Positions 1 to 64,000 of a stretch of DNA of 64,000 bases are shown here, one piece after another. Positions within the stretch are counted from its first letter, which is position 1, and each line of letters starts with the position of its first letter. Source of the DNA: Pseudarthrobacter equi (GTDB taxonomy: Bacteria; Actinomycetota; Actinomycetes; Actinomycetales; Micrococcaceae); NCBI RefSeq assembly GCF_900105535.1, contig NZ_LT629779.1, positions 868,001-932,000 on the forward strand. The letters run 5' to 3'. Under the pieces are notes generated by a model that made no database searches, was not told the DNA's origin, and worked only from the letters and a program-made list of their open reading frames with translations. A program made the translations under genes and the position numbers.

Positions 1-686
1 GAGGAACCCTGGGTCTCAACCTGCAGGTCAACGCCCATTTCCTGGGCGGCGGCCACCAGCGAGTCGGCGGCCATGTAGGTGTGGGCGATGCCGGTGGGGC
101 AGGCGGTGACGGCCACGAGGCGGCGGGTGCGGGCGGTTGAGTCTGCGGAAGCGGTGGCTGAGCCAGCAGGAACCGAGCTAGCAGCAGCGCCCGCGGCGAC
201 CGTTTCAGCCGGTGCAGCAGCGTGTGCGGCCGGCTTGTCGGCGAGGGCGCCGTCCACCAGTTCCACGATCTCTGCCTCGGAGGAGGCGTTGCGGAGTGCA
301 GCCGTGAAGTCCTTTTTGATCAGGGACCGGGCCAGCTTGGAGAGCAGCTTCAGGTGGGCCTGGTCGGCACCGTCCGGAGCGGCAATGAAGAACACGAGGT
401 CCGCGGGGCCGTCCTTGGCGCCGAAGTCCACCTTGGGGGACAGGCGGGCCATGGCCAGGGTGGGCTCGACCACCGCAGCGGAGCGGCAGTGCGGGATGGC
501 GATGCCGCCGGGGATGCCGGTGGCGGTCTTCTGTTCGCGGGCGTAGGCGTCGGCAAAGAGGCCTTCAACCTCTGTTGCGCGTCCGGTGGCAGCAACCTTG
601 CTTGCCAGGTGCCGGATCACCGCCTCGGGGTCGTTGCCCAGGTTCCGGTCGAGCTCGACCAGTTCCGTGGTGATGAGCTGAGTCAC
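1..686 (-). CDS. fruA: Fructose-specific PTS enzyme IIAB(C), 3' end outside window
   Basis: Phosphorylates fructose to fructose 1-phosphate during uptake across the membrane. The first 228 codons are visible. An EIIA-Fru domain (about residues 1-150) carries the phospho-acceptor histidine in IPHCRS (His66). An Ala/Ser/Thr-rich linker leads to the start of an EIIB-Fru domain with its phospho-cysteine in [14 protein letters not shown] (Cys196). EIIC should follow beyond position 1. The start is GTG at 686, with AAAGGA upstream inside the end of fruK. The gap to fruK is 2 bp, so the gene is translated from the fruR-fruK-fruA mRNA. The family is clear from the two phosphorylation motifs; fructose specificity is supported by the neighbouring 1-phosphofructokinase. 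Confidence 0.93.
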
Positions 687-688
687 TG

Positions 689-1681
689 TCAATCCTTTCG
701 AAGGGCCGTGATGGTTACGGCTTCCGGGGTGGTTTGGTGCACTGCCGGAACCGTTGAACCGGGCAGGGAGGCGGCGGCGGCCCCATGGGCCACCGCCTGA
801 CGCAGGCAGTCAGCCGGGGCGGCGCCCTGGCTGTGGGCGAGCAGGTAGCCGGCCAGTGCGGAATCTCCCGCACCCACCGTGCTCACTGCGGCGACCGGCG
901 GATGCGTGGCCAGCCACGCGCCGTCGGCCGTTACGAGGACAGCTCCCTTGGAACCGAGAGTTGCCAGCACAGCACCCACACCGGAACGCACGACGGCGGA
1001 CGCGGCCTCGGCGGCTGCCGCCGGGTCCGCTTCCAGTTCGTCAGCGGCGGCCGTGGCGAATCCGGCTGCAGCAGCCAGTTCCGCCAGTTCCTCGGCGTTG
1101 GGCTTCAAAAGATCCGGCATGCCCTCCGCGCCGCCTGTAAGGGCGGCGGCGAGTGGCTGGCCGGACGAGTCGACGGCGATCAGTGGCGTGTGCCCTGAGG
1201 ACTCGCCGTCGGCAGCTGAACGCAGGCGGCGGGCCGCCGTCGCGTAAAAATCTGGTGGGAACCCCGGCGGCAGCGAACCTGCCAGGACCACCCAGCCGGC
1301 ACCCCGGGAGCTTTCCAGCAGCAGCTTCAGCAGCGCCTCCTGCTGGTTGTCATCCAGGACCGGGCCGGGCTCGTTGATCTTGGTGGTCACCCCGCCGGGT
1401 TCGGTGAGGGCCACGTTGGTGCGCAGCGGCTCGTCAATGGGCAGTGACACGAAGGGCACGGCGCCGGCGCGAAGGCCGGCCAGCACGGGATCGCTGTCCG
1501 CGCCGGGCAGGACTGCCAGGGATTCGAGGCCGGAGGCCACCAGCGCACGGGACACGTTGACACCCTTGCCGCCCGATTCCTGGGTGACGGACACAGCGCG
1601 CTGCACTTCGCCGCGCTCCAGGGGTCCGGGCAGGGCGACGGTGCGGTCCAGGCTGGGGTTGGCCGTGAACGTGACGATCAT
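689..1681 (-). CDS. fruK: 1-phosphofructokinase
   Basis: Converts the fructose 1-phosphate made by the adjacent PTS to fructose 1,6-bisphosphate with ATP. The 330-residue protein is a PfkB-family kinase: the N-terminus [15 protein letters not shown] is typical of FruK/Lac[12 protein letters not shown] forms the sugar-binding segment, and GAGDSALAG near the C-terminus holds the catalytic Asp (about 273). Its ATG overlaps the stop of the upstream regulator as ATGA, so translation is probably coupled. Order and spacing in fruR-fruK-fruA are those of the usual actinobacterial fructose operon. Confidence 0.94.
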
Positions 1682-2484
1682 GCGATCACCACGTCAACAT
1701 CGGCCTCTTCCAGGGCTGCGGCGAGTTCGGGGCTGGGTTCGCTGTCTGTAATCAAGGTGTCCAGGTCTTTCAGGGAGGCGAACTGGACCAGCGTTTCCGC
1801 GTCCAGCTTGGAGGAATCGGCCAGCACAACGATGCGGCGAGCCGAGTGGACGAAGGCAGCCTTCACTGCGGCTTCTTCAGGATCTGGAGTGCTGAGTCCG
1901 AAGGTGGGGTGGATGCCGTTGGTCCCCACGAAAGCAATATCCGGGCGGATCCGTGCGGCGGCGTCCACCGTTGCCTGGCCGACGGCCACCTGGGTGATGC
2001 CGCGGACCCGGCCGCCCAGGATGTGCAGCGCGATGCCGGGGACGCTGGAGAGCTTGCCGGCAATGGGTACGGCGTGGGTGATGGCCACCAGTTCGGTGCC
2101 GGCGGCGCCGGATTCGGAAAGTTCGACGACGGTGCGCCGGGCCAGCATGTCGGCGAGGACTTCGGTGGTGGTTCCGCCGTCGATCAGGACGCTGCCGGGG
2201 GAGTTGCGGGGGATGAGCGCGAGGGCGGCCTCGGCGATGCGGCTCTTCTGGTCCGGCCGGCGGATGGCGCGTTCGGTGACGCTTTCCTCGGTGGTGCTGA
2301 AGCGGTCTGCCGCAACCGCCCCGCCGTGCACGCGGCGGACGGTGCCGACGTTCTCGAGGGCGGCGAGGTCCCGGCGGACGGTTTCGGTGGTGATCCGGAA
2401 GCGCTCAGCCAGCAGGGTCACGCTGACCCGGCCGCTGCCGGCAACAAGCTCGGCAATCTTCTGCTGGCGTTCCTCGGCGAACAC
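1678..2484 (-). CDS. fruR: DeoR/GlpR-family regulator of the fructose operon
   Basis: A sugar-phosphate-responsive repressor, expected to control its own operon and to respond to fructose 1-phosphate. The N-terminal helix-turn-helix shows the DeoR signature (SVTLLAERFRITTETVRRDL, then VRRVHGGA). A DeoRC sensor domain with the SVLIDGGTTTEVLADML phosphate-binding segment follows. I chose GTG at 2484 (FAEERQQKIAELV follows) because GGAGG lies 4 bases upstream and this gives 268 residues, the usual family length. An in-frame start at 2553 would add 23 residues, but it lies almost at the predicted transcript start. The operon promoter and an inverted repeat lie just upstream at 2572-2613. Confidence 0.88.
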   Translation of the reverse strand: MFAEERQQKIAELVAGSGRVSVTLLAERFRITTETVRRDLAALENVGTVRRVHGGAVAADRFSTTEESVTERAIRRPDQKSRIAEAALALIPRNSPGSVLIDGGTTTEVLADMLARRTVVELSESGAAGTELVAITHAVPIAGKLSSVPGIALHILGGRVRGITQVAVGQATVDAAARIRPDIAFVGTNGIHPTFGLSTPDPEEAAVKAAFVHSARRIVVLADSSKLDAETLVQFASLKDLDTLITDSEPSPELAAALEEADVDVVIA

Positions 2485-2571
2485 GTACCCTCCGTTGCGT
2501 AGCTTGCTGGTGCTGTGGTGTCCGGCGCCCTGTTTCGGCGTGACTGGCATCACATGATGTTGAGTTACTTG

Positions 2572-2613
2572 ACTTTATCTTTGCTTATGTTGGTTTGTCA
2601 ACGGAAACCAACA
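2572..2613 (-). promoter_or_regulatory. fruR promoter with overlapping operator
   Basis: Reading leftward, a -35 TTGACA (2596-2601) and a -10 TAAAGT (2572-2577) are separated by 18 bp. A perfect 9-bp inverted repeat, TGTTGGTTT at 2588-2596 and AAACCAACA at 2605-2613 with an 8-bp spacer, straddles the -35. This is a good place for autorepression by the DeoR-type FruR. Assignment to FruR is inference from position. Confidence 0.65.
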
Positions 2614-2662
2614 CGAAACAATATTGGGTTCTCTTCGCCTGGGGAATGCCCTCGGGGACGCG

Positions 2663-2697
2663 AAAGCCGGGCCGGACGCTGTTGTCCGGCCCGGCTT
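2663..2697 (-). terminator. Hairpin terminator of the 2747-3004 gene
   Basis: A strong GC-rich hairpin has arms GCCGGGCCGGAC and GTCCGGCCCGGC around a GCTGTT loop, flanked by AA and TT. It lies downstream of the minus-strand small membrane gene and upstream of the fructose promoter, so it insulates the two units. Confidence 0.7.
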
Positions 2698-2746
2698 CCC
2701 GGGTTCATGGTCTGCCGCGGTCCTGGCTGACCCGCAGTCGGTTTGG

Positions 2747-3004
2747 CTAGATGGTTCCGTCGCGGCTTTCGTTCCGGGTGATCCGCTCACCCGTGTTCGG
2801 ATCCACGACGGAACGGGTCTCGCTGACCCGCCGCGTACGGCCTGGGGAGGCCAGGACCAAGGAGGCGATCAGGCCGATGACGCCTACGGCCATCAGGATG
2901 TAGCCCACCAGGGCCTGGTCCACGAAGGGGATGAGTCCCGGGGCCACCGCCCAGGCGAGGATGGCGCCGAGGGCGATAAGGAAGATTGACGAGCCGATTC
3001 TCAT
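2747..3004 (-). CDS. DUF6458-type small membrane protein
   Basis: Small integral membrane protein of unknown role, 85 residues. MRIGSSIFLIALGAILAWAV forms the first membrane helix, a second spans about residues 30-52 (ALVGYILMAVGVIGLIASLV), and a polar Arg/Asp/Glu-rich cytoplasmic tail follows (VDPNTGERITRNE). This layout matches the actinobacterial DUF6458 family, named from memory. ATG at 3004 is preceded by AAGGAG at 7-base spacing, which is better than the in-frame start at 3055. The gene stands alone and ends at a strong hairpin. Confidence 0.78.
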   Translation of the reverse strand: MRIGSSIFLIALGAILAWAVAPGLIPFVDQALVGYILMAVGVIGLIASLVLASPGRTRRVSETRSVVDPNTGERITRNESRDGTI

Positions 3005-3256
3005 GACTTGCTCCTTCTGCTGGCCGCGGGTTGCGGCTCCTGTGGGGCGGTGCACGGTATTGCGGTTAGGTCACTGCGCTGCTTTGTTTGTAAAGCCACT
3101 GGTCAGCATGCTGATAGTAGGCGTCACGCTACAGTGCACCCATAACCGATTCAATGAATGATGCCGAGTCGTTGTCGGGAATTTCTGCGGTTCTGCTGTG
3201 ATTGCCGGGGCGCATGGGTTCATCAACGTCGTGGCGTGGGCGCCGCATTGCCTCGC

Positions 3257-3262
3257 TAGTCT
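3257..3262 (+). promoter_or_regulatory. Leaderless -10 box, TAGTCT
   Basis: TAGTCT ends 6 bases before the ATG at 3269, and no Shine-Dalgarno sequence is present. Transcription would begin at or next to the start codon. Confidence 0.5.
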
Positions 3263-3268
3263 GGTCCG

Positions 3269-3904
3269 ATGGAAACAGTTGTGTGGTCCAAGCCTGAGGG
3301 CCAGCGCGCCGGGACGCCCCTGCTGGTGATGATGCACGGCTACGGCACGGATGAATCCCGCATGGTCCGGCTGTTCGAGTACCTGCCTCCAGAGTTCACC
3401 TTCGCGGCCCTCCGGGCGCCGAAGCCCATCGGAGACCACTATGGCTGGTTCCTCCTGGACTACTTTCTCGCCAACGACTTTGCCGACGTCATCTCCGTCA
3501 CCGGCGCCGTGCATGGCTGGATCAACTCCGTCCGCGGCCAGCACACCAGCGTGAGCCTGATGGGGTACTCGCAGGGCATGGCTATGGCCACCACCCTCCT
3601 GCGCCTCCACCCGCGCGACTACGCCGCGGTCGTGGGCCTTTCCGGCTTTGTGCTGGATAACGACCTCCTGGCCCTCACCGATGAGTTTGAGACCAGGCCG
3701 CCGTTCTTCTGGGGGCGCGACAAGGCGGACCTGGTGATCAACGAGGATGCCACCGCCTACACGGGTGAATGGCTTGAAGCACACACGCTGCTGACCGCAC
3801 GGACGTATCCCGGAATGGGGCACGCCATGTCGAAAGCCGAGATGGCGGATGTTGGCGCGTTCCTTCGGCATTACGTGCTCCGTGGCGGGGCCGCCGGAAA
3901 CTAA
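3269..3904 (+). CDS. Alpha/beta hydrolase, phospholipase/carboxylesterase family
   Basis: Probable cytoplasmic esterase of the YpfH / phospholipase-carboxylesterase type, 211 residues. The oxyanion-hole segment LLVMMHGYGTDE is near the start. The nucleophile elbow GYSQGMAMA gives the catalytic Ser, an Asp is expected around GRDKADLVI, and the catalytic His lies in YPGMGHAMSKAEM. The physiological ester is not identifiable. No ribosome-binding site precedes the ATG, but a -10 box sits 6 bases upstream, so the mRNA is probably leaderless. The neighbours give no pathway context. Confidence 0.85.
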   Translation: METVVWSKPEGQRAGTPLLVMMHGYGTDESRMVRLFEYLPPEFTFAALRAPKPIGDHYGWFLLDYFLANDFADVISVTGAVHGWINSVRGQHTSVSLMGYSQGMAMATTLLRLHPRDYAAVVGLSGFVLDNDLLALTDEFETRPPFFWGRDKADLVINEDATAYTGEWLEAHTLLTARTYPGMGHAMSKAEMADVGAFLRHYVLRGGAAGN

Positions 3905-3950
3905 GCGGCCGTCATATTGGGCCGGCTGGGCGGGGCCGGGCATAAAACAG

Positions 3951-3980
3951 TTGCGAGCGAAATATGCAAGCGTTTACACT
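3951..3980 (+). promoter_or_regulatory. Promoter with LacI-family operator before the phosphorylase operon
   Basis: TTGCGA (3951-3956) and TACACT (3975-3980) form a plausible -35/-10 pair with an 18-bp spacer. TGCAAGCGTTTACA at 3965-3978 overlaps the -10 and fits the LacI/CcpA-type operator pattern with a central CG. It lies about 220 bp before the beta-phosphoglucomutase start. No LacI-family gene is in the window, so the regulator is encoded elsewhere. The remainder of 3905-4195 shows nothing else recognisable. Confidence 0.55.
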
Positions 3981-4195
3981 CATCCTCGGCGCTGCCGTAC
4001 GCCGCCGCCGGGTTGTCCTGTGCGGGCAACAAGTTCAAGATGGAAGACGAATGTAGATCAGCAAGGCCCCGGAATGGCGCCGGTTCCCCCACCGGCACGG
4101 CCCGCTGCATGTGCAGATTCGAGCGGCGCCGACGCCACACCCACCCCGCGTAATTCGTCTTCACTGCCCGCTGCCTGAGAGGATCCCCCCTGCCG

Positions 4196-4969
4196 ATGAG
4201 CAACTCCGCCCACGAAGCACTCGCCAACGAGCCTTCCACCGCAACGGCCCCCGAGAACACCGCCTGGACTGGCGCATCCGCCATCCTGTTCGACCTGGAC
4301 GGCGTGCTGACCCCCACGGCCACTGTGCACGAGCAGGCCTGGAAGGAACTCTTCGAAGGCTTCCTTGCCGGGCACCCCGAGGTCCAGGGCTACCGCGAAA
4401 GCGACTACTTCGACCACATCGACGGCAAGCCGCGGTTCGACGGCGTGCGGGACTTCCTCGCCTCACGCAGCATTGAGCTCCCCGAAGGACCGCTGGACGA
4501 CGATCCCGCCAACATCACTGTCCAGGGCCTCGGGAACCGCAAGAACCGGATCTTCAACGACATCGTCAGCACCGGCGTCGAGCCGTTCGAAGGCTCGGTG
4601 CGTTTCCTCGAAGCCGCGCTGGACCGCGGACTGAAGGTCGCCGTCGTCTCATCCTCCCGCAACGCCCCCGCCGTCCTGGCCGCCGCAGGCCTCAGCCACC
4701 ACTTCCCCGTCGTGGTGGACGGTGTGGTGGCGGCCCGCGAAGGAATCCCCGGCAAGCCCAGCCCGGCGACGTACGCCTACGCGGCCCGGCTGCTGGAACT
4801 GCCCAGCGAGGAGTGCGTAGTGGTGGAGGATGCTGTCTCCGGCGTCCAGGCCGGCCAGGCGGGATCGTTCCATTCCGTCATCGGCGTGGACCGCGGTGCC
4901 GGGCGCGAAACCCTCCTCGGGGCCGGGGCAACCCTGGTGGTCAACGACCTTGGAGAGCTCCTGCCCTGA
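4196..4969 (+). CDS. pgmB: Beta-phosphoglucomutase-like HAD hydrolase
   Basis: Likely converts beta-glucose 1-phosphate, the product of the GH65 phosphorylase downstream, to glucose 6-phosphate. The 257-residue HAD protein shows motif I FDLDGVLTPTA (nucleophile Asp and acid/base Asp), a helical cap domain after it, motif II VVSSS, the Lys of GKPSPATYAYAARLL, and acidic motif IV VVVEDAVSGVQAGQAG. Several related HADs (trehalose-6-phosphate phosphatase-like, general sugar phosphatase) share these motifs; pairing with GH65 is the main reason for the call. ATG at 4196 is used; GAGAGGA lies rather far upstream. Expected to share a transcript with the 5097 gene. Confidence 0.82.
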   Translation: MSNSAHEALANEPSTATAPENTAWTGASAILFDLDGVLTPTATVHEQAWKELFEGFLAGHPEVQGYRESDYFDHIDGKPRFDGVRDFLASRSIELPEGPLDDDPANITVQGLGNRKNRIFNDIVSTGVEPFEGSVRFLEAALDRGLKVAVVSSSRNAPAVLAAAGLSHHFPVVVDGVVAAREGIPGKPSPATYAYAARLLELPSEECVVVEDAVSGVQAGQAGSFHSVIGVDRGAGRETLLGAGATLVVNDLGELLP

Positions 4970-5096
4970 CGGGAGCCCCGTTCCACCCCGGACACGCTGC
5001 CACCCCCGGGCAGCACCCATCCGGGCAAGCTTTCACTTCGAATTCCCTCTGCCGGACTTGTGCCGGTGCACAGCATGCCTAAAAGGACCCAACACC

Positions 5097-7442
5097 ATGG
5101 CTATCATCTCTGCGGACCGCGAACGGTTCCCCAATACTCCCTGGCAACTGGTGGAAACCCGCCACGAACCGGGAAACGCAGGGACGCTTGAAACGCTCTT
5201 TTCCCTGGGCAACGGCCACCTCGGAATCCGTGGCGCCCACTGGGCAGCGGCGGATGCCGAGCTTCCCGGCAGCTTCATCAACGGGCTGCACGAAATCTGG
5301 GATATCAAGCACGCCGAGAACGCCTTCGGATTCGCGCGGACCGGCCAGCGCATCCTCTACATCCCGGACGCCAACAACTTCACCGTCGTGGTGGACGGGG
5401 AGTCCCTGGGCCTTGCCGAATCGGAGGTGCTGGACTACCGGCGGAGCGTTGACTTCTCCACCGGCATCTACGAGTGCCGCATCACCTGGCAGTGCCGGTC
5501 CGGATCCGTGGTCACCACCACCGAACGGCGTGCGGTGGGGTACGAATCCCGGGGCAGCCTGGGCCTTTCCCTCGAGGTTGCGGCGGACCGCGATATTTCG
5601 CTCGACGTCACCTCGTCCGTGATCAACCGGCAGGACCAGCCGGTAGAGGACCACTCCGCCCACGATCCCCGCCGCGCCGGCCGCCACGCCGGACGGGTCC
5701 TGCTGCCGCTGCGGCTCGATGGCGGCGACGGATCACTGCGGCTCTCCTGGGAAGCCGCCGAATCCAAGCAGCGCGTGGGCCTGGCCGTGGACCACTGGAC
5801 ATCCGCCGGGCACCAGCCTTTCGAAACCCTGGTGGACCAGGACGACAGCAGCGTCCGCTACGTGCTGGCCGTCAGCGCCGGCGAACCCTTCCGGCTCGAG
5901 AAAAGCGTCAGCTACGCCGCGGGCCGGACCGTGCAGGACGAGGGCGTCGACGCCGCAGCCCTGGCCGAAGCAGGCCTGCGCCCCGTCGCGGACATCTTCG
6001 CCGAAAGCGAGGCGCACTACCGCGGCTATTGGGCAACGTCCGACATCGTAGTGGACGGTGGCGAGCCGGAGCTGCAGCAGGCCATCCGCTGGAACCTGTT
6101 CCAGCTGGCCCAGGCCACGGCCCGTGCCAACGTGGCCGGTATCCCGGCCAAGGGCGTCACCGGATCCGGCTACGAGGGCCACTATTTCTGGGACCAGGAG
6201 GTGTACCTCCTGCCGTACCTGACGTACACCAACCCGGACGGTGCACGGCAGGTCCTGGAGTTCCGCCATGCCATGTTGCCTGAAGCCAAGGTCCGGGCCA
6301 AGGAACTCAGTGTGGACGGCGCACTGTTCCCGTGGCGGACCATCAACGGCCTTGAAGCCAGCGCCTACTACGCCGCCGGCACCGCGCAGTTCCACATCGC
6401 GGCAGCCATCGCGTTCGCCACCAACCGCTACCTGTGGGCCACGGGCGATTCCGCGTTCCGGGAGGGCATGGGGGCTGAGCTGCTGATGGAAACCGCGCGC
6501 ATGTGGATTTCGCTGGGCTTCTTCGGCAAGGACGGCCTGTTCCACATCCACGGTGTCACCGGCCCGGACGAGTACACCGCCGTGGTCAATGACAACCTCT
6601 ACACCAACGTCATGGCCCGGTTTAACCTGCGGGCCGCCGCAGCGCTGGACCACCCCGGCGTGGCCCAGGAAGAGCGGCAGCTGTGGGCAGCGGCAGCCAA
6701 CCTGATGCACCTGCCGTTCGACAGCCGCATGCAGGTCCACTCCCAGGACAACGACTTCATGACCCTGGAACCATGGGACTGGACCACGCCGCGGTCCAAG
6801 TACCCGCTCCTGCTGCATTTCCACCCGCTGGTGATTTACCGCCACCAGGTGCTCAAGCAGGCGGACACCGTCCTCGCCATGTTCCTGCAATGGCAGGACT
6901 TCACAGCGGGCGAGAAGCAGCGCGCCTTCGATTTCTACGATCCCATCACTACCGGCGACTCCACCCTGTCTGCATGTGTGCAGGGCATCATGGCTGCCGA
7001 AGTGGGGTACTCCGGGGAGGCCCTGAAGCACTTCACCAACGCGGTGTTCATCGACCTGGACGACACCCACGGCAACACCATTGATGGTGTGCACATCGCC
7101 TCCACCGGAGGGGTGTGGAGCTCCCTGGTGTGCGGCTTTGCGGGCCTGCGCGACCAGGGCCCGGTGCCGTATTTCGATCCGCGCCTGCCGGAGGAATGGG
7201 ACGGACTGACCTTCCACCTCAGGATCAGCGGCCGGCTGCTGCTGGTCAGGCTTTCCTCCGGCGCCATCACGCTCACCGTCCAGGAAGGGGACCCGCTCGA
7301 CGTCAACGTCCGGGGCCAGATGCTGGCCGTAGGCTCCGATCCCGTCAGGGTGGAGCTGGAGCCCGTCGCGGAACCGGAACCCACTGTCTTCCCCAGCGGA
7401 CTCCCGACGGCGAGCATTCCGGTGGTCCTCGCCAACAGCTGA
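5097..7442 (+). CDS. Glycoside hydrolase family 65 disaccharide phosphorylase
   Basis: Phosphorolyses an alpha-linked glucose disaccharide (maltose, trehalose, kojibiose or nigerose) to beta-glucose 1-phosphate and a sugar. The 781 residues match the GH65 length: an N-terminal beta-sandwich (about 1-270), a helical linker, an (alpha/alpha)6 barrel (about 320-690) and a small C-terminal beta domain. The general acid is Glu492 in HIHGVTGPDEYTAVVNDN, aligned with the known GH65 catalytic Glu. HFHPLVIYRHQVLKQADTV and the STGGVWSSLV segment near residue 670 are conserved phosphate-site regions. ATG at 5097 follows AAAGGA. A longer in-frame opening to 4830 overlaps pgmB and is rejected. Exact substrate cannot be told by eye. 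Confidence 0.9.
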   Translation: MAIISADRERFPNTPWQLVETRHEPGNAGTLETLFSLGNGHLGIRGAHWAAADAELPGSFINGLHEIWDIKHAENAFGFARTGQRILYIPDANNFTVVVDGESLGLAESEVLDYRRSVDFSTGIYECRITWQCRSGSVVTTTERRAVGYESRGSLGLSLEVAADRDISLDVTSSVINRQDQPVEDHSAHDPRRAGRHAGRVLLPLRLDGGDGSLRLSWEAAESKQRVGLAVDHWTSAGHQPFETLVDQDDSSVRYVLAVSAGEPFRLEKSVSYAAGRTVQDEGVDAAALAEAGLRPVADIFAESEAHYRGYWATSDIVVDGGEPELQQAIRWNLFQLAQATARANVAGIPAKGVTGSGYEGHYFWDQEVYLLPYLTYTNPDGARQVLEFRHAMLPEAKVRAKELSVDGALFPWRTINGLEASAYYAAGTAQFHIAAAIAFATNRYLWATGDSAFREGMGAELLMETARMWISLGFFGKDGLFHIHGVTGPDEYTAVVNDNLYTNVMARFNLRAAAALDHPGVAQEERQLWAAAANLMHLPFDSRMQVHSQDNDFMTLEPWDWTTPRSKYPLLLHFHPLVIYRHQVLKQADTVLAMFLQWQDFTAGEKQRAFDFYDPITTGDSTLSACVQGIMAAEVGYSGEALKHFTNAVFIDLDDTHGNTIDGVHIASTGGVWSSLVCGFAGLRDQGPVPYFDPRLPEEWDGLTFHLRISGRLLLVRLSSGAITLTVQEGDPLDVNVRGQMLAVGSDPVRVELEPVAEPEPTVFPSGLPTASIPVVLANS

Positions 7443-7454
7443 TGTGCCCCGAAG

Positions 7455-8741
7455 TCAGGCCACGGCGGCTTCGGGCGCCGTGTCCAGCGGGTTTGCCAGT
7501 TCGTCGCGGGGCATCCTTGCGGCGGCGGAAGCGATGACGGCCATGACGGGGCAGACCACGCCCGCCACCAGGAAAATCAGCCAGATGGGCAGCACCTCAG
7601 CTGCAGGCCCGGCCAGCGCCATGGACACCGGCATCAGCGCCAGGGACACGAAAAAGTCCAGGCTGGAGATGCGGCCCAGCAGGTGGGACGGGACGCGGCG
7701 CTGAAGCAGCGTGCCCCAGATGACCATGCCCACGCTCCCGGTGGCGCCCCAGATGAACAGGGCTGCAGCCATCAGCCAGAAGTTGTCCATGAGGCCGACG
7801 GCGGCAATCGGCAGGCTGCCCACGCCCCAGGACACCATCATCACCGTGAGGTAGCGGCGCGGCAGGCGGAGTGACGCCGTCACCAGGGAGCCCAGGGCTG
7901 CGCCCACCCCCATGACCGCCAGCAGGAAACCGAACATGCTCGAATCCCCGCCCAGCTGGTCCCGCACCAGGAATGGCAGGAGGACCTCGATGGGGCCGAT
8001 CAGGAACAGCACCGAAATGCAGGCCCAGATCAGCGTCCAGAGCAGCCATGGTGTCCTGATGGTGTAGCTGACTCCTTCGCGCAGGTCCTGGACGAAGGAC
8101 GATTTCCGGTGTGCATCCTCGTGCCCCGCCTCTTTGGGGCTTGTGGCCAGGGTGTGCTGGCCCAGGAAGTTCAGCACAATGAAGGCCAGCAGGTGGCACG
8201 CGGCCACTCCGGTCACCGCATGCGACGGGGAGAGGGCTGCCACCAGGATGCCGGCCACCGCCGGTCCCGCAGCCTGCTGCAGCACGGGGCGCATGGTCCC
8301 CTCCATGCCGTTGGCGGCCAGCAGGTCCTCAGCCGGAAGGATGCGCGGCAGGATGGCGGAGTAGGCAGGGAAGAAGAAGGCCGCGCCAACGCCCAGCACG
8401 AACGCACCCGCAGCCACATGCCACAGTTGCAGCCAGCCGGCCATCGCCAGGCCGCTGATCGCGGCAATGACTGCCAGGTTGGCGCCCTCGACGGCGATGA
8501 TCAGGCGCCGCTGCGGGACCCTGTCCGCCGCTATCCCGCCGGCCAGGACAAAGGCCACCAGTCCCACGCTTCCGGCGGCGGCCACCAGCGAGAGCTCCAG
8601 CGGACCGCCGCCCAGGTGGATTACCTGGTAGACCATGGCTACGGCCCACATGCCGGAACCGAAGATCGAGATGGCCAGCGCTGCAATCAGGACCCGGTAC
8701 TCGCGGTGGATGAACGGGCGCAAGGCTTTGGGGGCGGGCAT
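7455..8741 (-). CDS. MFS transporter, MFS_3 / EntS-like type
   Basis: Multidrug- or siderophore-exporter-like permease with about 12 membrane helices over 428 residues. The N-terminus reads MPAPKALRPFIHREYRVLIAALAISIFGSG, typical of EntS-type MFS proteins that lack a long leader. The conserved cytoplasmic loop after helix 2 appears as GGIAADRVPQRRLI. The start is uncertain: ATG 8741 fits the family length, while an in-frame TTG at 8852 would add 37 residues of non-membrane sequence. It converges on the GH65 gene with 12 bp between stops. Substrate unknown. Confidence 0.82.
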   Translation of the reverse strand: MPAPKALRPFIHREYRVLIAALAISIFGSGMWAVAMVYQVIHLGGGPLELSLVAAAGSVGLVAFVLAGGIAADRVPQRRLIIAVEGANLAVIAAISGLAMAGWLQLWHVAAGAFVLGVGAAFFFPAYSAILPRILPAEDLLAANGMEGTMRPVLQQAAGPAVAGILVAALSPSHAVTGVAACHLLAFIVLNFLGQHTLATSPKEAGHEDAHRKSSFVQDLREGVSYTIRTPWLLWTLIWACISVLFLIGPIEVLLPFLVRDQLGGDSSMFGFLLAVMGVGAALGSLVTASLRLPRRYLTVMMVSWGVGSLPIAAVGLMDNFWLMAAALFIWGATGSVGMVIWGTLLQRRVPSHLLGRISSLDFFVSLALMPVSMALAGPAAEVLPIWLIFLVAGVVCPVMAVIASAAARMPRDELANPLDTAPEAAVA

Positions 8742-8868
8742 AAGCCCCAGTTTAAGCCCGGACGGCGGCTTGCCTGATGCCCCCCAATCAGCATCAGGCC
8801 GGCCGCCAGTGGTGAATCCGTCCGGTACATATAGGTCCCGGACATTGCCCAAGCGTTGCTGGCGGAAT

Positions 8869-9882
8869 CTATCCGGCCAGGAGGGTGGCGGCTTCCTGGC
8901 GGGTGGTGCCGGAGTCCTGGATGCCGTCGGCGATGTGGGCGAGTTCGGCGGGGATGTCGCGGCCTTTTTTGCGCATGGCGGTGGCCCAGAGGCGGCCGGC
9001 GCGGTAGGAGGAGCGGACCAGGGGGCCGGACATGACGCCGAGGAAGCCGATTTCTTGGGCTTCGTTTTGGAGGTCGACGAATTCCTGGGGTTTGACCCAG
9101 CGGTCCACGGGGAGGTGGCGTTCGGAGGGGCGGAGGTATTGGGTGATGGTGATCAGGTCGCAGCCGGCGGCGTGGAGGTCGCGGAGTGCTTCGGAGATTT
9201 CTTCGCGGGTTTCGCCCATGCCGAGGATGAGGTTGGATTTGGTGACCATGCCCAGGTTGCGGCCTTGGGTGATGACGTCGAGGGAGCGTTCGTAGCGGAA
9301 GGCGGGGCGGATGCGCTTGAAGATCCGGGGGACGGTTTCGACGTTGTGGGCGAAGACTTCGGGTTTGGAGTCGCAGATTGCGGCGATGTGGTCGGGGTTG
9401 CCGGAGAAGTCGGGGATGAGGAGTTCGACGCCGGTGCCGGGGTTCAGTTCGTGGATTTTGCGGACGGTTTCGGCGTAGAGCCAGACGCCTTCGTCTTCGA
9501 GGTCGTCGCGGGCCACGCCGGTGACGGTGGCGTAGCGGAGTTGCATGGATTGGACGGAGCGGGCCACTTTGGTGGGTTCGAACCTGTCCACGGGGGAGGG
9601 TTTGCCGGTGTCGATCTGGCAGAAGTCGCAGCGGCGGGTGCATTCGGAGCCGCCGATGAGGAAGGTGGCTTCTTTGTCTTCCCAGCATTCGAAGATGTTG
9701 GGGCAGCCGGCTTCTTCGCAGACGGTGTGGAGGCCTTCTTTTTTGACCAGGTTCTTGAGTTGGACGAACTCGGGGCCCATTTGGACTTTGGCCTTGATCC
9801 ATTCCGGTTTGCGTTCCACCGGGGTGGCCGCGTTGCGCTGTTCGATCCGCAGCAACTTCCGACCTTCGGGTGCCAATGTCAT
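8869..9882 (-). CDS. lipA: Lipoyl synthase
   Basis: Radical-SAM enzyme that inserts two sulfurs into protein-bound octanoyl groups. In this operon it supplies the lipoyl group for GcvH. Of 337 residues, Cys55, Cys60 and Cys66 ([12 protein letters not shown]) bind the auxiliary sacrificial cluster; Cys81, Cys85 and Cys88 (CTRRCDFC) bind the radical-SAM cluster. All six are present. ATG at 9882 has AAAGGA 7 bases upstream. It is the last gene of the gcv-glyA-sdaA-lipA run. Synonymous codons are strikingly skewed to C- and A-ending forms (GAA, AAA, CAA, CTC), unlike gcvP or glyA beside it. Confidence 0.97.
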
Positions 9883-9910
9883 GATCGATTTCCTTTGATT
9901 GGGTGGTGCC

Positions 9911-9932
9911 GGTGGTTGAGCTTGTCGAAACC
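9911..9932. repeat. Possible short dispersed actinobacterial repeat
   Basis: The sdaA-lipA gap holds the sequence GGTGGTTGAG-CTTGTCGAAACC, which I recognise from memory as a short repeat scattered through many actinobacterial genomes. Only one copy is visible in this window, so repetition is not shown here. Confidence 0.3.
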
Positions 9933-9937
9933 TTCGG

Positions 9938-11395
9938 TCAGCATTCGACGACGTTGACGGCGAGGCCGCCCATGGCGGTTTCCTTGTATTTGGAGGACAT
10001 GTCCTTGCCGGTTTCGCGCATGGTGATGATGACTTCGTCGAGGGAGACCCGGTGGGTGCCGTCGCCCCAGAGCGCCATCTTCGCCGCGTTGATGGCCTTC
10101 GCCGCGGCGATCGCGTTCCGCTCGATGCACGGGACCTGCACCAGCCCGCCGATCGGATCACACGTCAGGCCCAGGTTGTGTTCCATCGCGATTTCCGCGG
10201 CGTTCTCCACCTGCGCCGGGGTGCCGCCCATGACCTCAGCCAGTCCCGCCGCCGCCATCGACGACGCCGAAGCGACCTCGCCCTGGCAGCCCACCTCGGC
10301 ACCGGAAATGGATGCCTGTTCCTTGTAGAGCACCCCCACGGCACCGGCGGCGAGCAGGAACCTGGCCACCACGCCGTCGCGGTCCTCCTGCGTGGCCTGG
10401 TCCATGCCCGGGGCGAAATGCAGCGCGTAGTACAGGACCGCGGGAATGATCCCGGCCGCCCCGTTCGTGGGGGCCGTGACCACACGCCCGCCGGAGGCGT
10501 TCTCCTCGTTCACGGCCAAGGCCACCAGGTTCACCCACTCCTGCCAGTACCTCGGGTCATGGAAATCCCAGTCCGTGAAGTCCAGGTCCTGGCTGTCCAC
10601 GCCCGGACGGGCGCATTCCTTCTTCAACCGGTCGAACCAGTCCGGGGCGCGGCGGCGGACCTTCAACCCACCCGGCAGCACCCCGTCACGCTTCAGCGAG
10701 GTCGCCACGCACGCCTCCATCACGGACCAGATATGCAGCAGCCCCGCCCGGATCTCCTCCTCACCCCGGGAGGACTTCTCGTTGACCAGCATCACATCAC
10801 TGATCCCCAACCCGGTGTCCACGCAATGCTTCAGGAGTTCCGCGGCGGTCCGGAACGGCAGCGGCAGCTCCTTCTTGGACTCATCGAGTTCCTGCTGCGC
10901 GGCGTCCTCCTCGCCCTCACGGACAATGAACCCGCCGCCCACGGAGAAGAACGTCGCCGCGTGCAGCGCCGCCCCGTCCGCGTCCGTCACGGTGAACGTC
11001 ATCCCGTTCGTGTGCCGCGGCAACACCGTCAACGGCCGCAACACGATGTCCTTCACCCCGTACGGCAGCTTCACGCCTTCCCCGTTACCGGCCCCGGCCA
11101 GGTTCAGCGTCCCGGTCTCAGCGATCGCGGCCAGCCGCTCCTCCACCTCAGCCGGCAGGATCCGCTCAGGATGGAACCCTTCCAAACCCAGCAGGACCGC
11201 CGTCATCGTCCCATGCCCATGCCCCGTCGCAGCCAACGACCCATACAGATCCACCCGCAACGAAGCCACCCGGGACAACACCCCGGCACCCCGCAACTCC
11301 TCCACAAACACCGCAGCAGCCCGCATCGGCCCCACAGTATGAGAACTCGACGGCCCAATACCGACAGAGAAAAGGTCGAAGACGCCAACGGCCAT
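9938..11395 (-). CDS. sdaA: L-serine ammonia-lyase (iron-sulfur serine dehydratase)
   Basis: Deaminates L-serine to pyruvate and ammonia, draining the serine that GlyA makes from glycine. The 485-residue single-chain type has a beta domain first ([27 protein letters not shown]) and the alpha domain after about residue 180. [4Fe-4S] cysteines are expected at [28 protein letters not shown] and the C-terminal VVEC. ATG at 11395 follows AGGA 8 bases upstream; the longer in-frame opening to 11485 runs into the structured leader and is rejected. The first 100 codons favour G- and T-ending forms (TTG, GGG, GTG), opposite to lipA downstream. The 328-bp gap to glyA holds palindromic elements. Confidence 0.96.
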
Positions 11396-11432
11396 GGTGG
11401 GATTCCTAACTAAAAACGTGCGTGGTCGGGGT

Positions 11433-11510
11433 GGAAAGGGAGCGGGACATCCTCTGCATGCTGCTCCTTCGTCGCTCTGACGCATGCTGCCGGATGCCCC
11501 GCTCCCTTCC
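11433..11510 (-). repeat. Palindromic element, divergent third copy
   Basis: Read on the minus strand, outer arms GGAAGGGAGCGGG and CCCGCTCCCTTTCC enclose an inner stem GCATGC/GCATGC and a 20-base loop GTCAGAGCGACGAAGGAGCA. This loop matches the one in the 88-bp repeats at 11622 and 13578 at 17 of 20 positions, although the stems are different sequences that still pair. It lies in the leader of sdaA in the sense orientation. Confidence 0.7.
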
Positions 11511-11523
11511 TGCAGGTCCGTCG

Positions 11524-11610
11524 CCTTGGCTCTCGCCTAGCTTGCGCCCTTCACTAGGTGACGGTGCACGGCCCTATGGGGCTGGCATCCAGAAGTGTGC
11601 GTCGCCAAGG
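11524..11610 (-). other. Structured stretch in the sdaA leader
   Basis: CCTTGGC (11524-11530) and GCCAAGG (11604-11610) form distant arms. CCTAG (11536-11540) and CTAGG (11554-11558) form a hairpin inside. It lies between two palindromic elements in the glyA-sdaA gap. No known riboswitch class is recognised, and it may simply be part of a composite repeat. Confidence 0.4.
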
Positions 11611-11621
11611 GGACATGCCCA

Positions 11622-11709
11622 CAAGGGCCGGCGGAGCCGGACTTTTCGAAAGCCTGCGTCAAAGCGAGGAACGAGCAGCAGGCGTGAAAATGGCCGGTCC
11701 GCCGGTCCC
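11622..11709 (+). repeat. 88-bp palindromic repeat, copy 1
   Basis: Identical at 87 of 88 positions to 13578-13665, in the same orientation. The unit is an imperfect hairpin with outer arms about GCCGGCGGAGCCGGAC and GTCCGGTCCGCCGGTC (here with one change), an inner stem GCCTGC/GCAGGC, and the loop GTCAAAGCGAGGAACGAGCA. It sits 15 bp beyond the glyA stop. Confidence 0.85.
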
Positions 11710-11723
11710 GAAGCCAGCCAGCT

Positions 11724-13058
11724 CTAGGACAGCGGTGCGACGCCGGGGTAGAGCGGGTGGGCTGCGGCGAGTACTTCGACGCGGTGACGCAGGCCGGAAA
11801 GGTCTGCGTCGGCGTCGGCCGTCAATGCCTCGGCGATGATGTCCGCAACTTCGCGGAAGGCGGCTTCGCCGAACCCGCGGGTTGCCAAAGCCGGGGTGCC
11901 GATGCGCAGGCCGGAGGTGACCATCGGCGGGCGCGGGTCGAAGGGCACGGCGTTGCGGTTGACGGTGATGTCAATCGCGGCCAGGCGGTCTTCGGCCTGC
12001 TGGCCGTTGAGTTCGCAGTTGCGGAGGTCAACCAGGACCAGGTGGACGTCCGTGCCGCCGGAGATGACGTTGATGCCCTTGGCGGTGACGTCCGGCTGGA
12101 CCAGGCGCTCGGCCAGGATGCGGGAGCCGGCGAGGACGCGCTCCTGCCGTTCCTTGAACTCAGCCGAGGCGGCGATCTTGAAGGCCACGGCCTTGCCGGC
12201 GATGACGTGCTCCAGCGGTCCGCCCTGCTGGCCCGGGAACACAGCCGAGTTGATCTTCTTGGCGATGTCGGCGTCGTTCGACAGGATGATGCCGCCGCGC
12301 GGACCGGCGAGGGTCTTGTGCGTGGTGGAGGTGGTGACGTGCGCGTGCGGCACCGGGCTGGGGTGCAGGCCCGCAGCGACGAGGCCGGCGAAGTGGGCCA
12401 TATCCACCATCAGGTAGGCGCCCACCAGGTCGGCGATCCGGCGGAACTCGGCGAAGTCCAGCTGGCGTGCGTACGCGGACCAGCCGGCAACGATCAGCTG
12501 CGGCTTCGTTTCCAGCGCCAGTCGCTCCACCTCTGCCATGTCGATGGTGTGGGTGTCTTCGCGGACCTGGTACGGCACCACGTTGTAGAGCTTGCCGGAG
12601 AAGTTGATCTTCATGCCGTGCGTCAGGTGTCCGCCGTGGGCGAGGTTCAGGCCCATGATGGTGTCGCCGGGCTTGATCAGCGCGTGCATCACCGAAGCGT
12701 TGGCCTGTGCGCCGGAGTGCGGCTGCACGTTGGCGAACTCGGCACCGAACAGGGCCTTGAGCCGGTCGATGGCGAGCTGTTCGATGACGTCCACGTGTTC
12801 GCAGCCGCCGTAGTAGCGCTTGCCCGGGTAGCCTTCGGCGTACTTGTTGGTCAGCACCGAGCCCTGCGCCTGCATGACGGCGGCGGCGGTGTGGTTCTCG
12901 GAAGCGATCATTTCCAGGCCGTCGCGCTGGCGGCCCAGTTCGTCGTCGATTTTCGCTGCGATCTCCGGGTCGAGGACGGACAGGTCCGCGTTCAGGCTGG
13001 GGGATTCAACCTGGTGGAATTCTGTCTCAGTGACGGCCGTGCCGGCAGCCGCGCTCAC
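11724..13058 (-). CDS. glyA: Serine hydroxymethyltransferase
   Basis: PLP enzyme interconverting glycine plus 5,10-methylene-tetrahydrofolate and serine. It uses the methylene-THF released by the glycine cleavage genes upstream. The 444-residue protein carries the PLP lysine in [15 protein letters not shown] and the family segments [25 protein letters not shown] and [14 protein letters not shown]. An N-terminal extension of about 20 residues precedes the usual start region. The GTG at 13058 overlaps the gcvH stop as GTGA. Operon context makes a glycine-to-serine-to-pyruvate route with SdaA. Confidence 0.97.
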
Positions 13059-13438
13059 AGTTCGCCGCCGTTCGCTGCGGCGTATTCCTCGGCGGACAGC
13101 AGCGGGCCTTCTTCGGTGACGGACACCTTGAACAGCCAGCCGGCTCCGTACGGGTCGCTGTTGATGAGGGCGGGATCGGACACCACGCCGTCGTTGATCT
13201 CGGTGACTTCGCCGGTGACGGGGGAGTAGAGGTCCGAAACGGACTTGGTGGATTCCACTTCGCCGCAGGTTTCGCCGGCGGTCACGATGGAGCCAACCTC
13301 GGGCAGGTCCACGTACACGATGTCGCCCAGCGCATCGGCGGCGACGGCGGAGATACCGATCCCGGCAGGGCCGGACCCGTCAACAGCAATCCACTCATGT
13401 TCGGCGGAGTACTTCAGTTCAGCTGCAACTTTGCTCAT
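13055..13438 (-). CDS. gcvH: Glycine cleavage system H protein
   Basis: Lipoyl carrier shuttling the aminomethyl group between GcvP, GcvT and lipoamide dehydrogenase. The 127 residues have the lipoyl lysine Lys65 in [14 protein letters not shown] and the H-protein start [11 protein letters not shown] at 13438 has AAGGAA about 8 bases upstream. The 3' end overlaps glyA. Its leader contains a 32-bp tandem repeat, and a palindromic element lies just beyond that, next to gcvT. The dihydrolipoyl dehydrogenase (L protein) is not in the window. Confidence 0.97.
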
Positions 13439-13465
13439 TGTCTGTTTCCTTAGGTTTAGGTGATG

Positions 13466-13574
13466 AAAAGTGAGAGGGCGTCTGCGCCAGACCCGCCAAA
13501 TGTGAGCGGGCGTCCGGTTCAGACCCGCCAAAAGTGAGCGGGCGTCCGGTTCAGACCCGCCAAAAGTGAGCGGG
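13466..13574. repeat. 32-bp tandem repeat between gcvT and gcvH
   Basis: Units at 13479-13510, 13511-13542 and 13543-13574 follow a partial unit at 13466-13478. Units 2 and 3 are identical; unit 1 differs at a few bases. Each unit holds the inverted pair CCCGC and GCGGG around CAAAAGTGA, so each copy could form a small hairpin in the gcvT-gcvH intercistronic RNA. Confidence 0.9.
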
Positions 13575-13577
13575 GGT

Positions 13578-13665
13578 CAAGGGCCGGCGGAGCCGGACTT
13601 TTCGAAAGCCTGCGTCAAAGCGAGGAACGAGCAGCAGGCGTGAAAATGTCCGGTCCGCCGGTCCC
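13578..13665 (+). repeat. 88-bp palindromic repeat, copy 2
   Basis: Second near-identical copy of the 11622-11709 element (one mismatch), directly adjoining the 32-bp tandem repeat and ending 18 bp before the gcvT stop codon. The same hairpin arms and loop are present. Confidence 0.85.
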
Positions 13666-13683
13666 GGGGTGACCACGCGGGCT

Positions 13684-14832
13684 TTAGCGGGTTCGCTTGT
13701 AGAACGGCAGTGCCACTACTTCGAAGCGTTCGGGCTTGCCGCGGAGGTCGACGTCGACGATGGTGCCGGGTTCGGCGAATTCGACGTCGACGTAGGCCAG
13801 TGCCACGGGGTAGCCGAGGGTGGGGGAGGGCTGGCCGGAGGTGACTTCGCCTATGAGGGAGCCGTCCTTGAGGACCGGGTAGTGGCCGCGGGCGGCGCGG
13901 CGCCCGGTGCCCTTGAGGCCCACGAGCTTTTGGCCCACGGTGGATCCGACGCCGGCGGCCTTGATGGCTGCCAGGGCCTCCTTGCCCACGAAGTCGCTTT
14001 CCTTGGCCAGGGACACGACCGGCCCCAGCCCGGCGGCGTAGGCGTTGACGCGGCGGGAGAGTTCGTTGCCGTAGAGCGGCATGCCGGCTTCGAGGCGGAG
14101 CGAATCGCGGGCGGCGAGACCCGCGGGGATGAGGCCGGAACCTTCGCCGGCCGCGAGCAGGGCCTCCCACAGGGCGGCGGCCTCCAGGTTGCCGACGTAG
14201 ATCTCGAAGCCGTCCTCGCCGGTGTAGCCGGTGCGGGCCACCAGCAGGTCCCGGACAGCTCCGTTGACCGTGATGCCCACCTCGACGGCGGCGTAGTACT
14301 TCAGTTCCGTGACCAGGGAGTGCTGGTCGGCCGGTACGAGCGCCAGCAGGATGGCCTCCGCGGCGGGGCCCTGGACAGCGATCAGGGATGTCTCGGCCGA
14401 GGCATCCTGCACGGTGACGTCGAAGCCGGCGGCGCGTTCCTGCAGGGCCTCGGCCACTACCTTGGCGTTGCCTGCGTTCGGGACCACCAGGTACTTGGCT
14501 GTTCCGTCCGCAGCCGCGGGGAGGCGGTACGTGATCAGGTCGTCGATGATGCCGCCGTCGGTGTCGCAGATCAGCGAGTACTTGGCCTTGCCTACCGCGA
14601 TGGCTGACAGCTTTCCAGCAAGGGCAAAGTCGAGGAAAGCGCCGGCATCCTGGCCGGTGACCCAGACTTCGCCCATGTGGGAGAGGTCGAACAGGCCGGC
14701 GGCGTTGCGCACGGCGTGGTGCTCGGCGAGTTCGGAATCGTACTTGAGGGGCATCTGCCAGCCGCCGAAGTCGGTGAAGGAGGCGCCGGCTTTCTTGTGC
14801 TGCTCGTAGAGAGCGGTGTAGTTCTCAGTCAT
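13684..14832 (-). CDS. gcvT: Glycine cleavage system T protein (aminomethyltransferase)
   Basis: Transfers the methylene group from the aminomethyl-lipoyl H protein to tetrahydrofolate, releasing ammonia. The 382 residues show the N-terminal FTDFGGWQMPLKY and LFDLSHMGEVWVTG, YTGEDGFEIYV in the folate domain, and the C-terminal barrel SGQPSPTLGYPVALAYVD. ATG at 14832 lies 9 bp after the gcvP stop, and the AAGGA ribosome site overlaps that stop codon, which favours coupled translation. Confidence 0.97.
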   Translation of the reverse strand: MTENYTALYEQHKKAGASFTDFGGWQMPLKYDSELAEHHAVRNAAGLFDLSHMGEVWVTGQDAGAFLDFALAGKLSAIAVGKAKYSLICDTDGGIIDDLITYRLPAAADGTAKYLVVPNAGNAKVVAEALQERAAGFDVTVQDASAETSLIAVQGPAAEAILLALVPADQHSLVTELKYYAAVEVGITVNGAVRDLLVARTGYTGEDGFEIYVGNLEAAALWEALLAAGEGSGLIPAGLAARDSLRLEAGMPLYGNELSRRVNAYAAGLGPVVSLAKESDFVGKEALAAIKAAGVGSTVGQKLVGLKGTGRRAARGHYPVLKDGSLIGEVTSGQPSPTLGYPVALAYVDVEFAEPGTIVDVDLRGKPERFEVVALPFYKRTR

Positions 14833-14841
14833 GGGAAGTCC

Positions 14842-17694
<2,853 letters not shown>

Positions 17695-17740
17695 GAGGAA
17701 CTCCAGGTCTGGCCGGCCAGGGTGGCACGGCATGGGATGG

Positions 17741-17950
17741 GTTCCTCCCCGCTCTGTATTGGACCTGAGAGATTCCGCGAAAACCCTGCGTGGCGGGTTC
17801 GCTTGCACCGTCGGTGAACCTGGCTTAGGCCGGGTTACTTTCCAGAGTTGCCTCGCCGTGACGGTACGGGGGCCTGAGAGATTCCTGGGGAGGATTTGCT
17901 CCTACGGCGCCTGCCCGGTGGTGCCGGGAGGACTCTCCCGTCACAGCTCG
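17741..17950 (-). ncRNA. Tandem glycine riboswitch, gcv operon leader
   Basis: Two glycine aptamers lie in series on the minus strand. Aptamer 1 (about 17868-17948) contains CGGGAGAGTCC, GGCGCCGTAGGAGCAA and AATCTCTCAGGC. Aptamer 2 (about 17748-17866) contains GCAACTCTGGA, GGTGCAAGCG and AATCTCTCAGGTCC. These are the class's hallmark segments. The 3' flank holds GAGGAAC (17741-17747 on the plus strand as its complement), able to pair with GTTCCTC directly before the gcvP ATG. Glycine normally turns on glycine-cleavage genes. Confidence 0.95.
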
Positions 17951-17968
17951 AAAGGCTATTCAACTGTG

Positions 17969-18012
17969 GGTGATTCGCCTCACACCGTACAGGTTAGTTG
18001 AAAGGAAAACAA
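17969..18012 (-). promoter_or_regulatory. gcvP promoter with CRP/GlxR-like site
   Basis: Reading leftward, TTGTTT (18007-18012) and TACGGT (17984-17989) are 17 bp apart. GGTGA-TTCGCC-TCACA at 17969-17984 is one base from the CRP/GlxR consensus and abuts the -10, a position suited to repression. All by eye. Confidence 0.45.
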
Positions 18013-18070
18013 ATCCGACAGTCACACAGTGGGCGGCGGCTGCCTTGTTGCGGGGGTGGAAAAATGGGGT

Positions 18071-18100
18071 TTGACATTCGATCGTGACCCGCACCACACT
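18071..18100 (+). promoter_or_regulatory. Candidate cycA promoter
   Basis: A consensus -35 TTGACA (18071-18076) is followed by CACACT (18095-18100) at 18-bp spacing, about 110 bp before the first riboswitch helix. The -10 is weak. Confidence 0.45.
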
Positions 18101-18209
18101 GGGTCCGGTGATCAGCACCGTGTCCGGCTGGCTCAACTCATCGGAGCAGCCCGGGCCAACGTTGCCCCGGAAGGGTGCGGCCGCTGAGCATACCTAACTA
18201 AACATGCCT

Positions 18210-18407
18210 TCGACCTGCGGCGGGAGAGTCCTGCCGGGTACATTTAGCAGGCGCCGTAGGAGCAAACCCTCCCCAGGAAACTCTCAGGCCCATGTACCGC
18301 CGCGGACAGGCAACTCTGGAAAGCAGCCGGACCAGTTCCGGCTCACCGGCGGTGCAAGCGGCTTGGGCCGCGGAAACTCTCAGGTTCACTACAGAGCGGG
18401 GAGGAAC
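18210..18407 (+). ncRNA. Tandem glycine riboswitch, cycA leader
   Basis: Two aptamers in series: aptamer 1 (about 18215-18300) with CGGGAGAGTCC, GGCGCCGTAGGAGCAA and AACTCTCAGGCC; aptamer 2 (about 18303-18392) with GGCAACTCTGGA, GGTGCAAGCGG and AACTCTCAGGTTC. The 3' flank ACAGAGCGGGGAGGAACCCA is identical to that of the gcv riboswitch. GAGGAAC (18401-18407) can pair with GTTCCCC just before the permease ATG, suggesting control of translation. Confidence 0.94.
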
Positions 18408-18455
18408 CCAACTTCTGCGGCACCCAAAAATGCTGCTTTATCGATGGAGTTCCCC

Positions 18456-20000
18456 ATGGCGAATCATCCCCTCACGTCCAACGGCGAGCCACCCCGCAAC
18501 AACCCTCCTGCGGGCAGCGCCGCCCGCAGCGAGCCTCCCCACCTGGAGCGGCAGCTCAGCAACCGGCACATCCAGCTCATTGCCATCGGCGGTGCCATCG
18601 GCACCGGCCTCTTTATGGGCTCCGGCAAGACCATCTCCGCGGCCGGCCCGTCCGTCATCTTCGTCTACATGATCATCGGCTTCATGCTGTTCTTCGTTAT
18701 GCGGGCCATGGGCGAGCTCCTGCTCTCCAACCTGAACTACAAGTCCTTCAGCGATTTCGCCGCTGACCTGCTGGGGCCGTGGGCCGGTTTCTTCACCGGC
18801 TGGACCTACTGGTTCTGCTGGGTGATTACCGGCATTGCGGACGTGATCGCCATCGCCGCCTACTCGGAAGAACTCTGGCCGGGCATTCCGCTGTGGATCC
18901 CGGGCATCGCCACGGTGATCATCCTCCTGGTCCTGAACCTCGCCACCGTCAAGGCATTCGGTGAGACCGAGTTCTGGTTCGCCCTGATCAAGATCATCGC
19001 CATCGCAGCCCTGATCATTGTTGGCCTGTTCATGATCTTCAGCGGTTTCCAGTCCGACGCCGGCCCTGCCACCTTCACCAACCTGTGGAGCCACGGCGGG
19101 ATGTTCCCGAACGAATTCATGGGCTTTGTTGCCGGCTTCCAGATCGCCGTGTTCGCCTTCGTGGGTATTGAGCTCGTAGGCACCACCGCCGCCGAAGCCA
19201 AGGACCCGGAGAAGAACCTGCCCAAGGCAATCAACTCCATCCCCATCCGCGTTCTGCTTTTCTACGTAGGCGCCCTCATCATCCTGATCTCCGTCACTCC
19301 GTGGACCGAGTTCCGGGCCGGCCACAGCCCGTTCATCGCCATGTTCTCCCTGGCCGGTCTCGGCGCCGCGGCCACCATCGTGAACCTGGTGGTGCTCAGT
19401 TCCGCCATGTCCTCGGCCAACTCCGGCATCTACTCCACCTCCCGCATGGTGTACGGCCTGGCCCAGGAGGGCGACGCGCCCACCATGTTCAGCCGCCTGT
19501 CCAGCCGCAAGGTCCCGCAGAACGCCCTGTTCCTTTCCTGCATCCTGCTGCTCTCCGGCATCGTCCTGATGTACGCCGGCAAGGACATCGCCAAGGCCTT
19601 CGACATGGTCACCACCGTGGCCGCCGTCTGCTTCGTGTTCGTCTGGTCCATCATCCTGGCCAGCTACCTGAAGTTCCGTTCACGCCGGCCTCACCTGCAC
19701 AAGGCGTCCAAGTTCAAGATGCCCGGCGGTGTCCCCATGGTCTGGGTGGTCTTCGCGTTCTTCGCCTTCGTCCTCTGGGCCCTGACCACCCAGCCGGACA
19801 CCCTGGCTGCACTGCTGGTGACCCCCATCTGGTTCCTCGTCCTGGGCGTGGCCTGGTTCTTCCTCCGCCGCCGCCCCGCCCACCTTGCCCGCTTCGAAGT
19901 CTTCCGGGCCGAGCTGCGCGCCGATGAGCAGGCGGCGGCCGGCGGGCTGGACCGTGAAAAGTCCGCCCAGGAGGAAGCCGCCCGGGGCTCCCGCTCCTAG
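18456..20000 (+). CDS. cycA: Glycine / D-alanine / D-serine permease, CycA type
   Basis: Proton-coupled amino-acid importer of the AAT family, 514 residues with 12 predicted membrane helices. Long blocks recall CycA: RHIQLIAIGGAIGTGLFMG, VMRAMGELLLSNL, GWTYWFCWVITGIADV and FVGIELVGTTAAEAKDPE. Control by a glycine riboswitch supports glycine as the main substrate. ATG at 18456 has GGAG at 8-base spacing; another in-frame ATG at 18444 overlaps that site. Hydrophilic tails lie at both ends. It is divergent from gcvP, so uptake and catabolism of glycine are set side by side. Confidence 0.93.
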   Translation: MANHPLTSNGEPPRNNPPAGSAARSEPPHLERQLSNRHIQLIAIGGAIGTGLFMGSGKTISAAGPSVIFVYMIIGFMLFFVMRAMGELLLSNLNYKSFSDFAADLLGPWAGFFTGWTYWFCWVITGIADVIAIAAYSEELWPGIPLWIPGIATVIILLVLNLATVKAFGETEFWFALIKIIAIAALIIVGLFMIFSGFQSDAGPATFTNLWSHGGMFPNEFMGFVAGFQIAVFAFVGIELVGTTAAEAKDPEKNLPKAINSIPIRVLLFYVGALIILISVTPWTEFRAGHSPFIAMFSLAGLGAAATIVNLVVLSSAMSSANSGIYSTSRMVYGLAQEGDAPTMFSRLSSRKVPQNALFLSCILLLSGIVLMYAGKDIAKAFDMVTTVAAVCFVFVWSIILASYLKFRSRRPHLHKASKFKMPGGVPMVWVVFAFFAFVLWALTTQPDTLAALLVTPIWFLVLGVAWFFLRRRPAHLARFEVFRAELRADEQAAAGGLDREKSAQEEAARGSRS

Positions 20001-20061
20001 GCTTCATCGCCGATCCGGGCCGTCAAGGTACTGATCAGCGAATAAGCTCCTGATTGCAACG

Positions 20062-20094
20062 CTGCGGCGGGACTCACTCCGGGTCCCGCCGCAG
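20062..20094 (+). terminator. Hairpin after cycA
   Basis: CTGCGGCGGGA (20062-20072) and TCCCGCCGCAG (20084-20094) form an 11-bp stem with an 11-base loop. No clear T-run follows, so terminator strength is uncertain. Confidence 0.5.
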
Positions 20095-20136
20095 TGCTGT
20101 CTGCAGCCGGAGGTGGAGGGGCGCCGGCGTTAAAGT

Positions 20137-20152
20137 TCAGCATGCTTAGTGT
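20137..20152 (+). promoter_or_regulatory. TAAG-N4-CTTA-type promoter box, weaker copy
   Basis: TCAGCATGCTTA (20137-20148) runs into a -10-like TAGTGT (20147-20152). The predicted leader to the ATG at 20219 is about 60 bases. It resembles the boxes before dps, the sigma gene and the DUF3618 cassette, with one mismatch in the left half. Confidence 0.45.
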
Positions 20153-20218
20153 TTCTGCATCTAGGATGGAGAAGCACGGCAGCCACCCGCTGCAGCTCGA
20201 CGTGAAACGAAGGTGACC

Positions 20219-21025
20219 ATGGCTAAGCGCAGCAACCCAGCAGTACGGATCGCCCAGGAAACGGCCCACAACGCAGTCTTTGACAAGGACGGCAAGCCCA
20301 AGCCCGGCGTCCACAACATGCTCCTCAAAGCCGTGGAAATCCAGCGGCCGCTGGTGCTGGCCTATATCCGCCGGCTGCAGAAGAAGCACCCAAAAGCCAC
20401 GGCAGCCCAGCTGGCCGGCATCCTTGAGCGCGACTACCTCCGCGCCGTCACCGGCGGCGGCGCAATCGTGGGGGCCACCGCCGTCGTGCCCGGTGTGGGG
20501 ACCGTCGCGTCGCTGGGACTCTCGGCAGCCGCCACGGTGGGCTTCCTCGAAGCAACCGCCCTGTACGCCACCTCCCTTGCAGAGCTCCACGGCATCCGCC
20601 TGACCAACCCGGAGAAGGCCAGCACCATGGTCATGGCCATCATGCTGGGCGAAGAAGGTACCGCCCTGCTTGGCACCCTGAGCGGACAAATGGCCGGCAA
20701 CGGCGCTGGAGCCACCAAGCAGTGGGGCAGCGTGCTCTCCAAGTCGATGCCGATGCCGGGCTTCAGCACCATCCGGAACCGCATCCAGAAGGCCTTCCTC
20801 CGGAACCTCCTCAAACGCCAGGGAACGGCGCTCCTGGGCCGGGCCCTGCCCTTCGGGATCGGTGCCGTGGTGGGCGGAGCCGGTAACCTCGTGATGGGCC
20901 GTGCGGTGGTGGCCAACGCCAAGGAGGCGTTTGGACCCATGCCGGACAGCCTGCCCGGCGAGCTCACGGCAGCCGGGACCACGGACAACCAGTTGGAAGG
21001 CAACACTTTTGGATCTCAACGCTGA
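20219..21025 (+). CDS. Conserved protein of unknown function, possible EcsC-like fold
   Basis: No function is assigned. The 268-residue protein has a basic N-terminus, a long glycine/alanine-rich hydrophobic stretch around residues 85-120 (GGGAIVGATAVVPGVGTVASL, given here in part), and a second near 205-235 (GIGAVVGGAGNLVMG). This pattern of amphipathic hydrophobic segments recalls EcsC-family proteins, but I cannot confirm it. ATG at 20219 follows GAAGG; GTG at 20213 is an alternative. The last 17 bases overlap pxpA. A TAAG-type promoter box upstream groups it with the stress genes of this window. Confidence 0.7.
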   Translation: MAKRSNPAVRIAQETAHNAVFDKDGKPKPGVHNMLLKAVEIQRPLVLAYIRRLQKKHPKATAAQLAGILERDYLRAVTGGGAIVGATAVVPGVGTVASLGLSAAATVGFLEATALYATSLAELHGIRLTNPEKASTMVMAIMLGEEGTALLGTLSGQMAGNGAGATKQWGSVLSKSMPMPGFSTIRNRIQKAFLRNLLKRQGTALLGRALPFGIGAVVGGAGNLVMGRAVVANAKEAFGPMPDSLPGELTAAGTTDNQLEGNTFGSQR

Positions 21026-21758
21026 CCTCGGCGAATCATTCGGCTCGTGGACCATGGGCGATGACGCCCGGATGTTCCAGCTGGTCACCAGCGCCAACGT
21101 GGCCTGCGGATTCCACGCCGGGGACCCCGTCACCATGCTGGACAGCTGCCGTGCGGCCTACGAACTGGACGTCACCGTCGGCGCCCACGTGGGCTACCGG
21201 GACCTGGCGGGCTTCGGCCGGCGTTCCCTGGACACGAGTTTCGATGAGCTCTTCGGCGATGTGCTGTACCAGCTGGGCGCGCTCGACGGTGTGGCCCACG
21301 CCGTAGGTGCGTCGGTGGACTACGTGAAGCCGCACGGGGCGCTCTACAACCGTTTGGTGCACGACGTCGAGCAGGCCTCCGCTGTGGTGGCGGCCGTCAA
21401 CGCCTACGACCCCGGGCTGCCGATCCTGGGCCTCCCCGGTTCGGAGCTGCTCAAGCAGGCGCAGGAAGCCGGGCACCCGGTGTTCGTCGAAGCCTTCGTG
21501 GACCGCGCCTACCGGGCCGACGGAACGCTGGTGCCGCGGTCCGAGGAGGGTGCCGTGCTGCACGACGTCGACGCGATCGTTGAGCGGGCCGTCCGTCTTG
21601 CCACGAAGGGCGAAGTCGTGGCCACCGACGGCACAGTGGTCCAGGTCCGGCCCGATTCCCTGTGCATTCACGGAGACACCCCGGGGGCCGTGGAAATGGC
21701 CGCCGGTGTCCGGGCAGGCCTGGAAGCCGCAGGCGTCAGCCTGGAGTCCTTCGCCTGA
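21009..21758 (+). CDS. pxpA: 5-oxoprolinase subunit A, LamB/YcsF family
   Basis: One subunit of the ATP-dependent PxpABC 5-oxoprolinase, which opens pyroglutamate to glutamate. The 249 residues begin LDLNADLGESFGSWTMGDD and include SANVACGFHAGDP, VGAHVGYRDLAGFGRR and DYVKPHGALYN, all family hallmarks. The start is TTG at 21009, 7 bases after GGAAGG, inside the end of the upstream gene. No ATG or GTG lies near the conserved N-terminus. PxpB and PxpC, normally adjacent, are absent here; the next gene is unrelated and on the other strand. Confidence 0.92.
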   Translation: MDLNADLGESFGSWTMGDDARMFQLVTSANVACGFHAGDPVTMLDSCRAAYELDVTVGAHVGYRDLAGFGRRSLDTSFDELFGDVLYQLGALDGVAHAVGASVDYVKPHGALYNRLVHDVEQASAVVAAVNAYDPGLPILGLPGSELLKQAQEAGHPVFVEAFVDRAYRADGTLVPRSEEGAVLHDVDAIVERAVRLATKGEVVATDGTVVQVRPDSLCIHGDTPGAVEMAAGVRAGLEAAGVSLESFA

Positions 21759-21785
21759 CCCTGGGGCTCCCGGCCGCAGCCGCGG

Positions 21786-23135
21786 CTAACCGAAGATCAG
21801 GTGCGCCACCGTGAAGATCAGCAGCCCGGCCAGCGAGCCCACCACGGTGCCGTTGATCCGGATGAACTGCAGGTCCTTGCCCACCTGGAGTTCGATCTTC
21901 TGCGAGGTCTCTTCCGCATCCCAGCGCGCCACGGTATCCGTGATGACGCCGGCGATATCTGACCGGTACGTCTTCACCAGGTAGCCGGCGGCGTCGCCGA
22001 TCCAGGTGTTGACCTTGCCCGCGAGTTCGGGATCGTTGACCAGCCGCGAACCGAAGTCGCGGACCGCTGCCTTGAACTTCACGGTCAGTTCGCTGTCCGG
22101 ATCATCCACGGCGCCGAGCAGGGCGTTCTTGACGGTGCCCCATGTCCGCGAGGCCAACTCCCGGACCTCGGGATCGCCCAGGACCTGGGCCTTGACGTCC
22201 TCTGCGCGCGCAATCATCTTGGGGTCGTGCTGCAGGTCCTGCGCCAGGTCGTTGAGGTACTTGTCGATCTGTTGCCGCACCTGGTGGTTGGGGTCCGACT
22301 GCACGGCACGGGCGAACTTGAGGATCTCAACATAGACCTTGTCGCCCACCAGGCCATCCACGAACTGCGGTACCCAGGTGGGGGAGCGGTCGGACACCAG
22401 CCGCGAGACAGTCTCGTGGTTCTCGTCCACCCAGTCGGCGGCGCGGTCCACCAGAAGGTCCACCAGGGTGTGGTGGTGCCCGTCGTGGAAGATCCGTTCC
22501 GCGAGCCTGCCCACCGGCGGTCCCCACGGCGGCGTGAGCAGGTGCTTGCGGACCATGCCCTCGATGACCGCCTGGACGTCGTCGTCGTTCAGGACCTTGA
22601 AGGCGCCCCGGATGACCGCCGCACCTTCCTTGGCCACCCTGTCCGCGCCGCCGGGCGCGGCGAGCCATTCGCCGGCGCGGCGGGCAATGTTCACGCTGGC
22701 CAGCTTGTCCTGGACCACCTGCTCGGAGAGGAAGTTGGTCTCCACGAACTCGCCCAGGGAGGCGCCGATCTGGTCTTTCCGGCGCGGAATGATGGCGGTG
22801 TGCGGAATCTTGATGCCCATGGGGTACTTGAACAGCGCGGTGACGGCGAACCAGTCAGCCAGCGCACCCACCATGCCGCCTTCCGCGGCAGCGCGCACGT
22901 ACTGCAGCCACGGGTACTCCTCCTGAAGCGCAAACGCGAAAACGAAGACCACGGCCATGGCGATGAGCAGGCTCAGGGCCAGCATCTTCATTTTCCGCAG
23001 CGCTGCCGCCTTTTCGGCGTCTCCCGCGCTGAGTTGATGGCCGACGACGGCGGCCCGCGGTTTCGCGCCTTCGTGCACCGGCGGAGCGGTGCGGGGAGGG
23101 GATTCCCGGGCAGTTGGCTCAGAGTTCACCTGCAT
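21786..23135 (-). CDS. DUF445 membrane protein
   Basis: Envelope protein of unknown function, 449 residues. A cytoplasmic N-terminal stretch of about 48 residues is followed by a membrane helix (MLALSLLIAMAVVFVFAFAL), the DUF445 signature VRAAAEGGMVGALADWFAVTALF, a long helical soluble domain, and a C-terminal membrane helix (VVGSLAGLLIFTVAHLIFG). The ATG at 23135 has no ribosome-binding site; TAGGCT ends 6 bases upstream, so the transcript is likely leaderless. It is divergent from the glycerophosphodiesterase gene. Confidence 0.88.
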   Translation of the reverse strand: MQVNSEPTARESPPRTAPPVHEGAKPRAAVVGHQLSAGDAEKAAALRKMKMLALSLLIAMAVVFVFAFALQEEYPWLQYVRAAAEGGMVGALADWFAVTALFKYPMGIKIPHTAIIPRRKDQIGASLGEFVETNFLSEQVVQDKLASVNIARRAGEWLAAPGGADRVAKEGAAVIRGAFKVLNDDDVQAVIEGMVRKHLLTPPWGPPVGRLAERIFHDGHHHTLVDLLVDRAADWVDENHETVSRLVSDRSPTWVPQFVDGLVGDKVYVEILKFARAVQSDPNHQVRQQIDKYLNDLAQDLQHDPKMIARAEDVKAQVLGDPEVRELASRTWGTVKNALLGAVDDPDSELTVKFKAAVRDFGSRLVNDPELAGKVNTWIGDAAGYLVKTYRSDIAGVITDTVARWDAEETSQKIELQVGKDLQFIRINGTVVGSLAGLLIFTVAHLIFG

Positions 23136-23141
23136 GAGCCA

Positions 23142-23178
23142 AGCCTAGCCCCGCTGACCGGACCGGGTCGGCTACCGT
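23142..23178. promoter_or_regulatory. Divergent leaderless promoters
   Basis: Minus strand: TAGGCT (complement of 23142-23147) lies 6 bases before the DUF445 ATG. Plus strand: TACCGT (23173-23178) lies 6 bases before the ATG at 23185. Only 25 bp separate the two -10 boxes, so the polymerases would compete. Confidence 0.55.
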
Positions 23179-23184
23179 GTCCCC

Positions 23185-24201
23185 ATGACACCTGACGAGC
23201 CGACACGCGGCAGGACCGCAGCTAATGGGACCGCAGCCAACGGGACGGCAGCTGATGGGACCGCATCTGAGGGAACCACTCGGAACGGGGCCACTCTGAA
23301 CCTGACCACCCCGGGTGGGCTGGCGCAGCGGCCGCTGGTCTTCGCCCACCGCGGCTCGAGCGCCGCCTTCGCCGAGCACACCCGCGCCGCCTACCTCCAA
23401 GCGCTGGCCGACGGCGCTGACGGTGTGGAATGCGACGTCCACCTCACCCGCGACCAGCATGTGGTCCTGCTGCATGATGCCAACCTGGACCGTACCTCGG
23501 ACGGCACCGGCCCGGTGGCCGAGCGGACCCTCCGCGAACTGCGCCAGCTGGACTTCTCCTCCTGGAAGGGCGCCCGCATCCCGGAAACCTACGGAGCCCG
23601 GTCCGAGCAGCTCCTCACGCTCCCGGAACTCCTGGACGTCCTCCGCGGCGCGGGCCGGCCGGTGAAGCTGGCCATCGAGCTCAAACACCCCAGCCCCTAC
23701 CAGCTCAAACTGGAGGACCGCGTGCTGGAGGTCCTGCGCAGCGAAGGCTGGGATCCCGGAAGCTCCACGGTGGACAACGTGGCGGTGACGTTCATGAGCT
23801 TCAGCCCGGATTCGGTCCGGCACCTGCTGCAGTCCGTCCCCGCGCAGTACATCTGCCAGCTGGTGGACGACCTCACTGTCCATGAAATCCGCGGCGGCCT
23901 GGGCCTTGGCCTGATCACGGGCGGTGCTGTCGCCAACCTCATGAAGGCCACCCAGCTGGAAGGCGAACGGATCCTCGACGCCGGCCTGGTGGGGCTTGCC
24001 GGGCCGGGCATCGACTACGTCCGTGAACGCCCGGACACCATCCGGCAGTGGCTGGAGGCCGGGCGGCGATTCCGGGTGTGGACCGTGGATTCGGCGGAAG
24101 ACGTAGCGCTGTGCCGGGAGCTGGGGATCCAGGAGGTCACCACGAACGTCCCGGCCCGGGTGCTTTCGCAGCTGCAGGTGGCCCCCTCGCAGGGACGATA
24201 G
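23185..24201 (+). CDS. ugpQ: Glycerophosphodiester phosphodiesterase
   Basis: Hydrolyses glycerophosphodiesters to glycerol 3-phosphate and an alcohol. The 338 residues contain the GDPD motif FAHRGSSAAFAEHT (catalytic His and Arg), the metal ligands in GVECDVHLTRD, and the second His in VVLLHDANLDRTSDG. The chain ends with RVWTVDSAEDVALCRELGIQEVTTNVP as usual. No signal peptide is seen, so it is cytoplasmic. The first 40 residues are a Gly-Thr-Ala-rich tract encoded by 15-bp tandem repeats. The mRNA is probably leaderless. Confidence 0.92.
   Translation: MTPDEPTRGRTAANGTAANGTAADGTASEGTTRNGATLNLTTPGGLAQRPLVFAHRGSSAAFAEHTRAAYLQALADGADGVECDVHLTRDQHVVLLHDANLDRTSDGTGPVAERTLRELRQLDFSSWKGARIPETYGARSEQLLTLPELLDVLRGAGRPVKLAIELKHPSPYQLKLEDRVLEVLRSEGWDPGSSTVDNVAVTFMSFSPDSVRHLLQSVPAQYICQLVDDLTVHEIRGGLGLGLITGGAVANLMKATQLEGERILDAGLVGLAGPGIDYVRERPDTIRQWLEAGRRFRVWTVDSAEDVALCRELGIQEVTTNVPARVLSQLQVAPSQGR
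23213..23302 (+). repeat. 15-bp tandem repeat inside the phosphodiesterase N-terminus
   Basis: Six consecutive 15-bp units starting GGACCGCAGCTAATG decay toward the 3' side. They encode degenerate GTAAN/GTAAD pentapeptides. Being in frame, copy-number change would only lengthen or shorten a disordered N-terminus. Confidence 0.85.
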
Positions 24202-24203
24202 CA

Positions 24204-25550
24204 GTGCCTCCGGCGGATACAGCGGGCCTGCGCACCTGGTGGGGCGGGCCGCTCGATGCAGAAGGCCTCGCCTTGGCTTCGGTGGGTGCCGCGGCCGCCG
24301 CGTTGGACCGGTACACGGGTGCTGCCGGCAGGTACACCGCCAGCCCGGAACTGACCGCTGCCGCCTTCGACTCCTCGGGACACCTGAGGATCGCCGGCCG
24401 CACCTTGCAGGGGTTTGCTCCGCTCTCGGGCTTCCGCCGCACCCGGGACGGCTGGATCCGGCTGCATGCCAACTACCCGCACCACCGGCAACGCCTCCTG
24501 CAGGCCCTGGATGCCACGACGACGGAGGAAGCCGAAGCTGCCCTGCGGGGCATGGATTCCCTCGAGGCCGAGTCCGCCCTCCAGGCACGGGGCGCAGTGG
24601 CGGCGGCCGTCCGGACCCGGGCCGAGTGGCAGGCCTCGGACATGGGCCGGGCAGCAGCTGCCGGACCATGGATCGTCCTTGACCCGCAGGTTCCGGACGG
24701 CCCGGCTGCTGGCGCTGCCACGCAGGGCGGCGGCCGCCGGGACATCCCGCAGCCCGGCGGCAATCCGCGCCGGCCACTGGCGGGGGTGCGCGTCCTGGAC
24801 CTCACCCGGGTGATAGCGGGCCCGGTGTCCACGCGGCTGTTGGCGGCGCTGGGAGCCGACGTACTCCGGATCGACCCTCCGGCGCTGCCCGAACTTTCCG
24901 ACCAGTTCGTGGACACCGCCTTCGGCAAACGCAGCGCCGTGGCCGACCTCGGCCGGCCCGGCACCCGTGCCGCGCTGGAACGCCTGGTGGCCGGGGCCGA
25001 CGTCGTGATCACCGGCTACCGCGGCGGCTCGCTGGACCGCTTCGGCCTTGACACTGCGTCCCTGCTGTCCACCCGGCCGGACCTTGCGGTGGTCACGCTG
25101 AACAGCTGGGGGACCGATGGGCCGTGGAGCAGATTGCGCGGCTTCGACAGCATCGTCCAGGCCGCCAGTGGGATTGCCCACCTGTACGGAATGACGGACG
25201 ACGCCGGTTGGCGGCCGGGTGCCCTGCCTGTCCAGGCCCTAGACCATGCCACAGGTTACGGGGCAGCGGCCGCGGCGGTAACCCTCCTCGCCCGGCGGCG
25301 TGAAAGCGGCGCCGGTGGATCGGCCCGACTGTCACTCGCCCGGACAGCGGAGGAGCTCTTCAGGCTTCCGCCGAACCCGCACGGACTGCAGGCCCTGCCG
25401 TCGCCGGAATACCGCACCGTGGCCAGCTCCTACGGCGAGCTGCGGTACGTCGGGCCTCCGCTGCTGGTGGAGGGGCAACCGCTGGACTACCCCGGCCCGC
25501 CACCGCCCTACGGCAGCTCCGCCATGGACTGGGTGCCGGACGGAGACTGA
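24204..25550 (+). CDS. CoA transferase, CaiB/BaiF (family III)
   Basis: Moves CoA between carboxylic acids; donor and acceptor are unknown. The 448-residue protein has RPLAGVRVLDLTRVIAGPVSTRLLAALGADVLRID, here split by the line's first half RPLAGVRVLDLTRVIAGP, the classic family III entry, followed by ADVVITGYRGGSLDRFGLD and VVTLNSWGTDGPW. Unusually, this core follows about 190 residues of another, family-like N-terminal region, an arrangement seen in circularly permuted or two-lobed members. GTG at 24204 starts 2 bp after the ugpQ stop, with AGGGA upstream, suggesting cotranscription. A strong terminator follows. Confidence 0.83.
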   Translation: MPPADTAGLRTWWGGPLDAEGLALASVGAAAAALDRYTGAAGRYTASPELTAAAFDSSGHLRIAGRTLQGFAPLSGFRRTRDGWIRLHANYPHHRQRLLQALDATTTEEAEAALRGMDSLEAESALQARGAVAAAVRTRAEWQASDMGRAAAAGPWIVLDPQVPDGPAAGAATQGGGRRDIPQPGGNPRRPLAGVRVLDLTRVIAGPVSTRLLAALGADVLRIDPPALPELSDQFVDTAFGKRSAVADLGRPGTRAALERLVAGADVVITGYRGGSLDRFGLDTASLLSTRPDLAVVTLNSWGTDGPWSRLRGFDSIVQAASGIAHLYGMTDDAGWRPGALPVQALDHATGYGAAAAAVTLLARRRESGAGGSARLSLARTAEELFRLPPNPHGLQALPSPEYRTVASSYGELRYVGPPLLVEGQPLDYPGPPPPYGSSAMDWVPDGD

Positions 25551-25578
25551 GCATTTGGAGGCGCACATCGACAGCAGC

Positions 25579-25619
25579 CCACCGCGCACCCCTGAACAAG
25601 GGGGTGCGCGGTGGTTTCT
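25579..25619 (+). terminator. Rho-independent terminator
   Basis: A perfect 14-bp stem, CCACCGCGCACCCC (25579-25592) with GGGGTGCGCGGTGG (25601-25614), has an 8-base loop and is followed by TTTCT. It ends the ugpQ-CoA transferase transcript. Confidence 0.9.
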
Positions 25620-25650
25620 GCCGGTGCCCGCGCTGTGATTGAGTGGAGCC

Positions 25651-26118
25651 ATGCCTTTCCCCAGCTCCGGCCGGGCTGCACGAAACCTGTCCGCTGCTGC
25701 GATGAGCGCCCTGCTCCTGGCCAGCGCCGGCAAGCACTTCCGAAGCCCCGGCTTCTACCGCCAGGTGGTTCCCGACTACCTCTGCCGTGAAGACCCCGCC
25801 CCCGGCACCGTGCCCACCGGCGCCAACGGACCCCTCGCCGTCCTCTCGCGCGAGGAATGGATCGCCGCGTCCGGCCTGATCGAGGCCGCGGCCGCCGTCG
25901 GGCTCCTCATCCCGGCCACCCGCAAGGTCACCGCCACTGCCGTGGCCGCGATGTTCACCGCGTTCGTCGCCGGCCACGTTGACGCGCTCCGGCGCGCCTA
26001 CGGCCCGGATGGGACGCCGCTCCAGCGGCGGATCCACACGGTCCGCCTGCCGCTGCAGGCACCCCTCATCGCCTGGGCCTGGAGCCTCCGCAACACTGGC
26101 CCGGACGGCCCGCGGTGA
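25651..26118 (+). CDS. DoxX-like small membrane protein
   Basis: Four-helix membrane protein of the DoxX/MauE-like type, 155 residues, function unknown. Hydrophobic segments lie at about 11-28, 72-90, 96-113 and 130-146, with a charged loop carrying REDPAPG between the first two. ATG at 25651 is used; a TTG 12 bases upstream is in frame but less likely. TTGAGT ending 6 bases upstream could be a weak leaderless -10. The 3' end overlaps azlC by 4 bp, so it is the first gene of a three-gene unit. Confidence 0.7.
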   Translation: MPFPSSGRAARNLSAAAMSALLLASAGKHFRSPGFYRQVVPDYLCREDPAPGTVPTGANGPLAVLSREEWIAASGLIEAAAAVGLLIPATRKVTATAVAAMFTAFVAGHVDALRRAYGPDGTPLQRRIHTVRLPLQAPLIAWAWSLRNTGPDGPR

Positions 26119-26861
26119 AGCTGATGGCGTCCCCCGCCGTGCGGGTGGGGATCTCCATCAGCATTGCCACCGGCCTTTATGGCGTGTCCTTCGGTGCCCT
26201 GTCCGTCACCTCCGGCCTGGACTTCTGGCAGACCATGGCCCTGAGCCTGCTGCTGTTCAGTGGCGGCTCCCAGTTCGCGTTCATCGGCGTGGTGGGCGGC
26301 GGCGGTTCCGGCATTGCCGCCATGAGTGCCGCCACCCTGCTGGGCATGCGCAACGGGATCTACGGCATGCAACTCAATGCCCTTTTGCGGCCGGAAGGAT
26401 GGCGCAAATACGTCGGCGCCCAGCTGACCATCGACGAATCCACGGCCACGAGCACCGGCCAGGCTGATCCTGCCGAGCAACGCCGTGGCTTCTGGGCAGC
26501 CGGCGTCGGTATCTATGTGCTCTGGAACCTTTTCACCGCAGTAGGCGCGCTGGCCGGCAGCGGACTCGGCGATCCCAAGCAGTGGGGGCTCGACGGCGCC
26601 GCGGTGGCCGCCTTCCTGGCGTTGCTCTGGCCGCGCCTGAAGGGCCGGGAGCCGGTGGCCATCGCCGTCGTCTGCGCCGTGGCCACCGTGCTGGCCGTGC
26701 CGTTCGTCCCCGCGGGAGTGCCCATCCTGGTGGCCGCGCTGGTGGCGGCCCTGATCGGCTGGTTCAGCCACGGCCGCAGCGATGAGGGCCTCGAACCCGA
26801 TGTGGAACCGTACGGCGGCCACCACCACGGGCCGGGCGACGCGGCGGAGGCCGGCCGATGA
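26115..26861 (+). CDS. azlC: AzlC branched-chain amino-acid exporter, large subunit
   Basis: Membrane subunit of the two-component AzlCD (BrnFE-type) exporter for leucine, isoleucine, valine or analogues. The 248 residues include GLYGVSFGALSVTSGLDFWQT, FSGGSQFAFIGV and LGMRNGIYGMQLN, the conserved AzlC blocks, and about seven hydrophobic segments. A His/Gly-rich C-terminal tail (YGGHHHGPGD) is unusual. GTG start overlapping the upstream stop as GTGA; ATGA overlap with azlD. Confidence 0.9.
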   Translation: MKLMASPAVRVGISISIATGLYGVSFGALSVTSGLDFWQTMALSLLLFSGGSQFAFIGVVGGGGSGIAAMSAATLLGMRNGIYGMQLNALLRPEGWRKYVGAQLTIDESTATSTGQADPAEQRRGFWAAGVGIYVLWNLFTAVGALAGSGLGDPKQWGLDGAAVAAFLALLWPRLKGREPVAIAVVCAVATVLAVPFVPAGVPILVAALVAALIGWFSHGRSDEGLEPDVEPYGGHHHGPGDAAEAGR

Positions 26862-27169
26862 ACCTCTGGTTCTGGATCCTCGTGTCCTGCGTGCTGGCCT
26901 ACGCCTGGAAGCTGGTGGGCTACTTCGTTCCCGCCCGGTTCCTGGAAAACCCCCGCATGTCCAGGATCGCCGGCACCATGACCATCGGACTGCTCGCCTC
27001 CCTGACCGTGGTGAACGCCGCGGCCACCGGGCAGGCACTTGCCGCAGACGCCCGGCTGGGGGCGCTTGCCGCGGCAGCCATCGCCCTGGCACTGCGGGCG
27101 CCCTTCCTGCTGGTGGTCATTGTTGGGGCCGGCACCGCAGCCCTCCTCAGGATGGCCGGCTGGAAATGA
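26858..27169 (+). CDS. azlD: AzlD branched-chain amino-acid exporter, small subunit
   Basis: Small partner of AzlC, 103 residues with about four membrane helices (NLWFWILVSCVLAYAWKLVGY, TMTIGLLASLTVVNAA and two C-terminal segments). The ATG overlaps the azlC stop (ATGA), giving stoichiometric coupled translation. Last gene of the unit. Confidence 0.88.
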   Translation: MNLWFWILVSCVLAYAWKLVGYFVPARFLENPRMSRIAGTMTIGLLASLTVVNAAATGQALAADARLGALAAAAIALALRAPFLLVVIVGAGTAALLRMAGWK

Positions 27170-27212
27170 CGTGATCTGGCTCACAGGAAATGGGCGGGAC
27201 CGGCGGTATCAT
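27170..27212 (+). promoter_or_regulatory. CRP/GlxR-like site and -10 box
   Basis: CGTGA-TCTGGC-TCACA (27170-27185) is one base from TGTGA-N6-TCACA. TATCAT at 27207-27212 is a good -10. The site centre would lie near -41.5 from the expected start, the standard class II activation position. It would drive the small gene at 27260. Confidence 0.5.
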
Positions 27213-27259
27213 AATTTCGGCTATGCAGTTGGCCGTTGGATTACCTGTGAACGGCCACC

Positions 27260-27514
27260 ATGGAAAATCAGCAGCACGCCGGCGAAAGAGCCGGCCGATC
27301 CCACCGCAAGAACCCCCGGCGCCGGGCCGGTCTCCCGGCCAAACACTTCATCACCCGCTTCGCCGGGCTCTCCGATGTCCCTGCCGCAGACCTGGAGTTA
27401 CTGGCAGGCAGCCTAAGGAACGGACTGGACCTGCAACCTGGCTCGCCCGTCCCGGCGCTGCATGCCGCCGTCCACCGGGAGATCCGGCGCCGCGCGGATG
27501 CCGCTGCCGGATAG
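27260..27514 (+). CDS. Small basic hypothetical protein
   Basis: 84 residues; not recognised. Arg/Lys-rich first third (RSHRKNPRRRAG), then a more regular helical part, FITRFAGLSDVPAADLELLAG and ALHAAVHREIRRRADAA. Codon third positions are GC-rich as in real neighbours. No good ribosome-binding site precedes the ATG; support comes from codon use and the CRP-like promoter upstream. Confidence 0.5.
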   Translation: MENQQHAGERAGRSHRKNPRRRAGLPAKHFITRFAGLSDVPAADLELLAGSLRNGLDLQPGSPVPALHAAVHREIRRRADAAAG

Positions 27515-27622
27515 CCGCCTCACCGGCCGGCCGCAACCCTCTGTGGTGGACTGTAAGCAGGCCGCCCGCCACACGGCGGCGGCGAAAACCTACGCCTGGC
27601 GCCGCCAGAAGGAGGACCCGCG

Positions 27623-27877
27623 ATGAACGACAAGTCACCCCACGGCTCCGAATCCACCAGGGAATTGCGGGACACCGCCCGTCGCCGCAGGGACGCCGAG
27701 GAGAAGCTGCAGCAGCATCTCCTCGAGGCCAGGGACCACGTCCCCAACGACTACAGCGAGCAGCCGGCCACCGATGCCGGCGCAAATGGCGCTGCACCTG
27801 ATGCAGGCACAGTAAATGCAGGCACAGCTGCTGCAGGGGATCCAGGTTCAGGTCAACGGGATAACGAAGGGGCCTAA
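27623..27877 (+). CDS. Small hypothetical protein, charged helix plus Ala/Gly tail
   Basis: 84 residues, not recognised. Residues 8-38 (STRELRDTARRRRDAEEKLQ) suggest a charged helix or coiled coil; the rest is an Ala/Gly/Thr-rich disordered tail. An excellent AAGGAGG lies 7 bases before the ATG, which makes translation likely. No membrane segment. Confidence 0.65.
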   Translation: MNDKSPHGSESTRELRDTARRRRDAEEKLQQHLLEARDHVPNDYSEQPATDAGANGAAPDAGTVNAGTAAAGDPGSGQRDNEGA

Positions 27878-27898
27878 CGGCCGGACGGGCGGGGGCGG

Positions 27899-28123
27899 TT
27901 ACGCCACGCCGTGTGCCGCCCCGTCCGGCGAAACCGTCCGACGGTTGCTCTCTTCAAGGGCAAGGTCATACCAGGCCTGCGCGCCGAAGGCAGGTTCAAC
28001 AGTGTCGAGTTCCTGGAACAGAAGGTCCAACAGGCCGGCCAGGTCTTCGGCGGGCAAGTTTGCCAGGACTTCTTCGGGATCGCGGGGATCGCTGAGGAAA
28101 GAAAAAAGCTGGGGAGTATTCAT
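27899..28123 (-). CDS. Small acidic hypothetical protein
   Basis: 74 residues, acidic, with DPEEVLANLPAEDLAGLLDLL suggesting a helical segment; no membrane span. Not recognised. ATG at 28123 has no obvious ribosome-binding site, and the open frame extends to 28396 with less protein-like sequence. It converges on the gene ending at 27877. The gap 28124-28340 shows nothing recognisable. Confidence 0.5.
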   Translation of the reverse strand: MNTPQLFSFLSDPRDPEEVLANLPAEDLAGLLDLLFQELDTVEPAFGAQAWYDLALEESNRRTVSPDGAAHGVA

Positions 28124-28340
28124 GGGATGCCGCTCTAGCGCGCCGAATGCGCGGGGGAATGCTTCACGGGTCGCTCCAGGGAGGAAGAACTGAGGCTGGC
28201 TGCGTAACCCTGAGTGAAGTCTAGGGCACCGGCGGGAACCCCCACAATGGCCCGCGGACAGGTGCGCCGCCCGCGGCGTCCGGTCTGGTGCGGTCCGGGC
28301 CTCAGGGCAGGGGACCTGCCGCCCGCCCGCAGGCCGGCTG

Positions 28341-28985
28341 TCAGTCCCGAAGGCTGCCCGGCTGCTGCGCTGTTGCAGTAGCCGGCACCGGCACATGGGC
28401 GGGCAGCGGACGCGCCGGTCGCGTGGACCTGATGGCGTCCTCCACCAGCGCCAGTGGCCGCCGCCAGGCGTCCGATCCGGGTTCCATCGTGTCCACCACG
28501 GAAATCAGCATGGCCAGGAGGCGGAACATGTCCGTCATGGAGACGTCCTGCCGCAGGCTGCCCTGGCCCTGCCCGCGGACCAGCAGGACACTGAGGGAAT
28601 CCATCAGGGAGCCCGTGATGCCGGTCAGGAGCTCGCGGCGCCCGGCCACGGCGCCGAGCAGGTTGGCGTCAGCGCTGGCGGCGTCCATCAGGGCTTCCAG
28701 CACCCGGAACAGCCCGTTGGCCGCATCAATGTCAGCCAGGGCGCCGTCAACCACGGGGTCCACCGAGATCCGCAACTGCCGGTTCAGTGCGGCCAGGACG
28801 AGTTCTTCCTTGTCGGCGAAATTCCGGAAAAGCGTGGCCGGTCCAACGCCGGCGGTGGAAGCGATGGTCTGCAGCGGAACGTCGGGTCCGAACTCCCGGA
28901 AGCACTGCCGCGCCGCGGTGATGATCTTGTCCACATTCCGCGCTGCGTCGGCGCGGAGGGGCTTGCGGGCGACTGCGAGGCTCAT
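28341..28985 (-). CDS. TetR-family transcriptional regulator
   Basis: Repressor of unknown target, 214 residues. The N-terminal HTH (about 18-63) is typical: IITAARQCFREFGPDVPLQTIASTAGVGPATLFRNFADKEEL, quoted only in part as VGPATLFRNFADKEEL. The C-terminal ligand-binding domain is diverged, with a Pro/Ala-rich tail. ATG at 28985 has TAACCT (complement of 28992-28997) 6 bases upstream and no ribosome-binding site, so leaderless. The divergent thiamine-binding gene 120 bp away is a possible target. Confidence 0.88.
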   Translation of the reverse strand: MSLAVARKPLRADAARNVDKIITAARQCFREFGPDVPLQTIASTAGVGPATLFRNFADKEELVLAALNRQLRISVDPVVDGALADIDAANGLFRVLEALMDAASADANLLGAVAGRRELLTGITGSLMDSLSVLLVRGQGQGSLRQDVSMTDMFRLLAMLISVVDTMEPGSDAWRRPLALVEDAIRSTRPARPLPAHVPVPATATAQQPGSLRD

Positions 28986-28991
28986 GCGAAA

Positions 28992-28997
28992 AGGTTA
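28992..28997 (-). promoter_or_regulatory. Leaderless -10 box, TAACCT
   Basis: Complement reads TAACCT, 6 bases before the TetR-gene ATG. Confidence 0.5.
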
Positions 28998-29093
28998 GCA
29001 ACGGAGTACTCACCCTTCACCGTTACTGAGGGGTAGGAGCTTATTGTGACGGCGGCCCTGCCGGGGCGGATTCTGCCCCGTGGCGTGCAGTGG

Positions 29094-29099
29094 CAGACT
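29094..29099 (+). promoter_or_regulatory. Leaderless -10 box, CAGACT
   Basis: CAGACT ends 6 bases before the ATG at 29106; no Shine-Dalgarno sequence is present. Weaker match to TANNNT than the other boxes. Confidence 0.4.
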
Positions 29100-29105
29100 T
29101 GCCCC

Positions 29106-29429
29106 ATGCTCCTTGCCTTTTCAGTCGCCCCGTCAGGTACTCCCGCGGGAGGTTCACGCCCCGGCGACGCCTCCGTGCACGACGCCGTTGCCGCCGCGGT
29201 CAAGATCGTCCGCGACTCAGGCCTGCCCAACAAAACCGATTCGATGTTCACCACCATCGAAGGCGAATGGGATGAGGTGTTCGACGTCGTCAAACGGGCC
29301 ACCGAAGCCGTGGGGCAGTACGGCAGCCGCGTTTCCCTGGTGATCAAGGCCGATATCAGGCCCGGCTATTCGGGCGAACTGACGGCCAAGGTGGACCGGC
29401 TCGAAGAGGCGCTCACGGACGGCTCCTGA
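29106..29429 (+). CDS. Thiamine-binding protein, MTH1187/YkoF-like family
   Basis: Small ferredoxin-fold protein of 107 residues that in this family binds thiamine or its pyrimidine. The core reads FSVAPSGTP, DASVHDAVAAAVKIVRDSGL, DSMFTTIEGEWDEVFDVVKRA, with the second part shortened here, and the end SRVSLVIKADIRPG. No transporter or kinase for thiamine is adjacent, so its role is unclear. ATG at 29106 likely translated from a leaderless mRNA. Confidence 0.82.
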   Translation: MLLAFSVAPSGTPAGGSRPGDASVHDAVAAAVKIVRDSGLPNKTDSMFTTIEGEWDEVFDVVKRATEAVGQYGSRVSLVIKADIRPGYSGELTAKVDRLEEALTDGS

Positions 29430-29513
29430 ACATCCCCTTACCGTCCCCTGCGCTGCGGGGGCAGTCGGTTTGCCGGCCGCCGGAAGCCTCTGGACCGGCT
29501 GATCACTGCGTGC

Positions 29514-29519
29514 CAAACT
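29514..29519 (+). promoter_or_regulatory. Leaderless -10 box, CAAACT
   Basis: CAAACT ends 6 bases before the ATG at 29526. No ribosome-binding site is present. Confidence 0.4.
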
Positions 29520-29525
29520 GTGCCC

Positions 29526-30203
29526 ATGTTCGAGCACAAGCCCCGGCCGGAATGGATCGCCACCGAAGAGTTCCTCTCGCGGGTGGTGGTCCACCCGGAC
29601 CCCGCGCTGGAGCAGGCCATCCGGTCCGCGGCCGACGCGGGCATGCCGGCCATTGAGGTGGCACCCAACGCGGGAAAGCTGCTGATGCTCCTGGTGCAGC
29701 TCTCCGGCGCCCGGCGCATCCTGGAAATCGGTACGCTTGCCGGCTTCAGCACCATCTGGATGGGCCGCGGACTGCCCGCCAACGGCACGCTGGTCACCTG
29801 CGAGTTCCTCCCCAAGCACGCCGAGGTGGCGTGGGCCAACATCGATTTCGCCGGCCTGGGCCAGAAGGTGGAAATCCGGCTGGGCCCGGCACTGGAGACG
29901 CTGGCTGCGCTGGAGGAAGAGGGCCGCGAGCCGTTCGACTTCATCTTCATTGACGCGGATAAGGAGAACAACAGCCGCTACCTGGACTGGGCCGTCCGGC
30001 TGGGCAGGCGCGGCGCCACCGTGGTGCTGGACAACACCATCTGGGAAGGTGCGGTCCTGGATCCGGCAATGGACCCCGTGAACGCCCCCGGCATTATCGA
30101 CGCCCTCACCCTGCTGGGGGAGCATCCCCGCCTGGACGCCACCGTCATCCAGACCGTGGGTTCCAAGGGCTGGGATGGTTTCGCCCTCGCCCGTATCACC
30201 TGA
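29526..30203 (+). CDS. O-methyltransferase, CCoAOMT-like family 3
   Basis: SAM- and metal-dependent O-methyltransferase, 225 residues. The SAM motif ARRILEIGTLAGFSTIWMGR, the acidic strand LVTCEFLPKHAEVA, and the metal/catalytic segment FDFIFIDADKENNSRYLDWA match the catechol/caffeoyl-CoA type. The Asp-Asn pair VVLDNTIWEG completes the metal site. Substrate unknown. GTG at 29520 is an alternative start two codons upstream; the leaderless -10 fits ATG 29526. Confidence 0.87.
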   Translation: MFEHKPRPEWIATEEFLSRVVVHPDPALEQAIRSAADAGMPAIEVAPNAGKLLMLLVQLSGARRILEIGTLAGFSTIWMGRGLPANGTLVTCEFLPKHAEVAWANIDFAGLGQKVEIRLGPALETLAALEEEGREPFDFIFIDADKENNSRYLDWAVRLGRRGATVVLDNTIWEGAVLDPAMDPVNAPGIIDALTLLGEHPRLDATVIQTVGSKGWDGFALARIT

Positions 30204-30237
30204 CAACGCCCTCAAACGCCCACCGGATCTCCATTGA

Positions 30238-30253
30238 TAAGTATGCTTAGAAT
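30238..30253 (+). promoter_or_regulatory. TAAG-N4-CTTA promoter box of dps
   Basis: TAAGTATGCTTA (30238-30249) runs into the -10 TAGAAT (30248-30253), leaving a leader of about 42 bases. The palindrome would place a dimeric regulator directly on the -10. Confidence 0.6.
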
Positions 30254-30301
30254 AAGTGTTCGGCTGGCGGGCAGCCGGACAGGCCGCAATGGAGGAAAAC
30301 G

Positions 30302-30781
30302 ATGAAGGCATCACCCACCCTTGCCAGCAACCTGCAGATGGTCCTCACGGACCTGATTGAACTGCACCTGCAGGGAAAGCAGGCCCACTGGAACCTCGTG
30401 GGCACCAACTTCCGGGACCTGCACCTGCAGCTGGATGAAATCGTCTCGGCGGCACGGCTGTTCGCCGATGAGGTGGCCGAGCGCATGCGGGCCCTTCACG
30501 CCCTGCCGGACGGCCGCAGCAGCACGGTCACAGCGGACAACCGCCTGGCTGAATTCCCCGCGGGCCTCACGTCCACGAAGGACACCGTCAAGCTCATCAC
30601 CGCCCGGCTGGAGCGGACCGTGAAAACCATTCGCGATGTCCACGACGACGTCGACGACGAGGACCCCACCAGCGCAGACCTGCTGCACAAGATCATCGAA
30701 CGGCTGGAGCAGTTGGCCTGGATGGTCAACGCCGAAACCATGGCGCCTACCGCCGCAGTGACCGAGCCGGCCAGCAAGTAG
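30302..30781 (+). CDS. dps: Dps-family ferritin-like DNA-protection protein
   Basis: Forms a 12-mer that oxidises and stores iron and can shield DNA in stress. The 159-residue four-helix protein has the ferroxidase ligands at the dimer interface: His in KQAHWNLVG, and Asp/Glu in LQLDEIVSAARLFADEVAERM. Both ends are short. GGAGG sits 5 bases before the ATG. The shared stress-type promoter box precedes it, and the acyl-CoA-dehydrogenase-like gene begins immediately after its stop, so dps heads that transcript. Confidence 0.93.
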   Translation: MKASPTLASNLQMVLTDLIELHLQGKQAHWNLVGTNFRDLHLQLDEIVSAARLFADEVAERMRALHALPDGRSSTVTADNRLAEFPAGLTSTKDTVKLITARLERTVKTIRDVHDDVDDEDPTSADLLHKIIERLEQLAWMVNAETMAPTAAVTEPASK

Positions 30782-31903
30782 GTGGCGGTGGGGGACAGCC
30801 CGGACAACGGTCGGGGCGCACTGCAAGGAAAACCGGAAAACGGCGGCAGCCCCGTCCGGCCCGTGCTTCTCAGTTCAACGGTGGAAGAGCTCGCGCGGTT
30901 TGCCCCCGGTCTTTCGGCTGTGGGCGGCGCAGCAGGGGATGTCCCGGCGCTGCTTCAGCTCGCCGTCGCGGCTGGACGCTCCTGGCCGTTGCCGGGCGAA
31001 GGCCGGACCGCACAGCTGTGGGAGCTCCTCGCTTCCGTGGCCGCCGTCGACGTCGCTGCCGCCCGGGTCTTCGAACCGCACCTCGACGCCGTGGCAATCC
31101 TGAAGCAGGCAGCGGCAGCGGCAGACGCGGGCGAAGGCTCCTGGGGTGTTTTCGCAGCCGAGGGCCCGGGGCTCCGCCTCCGGGCCACAGCCGACGGCGC
31201 CGGGTACGTCCTGAACGGGTCAAAGCCCTGGTGCTCCCTGGCCGGCCGGCTGGACCATGCGGTCATCACCGCGCACACGGACGACGGCGGCCGGGCAGCG
31301 TTCGCCGTTGACCTCCGCCACGCCGGGGTAACGGCTGAGGAGCCGGAATGGATTGCACGGGGACTTCGCGAGATTCCCAGCGGTACGGTGCACTTCGACA
31401 AGGTACCCGCTGCGGCTGTGGGCGGCATCGGCTGGTACCACAGCCGTCCCGGCTTCGCGTGGGGCGGGATGGGGGTTGCCGCCTGCTGGCTCGGGGGAGC
31501 GGTGGGCGTTGCCCGCGATTTCCGGGACGGCCTGCGGAAAGGCGCCGAATCGGGCCGCGAGCCGGACCAGCTGGCGCTTGCTGCCCTGGGCGAAACGGAC
31601 CGGATCCTCGTTTCGGCACTGCAGTACCTGGCCAAGGCCGCCGAGCGCGTGGACGCCGTTGGAACCGCGGCCGGGAGCAGCAGCGACTGGAGCGAAGCGC
31701 AGCGTGTCCGCGGAACTGTTGCCTCCGCCGTCGACCACGTCCTCCAGCTGGTGACGGCCAACCGCGGCCCCGGGCCACTGGCGTTCGACGCCGCGTACGC
31801 CAAGCGGGTGGCTGACCTTGCCCTCTATGTCAGGCAGCACCACGGGCGCCGGGACGACGCCCAGTTGGGTGCACTGACCCTCAAGGGTGACTGCCCATGG
31901 TGA
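30782..31903 (+). CDS. Acyl-CoA dehydrogenase-like flavoprotein
   Basis: 373 residues resembling the acyl-CoA dehydrogenase fold, including the middle-domain segment ADGAGYVLNGSKPWCSLAGRLDHAVI and the C-terminal helical bundle (RGTVASAVDHVLQLVTANRG). The classical catalytic Glu cannot be located by eye, so the reaction is unknown. The first possible start (GTG 30782) touches the dps stop; GTG 30788 is another choice, so the exact start is uncertain. The end overlaps the next gene by 7 bp. It belongs to a conserved-looking trio with a deacetylase/methyltransferase fusion and a glycosyltransferase. Confidence 0.75.
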   Translation: MAVGDSPDNGRGALQGKPENGGSPVRPVLLSSTVEELARFAPGLSAVGGAAGDVPALLQLAVAAGRSWPLPGEGRTAQLWELLASVAAVDVAAARVFEPHLDAVAILKQAAAAADAGEGSWGVFAAEGPGLRLRATADGAGYVLNGSKPWCSLAGRLDHAVITAHTDDGGRAAFAVDLRHAGVTAEEPEWIARGLREIPSGTVHFDKVPAAAVGGIGWYHSRPGFAWGGMGVAACWLGGAVGVARDFRDGLRKGAESGREPDQLALAALGETDRILVSALQYLAKAAERVDAVGTAAGSSSDWSEAQRVRGTVASAVDHVLQLVTANRGPGPLAFDAAYAKRVADLALYVRQHHGRRDDAQLGALTLKGDCPW

Positions 31904-33291
31904 CCTTCTCCCACGCGGACCTGGGCACCGCCGAATCGTCATGGATGGCGGCCGGATTGTCCGCCGCCCCTGAGCTGCCCCTGGACAGCGGCGAGCTGGC
32001 GGCTCTGGGCTTTGTGGTCCTCGCGGCCCACCCCGACGACGAAACCCTTGGTGCAGGAGGGCTGGCAGCAAGCCTGCGCGAGCTGGGGGCGGCCGTGGAA
32101 GTGCTGCTCTGCACGGCAGGCGAGGGCTCCCACCCGGAATCCGTAACGCACACGCCCGAACGCCTCGCCGCGGCCCGGCTGGAAGAGTTTGGGGCAGCCC
32201 TCACGGCGTTGGGGCTGGAGGGCCGCTGGCGCTTCCTCGGCTTGCCGGACCGCGGACTTGGCCTGCACGCGGACGTCATCGCTGATGCGGTCCGGCAGGC
32301 CGCAGCCAGGCTCGCCGGTACTTTCGGGGAACGCCGGGACGTGGTGGTCGTGGCACCGTACCGCGCCGACGGCCACGCCGATCACGACGCCCTGGGTGCA
32401 GTGGCGGCGGACGTTGCTGCGGAGGGCGGCCACGGCCTGCTCGAATACCCCATCTGGTACTGGCACTGGGCCGGCCCGGACCATTCGGACTGGCGTGACT
32501 GGATGAGGTTCCACCTTGACCCGTCCGCGCGGGACGCCAAGGACCGCGCCATGGCCGCCCACGCCACGCAGGTCCTGCCGCTGTCGCCTGCCGCGGGTGA
32601 CGAAGCGCTGCTCAGCGAGGGCTTCCTGAGGCACTTCGCCAGGGGGTTCGAGATGTTTGCCTGGACGCCGCCGCGGAAGCCGGGGGACCCCGTGCACAGC
32701 AGCGGCGAGGCCACGGAAATCTTCGACGCCGTGCACCAGCGCACCGAGGACCCCTGGAACTACAGTTCCAGCTGGTACGAACAGCGCAAGCGTGCCCTGA
32801 CGCTGGCAGCCTTGCCTGAGGCCTCCTACGGGGCAGGACTGGAAATCGGCTGCTCCATCGGCACCCTGACGGCGGACCTGGCACCCCGGTGCCGGAGCCT
32901 GCTTGCGGTGGACGCGAGCGGGGTGGCCGTGGAACACGCGAGGCACCGGCTGGCGGGGGCACACCACGTCACCGTGGAGCAGGCCGTGCTTCCGGAAGCC
33001 TGGCCGGAGGGCTCCTTCGACCTCATCGTGGTGTCCGAGGTGGGCTACTACCTTGCCCGCGATGAGCTTGCCAACCTGTGGGATCGGGTGGAGGCTGCCA
33101 TGCAGCCCGGCGGGACGCTGGTGCTCTGCCATTGGAGGCACCCGGTGGCGGGCTGGGAGCTTGATGGCGAATCCGTCCACGCCCTCGCCAGGGAGCGGTT
33201 GAGCTGGCGCCAGGCAGGGATGTACCGGGAACGGGATTTCCTCCTGGAGGTCCTCGTGGCTCCCATTCCGGCCAGGACGGCCCCGGAATGA
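31897..33291 (+). CDS. PIG-L deacetylase fused to a SAM methyltransferase
   Basis: 464 residues with two domains. The first (about 35-255) is a zinc-dependent N-acetyl-sugar deacetylase of the PIG-L/MshB type: AAHPDDE at 44-49 gives zinc ligands and catalytic Asp, and GHADHDALG supplies the third-ligand region. The second (about 280-455) is a class I methyltransferase: GAGLEIGCSIGTLTADLA is motif I near residue 312, followed by VDASGVAVEHAR and FDLIVVSEVGYYL. The fusion suggests sequential deacetylation and methylation of a sugar conjugate. ATGA overlap with the following glycosyltransferase. Confidence 0.88.
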   Translation: MVTFSHADLGTAESSWMAAGLSAAPELPLDSGELAALGFVVLAAHPDDETLGAGGLAASLRELGAAVEVLLCTAGEGSHPESVTHTPERLAAARLEEFGAALTALGLEGRWRFLGLPDRGLGLHADVIADAVRQAAARLAGTFGERRDVVVVAPYRADGHADHDALGAVAADVAAEGGHGLLEYPIWYWHWAGPDHSDWRDWMRFHLDPSARDAKDRAMAAHATQVLPLSPAAGDEALLSEGFLRHFARGFEMFAWTPPRKPGDPVHSSGEATEIFDAVHQRTEDPWNYSSSWYEQRKRALTLAALPEASYGAGLEIGCSIGTLTADLAPRCRSLLAVDASGVAVEHARHRLAGAHHVTVEQAVLPEAWPEGSFDLIVVSEVGYYLARDELANLWDRVEAAMQPGGTLVLCHWRHPVAGWELDGESVHALARERLSWRQAGMYRERDFLLEVLVAPIPARTAPE

Positions 33292-34040
33292 CAGCTCCAA
33301 CCGGCCAGCGCGTCAGCCATCTTGGCGTGGTGGTCCCCGCCCACAACGAAGAGCGGCACTTGGGTGACGCACTTGAGGCTGCCCGCACCGCCGTCGGCGA
33401 CCTCCAGGTGCAGCGCCCCGGACTGGGCGTCCGCGTGCTGGTGGTCCTGGACGCCTGCACCGACCTGTCAGCGTCCGTGGCTGGCCGGTTCGCTGCGGCA
33501 GATCCCCGGTTCAACGTCCTGGCAGCTGATTTCCGAAGCGTTGGGCGGAGCAGGCGGGAAGGGAACAGGGCGGTCCTGGCCGAAGCCGGTGCCCTGGGTG
33601 TTCCCGCAGGGGAAATCTGGATTGCCAACACCGATGCCGATTCCCGCGTTCCTGCGCACTGGCTCACCCGGCAACTGGAACTGGCTGATGCCGGCGCCGA
33701 CGCTGTGCTGGGCTCCGTGGAACCGGACTCTGACGGCATGGACACGGGGCTGCTGCAGCGATGGCATGCACGCCACCGTCTGCAGGACAACCACCACCAT
33801 GTCTACGGCGCCAACCTCGGTGTCCGTGCATCCGCCTACCTGGCAGCCGGTGGATTTCCCGCCGCAGAATCCGGGGAGGACAGGAGCCTTGTCAGGAAGC
33901 TGCGCAGCGGAGGCGCGGTGATCGCCGCTACCGACAGCAACCGCGTCATCACCTCCGGCAGGTTGGAGGCGCGTGCTCCCCGAGGGTTCGCCGGCTACCT
34001 CCTTGCCCTTGCCCTTGACCCGCGCGGCGCAGAGGGCTGA
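33288..34040 (+). CDS. Family 2 glycosyltransferase
   Basis: Inverting GT-A enzyme of 250 residues, without membrane segments. The N-terminal LGVVVPAHNEERHLGDALEAA is the nucleotide-sugar entry; NTDADSRVPAHW near residue 115 is the DXD metal motif. The acceptor region includes HHHVYGANLGVRASAYLAAGGF and the acidic ESGEDRSLVRKL, typical of the catalytic base. Coupled by ATGA to the deacetylase/methyltransferase. The trio would make or modify a glycosylated metabolite of unknown identity. Confidence 0.85.
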   Translation: MTAPTGQRVSHLGVVVPAHNEERHLGDALEAARTAVGDLQVQRPGLGVRVLVVLDACTDLSASVAGRFAAADPRFNVLAADFRSVGRSRREGNRAVLAEAGALGVPAGEIWIANTDADSRVPAHWLTRQLELADAGADAVLGSVEPDSDGMDTGLLQRWHARHRLQDNHHHVYGANLGVRASAYLAAGGFPAAESGEDRSLVRKLRSGGAVIAATDSNRVITSGRLEARAPRGFAGYLLALALDPRGAEG

Positions 34041-34058
34041 GCGGAGGAGCTGAGGAGA

Positions 34059-34096
34059 CACGAAAGGGCTGCCACGGAAAGCCGTGGCAGCCCTTT
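34059..34096. terminator. Perfect bidirectional terminator
   Basis: A 17-bp perfect stem, CGAAAGGGCTGCCACGG (34059-34075) with its complement at 34080-34096, and a 4-base AAAG loop, lies between the convergent glycosyltransferase and the 34107-34364 gene. It can stop both transcripts. Confidence 0.9.
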
Positions 34097-34106
34097 CGGT
34101 TAGCGC

Positions 34107-34364
34107 TCAGACCAGGTCGGGTGCGCTGGCAATAATGTAGTCAGCTGCCGCGGGGCCGGTCATGGAGAGGTTGTTGCTGTCGGGATCGATGCCCTTCACT
34201 TTCAGGGCTCCCCACAGGTCTTCAGGCGCTTGGAGCTGGACCTTGTTGATCAGGCACCAGCTGGTGTACAGGCCGTAGAGTTCGTCGCGGCCGAGGCCCA
34301 GGCCGGGCTCCTTTGCCGGAACAACTGCGTCCGCAAGAAAATCTTCAAAATGGTTGGCAGGCAT
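34107..34364 (-). CDS. Small conserved hypothetical protein
   Basis: 85 residues, soluble. ELYGLYTSWCLINKVQLQ and LWGALKVKGIDPDSNNLSM vaguely recall the winged-helix tail of phage and plasmid primases, but similarity by eye is too weak for a name. ATG at 34364 lacks a clear ribosome-binding site. A CTTACCTT sequence at 34435-34442 (minus strand) may be a diverged relative of the CTTA-type promoters. The gap 34365-34689 otherwise shows nothing. Confidence 0.6.
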   Translation of the reverse strand: MPANHFEDFLADAVVPAKEPGLGLGRDELYGLYTSWCLINKVQLQAPEDLWGALKVKGIDPDSNNLSMTGPAAADYIIASAPDLV

Positions 34365-34689
34365 ATCCGCTCACAAGGTTTGACCGTGATTTCCGCCGTG
34401 TCTGCTTCAGCGGCCCTGCCATCAGTTGGCCGGCAAGGTAAGTAAACATGAAGGTATTTCAGCACGGGCAGTTTGTCCAGTTATGCGAGCCTTGCCCGCC
34501 ACGGCATATGGCCAGGTCACGTGGGGATCCGCCCGGGCGGAATCCGTCCAGGGGGCCGACGGCGACTGGGGGGACTGGCCTCGGTCTCAGAAGAGGCCAT
34601 CTCACCGCCGGCCCCGCCTAACCCCGGGCTTCACGCACCCGGGAACTCTTCAGGACCTGACTAATCTTCCACCAATTCGGGGGTCCTGC

Positions 34690-35898
34690 CTAGTGCCTTT
34701 GGTGTCCCCGGTCATCGTCTTCCGGCGTGCCGTGCGTGGCGCGGTCGCGGACCTTGTCCCGGACCCGTTCCCGGTGCGGTTCAGTGGGCGCGTTTTCCAC
34801 GGCGCCGGTGCCCTCTGCGTCGCCGTTGTCCCCGTTTTCCGCGGCATATTTCTCACGCAGTTCGCGGCCATGCTTGATGTCTTCTTCTTCCTGGGCCTGC
34901 AGTTTTTCGCTCTTCTTGGTGTCGCGCGGCGGCAGCTGGATGGTTTCCTCTGCCTTGATGCCGGCCTGGAGCTGGCGGCCGCGTTCTGTCTCGGCGTCGA
35001 ACTCGGCTCCAAAGAGCAGCGACATGTTCAGGATCCAGAGCCACAGCAGCATGACGATCACGCCGCCCAGGGCGCCATAGGTCTTGTTGTAGTTGCCGAA
35101 GTTCCCCACGTAGAAGCCAAATCCCAGGGAGGCCAGCAGGAAAACGACCAGGGCGATGCCCGACCCCATGCTCATCCACTTGAACTTGGGCTGCTTGACG
35201 TTGGGTGTGGCGTAGTAAAGGACGGCGATGATGACGATGATCAGTGCCACCATCACGGGCCATTTGGCGATGTTCCAGACGGCAAGGAAAACCCCGCTGA
35301 GCCCGATAAAGCCGCCCACGGCCTCTGCCACCGGGCCGCTCAGGACCAGCATGCCGGCGAGGATGGCGATGATGGCAATCGCGAGCACGGTCACGGCCAG
35401 CATGGTTCCGCGCAGCTTAACGAACGGGCGTCCCTCGTCCACCTCGTACACGCGGTTCATGGCACGGCCGAAAGCACCCACGTACCCTGAAGCCGACCAG
35501 AGCGCGGTGGCCAGGCCGATGACCAGGGTGAATCCGGCCGCCGGGGCGTTGGCCAGGTCTTTCACAACGCCGCCGATGGTGTCCACGGTCTCGCCCGGGA
35601 CGAACCCGCTGACGATCTGCAGGAGCGCGTCCGTGGTCTTCTGCGGATCGCCGAACAGCCCGATCAGGGATACCAGGGCCAGGATGGCCGGGAACAATGA
35701 CAGGACCGCGTAGTAGGTCAGGGAAGCAGCGAGGTCGGGGCACTGGTCCTTGCTGAACTCGCGCAGTGTCTTCTTGGCGATGTATTTCCAGTTCGGCTTG
35801 TCCAGCTCCTTGGGGCTGTCCGGCTTCCTGGAGTCGTTTGGATCCGGCGCCTGCCCCGCCTTCGCGGTACTGGTTTCGGATGCGTCATGAGTTGCCAT
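34690..35898 (-). CDS. YihY/BrkB-family membrane protein
   Basis: Inner-membrane protein of unknown function (once called ribonuclease BN), 402 residues. The family core with six membrane helices occupies about 40-300: LAASLTYYAVLSLFPAILAL, a GYVGAFGRAMNRVYEVDEGR loop, and YGALGGVIVMLLWLWILNMS. A charged, probably disordered C-terminal tail of about 90 residues (DIKHGRELREKYAAENGDN) is longer than usual. It neighbours stress-type genes on the same strand but has its own 110-bp gap. Confidence 0.9.
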   Translation of the reverse strand: MATHDASETSTAKAGQAPDPNDSRKPDSPKELDKPNWKYIAKKTLREFSKDQCPDLAASLTYYAVLSLFPAILALVSLIGLFGDPQKTTDALLQIVSGFVPGETVDTIGGVVKDLANAPAAGFTLVIGLATALWSASGYVGAFGRAMNRVYEVDEGRPFVKLRGTMLAVTVLAIAIIAILAGMLVLSGPVAEAVGGFIGLSGVFLAVWNIAKWPVMVALIIVIIAVLYYATPNVKQPKFKWMSMGSGIALVVFLLASLGFGFYVGNFGNYNKTYGALGGVIVMLLWLWILNMSLLFGAEFDAETERGRQLQAGIKAEETIQLPPRDTKKSEKLQAQEEEDIKHGRELREKYAAENGDNGDAEGTGAVENAPTEPHRERVRDKVRDRATHGTPEDDDRGHQRH

Positions 35899-35930
35899 GG
35901 GGGTGTCCTCTCGGTCAGGGGGCCAACCAG

Positions 35931-35966
35931 ACAGGCCGGCTCCGCGGGTGGGCGGGGCCGGCCTGT
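35931..35966 (-). terminator. Hairpin downstream of the DUF3618 cassette
   Basis: ACAGGCCGGCTCCGC (35931-35945) pairs with GCGGGGCCGGCCTGT (35952-35966) with one G-U-type mismatch and a 6-base loop. It separates the cassette from the YihY gene. Confidence 0.55.
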
Positions 35967-36014
35967 CGTGTTAATGCAGTTGCCTACGGAATGACGTGCA
36001 GTTGCCGCGCCTGC

Positions 36015-36689
36015 CTAGGTGTTTTGGATTGTGTCTTTGGCGTTGGAGGCGCGGTCTTTGACGTCGGTGGCGGCGTCTTGGCCGTCGGTTTTGACGTGTT
36101 CGATGCCGTCGGTGGCAGTGGTTTTGACGTTGTCCATGGCCTGTTGGGCTGGTTCTTTGAGGTCCTGGACCATGCCTTTGGCGGCGTCGGTGAGTTCGGT
36201 GGTGAGGGGTTCGGCGGCGGTTTTGAGCTGGTCTGCTGCCTGGCGTTCCTTCTCGCTGGCGGGGATCAGCGAGGAGACCAGCATTCCTGCGCCGAAGGCG
36301 ATGAGGCCGGCGGCGAGGGGGTTACCCTGGGTTTTGGCTTTCACCCGGTCCGGTGCTGCGGCGACGGTGTGGCCGGCGTCGGAGAGGGTGGAGGCGACGT
36401 TGTCCTTGGCGTCGTGGAGGGTGTCGCCGGTGCTGTGCAGGGCGTTGGTGGTGTGCCCGGCCCCGGAGTGTGCGGCATCCTGGACTCGGGTGCCCGTGTG
36501 GTCTGCTGCTCCCATGATTTTCTCCTTGACCCCTGATACCGCGTCTTTGACTGTTTCCTGGACGCGGTCCGCTTGGCGGTGGACGATGTTGGACGGAGTG
36601 ACCTTGTCCGCGACGGCGTCGACGTTGGTGCCGAGGCGTGTGCGGGTGGCTTCGATATCTGCTCGGATTGCGTCGGGGTTTTCGCTCAT
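36015..36689 (-). CDS. DUF3618 stress-type protein
   Basis: Envelope-associated protein of 224 residues. The N-terminal DUF3618 block reads IRADIEATRTRLGTNVDAVA and DKVTPSNIVHRQADRVQETV. Many Ala/Asp/Lys-rich amphipathic helices follow, with one hydrophobic segment near 125-140 (PLAAGLIAFGAGMLVSSLIP) and a LEA-like tail (DGIEHVKTDGQDAATDVKDR). The ATG overlaps the holin-family stop (ATGA). Codons are skewed to C- and A-ending forms, like lipA. Function is unknown; such cassettes are often stress induced. Confidence 0.85.
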   Translation of the reverse strand: MSENPDAIRADIEATRTRLGTNVDAVADKVTPSNIVHRQADRVQETVKDAVSGVKEKIMGAADHTGTRVQDAAHSGAGHTTNALHSTGDTLHDAKDNVASTLSDAGHTVAAAPDRVKAKTQGNPLAAGLIAFGAGMLVSSLIPASEKERQAADQLKTAAEPLTTELTDAAKGMVQDLKEPAQQAMDNVKTTATDGIEHVKTDGQDAATDVKDRASNAKDTIQNT

Positions 36690-37114
36690 CGGTTTACCTC
36701 ACCTGGTTTGAGGGTCGGGGGGATTTCGGCGAGGGTTTCGCCGGTTTGGGGCAGGCCCTTGATTTCTTTGAGGTTCTTCCGGCCGATGCTGGCGAGGACC
36801 GCGGCTGCGATGGCCCAGATGACGGCGACGATCACGGCGGCCCACCCCAGGGGCATGAGGGCGCCGAGGCCGAACATCAGGGCCAGGGACAGGAAGAGCA
36901 GGACGAAGTGGCCTGCGACGCCGGCGCCGGCGAGCATGCCGCCGCCTTTACCGGCCCGGGTGGCGGACTGTTTGAGTTCGGCTTTGGCGAGGTCGACTTC
37001 CTGGCGCATCAGGGTGGATAGGTCCCGGGTGACATCGCCGAGCAGTTCACCCAGCGACGCTGTCTCTGCCTTCTGGTGCGCCACGCTCGGCGACTCAGGA
37101 ATCTGGCTACTCAT
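36686..37114 (-). CDS. Actinobacterial holin-superfamily membrane protein (phage-holin-like)
   Basis: 142 residues with two membrane helices: GMLAGAGVAGHFVLLFLSLAL and MPLGWAAVIVAVIWAIAAAV. The flanking helix SLGELLGDVTRDLSTLMRQE, then VDLAKAELKQ, is the usual signature of the family annotated as phage holin, although no phage genes are near. It is the middle gene of the cassette, joined by TGATG and ATGA overlaps on both sides. Probably a membrane-stress protein rather than a lysis protein. Confidence 0.85.
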   Translation of the reverse strand: MSSQIPESPSVAHQKAETASLGELLGDVTRDLSTLMRQEVDLAKAELKQSATRAGKGGGMLAGAGVAGHFVLLFLSLALMFGLGALMPLGWAAVIVAVIWAIAAAVLASIGRKNLKEIKGLPQTGETLAEIPPTLKPGEVNR

Positions 37115-38151
37115 CAGAACCTGCCGGACTCGCCGTCCGCGGACCTGTTGCGGGTGCGTGGGTCGTTTGCCATGGGGTCATCCGCGAGGTCGCGGTCATA
37201 GACCGGGTCGTCGGCGATCTGGTTTCCGGACCAGGGCTCCTCGACCAACTGGGGGCTGTCCAGCCCGCTGGCCGGACGCACAGGTTCCGGATACCCGCTG
37301 CCGGGAGCGCCGCCGTCGTACCCTGCCGTGGTGGTCGCCGGGCCGGGCAGCTGCACCGGCGGGGGCGGGACGGTACCTCCGGCCGGTGCGTAGGACTCGC
37401 TGTACTGGTCGCCGTATCCGGTTCCCGAGTACTGGAGTCCGCCGGAGTGCCTGCCAGTGGTGCTGGCCGTGCCGGTGCCGGAGGACGCCTCCGGGGCGCC
37501 CGCCGTGAGGCTGCGGGTCAACCGGCCAGCCAAAACACCTGCGCCTGCCGCAAGCAGCAGGAACGTCCCGGGCTTGTTGCGGGCGAAGCGCTGCACGTCG
37601 CCCAAAAGGTCACCGGGTTCCCTGCTCTCCAGCCATGACGCCACGGAAGAGCTGCGCTCGGCCGCCTGCCGGATCAGGTCACTCGCCACACCCTGTTGCT
37701 CCGGGGCGGTGGCCATGCTGTGCAGCTGGTCAGAGATGTTGCGGATCCCCTGCGCGGCCTTCTGCTGCTGGGCGCCTGCCTCGCTGGTCAGGCCTGTCTT
37801 CGCCTGGTTCATGAGGTCCTTGGCGTTGGTCTTTGCCTCGGCCGCGACGTTGGCGGCTTCTTCCTTTGCCGTATGCGCCACATCCTTGGCTGCCGACGTT
37901 GCCTGTCCCGCCACGTCAGAGGCTTCCGCCTTTGCCGCATCGGTCTTCGAACCGCCTGACGGATTGCCCGCCTGGTAACCGCCTGACGGGTAGTCACCCG
38001 TCCCGGTTGCTGACTGGTAGTCACCCGTGCCGGGTACTGGCGTCTGTGGAGTTGTGGCGGCGGGGAAGGTGGTTGCAGCCCGCTCGCCGGGAATTCCTGT
38101 ATTGGCCGTGGGAACCGCGTTGGGGTCCTCGGGCCATTGGTTCTCTGTCAT
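37114..38151 (-). CDS. LEA-like membrane-anchored stress protein
   Basis: 345 residues. After a Pro/Gly/Thr-rich N-terminus come amphipathic Ala/Lys/Glu repeats of the LEA/YtxH kind (AKDVAHTAKEEAANVAAEAK), a helical block, ARNKPGTFLLLAAGAGVLAG as the one membrane segment near 195, and a Gly/Tyr/Pro-rich disordered C-terminus. ATG at 38151 fits the leader predicted from the TAAG box at 38214; an in-frame start at 38190 would lengthen it by 13 residues. First gene of the holin/DUF3618 cassette. Confidence 0.78.
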   Translation of the reverse strand: MTENQWPEDPNAVPTANTGIPGERAATTFPAATTPQTPVPGTGDYQSATGTGDYPSGGYQAGNPSGGSKTDAAKAEASDVAGQATSAAKDVAHTAKEEAANVAAEAKTNAKDLMNQAKTGLTSEAGAQQQKAAQGIRNISDQLHSMATAPEQQGVASDLIRQAAERSSSVASWLESREPGDLLGDVQRFARNKPGTFLLLAAGAGVLAGRLTRSLTAGAPEASSGTGTASTTGRHSGGLQYSGTGYGDQYSESYAPAGGTVPPPPVQLPGPATTTAGYDGGAPGSGYPEPVRPASGLDSPQLVEEPWSGNQIADDPVYDRDLADDPMANDPRTRNRSADGESGRF

Positions 38152-38213
38152 CTTCCATCTCTCTTTCCAAGAAGGCCGGTTGTTGATCAAGAACCAGCAA
38201 TACTGGCCGTAAA

Positions 38214-38233
38214 ATGATAAGCATGATTACTAA
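38214..38233. promoter_or_regulatory. TAAG-N4-CTTA promoter box between divergent stress genes
   Basis: Minus strand: TAATCATGCTTA runs into -10 TATCAT (complement of 38214-38219), giving about a 56-base leader to the ATG at 38151. Plus strand: the same palindrome continues into TACTAA (38228-38233), which could serve the gene at 38327. Confidence 0.55.
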
Positions 38234-38326
38234 TGAAAGGTAAGTACCCTTCGTAAACGAGTTATAACCGAACCCGATAAGTCAGCCGGACGGCGAGGGC
38301 CTGCCCGGTCACAACTGAAGTGGAAA

Positions 38327-39160
38327 GTGGTGGGTAGCGTGGAAACAGCTCCATGGATTTGGATAGTCATTGCCGTCGTTGTGGTGTTGCTGATTGTTGT
38401 CCTGCTGATGAGCGGGCGGCGCCGGAAGGCCGTCCAGGAAAAGCGCGAGCAGGAACACCGCGAAAAAGCAGCAGAAATCCGCAGGGAAGCGGAGACCAAG
38501 GAAATCGATGCCCGCGAACGTGAGGCCAAGGCTGCCCGCGCACGTGCTGACGCCGAGCAGGCGCAAGTCAATGCCGCACGCCTTCGCCAGGAGGCCGACG
38601 AGAAGGCCCGCGAGGCGGGTTCACTCCGCAACGAAGTCGCCGATCACACGCGCAAGGCTGACGAAATAGATCCCGACGTCACGAACGACGCCGGCCGGCG
38701 GGCGCGCAGGGCCGACGACGGCGAGCAGCGTCCGCGCCAATCTGACGCGGCTGCCGGAACAGTGGGCCACGGGCATGATGACCGCGTGCAGGGCGACCAT
38801 GCACACACCACCCCTTCGCAGGATGACCAGGCCTATGGCGGCCAGGCTGACGCCCGCCGCGACACGACACACGATGACAGGGCCTACGGCGGCCAGTCAC
38901 ATCATGACACTGCGCGCGATGACAGTGCTCGCGATAACCGGGCGTACGGTGACCCGGTGTACGGCGACCACGCGGGAAGCAGCCGCGAGGCTGACGGGCG
39001 AGGGCCGGCGACCGGGCAGGACGGTGCCGATGGCAGGACCCTTGGTGACGAGCGGCGCCCCGGCGAGCGGGATCCGCACCTGGACGAACGGGACCGCCAG
39101 CCAGGCGACGGCGTTGACGAAACCAGTCACGGGGAGCGTAATCCGCGCGACGGAATTTAG
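38327..39160 (+). CDS. Membrane-anchored coiled-coil protein with repetitive acidic tail
   Basis: 277 residues, not recognised. One N-terminal membrane helix (WIWIVIAVVVVLLIVVLLM) is followed by a highly charged coiled coil (about 30-100, REAETKEIDAREREAKAARA) and then an Asp/His/Gly/Arg-rich low-complexity tail with imperfect DDRAYGGQ-like repeats. Three in-frame GTG codons (38327, 38330, 38339) make the start ambiguous. It is divergent from the stress cassette and may share its promoter box. Confidence 0.7.
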   Translation: MVGSVETAPWIWIVIAVVVVLLIVVLLMSGRRRKAVQEKREQEHREKAAEIRREAETKEIDAREREAKAARARADAEQAQVNAARLRQEADEKAREAGSLRNEVADHTRKADEIDPDVTNDAGRRARRADDGEQRPRQSDAAAGTVGHGHDDRVQGDHAHTTPSQDDQAYGGQADARRDTTHDDRAYGGQSHHDTARDDSARDNRAYGDPVYGDHAGSSREADGRGPATGQDGADGRTLGDERRPGERDPHLDERDRQPGDGVDETSHGERNPRDGI

Positions 39161-39180
39161 GCACCGGGGAGCCGTCGCGG

Positions 39181-40224
39181 CTAGGTGCCGCTTCGCGGTT
39201 TCAGTACGGGGGAGGGAGCTATTCCCTTCCCCGTTCCCATGCCTTCCAGCACTTCGCGGACAGCGTCCACAGCCGAGGTCTTTGCCTCCCACCCCAAAAT
39301 CCGCTGTGCCCGCCGGGTGTCCATGACGGGCGCTCCAGCGGCCATCTCCACCCACCCGGAATCGGTAGGTTGGAGCCGCAGCCGCCACGCGAGCCCGGCT
39401 GCCCGGTGAAGCAGCCACATGGGCACGGGGAGGATTCTCCTGGCGCCCAGGATCCGGGCCAGCTCCTGGGGATCCAGGACCGGTTCGGCAGCGATGTTGA
39501 AGGCGCCGTTGGCCCGCTGATCCACCACGCGCCAGTAAGCCTCTGCCACGTCATCGGCGTGCACCGCCTGGAACACCAGGTTGTCCGGTGCGGGCAGCAG
39601 CGGAATCCGCAGCTTGCCGGGCAGCAGCCGCGGAATGACCGGGCCCAGGAAGTACCGGCCGATTTCGCTGCCTGCGTCTCCTTGGAAGATCAGGCCCGGG
39701 CGGAGCCTGGCCACGGCAATGCCGGGCTCGGACTCGGCGAACCGGTCCAGCAGCGCTTCCTGCTCAGCCTTGTGTCGGCTGTAGTGGGAGCCCCGCATCC
39801 CCTGGGCGGGCCAGGATTCGTCCCTGCGCCCGTCCTTGGATGACTTGCTGTACGCGCCCACCGAGGACGCGCAGACCACTTGCTTCACACCCGCGGCCCT
39901 GGCTGCGTCCAGTACATGCCTGGTCCCGGCGACGTTCGTCCGGTACAGCTGCTCCAGGTCCCGGTTTGGCTGGATCTGCCACGCCAGATGGACGACGGCG
40001 TCAGCTCCTTCCAGCGCTGCTTCCAGCTTTTGGCGGTCCTGCTCCAGCCCCACGTCGAGCGTGTGCCAGTCCACCCCTGCGTACGGAGCCTGGCTGGTAT
40101 CCGGGAGGCGGCGGCTGATCCCGGCGAGCTGGAGGCTCCCGGGTTTCCTGGCGAGCTGGCCCTGCAGGTTCCGCAGGAGGGCCGTGCCGGCATTTCCACT
40201 GGCCCCGGTGATGACAATCCGCAT
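39181..40224 (-). CDS. NAD-dependent epimerase/dehydratase-family protein
   Basis: Extended-SDR protein of 347 residues with the NAD motif MRIVITGASGNAGTALLRNL, a DAVVHLAWQIQPN segment, and the Tyr-x3-Lys pair in SHYSRHKAEQEALL. Substrate unknown; it resembles sugar-nucleotide epimerases and related reductases. ATG at 40224 has AGGAG 7 bases upstream. The divergent sigma gene shares the palindromic box at 40296, which gives this gene a -10 TATAAA and a 61-base leader. It is not the missing HldD: it lacks the obvious HldD pattern and lies outside the heptose cluster. Confidence 0.85.
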   Translation of the reverse strand: MRIVITGASGNAGTALLRNLQGQLARKPGSLQLAGISRRLPDTSQAPYAGVDWHTLDVGLEQDRQKLEAALEGADAVVHLAWQIQPNRDLEQLYRTNVAGTRHVLDAARAAGVKQVVCASSVGAYSKSSKDGRRDESWPAQGMRGSHYSRHKAEQEALLDRFAESEPGIAVARLRPGLIFQGDAGSEIGRYFLGPVIPRLLPGKLRIPLLPAPDNLVFQAVHADDVAEAYWRVVDQRANGAFNIAAEPVLDPQELARILGARRILPVPMWLLHRAAGLAWRLRLQPTDSGWVEMAAGAPVMDTRRAQRILGWEAKTSAVDAVREVLEGMGTGKGIAPSPVLKPRSGT

Positions 40225-40291
40225 GAGGGTGCTCCTGACGCAAGGTGGACAGAACTGCGTACCAGACGAGCCTATCGCCGAGAAGGATTGT

Positions 40292-40311
40292 TTTATAAGC
40301 AAGCTTATGAT
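40292..40311. promoter_or_regulatory. TAAG-N4-CTTA bidirectional promoter box
   Basis: TAAGCAAGCTTA (40296-40307) has perfect half-sites. Rightward it runs into -10 TATGAT (40306-40311) for the sigma gene. Leftward it runs into TATAAA (complement of 40292-40297) for the epimerase. Both leaders are 50-61 bases. Confidence 0.6.
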
Positions 40312-40370
40312 TTGCTGCTTCTAAGTCTTGCCGCAGGCTTTCGGAACCATCCCCGAGGGAACCAACGTCA

Positions 40371-41300
40371 ATGCCAGAATCCTTCTCTCCAGTTGCCGTG
40401 GACGCTTCATTCGTCCACAGCCACCAGTCCACGCCGACGCAAACACCCGCTTCCCCCCACGATCCGCACGCCAGGTCGGGGCAGCTGCGGGAGACCTTCG
40501 AAAACGATTTGGTCCTGGGCTACCTTGACCTCGCCGAAGCACTGGCCTCGCGCTTCGAAGCCCGCGGCCGCGAGCGGGCGGACCTGAACCAGGTGGCCTA
40601 CCTGGGACTGGTCAAGGCCGCCCGTGGTTTCGACCTGTCCAAGGGCGAGAGCTTTCCCGCCTACGCCGCCCCCACCATCACCGGGGAGCTGAAGAGGTAC
40701 CTGCGTGACCGGACCTGGGTGGTCCGCCCGCCGCGGAACATCCAGGACCTGCGCACCCGGATGTTCAGGGCCGAACCGGAACTGACCCAGGCGCTGGGCA
40801 GGACTCCCAGTGTGGAAGAGCTCGCCGGTGAACTGGAAACAGATCCGGCGGAGGTACAGGAGGCCATGTCGGCATCCAGCAGCATGCACCCGGACTCCCT
40901 GGATGCGGTCAACCCGCATTCGGACGCGCCGTCCATCGGCGAATTGCTCGCCTGTCCGGACACGCCCCTGGAACGGCTGGAGGAACTGGCCTGCCTGCGC
41001 GATGCCATGCATGACCTGGACCCGGCGGACAGGGAGCTCCTGTACCGCCGCTACTTCTGCGAGGAAACCCAGGTGCAACTGGGCAAACGGCTTGGCATGT
41101 CGCAAATGCAGGTTTCACGGCGGCTGGCCCGCGTGCTGGTGGAACTCCAGCGCCGCCTCGAAAACAGTTCCCGGCTCGAACCATCCGCCGAATGCCCCGG
41201 CACTGCGACCTCCGGGGGGCGGGCGCAGACCCAACGCGCCGCCCACTCCCACCGGGAGCCCGCCCGGCGCCGCGGTTTTGGCCGGCCGTCGATGCCGTGA
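40371..41300 (+). CDS. SigB/SigF-type alternative sigma factor
   Basis: RNA polymerase sigma factor of the group 3 B/F/G type, 309 residues. Region 2 reads ADLNQVAYLGLVKAARGFDL and FPAYAAPTITGELKRYLRDR, followed by WVVRPPRNIQDL; region 3 covers LGRTPSVEELAGELETDPAEV; region 4 has ETQVQLGKRLGMSQMQVSRRL. An Arg/Pro-rich tail of about 40 residues is extra. ATG at 40371 follows GAGGGA. No anti-sigma or anti-anti-sigma gene is adjacent, which is unusual for this class. It may drive the stress genes around it. Confidence 0.9.
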   Translation: MPESFSPVAVDASFVHSHQSTPTQTPASPHDPHARSGQLRETFENDLVLGYLDLAEALASRFEARGRERADLNQVAYLGLVKAARGFDLSKGESFPAYAAPTITGELKRYLRDRTWVVRPPRNIQDLRTRMFRAEPELTQALGRTPSVEELAGELETDPAEVQEAMSASSSMHPDSLDAVNPHSDAPSIGELLACPDTPLERLEELACLRDAMHDLDPADRELLYRRYFCEETQVQLGKRLGMSQMQVSRRLARVLVELQRRLENSSRLEPSAECPGTATSGGRAQTQRAAHSHREPARRRGFGRPSMP

Positions 41301-41454
41301 CCGGACTGCACTGACTTCCGGCCCGGCCACGGCCGGGCGCGCCACACCACAGATTTCCTATCTTGCCTGTCCAGCGGGCCGGAAACGTTGCTGTCCGACG
41401 CCCGGTGCGATGTCGGCCTGTTTAGGAGCAGCAGCAGGAGGGAACAGGACTGAC

Positions 41455-41991
41455 ATGGGAAGCCCCACAACTGCCAAGATCCGCGCCGTGCTGTTCGACA
41501 GGGATGGAACCCTGGTGGTCGATGTCCCCTACAACGGGGACCCCGCCTTGGTACGGCCCGTGCCCGGTGCGAGGGAAGTGCTGGACAGCCTGCGGGCGGA
41601 CGGCATTGCCACGGGCGTGATCAGCAACCAGTCCGGTATTGCCCGCGGACTCATCAGCGAGGACGACGTTGCCAGCGTCAACGCCAGGGTGGAAGAACTG
41701 CTTGGCCCCTTCGACGTGTGGGAAGTCTGCCCGCACTCGGACCAGGACAACTGTGACTGCCGCAAACCCGCCCCGGGAATGGTTCACAGTGCCTGCAGGA
41801 AGCTGGGTATTGACGAATCCGAAGCGGCCCTGATCGGCGACATCGGCGCCGACGTCCGGGCCGCCGAGGCTGCGGGAGCTACCGGAGTCCTGGTACCCAC
41901 CCCGGTGACCAGGGCCGAGGAAGTGGCTGCCGCCCGGCTGGTGGCACACGACCTGGCCGGCGCCGTCGTCCTCCTCCGGGAGGCGCCGTAA
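41455..41991 (+). CDS. gmhB: D-glycero-D-manno-heptose-1,7-bisphosphate phosphatase (GmhB-like)
   Basis: Removes the C7 phosphate from heptose 1,7-bisphosphate in nucleotide-heptose synthesis. The 178-residue HAD-IIIA protein has AVLFDRDGTLVVD (Asp15 nucleophile, Asp17), the specificity segment GIARGLISEDD, the zinc motif CPHSDQDNCDCRKP (Cys-x-His and Cys-x-Cys) and GDIGADVRAAEAAG. ATG at 41455 follows AGGA. It heads a run of genes with 1-4 bp overlaps. A histidinol-phosphate phosphatase role is possible for this fold, but GmhA and HldE partners downstream favour heptose. Confidence 0.9.
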   Translation: MGSPTTAKIRAVLFDRDGTLVVDVPYNGDPALVRPVPGAREVLDSLRADGIATGVISNQSGIARGLISEDDVASVNARVEELLGPFDVWEVCPHSDQDNCDCRKPAPGMVHSACRKLGIDESEAALIGDIGADVRAAEAAGATGVLVPTPVTRAEEVAAARLVAHDLAGAVVLLREAP

Positions 41992-43079
41992 TGGGGCGCG
42001 TGCTGGTGGCGCGGCTGGACAGCATGGGCGATGTCCTGCTGGCCGGACCCGCAGTGCGGGCAGCCGCCAACGGCCGCGTCCCGGACGGCAGCGGCGCGAA
42101 CCATGTGGTGATGCTGTGCGGCCGGCAGGGCGAGGCCGCCGCGGGACTCCTGCCCGGCGCCGCCGAGGTCTACAGCTGGGACAGCCCGTGGATCATGAAC
42201 CCGGCGCCCAAAATGACGGGCCCCCACGCGGACCGCCTCATCGAGTACGTCCGCAACTCCAGGATTACCGAAGCCGTCATCCTCACCTCGTTCCACCAGT
42301 CCCCGCTGCCGCTGGCACTCCTGCTCCGGCTGGCCGGCGTCGAGCGGATCACGGGCGCGTCAACGGACTATGCCGGTTCGCTGCTCGATGTGCGGCTCAA
42401 ACCCGGCGAGGACTTCCCCGAAGACCAGCCGGAAGCCGAACGTGCGCTGGGCATCGCCGAAGCCGCAGGATTCAGGCTCCCCCAGGGTGACGACGGCAAG
42501 CTCCACATCACTCCCGGCCCGGATGTCCGTGACCTCGTCGGCGACGGGCCCTACGTGGTGGTCCATCCCGGCGCGGCCGTACCGGCAAGGGCGTGGCCCC
42601 CGCTCCACCACGCCGCCGCCGTCGAACTCCTCCAGGGCGCCGGCCACCGCGTGGTGGTGACCGGCGGCCCCGGCGAAACCTCGTTGACGGCCACCGTGGC
42701 TGGCCCCTCCGCGCTGGACCTCGGCGGCCGGACCGATGTGCACACGCTCGCGGGCGTCATGGCCGGCGCCGATGCTGTGGTCACCGGAAACACCGGCCCC
42801 GCCCACCTGGCAGCAGCGGTGGGCACGCCGGTGGCCTGCCTCTTCTCCCCCGTGGTCCCGGCCATCCGCTGGGCACCGTACGGGGTGCCGCTGGAGCTGC
42901 TGGGAGACCAGAACGCGGCCTGCCGGATGACCCGCGCCCGCATCTGTCCAGTCCCCGGCCACCCCTGCCTGGACTCCGTATCCCCCGAAGAAGTGGTGGC
43001 CGCCGTTGAACGCCTGATCAGCGGCGTGAGCTCCTTCAGCACCCACGTCAGCACCCGTAGAAAGGCCCGCAACAGATGA
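41991..43079 (+). CDS. Family 9 glycosyltransferase, heptosyltransferase-like
   Basis: Probably transfers heptose from a nucleotide-heptose donor. The 362-residue GT-B protein opens with VLVARLDSMGDVLLAGPAVRA and carries the GT9 donor-site segments VVHPGAAVPARAWP, VVTGGPGETSLT and GNTGPAHLAAAVGTPVACLF. The start overlaps the gmhB stop as TAATG; the end overlaps the next gene as ATGA. GT9 enzymes are best known as LPS heptosyltransferases (WaaC/WaaF), so its presence in a Gram-positive cluster is notable. The acceptor is unknown. Confidence 0.9.
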   Translation: MGRVLVARLDSMGDVLLAGPAVRAAANGRVPDGSGANHVVMLCGRQGEAAAGLLPGAAEVYSWDSPWIMNPAPKMTGPHADRLIEYVRNSRITEAVILTSFHQSPLPLALLLRLAGVERITGASTDYAGSLLDVRLKPGEDFPEDQPEAERALGIAEAAGFRLPQGDDGKLHITPGPDVRDLVGDGPYVVVHPGAAVPARAWPPLHHAAAVELLQGAGHRVVVTGGPGETSLTATVAGPSALDLGGRTDVHTLAGVMAGADAVVTGNTGPAHLAAAVGTPVACLFSPVVPAIRWAPYGVPLELLGDQNAACRMTRARICPVPGHPCLDSVSPEEVVAAVERLISGVSSFSTHVSTRRKARNR

Positions 43080-44104
43080 GAATCCTGCTCTGGCATGTCC
43101 ACGGATCCTGGACGGACGCCTTCGTCCGCGGCAGGCACGAATACTTGCTCCCCGTCCTGCCCGACGGCGGGCCATGGGGCCTGGGCCGCGCCGGGCGCAA
43201 CTGGCCGGACTCCGTGCGGGAGGTGGACCTGGCGACGCTGGACGCAGGCTCTGTTGACGCCGTCGTGCTGCAACGGCCCGAAGAAATCAGCGACGTCTCG
43301 CGGGTCCTGAGCCGCACCCCCGGAGGGGACCTGCCCGCGGTCTTCGTGGAGCACAACACGCCCAAGGGTGATTTCCCCTTCACCCGGCACCCGCTTGCGG
43401 ACCAGAACACCATCCCCCTGGTGCACGTAACCCACTTCAACCGGCTCGCCTGGGACAACGGATCAGCCCTGTCCACAGTCATCGAGCACGGCATCCCCGA
43501 CCCCGGCCAGCTATATACGGGGGAGCTGCCGGACCTGGGCGTGGTGGTCAACGAACCCGTGCGCCGCGGCCGGGTGACGGGCACGGACCTGCTGCCTGCC
43601 TTCGCCGACGTGGCGCCCCTGCAGGTGTTCGGGATGAAGACCGAGGGATTGGCAGTTGCCGCCGGCATCGGAACGGACCGGCTCACCCCGCGCGGCGACC
43701 TGAAAACGCAGGAACTCCACCGGGAGCTGGCACGCTGCCGTGTCTACCTGCACCCCATGCGCTGGACTTCCCTGGGCCTGTCCCTGCTGGAGGCCATGCA
43801 CCTGGGCATGCCCGTGGTGGTGCTGGCCGCCACCGAAGCTCCCCGGGCAGTCCCGCCGGAGGCCGGAATAGTGTCCGCGGACATCGACGAGCTGCTCCGG
43901 TGCGCCCGCAGGCTGGTCGCCAACCCGGATGAAGCACGACGGCGGGGCGTCGCCGCGCGCGAGGCCGCACTGGCCCGCTACGGCCTGGGCAAATTCCAGG
44001 ACAGCTGGGACGGGCTCCTGGCGGATCTCGGGCGCAGCCCCTCTGCCCGCCACCGGCCGGACGGGCAGGTCCTTGTTCCGGCGCAAGAAAGGAAGACCGC
44101 ATGA
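43076..44104 (+). CDS. GT-B glycosyltransferase (GT1/GT4-like)
   Basis: 342 residues. The N-terminal half has few hallmarks. The C-terminal donor domain shows LARCRVYLHPMRWTSLGLSLLEA, quoted in part as SLGLSLLEAMHLGMPVVVLA, which contains the family E-x7-E region. Donor and acceptor are unknown. No membrane segment. The ATG and the stop both overlap neighbours by 4 bp, so it is locked into the heptose operon. Confidence 0.8.
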   Translation: MRILLWHVHGSWTDAFVRGRHEYLLPVLPDGGPWGLGRAGRNWPDSVREVDLATLDAGSVDAVVLQRPEEISDVSRVLSRTPGGDLPAVFVEHNTPKGDFPFTRHPLADQNTIPLVHVTHFNRLAWDNGSALSTVIEHGIPDPGQLYTGELPDLGVVVNEPVRRGRVTGTDLLPAFADVAPLQVFGMKTEGLAVAAGIGTDRLTPRGDLKTQELHRELARCRVYLHPMRWTSLGLSLLEAMHLGMPVVVLAATEAPRAVPPEAGIVSADIDELLRCARRLVANPDEARRRGVAAREAALARYGLGKFQDSWDGLLADLGRSPSARHRPDGQVLVPAQERKTA

Positions 44105-45360
44105 AGATCGCGATGATTTCCGAGCACGCCAGTCCGCTGGCAGCCCTGGGCGGGGTGGACGCCGGCGGGCAGAACGTCCACGTCGCCGCACTGTCCGAAG
44201 CGCTGGCAAGGCGCGGACACCAGGTCACCGTATACACCCGCAGGGACGCGACAGAGCTTCCCGCCCGCGTAAAGGTGGGACCCGGTTTTGACGTGGTCCA
44301 TGTGGACGCCGGCCCTCCGCAGCACGTTCCCAAGGACGAGCTGCTGCCGTTCATGGGCGAACTGGCCGACGGCGTGGCCCGGGACTGGGACCAGCGGCCC
44401 CCCGACGTGGTCCACGGACACTTCTGGATGTCCGGCCTGGCCGCCCTGGACGCCGCCCGGCGGGCCGGCTCGGGCTACCGGGTCCCCGTCATCCAGACCT
44501 TCCACGCACTGGGCACGGTCAAGCGCCGGCACCAGGGTGCCGAGGACACCAGCCCGCAGGAACGCCGCTGGCTTGAACCGGGCGTCGGGCGGTCCGCGGA
44601 CCGGATCATCGCCACCTGCTCGGACGAGGTGTTCGAGCTCAAAGCCATGGGCATCGACACGGGAAAGATTTCCATTGCACCCTGCGGCGTGGACCTGGAT
44701 GTCTTCGGACCGGATGGTCCGGTGGCCGCCAAACCCAGGTCCCACCGCATCCTTTCCGTGGGCAGGCTGGTGCCGCGCAAGGGTGTGGACCTGGTGATCC
44801 GCGCCCTGCCGCACTTGCGCGCAGCGGGCTTTGCCGACGTCGAACTCCTCATCGTTGGCGGCGGCGGGGACTCGGGTGCCCTTCACTCAGACCCCGAGGT
44901 GCGCCGGTTGCTGGACCTTGCCGCAGAACTCGGCGTCCAGGACCAGGTGGTACTTGAAGGCCAGGTGCCCCGCGGGGACATGCCCGGCATCTTCCGCAGC
45001 GCCGATGCCGTGGTCTGCGCCCCTTGGTACGAGCCGTTCGGCATCGTTCCCCTCGAAGCCATGGCGTGCGGCGTGCCGGTGGTGGCCGCAGCGGTGGGCG
45101 GGCTGCGGGACACCGTGGTGGACCATGCCACCGGCCTGCACGTCCCGCCCCGCGACCCGAAAGCCATCGCGTCGGCCGTGGCCATGCTGTTGGGCAACCC
45201 CTCCCTGCGGTCCGAACTCGGTGATGCCGGCCAGCGCCGCGCACGTGCCCGCTATTCGTGGGACCGGGTGGCCGCGGAATCCGAAAAGGCGTACAAGCTC
45301 GCGGTGGCGGGTGCCGCCGCCCGCCCCGCAGCCATCCCCATGGAAGGAGCGGCACTGTGA
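44101..45360 (+). CDS. Family 4 glycosyltransferase
   Basis: Retaining GT-B enzyme of 419 residues. The N-terminal acceptor side reads SEHASPLAALGGVDAGGQNV and VVHGHFWMSGLAAL, very like MshA and sucrose-synthase relatives. The donor side has ILSVGRLVPRKGVDLVIRAL, VLEGQVPRGDMPGIFRSADA and APWYEPFGIVPLEAMACGVP with the E-x7-E motif. The Gly-rich entry suggests a phosphorylated-cyclitol or sugar-phosphate acceptor, but that is inference. Overlaps by 4 bp at both ends. Confidence 0.87.
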   Translation: MKIAMISEHASPLAALGGVDAGGQNVHVAALSEALARRGHQVTVYTRRDATELPARVKVGPGFDVVHVDAGPPQHVPKDELLPFMGELADGVARDWDQRPPDVVHGHFWMSGLAALDAARRAGSGYRVPVIQTFHALGTVKRRHQGAEDTSPQERRWLEPGVGRSADRIIATCSDEVFELKAMGIDTGKISIAPCGVDLDVFGPDGPVAAKPRSHRILSVGRLVPRKGVDLVIRALPHLRAAGFADVELLIVGGGGDSGALHSDPEVRRLLDLAAELGVQDQVVLEGQVPRGDMPGIFRSADAVVCAPWYEPFGIVPLEAMACGVPVVAAAVGGLRDTVVDHATGLHVPPRDPKAIASAVAMLLGNPSLRSELGDAGQRRARARYSWDRVAAESEKAYKLAVAGAAARPAAIPMEGAAL

Positions 45361-46058
45361 CTGCTGAATCATCCCTCCGCGACATCGACCTGGCGCACCT
45401 GGCCATGGCACCGGCCCTCCCTGCGGTGCTGCCCGGTGCCGCATACGTGGATTCCGCCAGCGCCGACGCCGTCAGGCTGCACCTGGATAACGTGGTTCCC
45501 GCCCTGGAATCCCTGCGCAACCAGTCCGGCCGGCTCGCCGCCTGGGGTGTGGAGCTTGCCCAGCGGATGCTCCGCGGGCAGCGGCTGCTGGCAGCCGGAA
45601 ACGGCGGGTCCGCCGCCGAAGCCCAGCACCTCACGGCCGAGCTGGTGGGACGGTTCGACGGCGAGCGGGTCCCGTTCTCCGCCATCTCCCTGCACGCGGA
45701 AACATCCGCCATGACGGCCATCGCCAACGACTACGGGTACGACGACGTCTTCGCCCGCCAGGTGCGCGCCCACGGCCGCTCCGGCGACGTGCTGGTCCTG
45801 CTGTCCACCAGCGGCAAAAGCCCCAACCTGCTGCGCGCAGCGGAGACCGCATCCCGCCTGAACATCACCACCTGGGCGCTGACCGGTGCAGGGCCGAACC
45901 CTTTGGCCAGCGTCTGCGATGAAGCCGTGATGATCGATGCCCTCAACGCGAACGCCCAGGAGGGCCACCTGATCGCCCTGCATGCCGTGTGCCGGGCCTT
46001 CGACCTCGAGGTGGCCCGCCACAGCCCCGCCATCCTGCAGCAGGGAGGCCTGCCATGA
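45357..46058 (+). CDS. gmhA: Sedoheptulose 7-phosphate isomerase (GmhA-like)
   Basis: Converts sedoheptulose 7-phosphate to D-glycero-D-manno-heptose 7-phosphate, the first committed step to activated heptose. The SIS-domain protein carries the GmhA signature LLAAGNGGSAAEAQHLTAEL (Gly81 onward), VLVLLSTSGKSPNLLRAAET, and the C-terminal catalytic His region AQEGHLIALHAVC. At 233 residues it is about 40 longer than typical, all at the N-terminus. GTG at 45357 with AAGGAG upstream overlaps the GT4 stop as GTGA; ATGA overlap with the HldE-like gene. Confidence 0.92.
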   Translation: MTAESSLRDIDLAHLAMAPALPAVLPGAAYVDSASADAVRLHLDNVVPALESLRNQSGRLAAWGVELAQRMLRGQRLLAAGNGGSAAEAQHLTAELVGRFDGERVPFSAISLHAETSAMTAIANDYGYDDVFARQVRAHGRSGDVLVLLSTSGKSPNLLRAAETASRLNITTWALTGAGPNPLASVCDEAVMIDALNANAQEGHLIALHAVCRAFDLEVARHSPAILQQGGLP

Positions 46059-47515
46059 GGATCGTGGTGGTGGGCGACGTGATGCTGGACGTGGACCTCT
46101 CCGGCGAGGCGACCCGGTTGAGCCCGGATGCACCCGTCCCGGTGGTGGACGTCTCCGGGATCCGCAGCCGCGCCGGCGGCGCCGGCCTGGTGGCACGGAT
46201 GCTGGCCGGGGAAGGCTGGCCCGTCACCCTGGTGACGGTGTTCGGCGATGACGACGCCGGGCGGCAACTTCGCGGCGAACTCGCCGGCGTGCGGCTGGTG
46301 TCCGGCCCCAGCGGCCACCCCACACCGGTGAAAACCCGGGTCCGGGCCGGCTCCCATGCAGTGGTCCGGTTCGACCAGGGGTGCGGCAAGCCACCGGTAC
46401 CGGAGATGTCCCCCGCCATGCTTCGTGCCGTGGAGGAAGCCGGTGCCATCATCGTGGCCGACTACGGGAGGGGAGTGGCGGCCAGCCCGGAGCTGCGCCG
46501 CCTGCTTGCCAGGCGCACGGCCGAAGTGCCCGTCATCTGGGACCCGCATCCGTCCGGGCCGGAACCGGTGCCGGGAGTTGCCGTGGTAACGCCCAACCTG
46601 GCGGAGGCCACCAAAGCCGCCGCCACTTACGCAAGCCCCGCTTCAGGTGACGGCGCGCCCGGTGACCCGGCCGCCGGCGTCGGACGCATCCTGCTGGAAC
46701 GCTGGCAGGGCAACGCGGTCCTGGTGACCAAGGGTTCGGACGGGGCCGTGCTGCTGCAGCGGGACAGCGTGTCCCCCCTGGATGTTCCGGCGCCGCGGGT
46801 GGAAGCCGGGGATCCCTGCGGGGCCGGCGACCGCCTGGTTGCAGGCCTGGCAGTCCACCTCTTGGCCGGCAGCGCCCTGCCCGAGGCGGCGGGGCTGGCA
46901 GTCAACGATGCCGCCGACTTCCTGGGCGCCGGTGGCGTCGCTGCCTTGCCTGACCGGAGCTCGGACCACGGCGTGGTCCGGGACGACGGCGGGGACGCAT
47001 CGGGACCAACCGGTGCGTCGGTGGAACGGCCGGCGGACGGACCCACACGGCTCCGGCGCGCCACCGAACCGCTGCTGCTGGCCCGCGCGGTCCGCGGCAA
47101 CGGCGGAACGGTGGTGGCCACCGGCGGCTGCTTCGACCTGCTGCACGCCGGCCACGTGCGCTCGCTGGCCGCCGCCCGCGAACTCGGCGACTGCCTCATT
47201 GTCTGCCTCAACTCGGACAGCTCGGTCCGGCGGCTCAAGGGCGCGGAACGCCCCATCATCGGCCAGCAGGACCGGGCTGAACTCCTGCTGGCCATGGAGT
47301 GCGTGGACGCCGTGATGGTGTTCGACGAAGATACTCCGGAAGTTGCCCTGGACCGGCTTCGCCCTGACATCTGGGTCAAGGGCGGCGACTACAAAGGTTC
47401 CCGGTTGCCCGAAGCGGAGCTCGTGGAGAGCTGGGGCGGCAGGTGCGTCACTGTTCCCTACCACCCGGCACGGTCCACCACCGGCTTGGCCGATGCGCTC
47501 GCCAAGGTGAGCTGA
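46055..47515 (+). CDS. hldE: HldE-like heptose kinase / nucleotidyltransferase, first copy
   Basis: Bifunctional protein of 486 residues: heptose 7-phosphate kinase (about 1-310) and heptose 1-phosphate nucleotidyltransferase (about 350-486). The kinase has VVVGDVMLDVDLSGEATRLS and GDPCGAGDRLVAGLA with the catalytic GAGD. Its sugar-site segment is SRAGGAGLVARML, lacking the Asn of the usual GGAAN motif. The transferase has GGCFDLLHAGHVRSLAAARE (HxGH at about 361-364) and VKGGDYKGSRL. An acidic Gly/Asp-rich linker joins them. ATG 46055 overlaps gmhA. The degenerate sugar site hints at altered kinase specificity. Confidence 0.9.
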   Translation: MRIVVVGDVMLDVDLSGEATRLSPDAPVPVVDVSGIRSRAGGAGLVARMLAGEGWPVTLVTVFGDDDAGRQLRGELAGVRLVSGPSGHPTPVKTRVRAGSHAVVRFDQGCGKPPVPEMSPAMLRAVEEAGAIIVADYGRGVAASPELRRLLARRTAEVPVIWDPHPSGPEPVPGVAVVTPNLAEATKAAATYASPASGDGAPGDPAAGVGRILLERWQGNAVLVTKGSDGAVLLQRDSVSPLDVPAPRVEAGDPCGAGDRLVAGLAVHLLAGSALPEAAGLAVNDAADFLGAGGVAALPDRSSDHGVVRDDGGDASGPTGASVERPADGPTRLRRATEPLLLARAVRGNGGTVVATGGCFDLLHAGHVRSLAAARELGDCLIVCLNSDSSVRRLKGAERPIIGQQDRAELLLAMECVDAVMVFDEDTPEVALDRLRPDIWVKGGDYKGSRLPEAELVESWGGRCVTVPYHPARSTTGLADALAKVS

Positions 47516-47599
47516 CTTTCCCTATCCACCCAAATGCCGCACCACACAGATCAATCGCACAACACCCCGACGATTTGATTCCCCATTGAAAGGAACACC

Positions 47600-48301
47600 A
47601 TGACTGCAGATGCCAACAACCCCGGACGCGTACTGGTTACCGGAGGCGCCTCCGGACTGGGTGCCGCCGTCGTCGACGCCGTCCTGAAGGCAGGCGGAAC
47701 GCCCGTGGTCCTGGACCGCGATATCAGCAGCGTGTCCGGCGTCAAGGCGTTCGAAGTGGACGTTGCGGACCGGCTGGCCGTGGAAGCGGCCGTGCGTGAA
47801 GCGGCCGAAACGGTGGGCGGCCTGGACGGCGTGGTGACCGCCGCCGGCATCGACCGCTGCGGCAAGCTCGCCGACGTGGACGCCACGGAGTGGGAGAAGG
47901 TCATCGGGGTGAACCTGATGGGCACCGTCTCCGTGGTGCGCGCCGCGCTGCCCTACCTGAAGGCCAACCACGGCCGCGTCATCACTGTCGCCTCCACGCT
48001 GGGCAAACGCGCCGTGGCCGATGCCACCGCCTACTGCGCCTCCAAATTCGGTGTGGTGGGTTTCAGCCACGCCCTCGCGGCGGAAACCGGAGGCGAGATC
48101 GGTGTCACCACCATCATCCCCGGCGGCATGAAGACCCGGTTCTTCGATGACCGCACGGAACAGTACAAGCCGCAGGACGATTCACGCCTGAACGATCCCG
48201 CCAACACCGCCCAGGCCATCCTGTTCGCGTTGAACCAGCCCCGTGGCTGCGAAGTCCGCGAAATGCTGATCTGCCACGAGGAAGAAGGGTCCTGGCCCTA
48301 A
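47600..48301 (+). CDS. Classical SDR oxidoreductase in the heptose cluster
   Basis: NAD(P)-dependent dehydrogenase of 233 residues: VLVTGGASGLGAAVVDAVLK (cofactor), DGVVTAAGIDRCG, GRVITVASTLGKR (Ser), and AYCASKFGVVGFSH (Tyr and Lys). The C-terminus is FabG-like. AAAGGA lies 6 bases before the ATG, 84 bp after the first hldE. It is not an extended SDR, so it cannot be a normal HldD 6-epimerase. Together with the aldehyde dehydrogenase that follows it may oxidise an alcohol to an acid on a sugar or metabolite. Unknown substrate. Confidence 0.85.
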   Translation: MTADANNPGRVLVTGGASGLGAAVVDAVLKAGGTPVVLDRDISSVSGVKAFEVDVADRLAVEAAVREAAETVGGLDGVVTAAGIDRCGKLADVDATEWEKVIGVNLMGTVSVVRAALPYLKANHGRVITVASTLGKRAVADATAYCASKFGVVGFSHALAAETGGEIGVTTIIPGGMKTRFFDDRTEQYKPQDDSRLNDPANTAQAILFALNQPRGCEVREMLICHEEEGSWP

Positions 48302-48342
48302 ACCGGCCACAGGCCACGTCCGCACACGACGGGAGGAACCCC

Positions 48343-49770
48343 ATGCCCACCACAGCGATCGACACACCAGCAGGCCGGGACACGGCCGAATCCGGCGGCA
48401 TCACCATCACTGACCCGCGCACCGGCGAGGTCCTTTGGACAGTCCACGAAGCAGGCCCTGAAGCGGTGAACCATGCCGTGGAGGTGGCCCGCAGGGCTGC
48501 CCCGGAATGGGCTGCCACCGCGCCCGCGGACCGCGGGGCGGCCCTCAAGGCTGCGGCCCGGGCACTGGACTCCGCCGCGCAGGAGCTGGCCGGGCTCAAC
48601 GCCAGCGAAACCGGGCGGCCGGTGGAGGAAGCGCTGGCCGGCATCGGAGCGGCCGTTTCCACCCTTGAGCAGTACGCCGAGCTTGCCCCGGTACATCGGG
48701 GCCACAGCCTCCGGGGCAACCGGCTCGCCGCCGACTACACCGTGGCCGAGCCGCGCGGGGTCGCGGTCCTCCTGACTCCGTGGAACGACCCCGTGGCAGT
48801 GGCCTGCGGCCTGATCGGTGCCGCCCTGGCCACGGGCAACGCCGTCATCCACAAGCCGAGCGAACGCTGCCCGAGGCTGGGCGAGGCGCTCGGAGAGGTC
48901 CTGGCGCCGGCCTTCCCGCCCGGAGTGCTCCTCACCGTTTCCGGCGGTGCCGGGGTTGGCGCCCTGCTGTCCCAGGCCGAGGTGGACGTACTGGCGCACG
49001 TGGGTTCAAGCGCATCAGGTGCCAGGATTGCCCGTGCGGGCGCCCTGACCGGCGCACACGTGCTGCGCGAAAACGGCGGCAACGATCCGCTCCTGGTGGA
49101 CCGCGACGTCGACCCCACCTGGGCGGCGGAGCAGGCCGCCATCGGCGCCTTCAGCAACAGCGGCCAGATCTGCACGGCAGTGGAACGGATCTACGTGCAC
49201 CGGGACATCACGGAACCATTCACCGCGGCGCTCAAGGCGGAGGCCGCGCGCCGCAACGGCAGCGGATCCGTGGCCCCGCTGGTGGACGGGCGGATGCGCG
49301 ACGAGGTCCACGCGCAGGTCACCGAAGCCCTCGGGGCCGGCGCCATTGCCGTGGAGGGCGGTGACCTGCCGGACGGGCCGGGATCCTTCTACCCGGCCAC
49401 CGTGCTGGTTGGCTGCACCGCACAGATGCAGGTGATGACTGAGGAAACCTTCGGCCCGGTTGCCCCGGTGCAGGTGGTGGACTCGTTCCACGACGGCCTG
49501 CGGCTCGCGTGCAGCGGCAAGTACGGCCTCGCGGCCACCGTCCTGAGCAGCAACATCGCCCACATCCAGCAGGCCGTGGCGGCGCTGCCGGTGGGCACGG
49601 TCAAGGTCAACGCTGTATTCGGCGGAGCCCCGGGCGGCGCAGCGCAGCCCCGCGGCGACAGCGGAGCCGGGTTCGGCTACGGGCCCGAACTGCTGGACGA
49701 ATTCAGCCAGGTCAAGGTGGTCCACATCTCCGCGCCGCCCGCGCCCGCTGCCGAACAGGCCCGGCCATGA
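48343..49770 (+). CDS. Aldehyde dehydrogenase
   Basis: NAD(P)-dependent aldehyde oxidation, 475 residues. The catalytic Glu243 (LRENGGNDPLLV) and Cys277 (SNSGQICTAVERIYV) are 34 residues apart, as in active family members. VLLTPWNDPVAVACGLIGAAL and IHKPSERCP form the cofactor site; EETFGPVAPVQ is the C-terminal signature. The usual ELGGK motif is altered to ENGGN. GGGAGGAA precedes the ATG, and ATGA overlap ties it to the second hldE. The aldehyde is unknown. Confidence 0.9.
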   Translation: MPTTAIDTPAGRDTAESGGITITDPRTGEVLWTVHEAGPEAVNHAVEVARRAAPEWAATAPADRGAALKAAARALDSAAQELAGLNASETGRPVEEALAGIGAAVSTLEQYAELAPVHRGHSLRGNRLAADYTVAEPRGVAVLLTPWNDPVAVACGLIGAALATGNAVIHKPSERCPRLGEALGEVLAPAFPPGVLLTVSGGAGVGALLSQAEVDVLAHVGSSASGARIARAGALTGAHVLRENGGNDPLLVDRDVDPTWAAEQAAIGAFSNSGQICTAVERIYVHRDITEPFTAALKAEAARRNGSGSVAPLVDGRMRDEVHAQVTEALGAGAIAVEGGDLPDGPGSFYPATVLVGCTAQMQVMTEETFGPVAPVQVVDSFHDGLRLACSGKYGLAATVLSSNIAHIQQAVAALPVGTVKVNAVFGGAPGGAAQPRGDSGAGFGYGPELLDEFSQVKVVHISAPPAPAAEQARP

Positions 49771-51326
49771 GCCTGCACCCGGACACTGCCGACCTTTCCA
49801 CCCAGCGGGCGCTCGCCGAATGGCTGCCCGGACGCTTGGCGGCAGAACAGCCGAGCGTGCTGGTGATCGGTGACCTCATGCTGGACGGCTGGTGGAGCGG
49901 CACCATCGAGCGGCTCTGCAGGGAAGCTCCGGCGCCGGTGGTGGACATCGCCGTCCGGGACTCTTTTCCGGGCGGTGCGGCAAACACCGCCATGAACCTG
50001 GCCGCCCTGGGCGCCCGGGTCTCCGTTGCCGGCATCATCGGCACGGACGACGCCGGTGCGGACCTGCGCCGCCAGCTCGAGACGGCGGGCATCGACGTCC
50101 GGCACCTGCACTCGCACCCGGACATGGTGACCACCACCAAGATCCGGATCAGCAGCGGCGGCCAGGTGATGCTCCGCATCGACGACGCCGCCCGGACCGT
50201 GCCCGCCGAAGCGCTCGCCGAGCTGGCCTCCTCGGTGCGCGCCGCCGTCGAACGCCAGGATGCCGTGCTGGTGTGCGACTACGGCAACGGCGTGCTCGCG
50301 GACCCCGTGCAGGAAAGCCTGGTGGCAGCCCTGGCCAATGCCGGGACTGCCGGGAATGCCGGTAAACGCCGCCCGCTGGTGGTGGTCGATTCCCATGACC
50401 CGCGGCCCTGGGCGCCGCTGCGGCCGGACCTGGTCACGCCCAACGCGCAGGAGGCCGCACGGCTCCTCGATGTCCGGCTCCCCGCCGGGCCGGACCGGGC
50501 GGACACTGTCACGGGGCAGGCACCGGCGCTGCTGGCAGCCACCGGCGCCGCAGCGGTGGTGGTCACCCTGGACCGGGACGGCACCGTGCTCATCAGGCCC
50601 GACGGCGCCACCCACCGCACATGGGCACGCCCGGCTGCCGAGAAGCAGGCCTCCGGGGCGGGCGATACGTTCGTGGCGGCGCTGACCCTGGCGCGCTCTG
50701 CCGGGTTGCCGCTGACGGCCAGCCTGGACCTCGCCCAGTCGGCCGCCGACGTGGTGGTGCACCAGCCCGGGACCTCGGTATGCAGCACCAGCCAGCTCAG
50801 CCGGTACCTGGCAGCCTTCGCGGACACCGCCCTGGGAGCTGACGAGCTGCAACAGCAACTGGACCTGCACCGGTCCGAGGGGCAGCGCATCGTGCTGACC
50901 AACGGCTGCTTCGACGTCCTGCACAGCGGCCACACCCGCTACCTGAACCAGGCCAAACAGCTGGGCGATGTCCTGGTGGTGGCGCTGAACAGCGATGACT
51001 CCGTCAGCCGCCTCAAAGGGCCGGGGCGGCCCATCAACGCCGTCGCGGACCGCGCGGCTGTGGTGGCGGCCCTGAGCTGCGTGGACTACGTGACTGTTTT
51101 TGACACCCCCACCGCCGAACCGCTGATCCGGCAGCTCCGCCCCGACGTCTATGCCAAGGGCGGTGACTACACGCCGGAAATGCTGGCGGAGACGCCGGCA
51201 GTTGAGGAGTCAGGCGGCCGGGTGGCCATCCTGGACTACGTGGCCGAGCGTTCCACCACCGCCGTGGTCAACCGCATCCGCGGCGGCCAGGGAGCTGCAA
51301 CGGCACTCCAGGGCTCGGGGGAGTAG
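49767..51326 (+). CDS. hldE: HldE-like heptose kinase / nucleotidyltransferase, second copy
   Basis: 519 residues with the same two-domain layout as the 46055 gene. The kinase has VLVIGDLMLDGWWSGTIERL, the canonical sugar site FPGGAANTAMNLAALGARVS, and ASGAGDTFVAALTLA. The transferase domain has TNGCFDVLHSGHTRYLNQAK (HxGH at about 383-386) and YAKGGDYTPEML. Here all PfkB motifs are intact, closer to Gram-negative HldE than the first copy. ATG 49767 overlaps the aldehyde dehydrogenase stop. Having two HldE-like proteins suggests different anomers, nucleotides or sugars, or division of labour. Confidence 0.91.
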   Translation: MSLHPDTADLSTQRALAEWLPGRLAAEQPSVLVIGDLMLDGWWSGTIERLCREAPAPVVDIAVRDSFPGGAANTAMNLAALGARVSVAGIIGTDDAGADLRRQLETAGIDVRHLHSHPDMVTTTKIRISSGGQVMLRIDDAARTVPAEALAELASSVRAAVERQDAVLVCDYGNGVLADPVQESLVAALANAGTAGNAGKRRPLVVVDSHDPRPWAPLRPDLVTPNAQEAARLLDVRLPAGPDRADTVTGQAPALLAATGAAAVVVTLDRDGTVLIRPDGATHRTWARPAAEKQASGAGDTFVAALTLARSAGLPLTASLDLAQSAADVVVHQPGTSVCSTSQLSRYLAAFADTALGADELQQQLDLHRSEGQRIVLTNGCFDVLHSGHTRYLNQAKQLGDVLVVALNSDDSVSRLKGPGRPINAVADRAAVVAALSCVDYVTVFDTPTAEPLIRQLRPDVYAKGGDYTPEMLAETPAVEESGGRVAILDYVAERSTTAVVNRIRGGQGAATALQGSGE

Positions 51327-51343
51327 CCCCGCCGCAGTTCCAC

Positions 51344-51349
51344 TAGGGT
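51344..51349 (+). promoter_or_regulatory. Leaderless -10 box, TAGGGT
   Basis: TAGGGT ends 7 bases before an ATG at 51357 that opens a 7-codon ORF. No Shine-Dalgarno sequence lies between. Confidence 0.5.
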
Positions 51350-51356
51350 TGGATCC

Positions 51357-51380
51357 ATGACTGAGGCGGGGCACGGGTAA
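51357..51380 (+). CDS. Leaderless 7-codon upstream ORF
   Basis: ATG at 51357 encodes MTEAGHG and stops with TAA whose last A is the first base of the next gene's ATG (TAATG). It could load ribosomes on a leaderless mRNA and hand them to the main gene, which lacks a ribosome-binding site of its own. Inference from sequence alone. Confidence 0.5.
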   Translation: MTEAGHG

Positions 51381-52309
51381 TGGCGAAACGCGGAAAGTCG
51401 GGTGGCCGCGGGCGTGCTGCGGCCGGCGTCGTGGAAAGCCCGGGTCCCGGGTCCAAAGGTCCGGTGGAAGGCGTCTACTACGTTGATACCGGTGACTGCG
51501 AGCTGATCGCGGACCAGGACAACTCCACCGGCTGGCTCCTGAAAATCAACGGTGTCATGAGCTCGCACATCGACCTCGCGGACCCGCTGTTCCTCGACTT
51601 TGAATACATGCGGTGGATCGCCGCGCTCATCGAATCCCGCTGGCCGCCGTCGGACGCTTCGTCCACCCGGGGCGGGGCCGCCGATAACCCGGGGAAGCTG
51701 CGCGGCCTCCACCTCGGCGGCGGAGCCTGCTCCCTCGCCAGGTACTTCGCTGCTGCCTACCCCGACGCGCGGCAGGTGGTGGTGGAACTTGACGGCAAGC
51801 TCGCCGAGTACGTCCGCGGCTGGTTCGACCTGCCCAAGGCGCCGCTGCTCAGGATCCGGGTGGGGGAGGCCCGGGAGGTCACCGAAACCCTCACCGCGGA
51901 CACCCGCGACTTCATCATCCGGGACGTCTTCGCCGGCGCTTTAACGCCGCGGCCACTGACCACCGCCGAGTTCAACCAGCATGTCCGCCGGGTCCTTGCC
52001 CCGGGCGGCGTGTACGTGGTGAACTCCGGGGACGCCCCGGACCTGAAGAGTGCCCGCGAGGACGCCGCCACGATCGCCGCTTCCTTCGAACACACCCTGA
52101 TCATCGCCGATCCCGCCATGCTCAAGGGGCGGCGCTACGGAAACATGGTGATGGCCGGCAGCGACGTCCCCTTCGGTGACGATCCCAAACTGGCCCGCAG
52201 GCTGCTGGGCGGAGCGGTACCGGCGCACATCTGGGACGACGCCCAGGTCCGCGCCTTCGCGGCCGGCATCCCGGTGCGCCACGACGCCCCGGCACCTCCG
52301 GAGGATTAG
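51380..52309 (+). CDS. Spermidine-synthase-like SAM-binding protein
   Basis: 309 residues, related to polyamine aminopropyltransferases and fused spermidine-synthase-like proteins. A basic Gly/Arg N-terminus precedes the fold. RGLHLGGGACSLARYFAAAY is the nucleotide-binding loop, VVVELDGKLAEYVRGWFDLP the acidic strand, and DFIIRDVFAGALTPRPLTTAEF the catalytic-Asp region. The typical DD/DG polyamine motif is not evident, so it may be a methyltransferase or another transferase. Starts at the TAATG overlap with a 7-codon ORF. Its stop overlaps the convergent LysR gene's stop by 4 bp. Confidence 0.78.
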   Translation: MAKRGKSGGRGRAAAGVVESPGPGSKGPVEGVYYVDTGDCELIADQDNSTGWLLKINGVMSSHIDLADPLFLDFEYMRWIAALIESRWPPSDASSTRGGAADNPGKLRGLHLGGGACSLARYFAAAYPDARQVVVELDGKLAEYVRGWFDLPKAPLLRIRVGEAREVTETLTADTRDFIIRDVFAGALTPRPLTTAEFNQHVRRVLAPGGVYVVNSGDAPDLKSAREDAATIAASFEHTLIIADPAMLKGRRYGNMVMAGSDVPFGDDPKLARRLLGGAVPAHIWDDAQVRAFAAGIPVRHDAPAPPED

Positions 52310-53202
52310 CCCCGGCCCAGCAGCTTCTCCCGGTGCATCGTCACCTGTTCGCGCAGGGCCTGGACCACGGCGGCAACAGCCGGGCGGCGCATCGAATCGG
52401 GCCGCAGGACCATCCAGTAGGGGAGCAGTTCGGCGATCTGGTCCGGGAGCAGCCGGACCAGGTCATCGTGCAGGTCGCCCATGAAGCAGGGAAGGAAGCC
52501 GATGCCCGCGCCGGCACGGGTCGCTTCAACGTGGACGAAGACGTTGGTGGACGTGAGCCCGTCCCGCATGGCCGGAACCAGGCGCCGCGGGGCGTCCAGG
52601 AGGTCCACCTGCAGCATGGAATCCACGAAGTAGACCAGCGGATGCCCGTTGAGGTCAGCCACGGTGCCAGGTGTGCCGTGCTCCGCCAGGTATGCGCGCG
52701 AGGCATACATCCCCAGCACGTACTCGCCCAGCCGGACCGCCTCCGCGCGGTGCACCTGCGGCTCACCCACCACCACTTCGATATCCAGGCCGGAGCGCTG
52801 CTGCAGCGCGCGCCGGGTCATGGTGACGACCTCCACGCTCAGCCCCGGGTGGGCGCGCCGGAGCCGGGCCACCGCGGGTGCGGCAATGTAGGCGCTGAAA
52901 CCGTCCGTCGCGGTCATGCGTACGACGCCGGTAATGGGGTCGGGTGCGCGGCCGCCGGGTCCCAGCGTGGCCAGGACCTCCTCCACCTGCTCGGCCACGC
53001 GCACCGCCCGCTCGCCCAGTTCGGTCAGCTCCCAGCCGCCCGCCGCCCGCGCCAGGACGCGTCCGCCGAGCGACTTCTCCAGTGCGGCGATCCTGCGTGA
53101 AACGGTGGTGTGGTTCAAGCCCAAGGCCTGCGCCGCCGTCGTGAATTTCGCCGAACGTGACACCTCAAGGAGGACCAAAAGATCATCGGGGTTGGCATTC
53201 AT
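52306..53202 (-). CDS. LysR-family transcriptional regulator
   Basis: 298 residues. The winged HTH (NPDDLLVLLEVSRSAKFTTA, then ALGLNHTTVSRRIAALEKSL) is followed by the LysR substrate domain. It is divergent from a transporter and a 3-hydroxybutyrate-dehydrogenase-like gene and probably regulates them. ATG at 53202 is preferred; it has no ribosome-binding site but CACAAT lies 7 bases upstream, perhaps another leaderless promoter. An in-frame start at 53265 is disfavoured. Confidence 0.9.
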   Translation of the reverse strand: MNANPDDLLVLLEVSRSAKFTTAAQALGLNHTTVSRRIAALEKSLGGRVLARAAGGWELTELGERAVRVAEQVEEVLATLGPGGRAPDPITGVVRMTATDGFSAYIAAPAVARLRRAHPGLSVEVVTMTRRALQQRSGLDIEVVVGEPQVHRAEAVRLGEYVLGMYASRAYLAEHGTPGTVADLNGHPLVYFVDSMLQVDLLDAPRRLVPAMRDGLTSTNVFVHVEATRAGAGIGFLPCFMGDLHDDLVRLLPDQIAELLPYWMVLRPDSMRRPAVAAVVQALREQVTMHREKLLGRG

Positions 53203-53253
53203 ATCTGCAATTGTGCACACAGCGGGTGCCTCTTTGGTCATTGAAGGCGCAAG

Positions 53254-53266
53254 ATTGTGCAGCAAT
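53254..53266. promoter_or_regulatory. LysR-type binding box
   Basis: ATTGTGCAGCAAT is an ATTG-N5-CAAT inverted repeat that fits the T-N11-A rule of LysR boxes. A second ATTGTGCA at 53210-53217 lies 44 bp away in the same orientation, as expected for recognition and activation sites. Confidence 0.55.
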
Positions 53267-53282
53267 ACTCAGGGTAGTCACT

Positions 53283-53298
53283 TGTGCTGGAGATCACA
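53283..53298 (+). promoter_or_regulatory. CRP/GlxR-like site before the transporter gene
   Basis: TGTGC-TGGAGA-TCACA differs from TGTGA-N6-TCACA at one base and lies about 35 bp before the transporter start. It suggests catabolite control of 3-hydroxybutyrate use. Confidence 0.55.
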
Positions 53299-53333
53299 GC
53301 ACGTGTCAACGTGGACACTAAAGGAGAAAACCA

Positions 53334-54716
53334 GTGAGCGTAGGAGAACGCCCGGCCAACCAGGGCGCCGGGACCCCCACAAAGGGTGGAGGACTAAAGA
53401 AGATCGTGGCCGCCTCCATGGTGGGCACCGTGGTGGAGTGGTATGAGTTTTTCCTCTATGCCACGGCCGCCACCCTGGTCTTCGGCAAGTACTTCTTCCC
53501 CTCCACCGGCAACGAGCTGGACGGCATCATCCAGGCCTTCATCACGTACGCGGTGGGATTCGTGGCCCGTCCGCTGGGCGGCATTGTCTTTGGCCAGATC
53601 GGCGACCGGCTGGGCCGCAAGCCCACCCTGCAGCTGACCATCGTGATCATCGGCGTCTCGACGTTCCTGATGGGATGCCTCCCAGGCTTCGCCGACATCG
53701 GCTACCTGGCACCGGCCCTGCTGGTGTTCCTGCGCTTTATCCAGGGCTTTGCCCTCGGTGGTGAATGGGGCGGCGCGGTCCTCCTCGTGGCCGAACACAG
53801 CCCCAACAAGACCCGCGCCTTCTGGTCGAGCTGGCCCCAGGCGGCGGTGCCGGTGGGCAATCTGCTGGCCACGCTGGTCCTGTACATCATGTCCTCCACC
53901 CTCAGCAGCGAAGCCTTCCTCGGCTGGGGCTGGCGCGTGGCATTCTGGCTCTCCGCCGTGATCGTGTTCGTGGGCTACTATATCCGCCGGCACGTCTCCG
54001 AAGCCCCCATCTTCCTCGAAGCCAAGGAGCTCGTGGAGAAGGAGAAAGCCGTCAGCTACGGCGTGGGCGAGGTCATCCGGAAGTACCCCAAAGGCATCCT
54101 GCAGGCCATGGGCCTCCGCTTCGCCGAGAACATCATGTACTACCTGGTGGTCAGCTTCGCCATCGTGTACCTGAAAAGCGTCCACAAGTACGACACCTCG
54201 TCCCTGCTGCTGGCGCTGCTCATCGCGCACGTCATCCACTTCCTGGTGATCCCGCAGGTGGGCCGCCTGGTGGACCGCTGGGGCCGCAAGCCCGTCTACC
54301 TGGTGGGTGCCATCACCGGCGCCACCTGGCCGTTCTTCGCCTTCCCGATGTTCGATACCCGCAACGCCGTGGTCATCGTGCTCGCCGTGACCATCGGCCT
54401 GTGCCTGCACGCCTTCATGTACGCCGGCCAGCCCGCCATCATGGCCGAGCTGTTCCCCACCCGGATGCGGTACGCCGGCGTCTCGCTCGGATCCCAGGTG
54501 ACGTCCATCTTCGCCGGCTCGCTGGCGCCGCTGCTGGCCACCCAGTGGCTCAAGGACACCGGTTCCTGGCTCCCCACAGCCATTTACCTGGTGGTTGCCT
54601 GCGCCATCACCGCGTTCTCCGTGCTGAGCCTGCGCGAAACCAAGGGGATTGCGCTGCAGGACGTGGACAAGGCCGACGCCGCCCGCGAGGGCCTGCTCAA
54701 CGCCTCCGCGCGCTGA
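53334..54716 (+). CDS. MFS transporter, metabolite:proton symporter (MHS) family
   Basis: Importer of a small organic acid, 460 residues, about 12 membrane helices. KKIVAASMVGTVVEWYEFFL and GQIGDRLGRKPTLQLTIVII are MHS-family hallmarks, as are GFALGGEWGGAVLLVAEH and RWGRKPVYLVG. The neighbouring dehydrogenase makes 3-hydroxybutyrate or a similar hydroxy acid the likely cargo. GTG at 53334 has AAAGGAG 8 bases upstream. Confidence 0.9.
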   Translation: MSVGERPANQGAGTPTKGGGLKKIVAASMVGTVVEWYEFFLYATAATLVFGKYFFPSTGNELDGIIQAFITYAVGFVARPLGGIVFGQIGDRLGRKPTLQLTIVIIGVSTFLMGCLPGFADIGYLAPALLVFLRFIQGFALGGEWGGAVLLVAEHSPNKTRAFWSSWPQAAVPVGNLLATLVLYIMSSTLSSEAFLGWGWRVAFWLSAVIVFVGYYIRRHVSEAPIFLEAKELVEKEKAVSYGVGEVIRKYPKGILQAMGLRFAENIMYYLVVSFAIVYLKSVHKYDTSSLLLALLIAHVIHFLVIPQVGRLVDRWGRKPVYLVGAITGATWPFFAFPMFDTRNAVVIVLAVTIGLCLHAFMYAGQPAIMAELFPTRMRYAGVSLGSQVTSIFAGSLAPLLATQWLKDTGSWLPTAIYLVVACAITAFSVLSLRETKGIALQDVDKADAAREGLLNASAR

Positions 54717-54762
54717 GCTGCCACGGCCCCACGACAGTCAGTGCGTACGAAGGGATTTTGAG

Positions 54763-55512
54763 ATGGAACACGAACTGAATGGCCGGAAGGCCCTGGTCAC
54801 CGGCGGTGCCGGCGGCATCGGCGCGGCCTGTGTCCGGGAACTTGCGGCCCGCGGGGCGAAAGTGGTGGTGGCCGACGTCGACGCGGCAGCGGCTGCCGCC
54901 CTCGCCGACGAAGTGGGAGGCACGTCCTGGGCCGTGGATCTGCTGGACGTGGACTCGCTCGCCACCCTGAGCCTGGACTGCGACATCCTGGTCAACAACG
55001 CCGGAATCCAGCGGATCAGCCCCATCGAGGAGTTCGATCCGGTGCAGTTCCGCCGGATCCTGGCCCTGATGCTGGAGGCGCCGTTCCTGCTCATCCGGGC
55101 CGCGCTGCCGCACATGTACGCCAACAAGTTCGGCCGCATCATCAACCTGTCCTCGGTGCACGGGCTCCGCGCCTCCCCGTTCAAGAGCGCGTACGTATCC
55201 GCCAAGCACGGCCTCGAGGGGCTGAGCAAGGTGACTGCGCTTGAGGGCGGGGAACACGGTGTCACATCCAACTGCGTCAACCCCGGCTACGTCCGGACGC
55301 CGCTGGTGGAAAAGCAGATCGCGGACCAGGCGGCCGTTCACGGCATCCCCGAATCCGAAGTGCTGGCCAAGGTGATGCTCACGGAGGCGGCCGTTAAACG
55401 CCTGGTGGAGCCGGAGGAAGTGGCGTCCCTGGTGGCATGGCTGGCCTCCGACCATGCCGGCATGGTGACCGGTGCCAGCTACACCATGGACGGCGGCTGG
55501 TCTGCCAAGTAG
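54763..55512 (+). CDS. 3-hydroxybutyrate dehydrogenase-like SDR
   Basis: NAD-dependent oxidation of (R)-3-hydroxybutyrate to acetoacetate is the likely role. The 249-residue SDR has ALVTGGAGGIGAACVRELAA, CDILVNNAGIQRISPIEEFD, GRIINLSSVHGLRASPFKSA and AYVSAKHGLEGLSKV (Ser-Tyr-Lys). The segment NCVNPGYVRTPLVEKQIADQ is characteristic of 3-hydroxybutyrate dehydrogenases. ATG at 54763 follows AAGGGA. It lies 46 bp after the transporter and is probably cotranscribed. Confidence 0.88.
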   Translation: MEHELNGRKALVTGGAGGIGAACVRELAARGAKVVVADVDAAAAAALADEVGGTSWAVDLLDVDSLATLSLDCDILVNNAGIQRISPIEEFDPVQFRRILALMLEAPFLLIRAALPHMYANKFGRIINLSSVHGLRASPFKSAYVSAKHGLEGLSKVTALEGGEHGVTSNCVNPGYVRTPLVEKQIADQAAVHGIPESEVLAKVMLTEAAVKRLVEPEEVASLVAWLASDHAGMVTGASYTMDGGWSAK

Positions 55513-55579
55513 GGCTTTCCTTGCCCACGGATCCGTGCGCGAACCCCTGAATGCCAGGCTGGGCTGGCCGCTCCGGCGG

Positions 55580-55843
55580 TCAGTCCAGCCTCCGCAGTTG
55601 CCGGTGGTCGTAGAAGAAGAGCCCGCGGACGGTTTTGACGCCAACGGTGGTTCCCTCCTGCGTTACCACCGTCCCTTCGTGCCTGCCGTTGAAGGGGTCG
55701 TCCCCCAGCACGGCATCCCCGATCCGGTAGGGGCTGCGGGGGCGCAGTGCCTCAACCGCCCTGCCCCATCCCAGCGCCACCGCCGAGCCAAGGCTGATGG
55801 GACGGCCCATGCCGGACAGGTCCTGGACATCACTCGTATCCAT
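55580..55843 (-). CDS. Small hypothetical protein with SH3-like tail
   Basis: 87 residues, not recognised. The C-terminal half (RIGDAVLGDDPFNGRHEGTV and TTVGVKTVRGLFFYDHRQLR) looks like a small beta-barrel. ATG at 55843 has GGGAG 10 bases upstream. Isolated, convergent with the dehydrogenase gene. Confidence 0.6.
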   Translation of the reverse strand: MDTSDVQDLSGMGRPISLGSAVALGWGRAVEALRPRSPYRIGDAVLGDDPFNGRHEGTVVTQEGTTVGVKTVRGLFFYDHRQLRRLD

Positions 55844-56105
55844 GCGTACCAACTCCCAGGCGGCAGCCTGCCGCTCAGTCGCGGTGCCTGGTGCCGGAAC
55901 GCTCCCCAGCAGAGGATGGTCCTCGTAATCCCGGCATGCACCTTACGCCAAAGCTATGCGCTAATCACACCAGTCACACCAGTAACAGGTACTCAGGTTT
56001 GAAAGCATCACTACCCGGAGGAGGACACGGGAAGGTCACGGAGCCTGGCGGCCCACGGGAGCCGGTTTGTTGGGGCTGCCTGGCAGCCCATGCCGGGGCC
56101 TTACC
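55844..56105. other. Intergenic region with a short direct repeat
   Basis: 262 bp without a convincing gene. CACACCAGT occurs twice in tandem at about 55965-55982 and is followed by AACAGGT. An open frame crossing this region has no ribosome-binding site and poor protein character. Nothing else recognised. Confidence 0.4.
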
Positions 56106-56483
56106 TCAGGCCCTGCCGTTGATGATTTCCTCGGCATTATCGAAGGTCCACGCCACCAGGGGCACCAGCAATGCGCTGAGTTCGTAGCCTTTTTCCGTCA
56201 GGCTGTAGTCCACCCGCGGCGGGATGACGGGCTGTGCGTCCCGGCTCACCAGGCCGTCCCGTTCCAGGGTTTTCAGGGTCTGCGCCAGCATCTTCTCACT
56301 GATGCCCTCCGCCCTGCGCCGCAGTTCGCTCCACCGTTGCGATCCCTCGGAGAGGGCAATGAGGATCAGGACGCCCCATTTACTGGTGACGTGGTCCAGG
56401 AGCGTGCGGCTGGGGCATCCGGCCGGGAACACGCCGTCGGAAAAACTGAGCGGAAGGGGAGCGGGCTGGAGGGTTGCGTCCAT
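56106..56483 (-). CDS. HxlR-family regulator
   Basis: Winged-helix repressor of 125 residues; members such as HypR, YodB and QorR sense quinones, disulfides or aldehydes through an N-terminal cysteine. Here Cys23 (AGCPSRTLLDHVTSKW) is in that position. RWSELRRRAEGISEKMLAQT and VDYSLTEKGYELSALLVPLV complete the fold. The ATG at 56483 is 6 bases after the -10 TAAGCT (leaderless). Divergent from a quinone-reductase-like gene with nested inverted repeats between them. Confidence 0.92.
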   Translation of the reverse strand: MDATLQPAPLPLSFSDGVFPAGCPSRTLLDHVTSKWGVLILIALSEGSQRWSELRRRAEGISEKMLAQTLKTLERDGLVSRDAQPVIPPRVDYSLTEKGYELSALLVPLVAWTFDNAEEIINGRA

Positions 56484-56489
56484 GGCACC

Positions 56490-56495
56490 AGCTTA
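56490..56495 (-). promoter_or_regulatory. Leaderless -10 box, TAAGCT
   Basis: Complement reads TAAGCT, 6 bases before the HxlR-gene ATG. Confidence 0.5.
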
Positions 56496-56510
56496 CCGCT
56501 GGGTTGGTAC

Positions 56511-56537
56511 CTTACCAGTAGGTAAGTACCTTACTTA
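56511..56537. promoter_or_regulatory. Nested inverted repeats, HxlR operator candidate
   Basis: CTTACC-N4-GGTAAG (56511-56526) and TAAGTA-N3-TACTTA (56523-56537) overlap by 4 bp between the divergent hxlR and quinone-reductase genes. Both have perfect 6-bp arms. Confidence 0.65.
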
Positions 56538-56623
56538 AAAGTGCGTACTCTCTTTCGGGAAGCAATCCCATCAGGGCGTGGTTGTGACCTTTGACAGAGC
56601 AAACATCCCGAAAGGATCCACCC

Positions 56624-57490
56624 ATGAGCATCGTCGTTACCGGAGCCACCGGACACCTGGGCCGCCACGTCCTCGAAGCACTGCTGGAGCGCAACGTTCC
56701 CGCCGGTGACATCGTGGCCGCCGGGCGCTCCGTGGACAAGCTGGCAGATTTCGCAGCCAAGGGCGTCAGCGTCGTGTCCGTCGATTACTCGGACGCCGCC
56801 TCCGTGGCAACTGCCCTCAAGGGTGCCACCCGCGTCCTGCTGATCTCCGGCAGTGAAGTGGGCCAGCGGGTGGAGCAGCACCGCACCGTCATCGAGGCGG
56901 CCAAGGCCGAGGGCGGCGTGGAACTTCTCGCCTACACCAGCATCGCCAACGCGGACACCACCGGCATGAAGCTGGCGGACGAGCACAAGGCAACGGAGGA
57001 ACTCCTGCGTGAATCAGGCGTTCCGTTCGTCCTGCTGCGCAACGGCTGGTACCTGGAGAACTACACGGAGCAGCTGCCCGGGACTCTCGCGCAGGGTGCC
57101 ATTGCCGGCAGCGCGGGTGACGGCAAGGTCAGCGGTGCGTCGCGGCAGGATTACGCGCAGGCGGCCGCAGCCGTGCTGGTGGCCGACGGCCAGGCCGGCA
57201 AGGTGTACGAGCTTGGCGGCGACCACGCCTTCAGCATGGCCGACCTCGCCGCGGAAATCACCGCGGCCACGGGCACGGACATCAGCTACAACAACATGCC
57301 CAGTGACGATTACGCAGGCCTCCTGGCCCAGGTGGGTGTTCCGCAGGCATTCGCGGAGATCCTGGCAGACTCGGACCTGGGCATCGCCCGGGGCGATCTC
57401 CTGGTCAGCACCGGCGATCTGCAGAAGCTGATCGGACGCCCTACGACGTCCCTCGCCGAGGCGGTCCGGTCCGCCACGGCTTCGGCCTAG
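56624..57490 (+). CDS. NAD(P)H:quinone oxidoreductase-like NmrA-family protein (QorB type)
   Basis: Atypical SDR of 288 residues with MSIVVTGATGHLGRHVLEAL, TRVLLISGSEVGQRVEQHRT and HKATEELLRESGVPFVLLRN, as in QorB/YtfG quinone reductases. It lacks the usual Tyr-x3-Lys pair, which fits the NmrA group. Control by the divergent HxlR regulator with Cys23 fits a quinone or electrophile response. AAAGGA precedes the ATG. A strong terminator follows. Confidence 0.88.
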   Translation: MSIVVTGATGHLGRHVLEALLERNVPAGDIVAAGRSVDKLADFAAKGVSVVSVDYSDAASVATALKGATRVLLISGSEVGQRVEQHRTVIEAAKAEGGVELLAYTSIANADTTGMKLADEHKATEELLRESGVPFVLLRNGWYLENYTEQLPGTLAQGAIAGSAGDGKVSGASRQDYAQAAAAVLVADGQAGKVYELGGDHAFSMADLAAEITAATGTDISYNNMPSDDYAGLLAQVGVPQAFAEILADSDLGIARGDLLVSTGDLQKLIGRPTTSLAEAVRSATASA

Positions 57491-57500
57491 CCAACGCAAA

Positions 57501-57541
57501 CGGTGCCCGGTCCCTTTCGAGGGGCCGGGCACCGTTGTTTT
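57501..57541 (+). terminator. Rho-independent terminator
   Basis: CGGTGCCCGGTCCC (57501-57514) and GGGGCCGGGCACCG (57521-57534) pair around TTTCGA, followed by TTGTTTTT. Confidence 0.9.
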
Positions 57542-57629
57542 TCCGGTCAGCCGTGCTGCTGTGCTTCTGTGCTTCCCTGCGGGGCCGGCCGGCCGGCCCC
57601 GCAGCCAAGCTTCCGGCCGCGGGCGAGTC

Positions 57630-58265
57630 CTAGGATTTGCTGCCCGTCAGGGCCAGCGTCCCGCCAAGGCCGATCATCAGCGCGCCGCCTGTTGCCTTGA
57701 CGGTGGAAACCCGGCGCGGCGACCTGGCGAACCATTCCCGGACGGTTCCGGCGGCAACGGCCCACAGGCTGTCGGAAACCACTGCAATGACGAGGAACAC
57801 CGCGCCGAGGATCCCCAGCTGCAGGGGAATCGATCCCGAGGGATAGTCGACGAACTGCGGGAGTACCGCCACGAAGAACACCACGGACTTCGGATTGGTG
57901 GCACCCACCACCGCCCCTTCAGCCACCAGCCGCCGCGGGCGTGTGGCGGTTGGGCGGCCTTCGGAACTGGCGGGGACCTTCCGATGCCTGATGGCCTGGA
58001 CGCCCAGGTAGATAAGGTAGGCAGCCCCCGCGAATTTCACTGCGCTGAAGAGCAGCACCGACTGAGCCACCAGCACCCCAACCCCCAGCGCCACCGCAGC
58101 CACCTGCAGCAGCTGGCCGCAGGCATTGCCCAGCACTGTCAGGACGCCGCCCTTCCAGCCCAGGGCCAGGGACCGGCCGATGACGAACAGTACGCTGGGG
58201 CCGGGGACGGCGATCAGCACCGCCGAGGCCAGTGCAAACGCCAGGAGGCTGGGGGCAGGAACCAT
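57630..58265 (-). CDS. LysE-family amino-acid exporter
   Basis: RhtB/LysE-type exporter of 211 residues with about six membrane helices: LLAFALASAVLIAVPGPSVL opens the family, followed by GVLTVLGNACGQLLQV and EGAVVGATNPKSVVFFVAVL with the conserved NPK motif. Substrate unknown. TAAGAT (complement of 58271-58276) is 5 bases before the ATG, again suggesting a leaderless message. It neighbours an amino-acid permease on the same strand. Confidence 0.9.
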   Translation of the reverse strand: MVPAPSLLAFALASAVLIAVPGPSVLFVIGRSLALGWKGGVLTVLGNACGQLLQVAAVALGVGVLVAQSVLLFSAVKFAGAAYLIYLGVQAIRHRKVPASSEGRPTATRPRRLVAEGAVVGATNPKSVVFFVAVLPQFVDYPSGSIPLQLGILGAVFLVIAVVSDSLWAVAAGTVREWFARSPRRVSTVKATGGALMIGLGGTLALTGSKS

Positions 58266-58313
58266 GCCTGATCTTAGCCCCGGAAGGAGCCCACTGACGC
58301 TGCTTTGCCGCTC

Positions 58314-59810
58314 TCAGTCTGCCTGGGTGCGCCCGGCCGGCTCCACCACCGGCAGCGGTGACGTTTCGTCCTCAAGCTGGGCCCGCCGTCGTCCGTCACC
58401 CTTGACCCACAGGCGGTAGCCGAGGACCAGCAGTCCCAGCCACGCTGCGCCGACGTACAGGGCGATCCGGGTGTCCTCGAAGGCGCCCAGCACCACGATG
58501 ACCAGTGCCATGAAGGCGATGGTCAGCACCGATGCCGCCGGCCACCACGGCGAGGGGAACTCCGACGCCGGGAGTCCGCCGTGCTTGATTTCCCGCTTCA
58601 TTGCCACATGGGAAGCGAGGATCATGACCCAAACCCAGACGGTGGCGAACGTGGCAATCGAGGCGATGACCAGGAAGACGTCCTCGGGGATGACGGCGTT
58701 CAGGACCACGCCCACCAGGAGGATCGCGGTCATCATCACTACCGTCATCCACGGAACTCCGTGCCGGGAGACCTTGCCGAAGGCAGCGGGTGCATGGCCC
58801 TGCTGCGAGAGCCCGAAGAGGATGCGTCCGGCACCGAAGATGTCGCTGTTGATTGCCGAAAGCGCTGCCGTGATGACCACGGCGTTCAGGATGTGCGGGG
58901 CGGCCGGGATGCCCAGCCCGCTGAAGATCTGGACGAAGGGGCTGCCGTTGCTTCCCACCTCGTTCCAGGGGAAAAGGCTCATGAGCACGCCGAGGGTGAG
59001 GACGTAGAACAGCAGCACGCGGACCGGAACGGTGTTGACGGCCTTGGGGATGACCTTCTTGGGCTCGGCTGCTTCGCCTGCGGTGATGCCGAGGGTTTCG
59101 ATGCCGCCGAAGGCGAACATCACCACGGCAAAGGATGCCAGGAGCCCGCCGAACCCGTTGGGGAACAGGCCGCCGTGCTCAACGAGGTTGCCCAGGCCCG
59201 GGGCCACGCCGGAGCCGCCGGCCTGGAAACCGAAGGCGATGATGGCGGCGCCGCCGGCGATCATCGCAACGATGGCTGCCACCTTGATCAGCGAGAACCA
59301 GAACTCGAGTTCGCCGAAGACTTTGACGCTGAGGAGGTTCAGGGCGGCCAGGAAGCAGATGATGGCCAGGATCCAGATCCAGCGGTCTACCTGCGGAAAC
59401 CAGAAGCCCATGTAGATGCTGAAGGCCGTGACGTCGGCGATGGCCACGATCGCCATCTCGAACACGTAGGTCCAGCCGGTCACGAAGCCGGCCAGCGGGC
59501 CAAGGTAGCGGCTGGCGTACTGGCCGAAGGAGCCGGATACCGGGTGCCGCACGGCCATTTCGCCCAGTGCCCGCATCACCATGAAGACTGCGGCGCCGCC
59601 GATGATGTAGGCCAGCAGGACGGCGGGGCCCGCCTTCTGGATGGCGGAAGCGGAGCCGTAGAAGAGGCCGGTGCCGATGGCCGAACCGAGGGCCATGAAC
59701 CGGATGTGGCGGACGTTCAGCCCGCGGTTCAGGACGCTTCCGACGGCGGCTGCCGGGGTCTGCTGTCCGGCGCGGCTTTCGTTCCGGGTTGGGGATGGTG
59801 CTTGTTGCAT
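58314..59810 (-). CDS. Amino-acid permease, AAT family (histidine/proline-like)
   Basis: Proton-coupled amino-acid importer of 498 residues with 12 predicted helices. Core blocks [40 protein letters not shown] and [20 protein letters not shown] resemble ProY/HutT/PheP. The urocanate hydratase gene 2.7 kb away makes histidine a candidate substrate, but that is only context. ATG at 59810 follows AAGG. The leader 59811-59960 has no recognised element. Confidence 0.87.
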
Positions 59811-59960
59811 ACACTTACCTTCTCGTCTTTGGGAGGGGAGCCGCTAACCAGCAGACCACTTCCGGGGACGCCGTGATGAGCCTCACGCAGGCTTGGTGTC
59901 TTTGATCTCAGACTGTCCGGGCGGCCCTGTTGGTTGGGCCCGGCGCCGGCTGTGTGTCGG

Positions 59961-60551
59961 TTACCCTCGCCCTTCAGTCGATGCTGTCCGCGCTGCACTT
60001 TCGATGGCGGCGCGGTGGCTGGCCCATTCCTCCGGGGTCCGGGACGTCAGGTTGGGATCGCCGGGACGCTGGCCTGCCGTCCCGTCGATCAGTTCGCGAA
60101 GGATGTCGGCGTGGCCCAGGTGGTGCGCCCGCTCGGCAACCATGTGCACCAGGATCTGGTGCAGCGTGACCTGGCTTCGCTCCTCCGGCCACCATGGCAC
60201 CGACCCCACTGCATCCAGCGGCAGGGCTTCGATGGTGGCATCGCTGTGCTCGCCGGCGAACCGGTGCAGCTCGAGGATGTCCGCGAGGGACTCGTCGGCG
60301 GCTGCCCACATGTCCGCATCGGGAAGGGCGTCGGCGTCCAGCCAGGGCAGGTGCCGCCCGCTGGGCCGGCCGAAGACCACGCCAAAATAGTCGAGCTCCA
60401 CGCTGGCCACGTGCTTAACCAGGCCCAGCAGGTTGGTGCCGGTGGGTGTCAGCGGCCGGCGGGCGTCGTACTCGCTCAGCCCATCAAGCTTGCCGAGCAG
60501 ATTGTCGCGCCGGACGCGAAGGTACCGGTGCAGTGTCTCTTTCTCATCCAT
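59961..60551 (-). CDS. DinB-superfamily protein (DUF664)
   Basis: Metal-binding four-helix protein of 196 residues, perhaps a thiol-dependent enzyme. The expected three histidines occur in GLVKHVASVELDYFG, TLHQILVHMVAERAHHLGHA. It ends with GQRPGDPNLTSRTPEEWASH, common in this actinobacterial subfamily. ATG at 60551 has TAGGGT 7 bases upstream and no ribosome-binding site. Unrelated to histidine degradation so far as seen. Confidence 0.87.
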   Translation of the reverse strand: MDEKETLHRYLRVRRDNLLGKLDGLSEYDARRPLTPTGTNLLGLVKHVASVELDYFGVVFGRPSGRHLPWLDADALPDADMWAAADESLADILELHRFAGEHSDATIEALPLDAVGSVPWWPEERSQVTLHQILVHMVAERAHHLGHADILRELIDGTAGQRPGDPNLTSRTPEEWASHRAAIESAARTASTEGRG

Positions 60552-60558
60552 GCAACGC

Positions 60559-60564
60559 ACCCTA
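60559..60564 (-). promoter_or_regulatory. Leaderless -10 box, TAGGGT
   Basis: Complement reads TAGGGT, 7 bases before the DinB-family ATG. Confidence 0.5.
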
Positions 60565-60614
60565 CCCACATGGTCCGCCTATCGGTTCCGTGTCAGCGCG
60601 CCATCACGTCCGGG

Positions 60615-61334
60615 TCACACAGCGCGGCAGACGAAAACCATGATGGGCGCGTCATCCGTGAAGGGCGTACGCACCCAGTCGCCGTAGGTTGCCTCCACGG
60701 CGAAGCCCGCTTCGACAAGGTCATCGGCCATGGAGTTGCGGTCGCGGAATGCCAGTAGCTGCGTGTCGTGGACGCGTTCACCGGTGGCGGCAAACGTGGT
60801 GGACGCCTGAAGCTTCACGACTCCCGGTTCCGGTGCGGAGACAGTCCTCCGCTCGATCAATGGCCCGTGCAGGCTGTCCCGTCGTTTGTCCACAAATGCC
60901 CAGTTGTCCCAGGCACGCGCCGCCGGATTCCGGCTTTCGAAGGCCAGTGTTCCGCCAGTTGCCATGGCCAGACGGAGGTCGTGAAGTGTCCGGGACCAGT
61001 CATCGCCCGGAATGGCCTGGACAACATTTCCGGTCATGATGGCGAAGTCGTAGCCCGTCCCGGGGATGCTCCTGCTGTCGCCCACCACCCAGTCGACGTG
61101 TGCAGCGCCCGGCCGGTTGCGGGCGAAGCCGATCATCGCTGTTGACGGGTCAACTCCCACCACAGTGCGTTCTGCCGAGGCAAGGGTGACAGTGAGGATG
61201 CCTGTGCCGCACCCCAGATCCACCACGTTCCGGGCAGACACTTCGCTGGCCAGGCCGCGGTAGAAATCATGGTCCGGCCCGTCAGGATTGTCTTGGTCAT
61301 ATAAATCCACGAGCCGCGGGTGGTAGTCGGTCAT
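60615..61334 (-). CDS. SAM-dependent methyltransferase, class I
   Basis: 239 residues. VVDLGCGTGILTVTLASAER is motif I, VVGVDPSTAMIGFARN the acidic strand, and YDFAIMTGNVVQAIPGDDWS motif II with the TGNVVQ signature of a common actinobacterial group. The C-terminal half is beta-rich. Substrate unknown. The TAGGCT box 7 bases upstream of the ATG suggests a leaderless transcript. Confidence 0.88.
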   Translation of the reverse strand: MTDYHPRLVDLYDQDNPDGPDHDFYRGLASEVSARNVVDLGCGTGILTVTLASAERTVVGVDPSTAMIGFARNRPGAAHVDWVVGDSRSIPGTGYDFAIMTGNVVQAIPGDDWSRTLHDLRLAMATGGTLAFESRNPAARAWDNWAFVDKRRDSLHGPLIERRTVSAPEPGVVKLQASTTFAATGERVHDTQLLAFRDRNSMADDLVEAGFAVEATYGDWVRTPFTDDAPIMVFVCRAV

Positions 61335-61341
61335 GCTGGCC

Positions 61342-61347
61342 AGCCTA
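61342..61347 (-). promoter_or_regulatory. Leaderless -10 box, TAGGCT
   Basis: Complement reads TAGGCT, 7 bases before the methyltransferase ATG. Confidence 0.5.
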
Positions 61348-61492
61348 GGCCACGCAATATCCGGCCTGCGGATCCCGCTTGTCCGGAATACCAGACAGTC
61401 GGCTTCTGAACGGCCACTTTGCTGCCCCGATAGAGGTGCATGCTTGAGTATGGGATCCCGGACACGGCCGGATCCCGGTGAAGGGAGTACGG

Positions 61493-62326
61493 ATGGTTGC
61501 CATGGAGGCGATGCCGGGGGCAGCGGAGCAGCCGGCGCAGGATGCCAAGCCGGCGTCGAAGGTCCCGGCCGCCGAGAACACGCTCCGGATCCTCAAGCTG
61601 CTGGCCTCCCGCCGCGGCCCGATGGCCGCCTCCCAGATCGCCTCGTCGCTGGGCCTGCCGCGCTCCAGTGTCTACCACCTGCTGGGGGTGATGGAGGCGA
61701 ACGGTTTTGTGCTGCACCTGCATGAGGAGCAGCGCTACGGCCTGGGGATCAGCGCCTTCGAACTGAGCTCCGCGTATTCCCGGCAGGAGCCGCTTTCCCG
61801 GCTGGGCCGGCCCCTGCTGGCGTCGCTGGTGGACGCGTTGGGGGAGAGTGCGCACCTGGCCGTCCTCCACGGCCGGGACGTGCTGTACATCGTGGAGGAG
61901 CGGGCCAAGAACCGCCCATCGCTGGTGACCGACGTCGGCGTCCGGCTTCCCAGCCACCTCACCGCCAGCGGCCGGGCCATCCTCGCGGCCCTTCCGAAAT
62001 CCCAGGTCCGCGCTCTGTACCCCAACGCCGCCGCATTCACCGCGAGGCACGAAACTGAATCGCCCATCATGAAGTACTCGGCGCTTTCCTCGCACCTGGA
62101 CCAGGTGCGGCAGCGCGGCTACGCCACCGAACACGGCGAGGTGACCCCCGGTTTCGGCTCCATCGCCGCAGCTGTGACCGACCACCTTGGCTGGCCCACC
62201 GCCGCTGTGGCTGTCACCTTCCTGGAGGAGAAACTCGCCGCGGACTCCTGGCCAGTCCTGGCCGCCCGGGTGCAAAAGGTGGCCAACGAACTGTCTGTCC
62301 GCATCCACGGACGGCCCGCCACCTAG
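61493..62326 (+). CDS. IclR-family regulator, probably of histidine degradation
   Basis: 277 residues with the IclR winged HTH (ENTLRILKLLASRRGPMAAS, ASSLGLPRSSVYHLLGVMEA) and the effector domain (AVLHGRDVLYIVEE, LTASGRAILAALP). Being directly upstream of hutU in the same orientation, it most likely controls the hut genes, as IclR proteins do in other actinobacteria. GGGAG sits 6 bases before ATG 61493; GTG at 61478 is an alternative. Gap to hutU is 212 bp, with no clear operator seen by eye. Confidence 0.88.
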   Translation: MVAMEAMPGAAEQPAQDAKPASKVPAAENTLRILKLLASRRGPMAASQIASSLGLPRSSVYHLLGVMEANGFVLHLHEEQRYGLGISAFELSSAYSRQEPLSRLGRPLLASLVDALGESAHLAVLHGRDVLYIVEERAKNRPSLVTDVGVRLPSHLTASGRAILAALPKSQVRALYPNAAAFTARHETESPIMKYSALSSHLDQVRQRGYATEHGEVTPGFGSIAAAVTDHLGWPTAAVAVTFLEEKLAADSWPVLAARVQKVANELSVRIHGRPAT

Positions 62327-62538
62327 CCCCACTTGCGCCATCACTTCGGGTCCCTAAAGCCGCCTGTCAGGGCCTCGAGGTGATAGGGCAACGGACGACG
62401 GCGGGCATGTCTGGAACCCCGGACAGCACCCCCGCGAAACCCCTGTAAGGCCCGTTCCCAAAGGGCTTTAGTAGATACAGAAGCACTTTCCCATCCCGGA
62501 CTTCCGCAGAACCAGACACACAATGAAAAGGAGCCACC

Positions 62539-64000
62539 ATGGCACCCGCCGATTTCACCACCGGTGCCCGCCCGGTCAAAGCAGCCCGCGGCACTGAGCT
62601 CACCGCCAAGTCGTGGCAGACCGAAGCGCCGCTGCGCATGCTGATGAACAACCTGGACCCCGAGGTGGCAGAACGCCCGGACGATCTTGTGGTCTATGGC
62701 GGCACTGGCCGCGCCGTCCGGTCCTGGGCAGCCTTCGACGCCATTACCCGCACCCTGGAAACCATGGAAAAGGACGAGACCCTCCTGGTCCAGTCCGGCA
62801 AGCCGGTGGGCGTGTTCCGCACCCACGAATGGGCTCCGCGGGTGCTGCTGGCCAACTCCAACCTGGTGGGCGACTGGGCAACCTGGCCCGAGTTCCGCCG
62901 CCTCGAGGCCGAAGGCCTGCTGATGTACGGCCAGATGACGGCAGGCTCCTGGATCTACATCGGCACGCAAGGCATCCTGCAGGGCACTTACGAAACCTTT
63001 GCCGCCGTCGGACGCAAACTTGCCGACGCCCGGCAGGCCACCGCCGGCCGCCCCGCGCCCGCAGAGGAAGGGTCCACCGAAGGACCCCTCGCCGGAACCC
63101 TGACCCTGACCGGCGGCTGCGGCGGCATGGGCGGCGCCCAGCCGCTGGCCGTTACCCTCAACGACGGTGCCTGCCTGATCGTCGACGTCGACGAATCCCG
63201 CCTGCGCCGCCGCGCCGGCAAGCGCTACCTGGATGAGGTTGAAACAGACCTCGACGCCGCCATCGCCAAGGTGCTCAAGGCCAAGGAAGAGCGCCGCGGC
63301 TGGTCTGTGGGCTATGTGGGCAACGCCGCCGAGGTCTTCCCGGAACTGCTCCGCCGCCACCAGGCCGGCGAGTTGACCATCGACGTCGTCACGGACCAGA
63401 CCAGCGCCCACGATCCCCTGTCCTACCTGCCTGAGGGCATCACGGTGGAGGAATGGCACACCGAGGCGGAGGCCGATCCCGAGGGGTTCACCAAGAAGGC
63501 CCAGGCCTCCATGGCGCGCCACGTGCAGGCGATGGTGGAATTCCAGGACGCCGGCGCCGAGGTCTTCGACTACGGAAACTCCATCCGCGATGAAGCCCGC
63601 AAAGGTGGCTACACCCGGGCGTTCGAATTCCCCGGCTTCGTCCCCGCTTACATCCGACCCCTGTTCTGCGAGGGCCTCGGCCCGTTCCGCTGGGTGGCAC
63701 TGTCCGGTGATCCGGAGGATATCCGCGTCACCGACGAAGCCATCAAGGAACTGTTCCCCGAGAACAAGCACCTCCACAAGTGGATCGACGCCGCCCAGGA
63801 GCGCGTCGAGTTCGAAGGCCTGCCCGCCCGCATCTGCTGGCTGGGATACGGCGAGCGCGCCGAGGCCGGTCTGCTCTTCAACCGCCTGGTTAAAGAAGGC
63901 AAGGTCAAGGCTCCCATCGTGATCGGCCGTGACCACCTGGACTCCGGCTCCGTCGCCTCCCCGTACCGGGAAACCGAAGCCATGGCCGACGGCTCGGACG
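62539..64000 (+). CDS. hutU: Urocanate hydratase, 3' end outside window
   Basis: Second enzyme of histidine degradation: urocanate plus water to imidazolonepropionate with tightly bound NAD. The first 487 codons of about 550 are visible: [80 protein letters not shown] (NAD site) and [18 protein letters not shown] near the edge. No frameshift is seen. AAAAGGAG lies 7 bases before the ATG at 62539. The rest of the hut operon should lie to the right. Confidence 0.97.

Follow-up and report, generated by a model that had tools for sequence, protein, structure and literature searches.

In E. coli the Gram-negative ADP-heptose pathway for lipopolysaccharide (LPS) comprises GmhA, HldE, GmhB, HldD and WaaC/WaaF. 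NDP-heptose synthetases were reportedly described in actinobacteria by Tang et al. in 2022. The accessible portions of two papers (PMC11573728, PMC11461863) treat NDP-heptose enzymes across kingdoms together with their ALPK1 ligands, refer to Tang et al. 2024 for tridomain and didomain synthetases, and tie a position named STTR5, in the motif (F/L)XXGRSTT, to the use of ATP, CTP and UTP. In Rhodococcus ruber, capsule material is reportedly gone when the GDP-heptose gene gmhD is lost (PMC12298843).

The closest described system is, in our opinion, the Streptomyces coelicolor cwg ('cell wall glycan') operon, SCO6179-6190, attributed to Hong et al. 2002 in the accessible text of PMC6767563 and PMC5839063. 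It is vancomycin-induced and controlled by sigmaE, an envelope-stress sigma factor (PMC6767563, in its available part). The annotations printed for SCO6180-6188 (cwgB-J; SCO6184 is not in the table) follow the gene order discussed below, with cwgH as a putative phosphoheptose isomerase and cwgE as a putative heptosyl transferase (PMC5839063, likewise). Among the literature matches listed, no paper joined the cwg operon, heptose and Streptomyces, and none had heptose in Arthrobacter as its subject.

The cluster in Pseudarthrobacter equi lies at 41455-51326 of the window, by which we mean the whole 64-kb stretch of DNA analysed. A translation check gave nine open reading frames without internal stops, all on the forward strand. 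The first six run contiguously as GmhB-GT9-GTb-GT4-GmhA-HldE1, with an overlap of 1 bp at GmhB/GT9 and of 4 bp at GT9/GTb, GTb/GT4, GT4/GmhA and GmhA/HldE1. A gap of 84 bp leads to a short-chain dehydrogenase/reductase (SDR), a further 41 bp to an aldehyde dehydrogenase (ALDH), and the latter overlaps HldE2 by 4 bp. The nine genes, 1-4 bp overlaps and 84 bp gap of the original prediction are thus borne out by the re-read frames and junctions. dN/dS across 13 gene or domain segments (window against three relatives) was 0.04-0.23.

The core is not peculiar to this organism. By protein searches of the loci, the complete six-gene order is present in 38 of 40 family loci (a contig or stretch end truncates the remaining two). 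Of the 20 phylum loci, 10 show it and 19 contain five or more of these genes; of the 80 named loci, which are Streptomyces by title in 76 cases, 61 show it. The phylum loci off the exact order comprise five with GTb-GT4 before a carbamoyltransferase and others with a missing, displaced or cut gene. For these counts we sampled 20 of the 44 phylum genomes with a match and 20 of the 66 strong-match genus genomes, and family loci were picked across genera. Judged from this sample, the core GmhB-GT9-GT-GT4-GmhA-HldE recurs across Actinomycetota, in many families. The view that the cluster is exceptional for a Gram-positive organism is accordingly not supported. A GmhA-HldE fusion was seen in a single locus (L115) among 136 judgeable ones; in P. 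equi it is ruled out, the two genes being separate.

Since its Streptomyces counterparts match the sigmaE-controlled cwg operon in core order and published promoter, the cluster appears to be known in kind, although the cwg product itself is chemically undefined. The published cwg promoter was found with at most 6 mismatches in 29 positions in 11 of the 80 named loci (best 1/29), 1.26-1.54 kb upstream of a carbamoyltransferase; in the other 69 the matches have 8-11 mismatches at places that look random except in L152. A search of Streptomyces violaceoruber (L161) that allowed 3 mismatches did not detect the S. coelicolor promoter. We base the identification with cwg on relatives, on the annotations in print and on this promoter. 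HldE1 of P. equi falls into one clade with Streptomyces HldE, and a stress sigma factor, known in Streptomyces, is proposed here too. We consider it probable (roughly 0.7) that the cluster represents the Micrococcaceae version of a cwg-type cell-wall-glycan cluster found in actinobacteria, making NDP-heptose for a surface glycan whose chemistry, acceptor and regulation we infer.

It is, however, a variant. The P. equi genome has no match to PF02543 and the cluster no carbamoyltransferase; within the cluster there is also no cwgA-type epimerase or GT2. (cwgA is not an HldD either, giving 69 bits against a cut-off of 274.6, with a dTDP-glucose dehydratase model as its best match.) The second and third GT9 genes lie outside the cluster; no cwgJ-type second GT9 follows HldE1/SDR. 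Because that second GT9 is absent, we regard the cluster as derived from, rather than strictly equal to, a cwg operon. ALDH and HldE2 are extra, the SDR is present in just 8 of the 80 named loci, and a SigB/F-type promoter-like element takes the place of the ECF sigmaE promoter known from cwg. On these comparisons the absence of the carbamoyltransferase, the split of the system over two places in the genome, the second HldE of separate lineage and the SigB/F-type element before GmhB appear to be new features of the Micrococcaceae form. The two HldE lineages, the split and the promoter-like element were not part of the original prediction.

That element, GTTTAG-N14-GGGAAC (41420..41445, forward strand), stops 9 bp short of the start codon of GmhB; a Shine-Dalgarno-like AGGAGG overlaps its 3' portion. 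A search with GTTT-N14..17-GGG[AT]A over 160 bp upstream of GmhB (background 0.0067 per 172 nt) gave a match in 30 of the 38 loci that have this gene, and 26 of the 30 begin GTTTAG. Matches before other genes were 0/38 for SDR, 0/29 for ALDH, 0/40 for HldE2 (4 of those 40 being HldE1), and 3/32 for the sigma gene, these being the GmhB elements themselves, counted in error through a slicing fault (positions near -18000). Two GT9 controls, taken as best tblastn matches and in about a quarter of loci another GT9, gave 4/40 (GT9mid) and 0/40 (GT9up). The whole window holds two matches. A gene for a sigma factor of the SigB/SigF/SigG group (40371..41300, forward; Sigma70 r2/r3/r4; TIGR02980 217.6 bits, just below the cut-off of 234.35) lies 154 bp upstream of the cluster; a homologue stands on the GmhB side in 32 of 40 family loci, and these 32 include none of the 4 carbamoyltransferase-type loci. 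We propose this sigma factor as a candidate regulator.

Do these enzymes act on heptose at all? The GmhB-like HAD phosphatase (41455..41991, forward; heptose 1,7-bisphosphate 7-phosphatase; HAD 3e-17) has PDB 4pnh (6e-19) and 2gmw (3e-17) as relatives, yet stays below the cut-offs of NF006506 (113.6 against 178 bits) and of the curated NCBIfam heptose model (73 of 150 bits). GmhA-like sedoheptulose-7-phosphate isomerase (45357..46058, forward, with its start corrected to the GTG at 45357; SIS_2 1e-21) resembles PDB 1tk9 (5e-38) and 5i01 (1e-37) and gives 143 bits with TIGR00441, below 209. The conserved motifs DRDGT (HAD) and CPH...CDC in GmhB, AQH and QEGH in GmhA, YxxxK in the SDR, GQxC in the ALDH, and GAGD, GCFDxLHxGH and KGGDY in both HldEs are intact.

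HldE1, a fused heptose-7-phosphate kinase/heptose-1-phosphate nucleotidyltransferase of the cwgI lineage (46055..47515, forward), matches PDB 5x9q (2e-38) and BcHldA (3e-19); HldE2, of another lineage (49767..51326, forward), matches BcHldA (5e-32) and 5x9q (1e-32). In Foldseek, the first seven matches of the predicted HldE1 fold are all BcHldA, best 5e-23. Pfam gives PfkB at 2e-22 and 1e-35 and CTP_transf_like at 2e-17 and 5e-17, respectively; like the Pfam matches of the other genes, these greatly exceed what chance would give. Both miss the cut-offs of the full-length model NF008454 (283.8 and 364.6 bits; 521) and of the kinase domain TIGR02198 (157.8 and 223.4; 345). With the nucleotidyltransferase domain TIGR02199 (181.5), HldE2 passes at 189.2, and HldE1 straddles the limit, with 182.5 when the genome was scanned and 179.3 when the proteins were. 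Missed cut-offs and the changed kinase pocket of HldE1 (see below) would suit paralogues that act on hexose or pentose phosphates. In our opinion this is improbable: four heptose-pathway families stand together with a GT9, and for each of them the closest solved structures, in sequence or in fold, include heptose enzymes. The search against solved structures called for in the original prediction, by sequence and, for HldE1 and the GT9, also by fold, thus favours heptose enzymes and a GT9 heptosyltransferase fold, even if most curated cut-offs are missed.

The same families in the same order of steps make up the Gram-negative pathway. No LpxC was found in the genome, which rules out an LPS pathway, and no protein can be accepted as HldD (best 127 bits, cut-off 274.6). 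With HldD below its cut-off, D-glycero-D-manno-heptose rather than the L,D epimer is the expected product; the missing LpxC and HldD and the altered HldE1 pocket together suggest an acceptor other than lipid A-Kdo. Families, folds and the lack of LpxC make it probable, as first supposed, that an LPS-less actinobacterium encodes an NDP-heptose pathway with heptosyltransferase-type enzymes.

The cluster GT9, cwgE-type (41991..43079, forward; Glyco_transf_9, PF01075, 3e-20), has an AlphaFold model of pLDDT 85 whose first nine Foldseek matches are all GT9, among them WaaF (2e-16), Veillonella 3tov and WaaC. Family profile and fold favour a heptosyltransferase-type enzyme, with heptose transfer predicted. 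It shows GNTG where solved GT9s show NDSG; given this and the missing GGAAN Asn in the HldE1 kinase, substrates may be altered. By position, the GT-B glycosyltransferase (GTb; 43076..44104, forward; Glyco_trans_1_4, PF13692, 2.5e-10), found in 39/40 family and 18/20 phylum loci, would be cwgF-type, and the GT4 (44101..45360, forward) cwgG-type. The GT4 is MshA-like (TIGR03449 255 bits, cut-off 462.5), though MshA itself is ruled out, as another gene of the genome passes that cut-off with 504.8 bits.

Actinobacterial heptose antibiotics such as septacidin and hygromycin B take the sedoheptulose-7-phosphate route and use the same early steps, as described in the accessible portions of PMC10948575 and PMC11573728, so that a secreted natural product might be imagined in place of a wall glycan. 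Such a product would fit better with L115, a phylum locus that has only the fused GmhA-HldE and no glycosyltransferases. For P. equi we find it quite improbable. No nucleoside or aminocyclitol families appeared among the ten proteins profile-scanned, and no antibiotic scaffold genes were seen, the known pathways being compared by description and not by sequence. Moreover, core and glycosyltransferases recur in many families, unlike a strain-specific product, and the Streptomyces counterpart is under an envelope-stress sigma factor (PMC6767563, in its available part). For R. ruber, another actinobacterium, heptose activation has been linked with a surface polymer, albeit through a GDP-heptose route with other enzymes (PMC12298843). 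A surface glycan hence stays the most likely product, in agreement with the original prediction. Against it speaks that the ten scanned proteins included no flippase, ligase or lipid-carrier gene product.

HldE1 and HldE2 appear to represent two deep, separate lineages. In the tree, a branch with support 100/100 sets apart 27 HldE1 rows, which belong to the actinobacterial cwgI clade, and the HldE2 rows form their own clade (100/97) on the E. coli HldE side, which excludes a recent copy of HldE1. Motifs were counted in 41 HldE1 and 36 HldE2 rows, window included, translations with stops or under 380 residues being omitted. HldE1 reads GGAGL/DPHP/CGAGDR where HldE2 reads GGAAN/DSHD/SGAGDT: Leu replaces the Asn of GGAAN, presumably a sugar-binding signature of the kinase domain, and GAGD (residue 256 in HldE1, 297 in HldE2) is retained. 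The Asn is kept in 36/36 HldE2 rows. Both proteins are of the didomain type with Arg before STT (YHPARSTT and YVAERSTT), whereas the flanks differ from (F/L)XXGRSTT as given in the accessible parts of PMC11573728 and PMC11461863. In other HldE2s His often takes that position, though the simple motif search took a wrong stretch or none in some rows, e.g. 12/36 for this motif.

One could argue that HldE2 is a redundant or decaying duplicate, since a single HldE seems enough for most of the other actinobacteria in the sample, and likewise for 8 family genomes (4 of the 8 checked as loci). We think this very improbable, for the lineage is separate, HldE2 accompanies HldE1 in 66/66 strong-match genomes of the genus, and its dN/dS against three relatives is 0.04-0.18. 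The trait as a whole seems dispensable, as 35 of 101 genus genomes have no strong HldE match.

The SDR (47600..48301, forward; classical, adh_short 3e-41) adjoins HldE1 in 36/40 family loci and occurs in 17/20 phylum loci, with identity as low as 36-37% in 2 of these; the ALDH (48343..49770, forward; Aldedh 1e-101) is present in 29 of 36 twin-HldE loci. Standing between two HldEs with unlike pockets and carrying catalytic residues, they raise the question whether HldE1 and HldE2 differ in the heptose phosphate (or other sugar phosphate) or in the nucleotide that they use, yielding two activated sugars, one perhaps oxidised to a hepturonic acid. The joint retention of both lineages speaks for this, as does the ALDH near 4/20 phylum clusters (on the other strand) and in L230. 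However, the ALDH is missing from 7/36 twin loci, the cluster has a single GmhA and a single GmhB, and the solved enzymes matched by the SDR and the ALDH run into the hundreds and cover many substrates, none of them indicated here. We regard two sugars as possible, if doubtful.

In the cell-wall-glycan reading, which we prefer, GmhA would convert sedoheptulose 7-phosphate to heptose 7-phosphate, the HldE kinase halves would phosphorylate C1, GmhB would then remove the 7-phosphate, and the nucleotidyltransferase halves would form ADP-heptose (possibly also the CDP or UDP form). GT9 proteins would attach heptose, and GT4 and GTb other sugars, onto a glycan of the cell surface that stress causes to be built or altered. 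HldE2 is probably an acquired addition, perhaps gained together with the ALDH, that has been retained as a functional partner. A bolder proposal, rather unlikely in its full form, is that a native cwgI-type HldE with a changed pocket and an acquired canonical one supply two activated heptoses, from which three GT9s build, in a Gram-positive wall, a heptoglycan that resembles an LPS core and is induced by general stress; cwg, unexplained since 2002, would be the same system without the second arm. If NDP-heptoses are made, harmless soil actinobacteria would hold ligands of mammalian ALPK1, in line with the available parts of PMC11573728 and PMC11461863.

The cluster points to genes and a sugar for study, including the extra GT9 genes. 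It encodes a candidate enzyme for every sugar-nucleotide step, and to that extent the description 'complete-looking' holds; two partner GT9 genes sit elsewhere, and the full system would be the cluster plus these proteins. They form a pair 1.6 Mb away in P. equi and adjoin the cluster in most relatives. In 7/7 similarly reduced relatives the pair is outside the cluster, and it is retained in 8/8 genomes without a cluster copy, P. equi included. No SigB/F-type promoter-like element was seen near the relocated pair. Individual loci show irregularities: in L240 the GT9up match holds a stop, in L242 this match is split in two and the order of the GT9 pair is swapped, and three GT9mid stretches (longer matches) contain one stop, which the shorter repeat match does not reach.

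Nine co-directional genes do lie at 41455-51326 of the window, as originally predicted, on a chromosome of 4.46 Mb. Their order is GmhB, GT9, GTb (a GT-B glycosyltransferase, Glyco_trans_1_4), GT4, GmhA, HldE1 (46055..47515), SDR, ALDH and HldE2 (49767..51326), with neighbours overlapping by 1-4 bp or, at two junctions, standing 84 and 41 bp apart. The system is real and conserved, and it belongs to a known kind whose form is clearly altered here. The original prediction pointed to a heptose cluster as something unexpected in a Gram-positive actinobacterium. Heptose is indeed the best reading, and LpxC was not found in the genome, but that the cluster is exceptional is not supported: its core is widespread and has been known as cwg ('cell wall glycan') for two decades. 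What rises above the ordinary is the link between cwg and heptose, the co-occurrence of two unlike HldEs, a split set of GT9 genes and a changed promoter type.

Comparison with solved structures supports the heptose assignments. By sequence, the best solved relatives of GmhA are phosphoheptose isomerases (5e-38), those of GmhB are D,D-heptose bisphosphate phosphatases (6e-19), and those of the two halves of both HldE1 and HldE2 are the Burkholderia heptose-7-phosphate kinase and 5x9q, a chain deposited as a putative cytidylyltransferase. By fold, the first nine matches of the cluster GT9 model (pLDDT 85, pTM 0.87) are WaaF, a Veillonella GT9 and WaaC, and the first seven of the HldE1 model (pLDDT 84, pTM 0.66) are Burkholderia HldA. 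Since the curated NCBIfam cut-offs are reached by the nucleotidyltransferase domains only, we regard heptose enzymes as the best reading of these sequences and models, not as proven.

With HldE1 as query at 1e-40, 44 genomes of a phylum sample of 396 match, 11 of them at merely 35-42% identity and mostly closer to HldE2. Among 20 loci taken from the 44, 19 carry five or six of the core genes inside 20 kb and 10 have all six in the window's order; the fullest form reads carbamoyltransferase, GmhB, GT9, GTb, GT4, GmhA, HldE1, SDR, second GT9. A scan of named sequences (566 relatives, 80 kept, 76 of them Streptomyces by title) gave the six core genes in order in 61 loci, and exactly carbamoyltransferase-GmhB-GT9-GTb-GT4-GmhA-HldE1-GT9 in 45. 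The Streptomyces violaceoruber copy has a sugar epimerase/dehydratase, a carbamoyltransferase and a GT2 before GmhB. The cwg operon is SCO6179-6190, and the annotations in an excerpt of PMC5839063 (transferase, transferase, dehydratase, transferase, SCO6184 unlisted, transferase, phosphoheptose isomerase, bifunctional synthase/transferase, transferase) fit the gene order of Streptomyces-type loci. Further, the S. coelicolor cwg sigmaE promoter, as printed in a portion of PMC6767563, recurs with at most 6 mismatches in 29 positions in 11 of the 80, and in all 11 it lies 1.26-1.54 kb upstream of the carbamoyltransferase. On gene order, annotations and promoter we take the named, Streptomyces-rich loci as cwg operons. 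That portion of PMC6767563 describes cwg as induced by vancomycin and in part dependent on sigmaE, and its product as a predicted cell wall glycan, no more. Variants occur: near 9631-11583 of the relative's locus L115, GmhA and HldE form one open frame of the tridomain type and the cluster's glycosyltransferases are absent; in three loci of one genus with 5-6 Mb genomes (L119, L123, L124), GTb-GT4 precede the carbamoyltransferase and, a few kb past the second GT9, there is a gene for a SigB/F-like sigma factor.

In the Micrococcaceae the form is different. We read 40 loci, 20 from the genus and 20 chosen from the family; 36 hold HldE1 and HldE2 together, none of these 36 with a carbamoyltransferase, and the other four, from two other genera, show the phylum form with carbamoyltransferase and a single HldE. 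Counted from the listing, strong HldE matches occur in 66 of 101 genus genomes, two in each of the 66 (the second of G052 in pieces), while the remaining 35 have none or weak matches only; of 149 family genomes, 34 have two HldEs and 8 have one, and G106 and G202 have partial matches only.

That the two HldEs are duplicates of each other we reject: in a tree of 45 rows, all 27 HldE1s fall on one side of a branch with 100/100 support, and the 12 HldE2s form one clade (100/97) on the opposite side, which also holds E. coli HldE and five distant actinobacterial proteins. The HldE2 query matches 13 of the 396 phylum genomes at 1e-70, of which just two belong to the host's class: this genome and a congeneric one. 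Given the separate lineage and this rarity, HldE2 was probably acquired. Those among its 120 best relatives that bear an organism name are, to the extent that names are printed, Arthrobacter or Pseudarthrobacter, which points to an Arthrobacter-like host in the Micrococcaceae. The distant actinobacterial locus L230 (8652-18737) has GmhA-GmhB-HldE2-like-GT9-GT9mid-GTb-GT4-SDR-ALDH-GT9mid in a single run, and a locus of this type is a possible source of the ALDH/HldE2 module. Locus L229 is a cwg-like cluster with a carbamoyltransferase (71%) and an HldE2-like enzyme replacing the HldE1-like one.

The pockets differ as well. HldE1 has Leu at the position of the canonical GGAAN Asn (invariant in 16 and 23 aligned sequences), WDPHP instead of DPKG and CGAGDR instead of (S/T)GAGDT; HldE2 keeps the Asn in 36/36 rows, with SGAGDT in the window copy. 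The GAGD Asp is retained in both. Arg precedes STT in both window HldEs, with flanks that depart from the published motif, and His is often found there in other HldE2s; excerpts of PMC11573728 and PMC11461863 tie this position to ATP, CTP and UTP use. All 13 computed segments are under purifying selection (dN/dS 0.04-0.23), the HldE1 kinase segment being among the less constrained (0.16-0.23).

The cluster is not complete, contrary to its first appearance. Two further GT9 genes accompany it in relatives: GT9up in 29 of the 40 family loci (divergent before GmhB in 25 twin-HldE loci, following HldE1 in the 4 loci of carbamoyltransferase type) and GT9mid, between SDR and ALDH/HldE2, also in 29. 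Seven family loci lack both, as does the window. In this genome the two adjoin each other at C1:2,514,205-2,516,522, with 61 and 62% identity to the copies of the relative's locus L061, and an adjacent pair sits outside the cluster in 7/7 relatives lacking both within it, with a stop inside the GT9up match of L240 and a broken pair of reversed order in L242. That the two genes leave jointly and are retained argues that all three GT9 proteins are parts of one system. The cluster GT9 (41991-43079) has GNTGPAH, its N, T, P and H invariant in 21 aligned rows, versus NDSG in WaaF and 3tov, which suggests a changed donor or acceptor site; relocated GT9mid retains NDSG and GT9up has ADTG.

Ahead of the cluster, both in the window and in 32 of the 40 family loci, stands a sigma gene of the SigB/F/G group. 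Upstream of GmhB, GTTT-N14..17-GGG[AT]A occurs in 30 of 38 loci versus 0.25 expected at the background rate, these loci being related and so not independent events, and it fits the SigB/SigF consensus given in parts of PMC8346170 and PMC4694148. In control stretches of the same loci it occurs upstream of none of SDR, ALDH, HldE2 and GT9up, and upstream of GT9mid in 4/40, the GT9 controls being best tblastn matches that are another GT9 in about a quarter of loci. Of the eight loci without the motif, four are of carbamoyltransferase type and four carry sequences that, on inspection by eye, narrowly miss it (three with GTTTAG...GGGCA, one with GATTAG...GGGGTA). In the window, the GGGAA part touches a Shine-Dalgarno-like stretch.

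We propose that sedoheptulose 7-phosphate would pass through GmhA, the HldE kinase, GmhB and the HldE nucleotidyltransferase to give NDP-D-glycero-D-manno-heptose; no HldD reaches the cut-off in the genome. Under stress, the GT9 proteins would transfer the heptose onto a wall or surface glycan, whose further sugars GT4 and GTb would add. A surface polymer as destination would be in line, by analogy, with Rhodococcus ruber, where an excerpt of PMC12298843 reports that loss of a GDP-heptose gene removed capsule material. SDR and ALDH might oxidise a carbon of the heptose, a reading weakened by the absence of ALDH from 7 of the 36 twin loci. Finally, a spermidine-synthase-like protein (51380-52309; NF037959, 1.5e-17) begins 53 bp after HldE2, and this gene with a LysR-type gene behind it is found in 12 of the 40 family loci.
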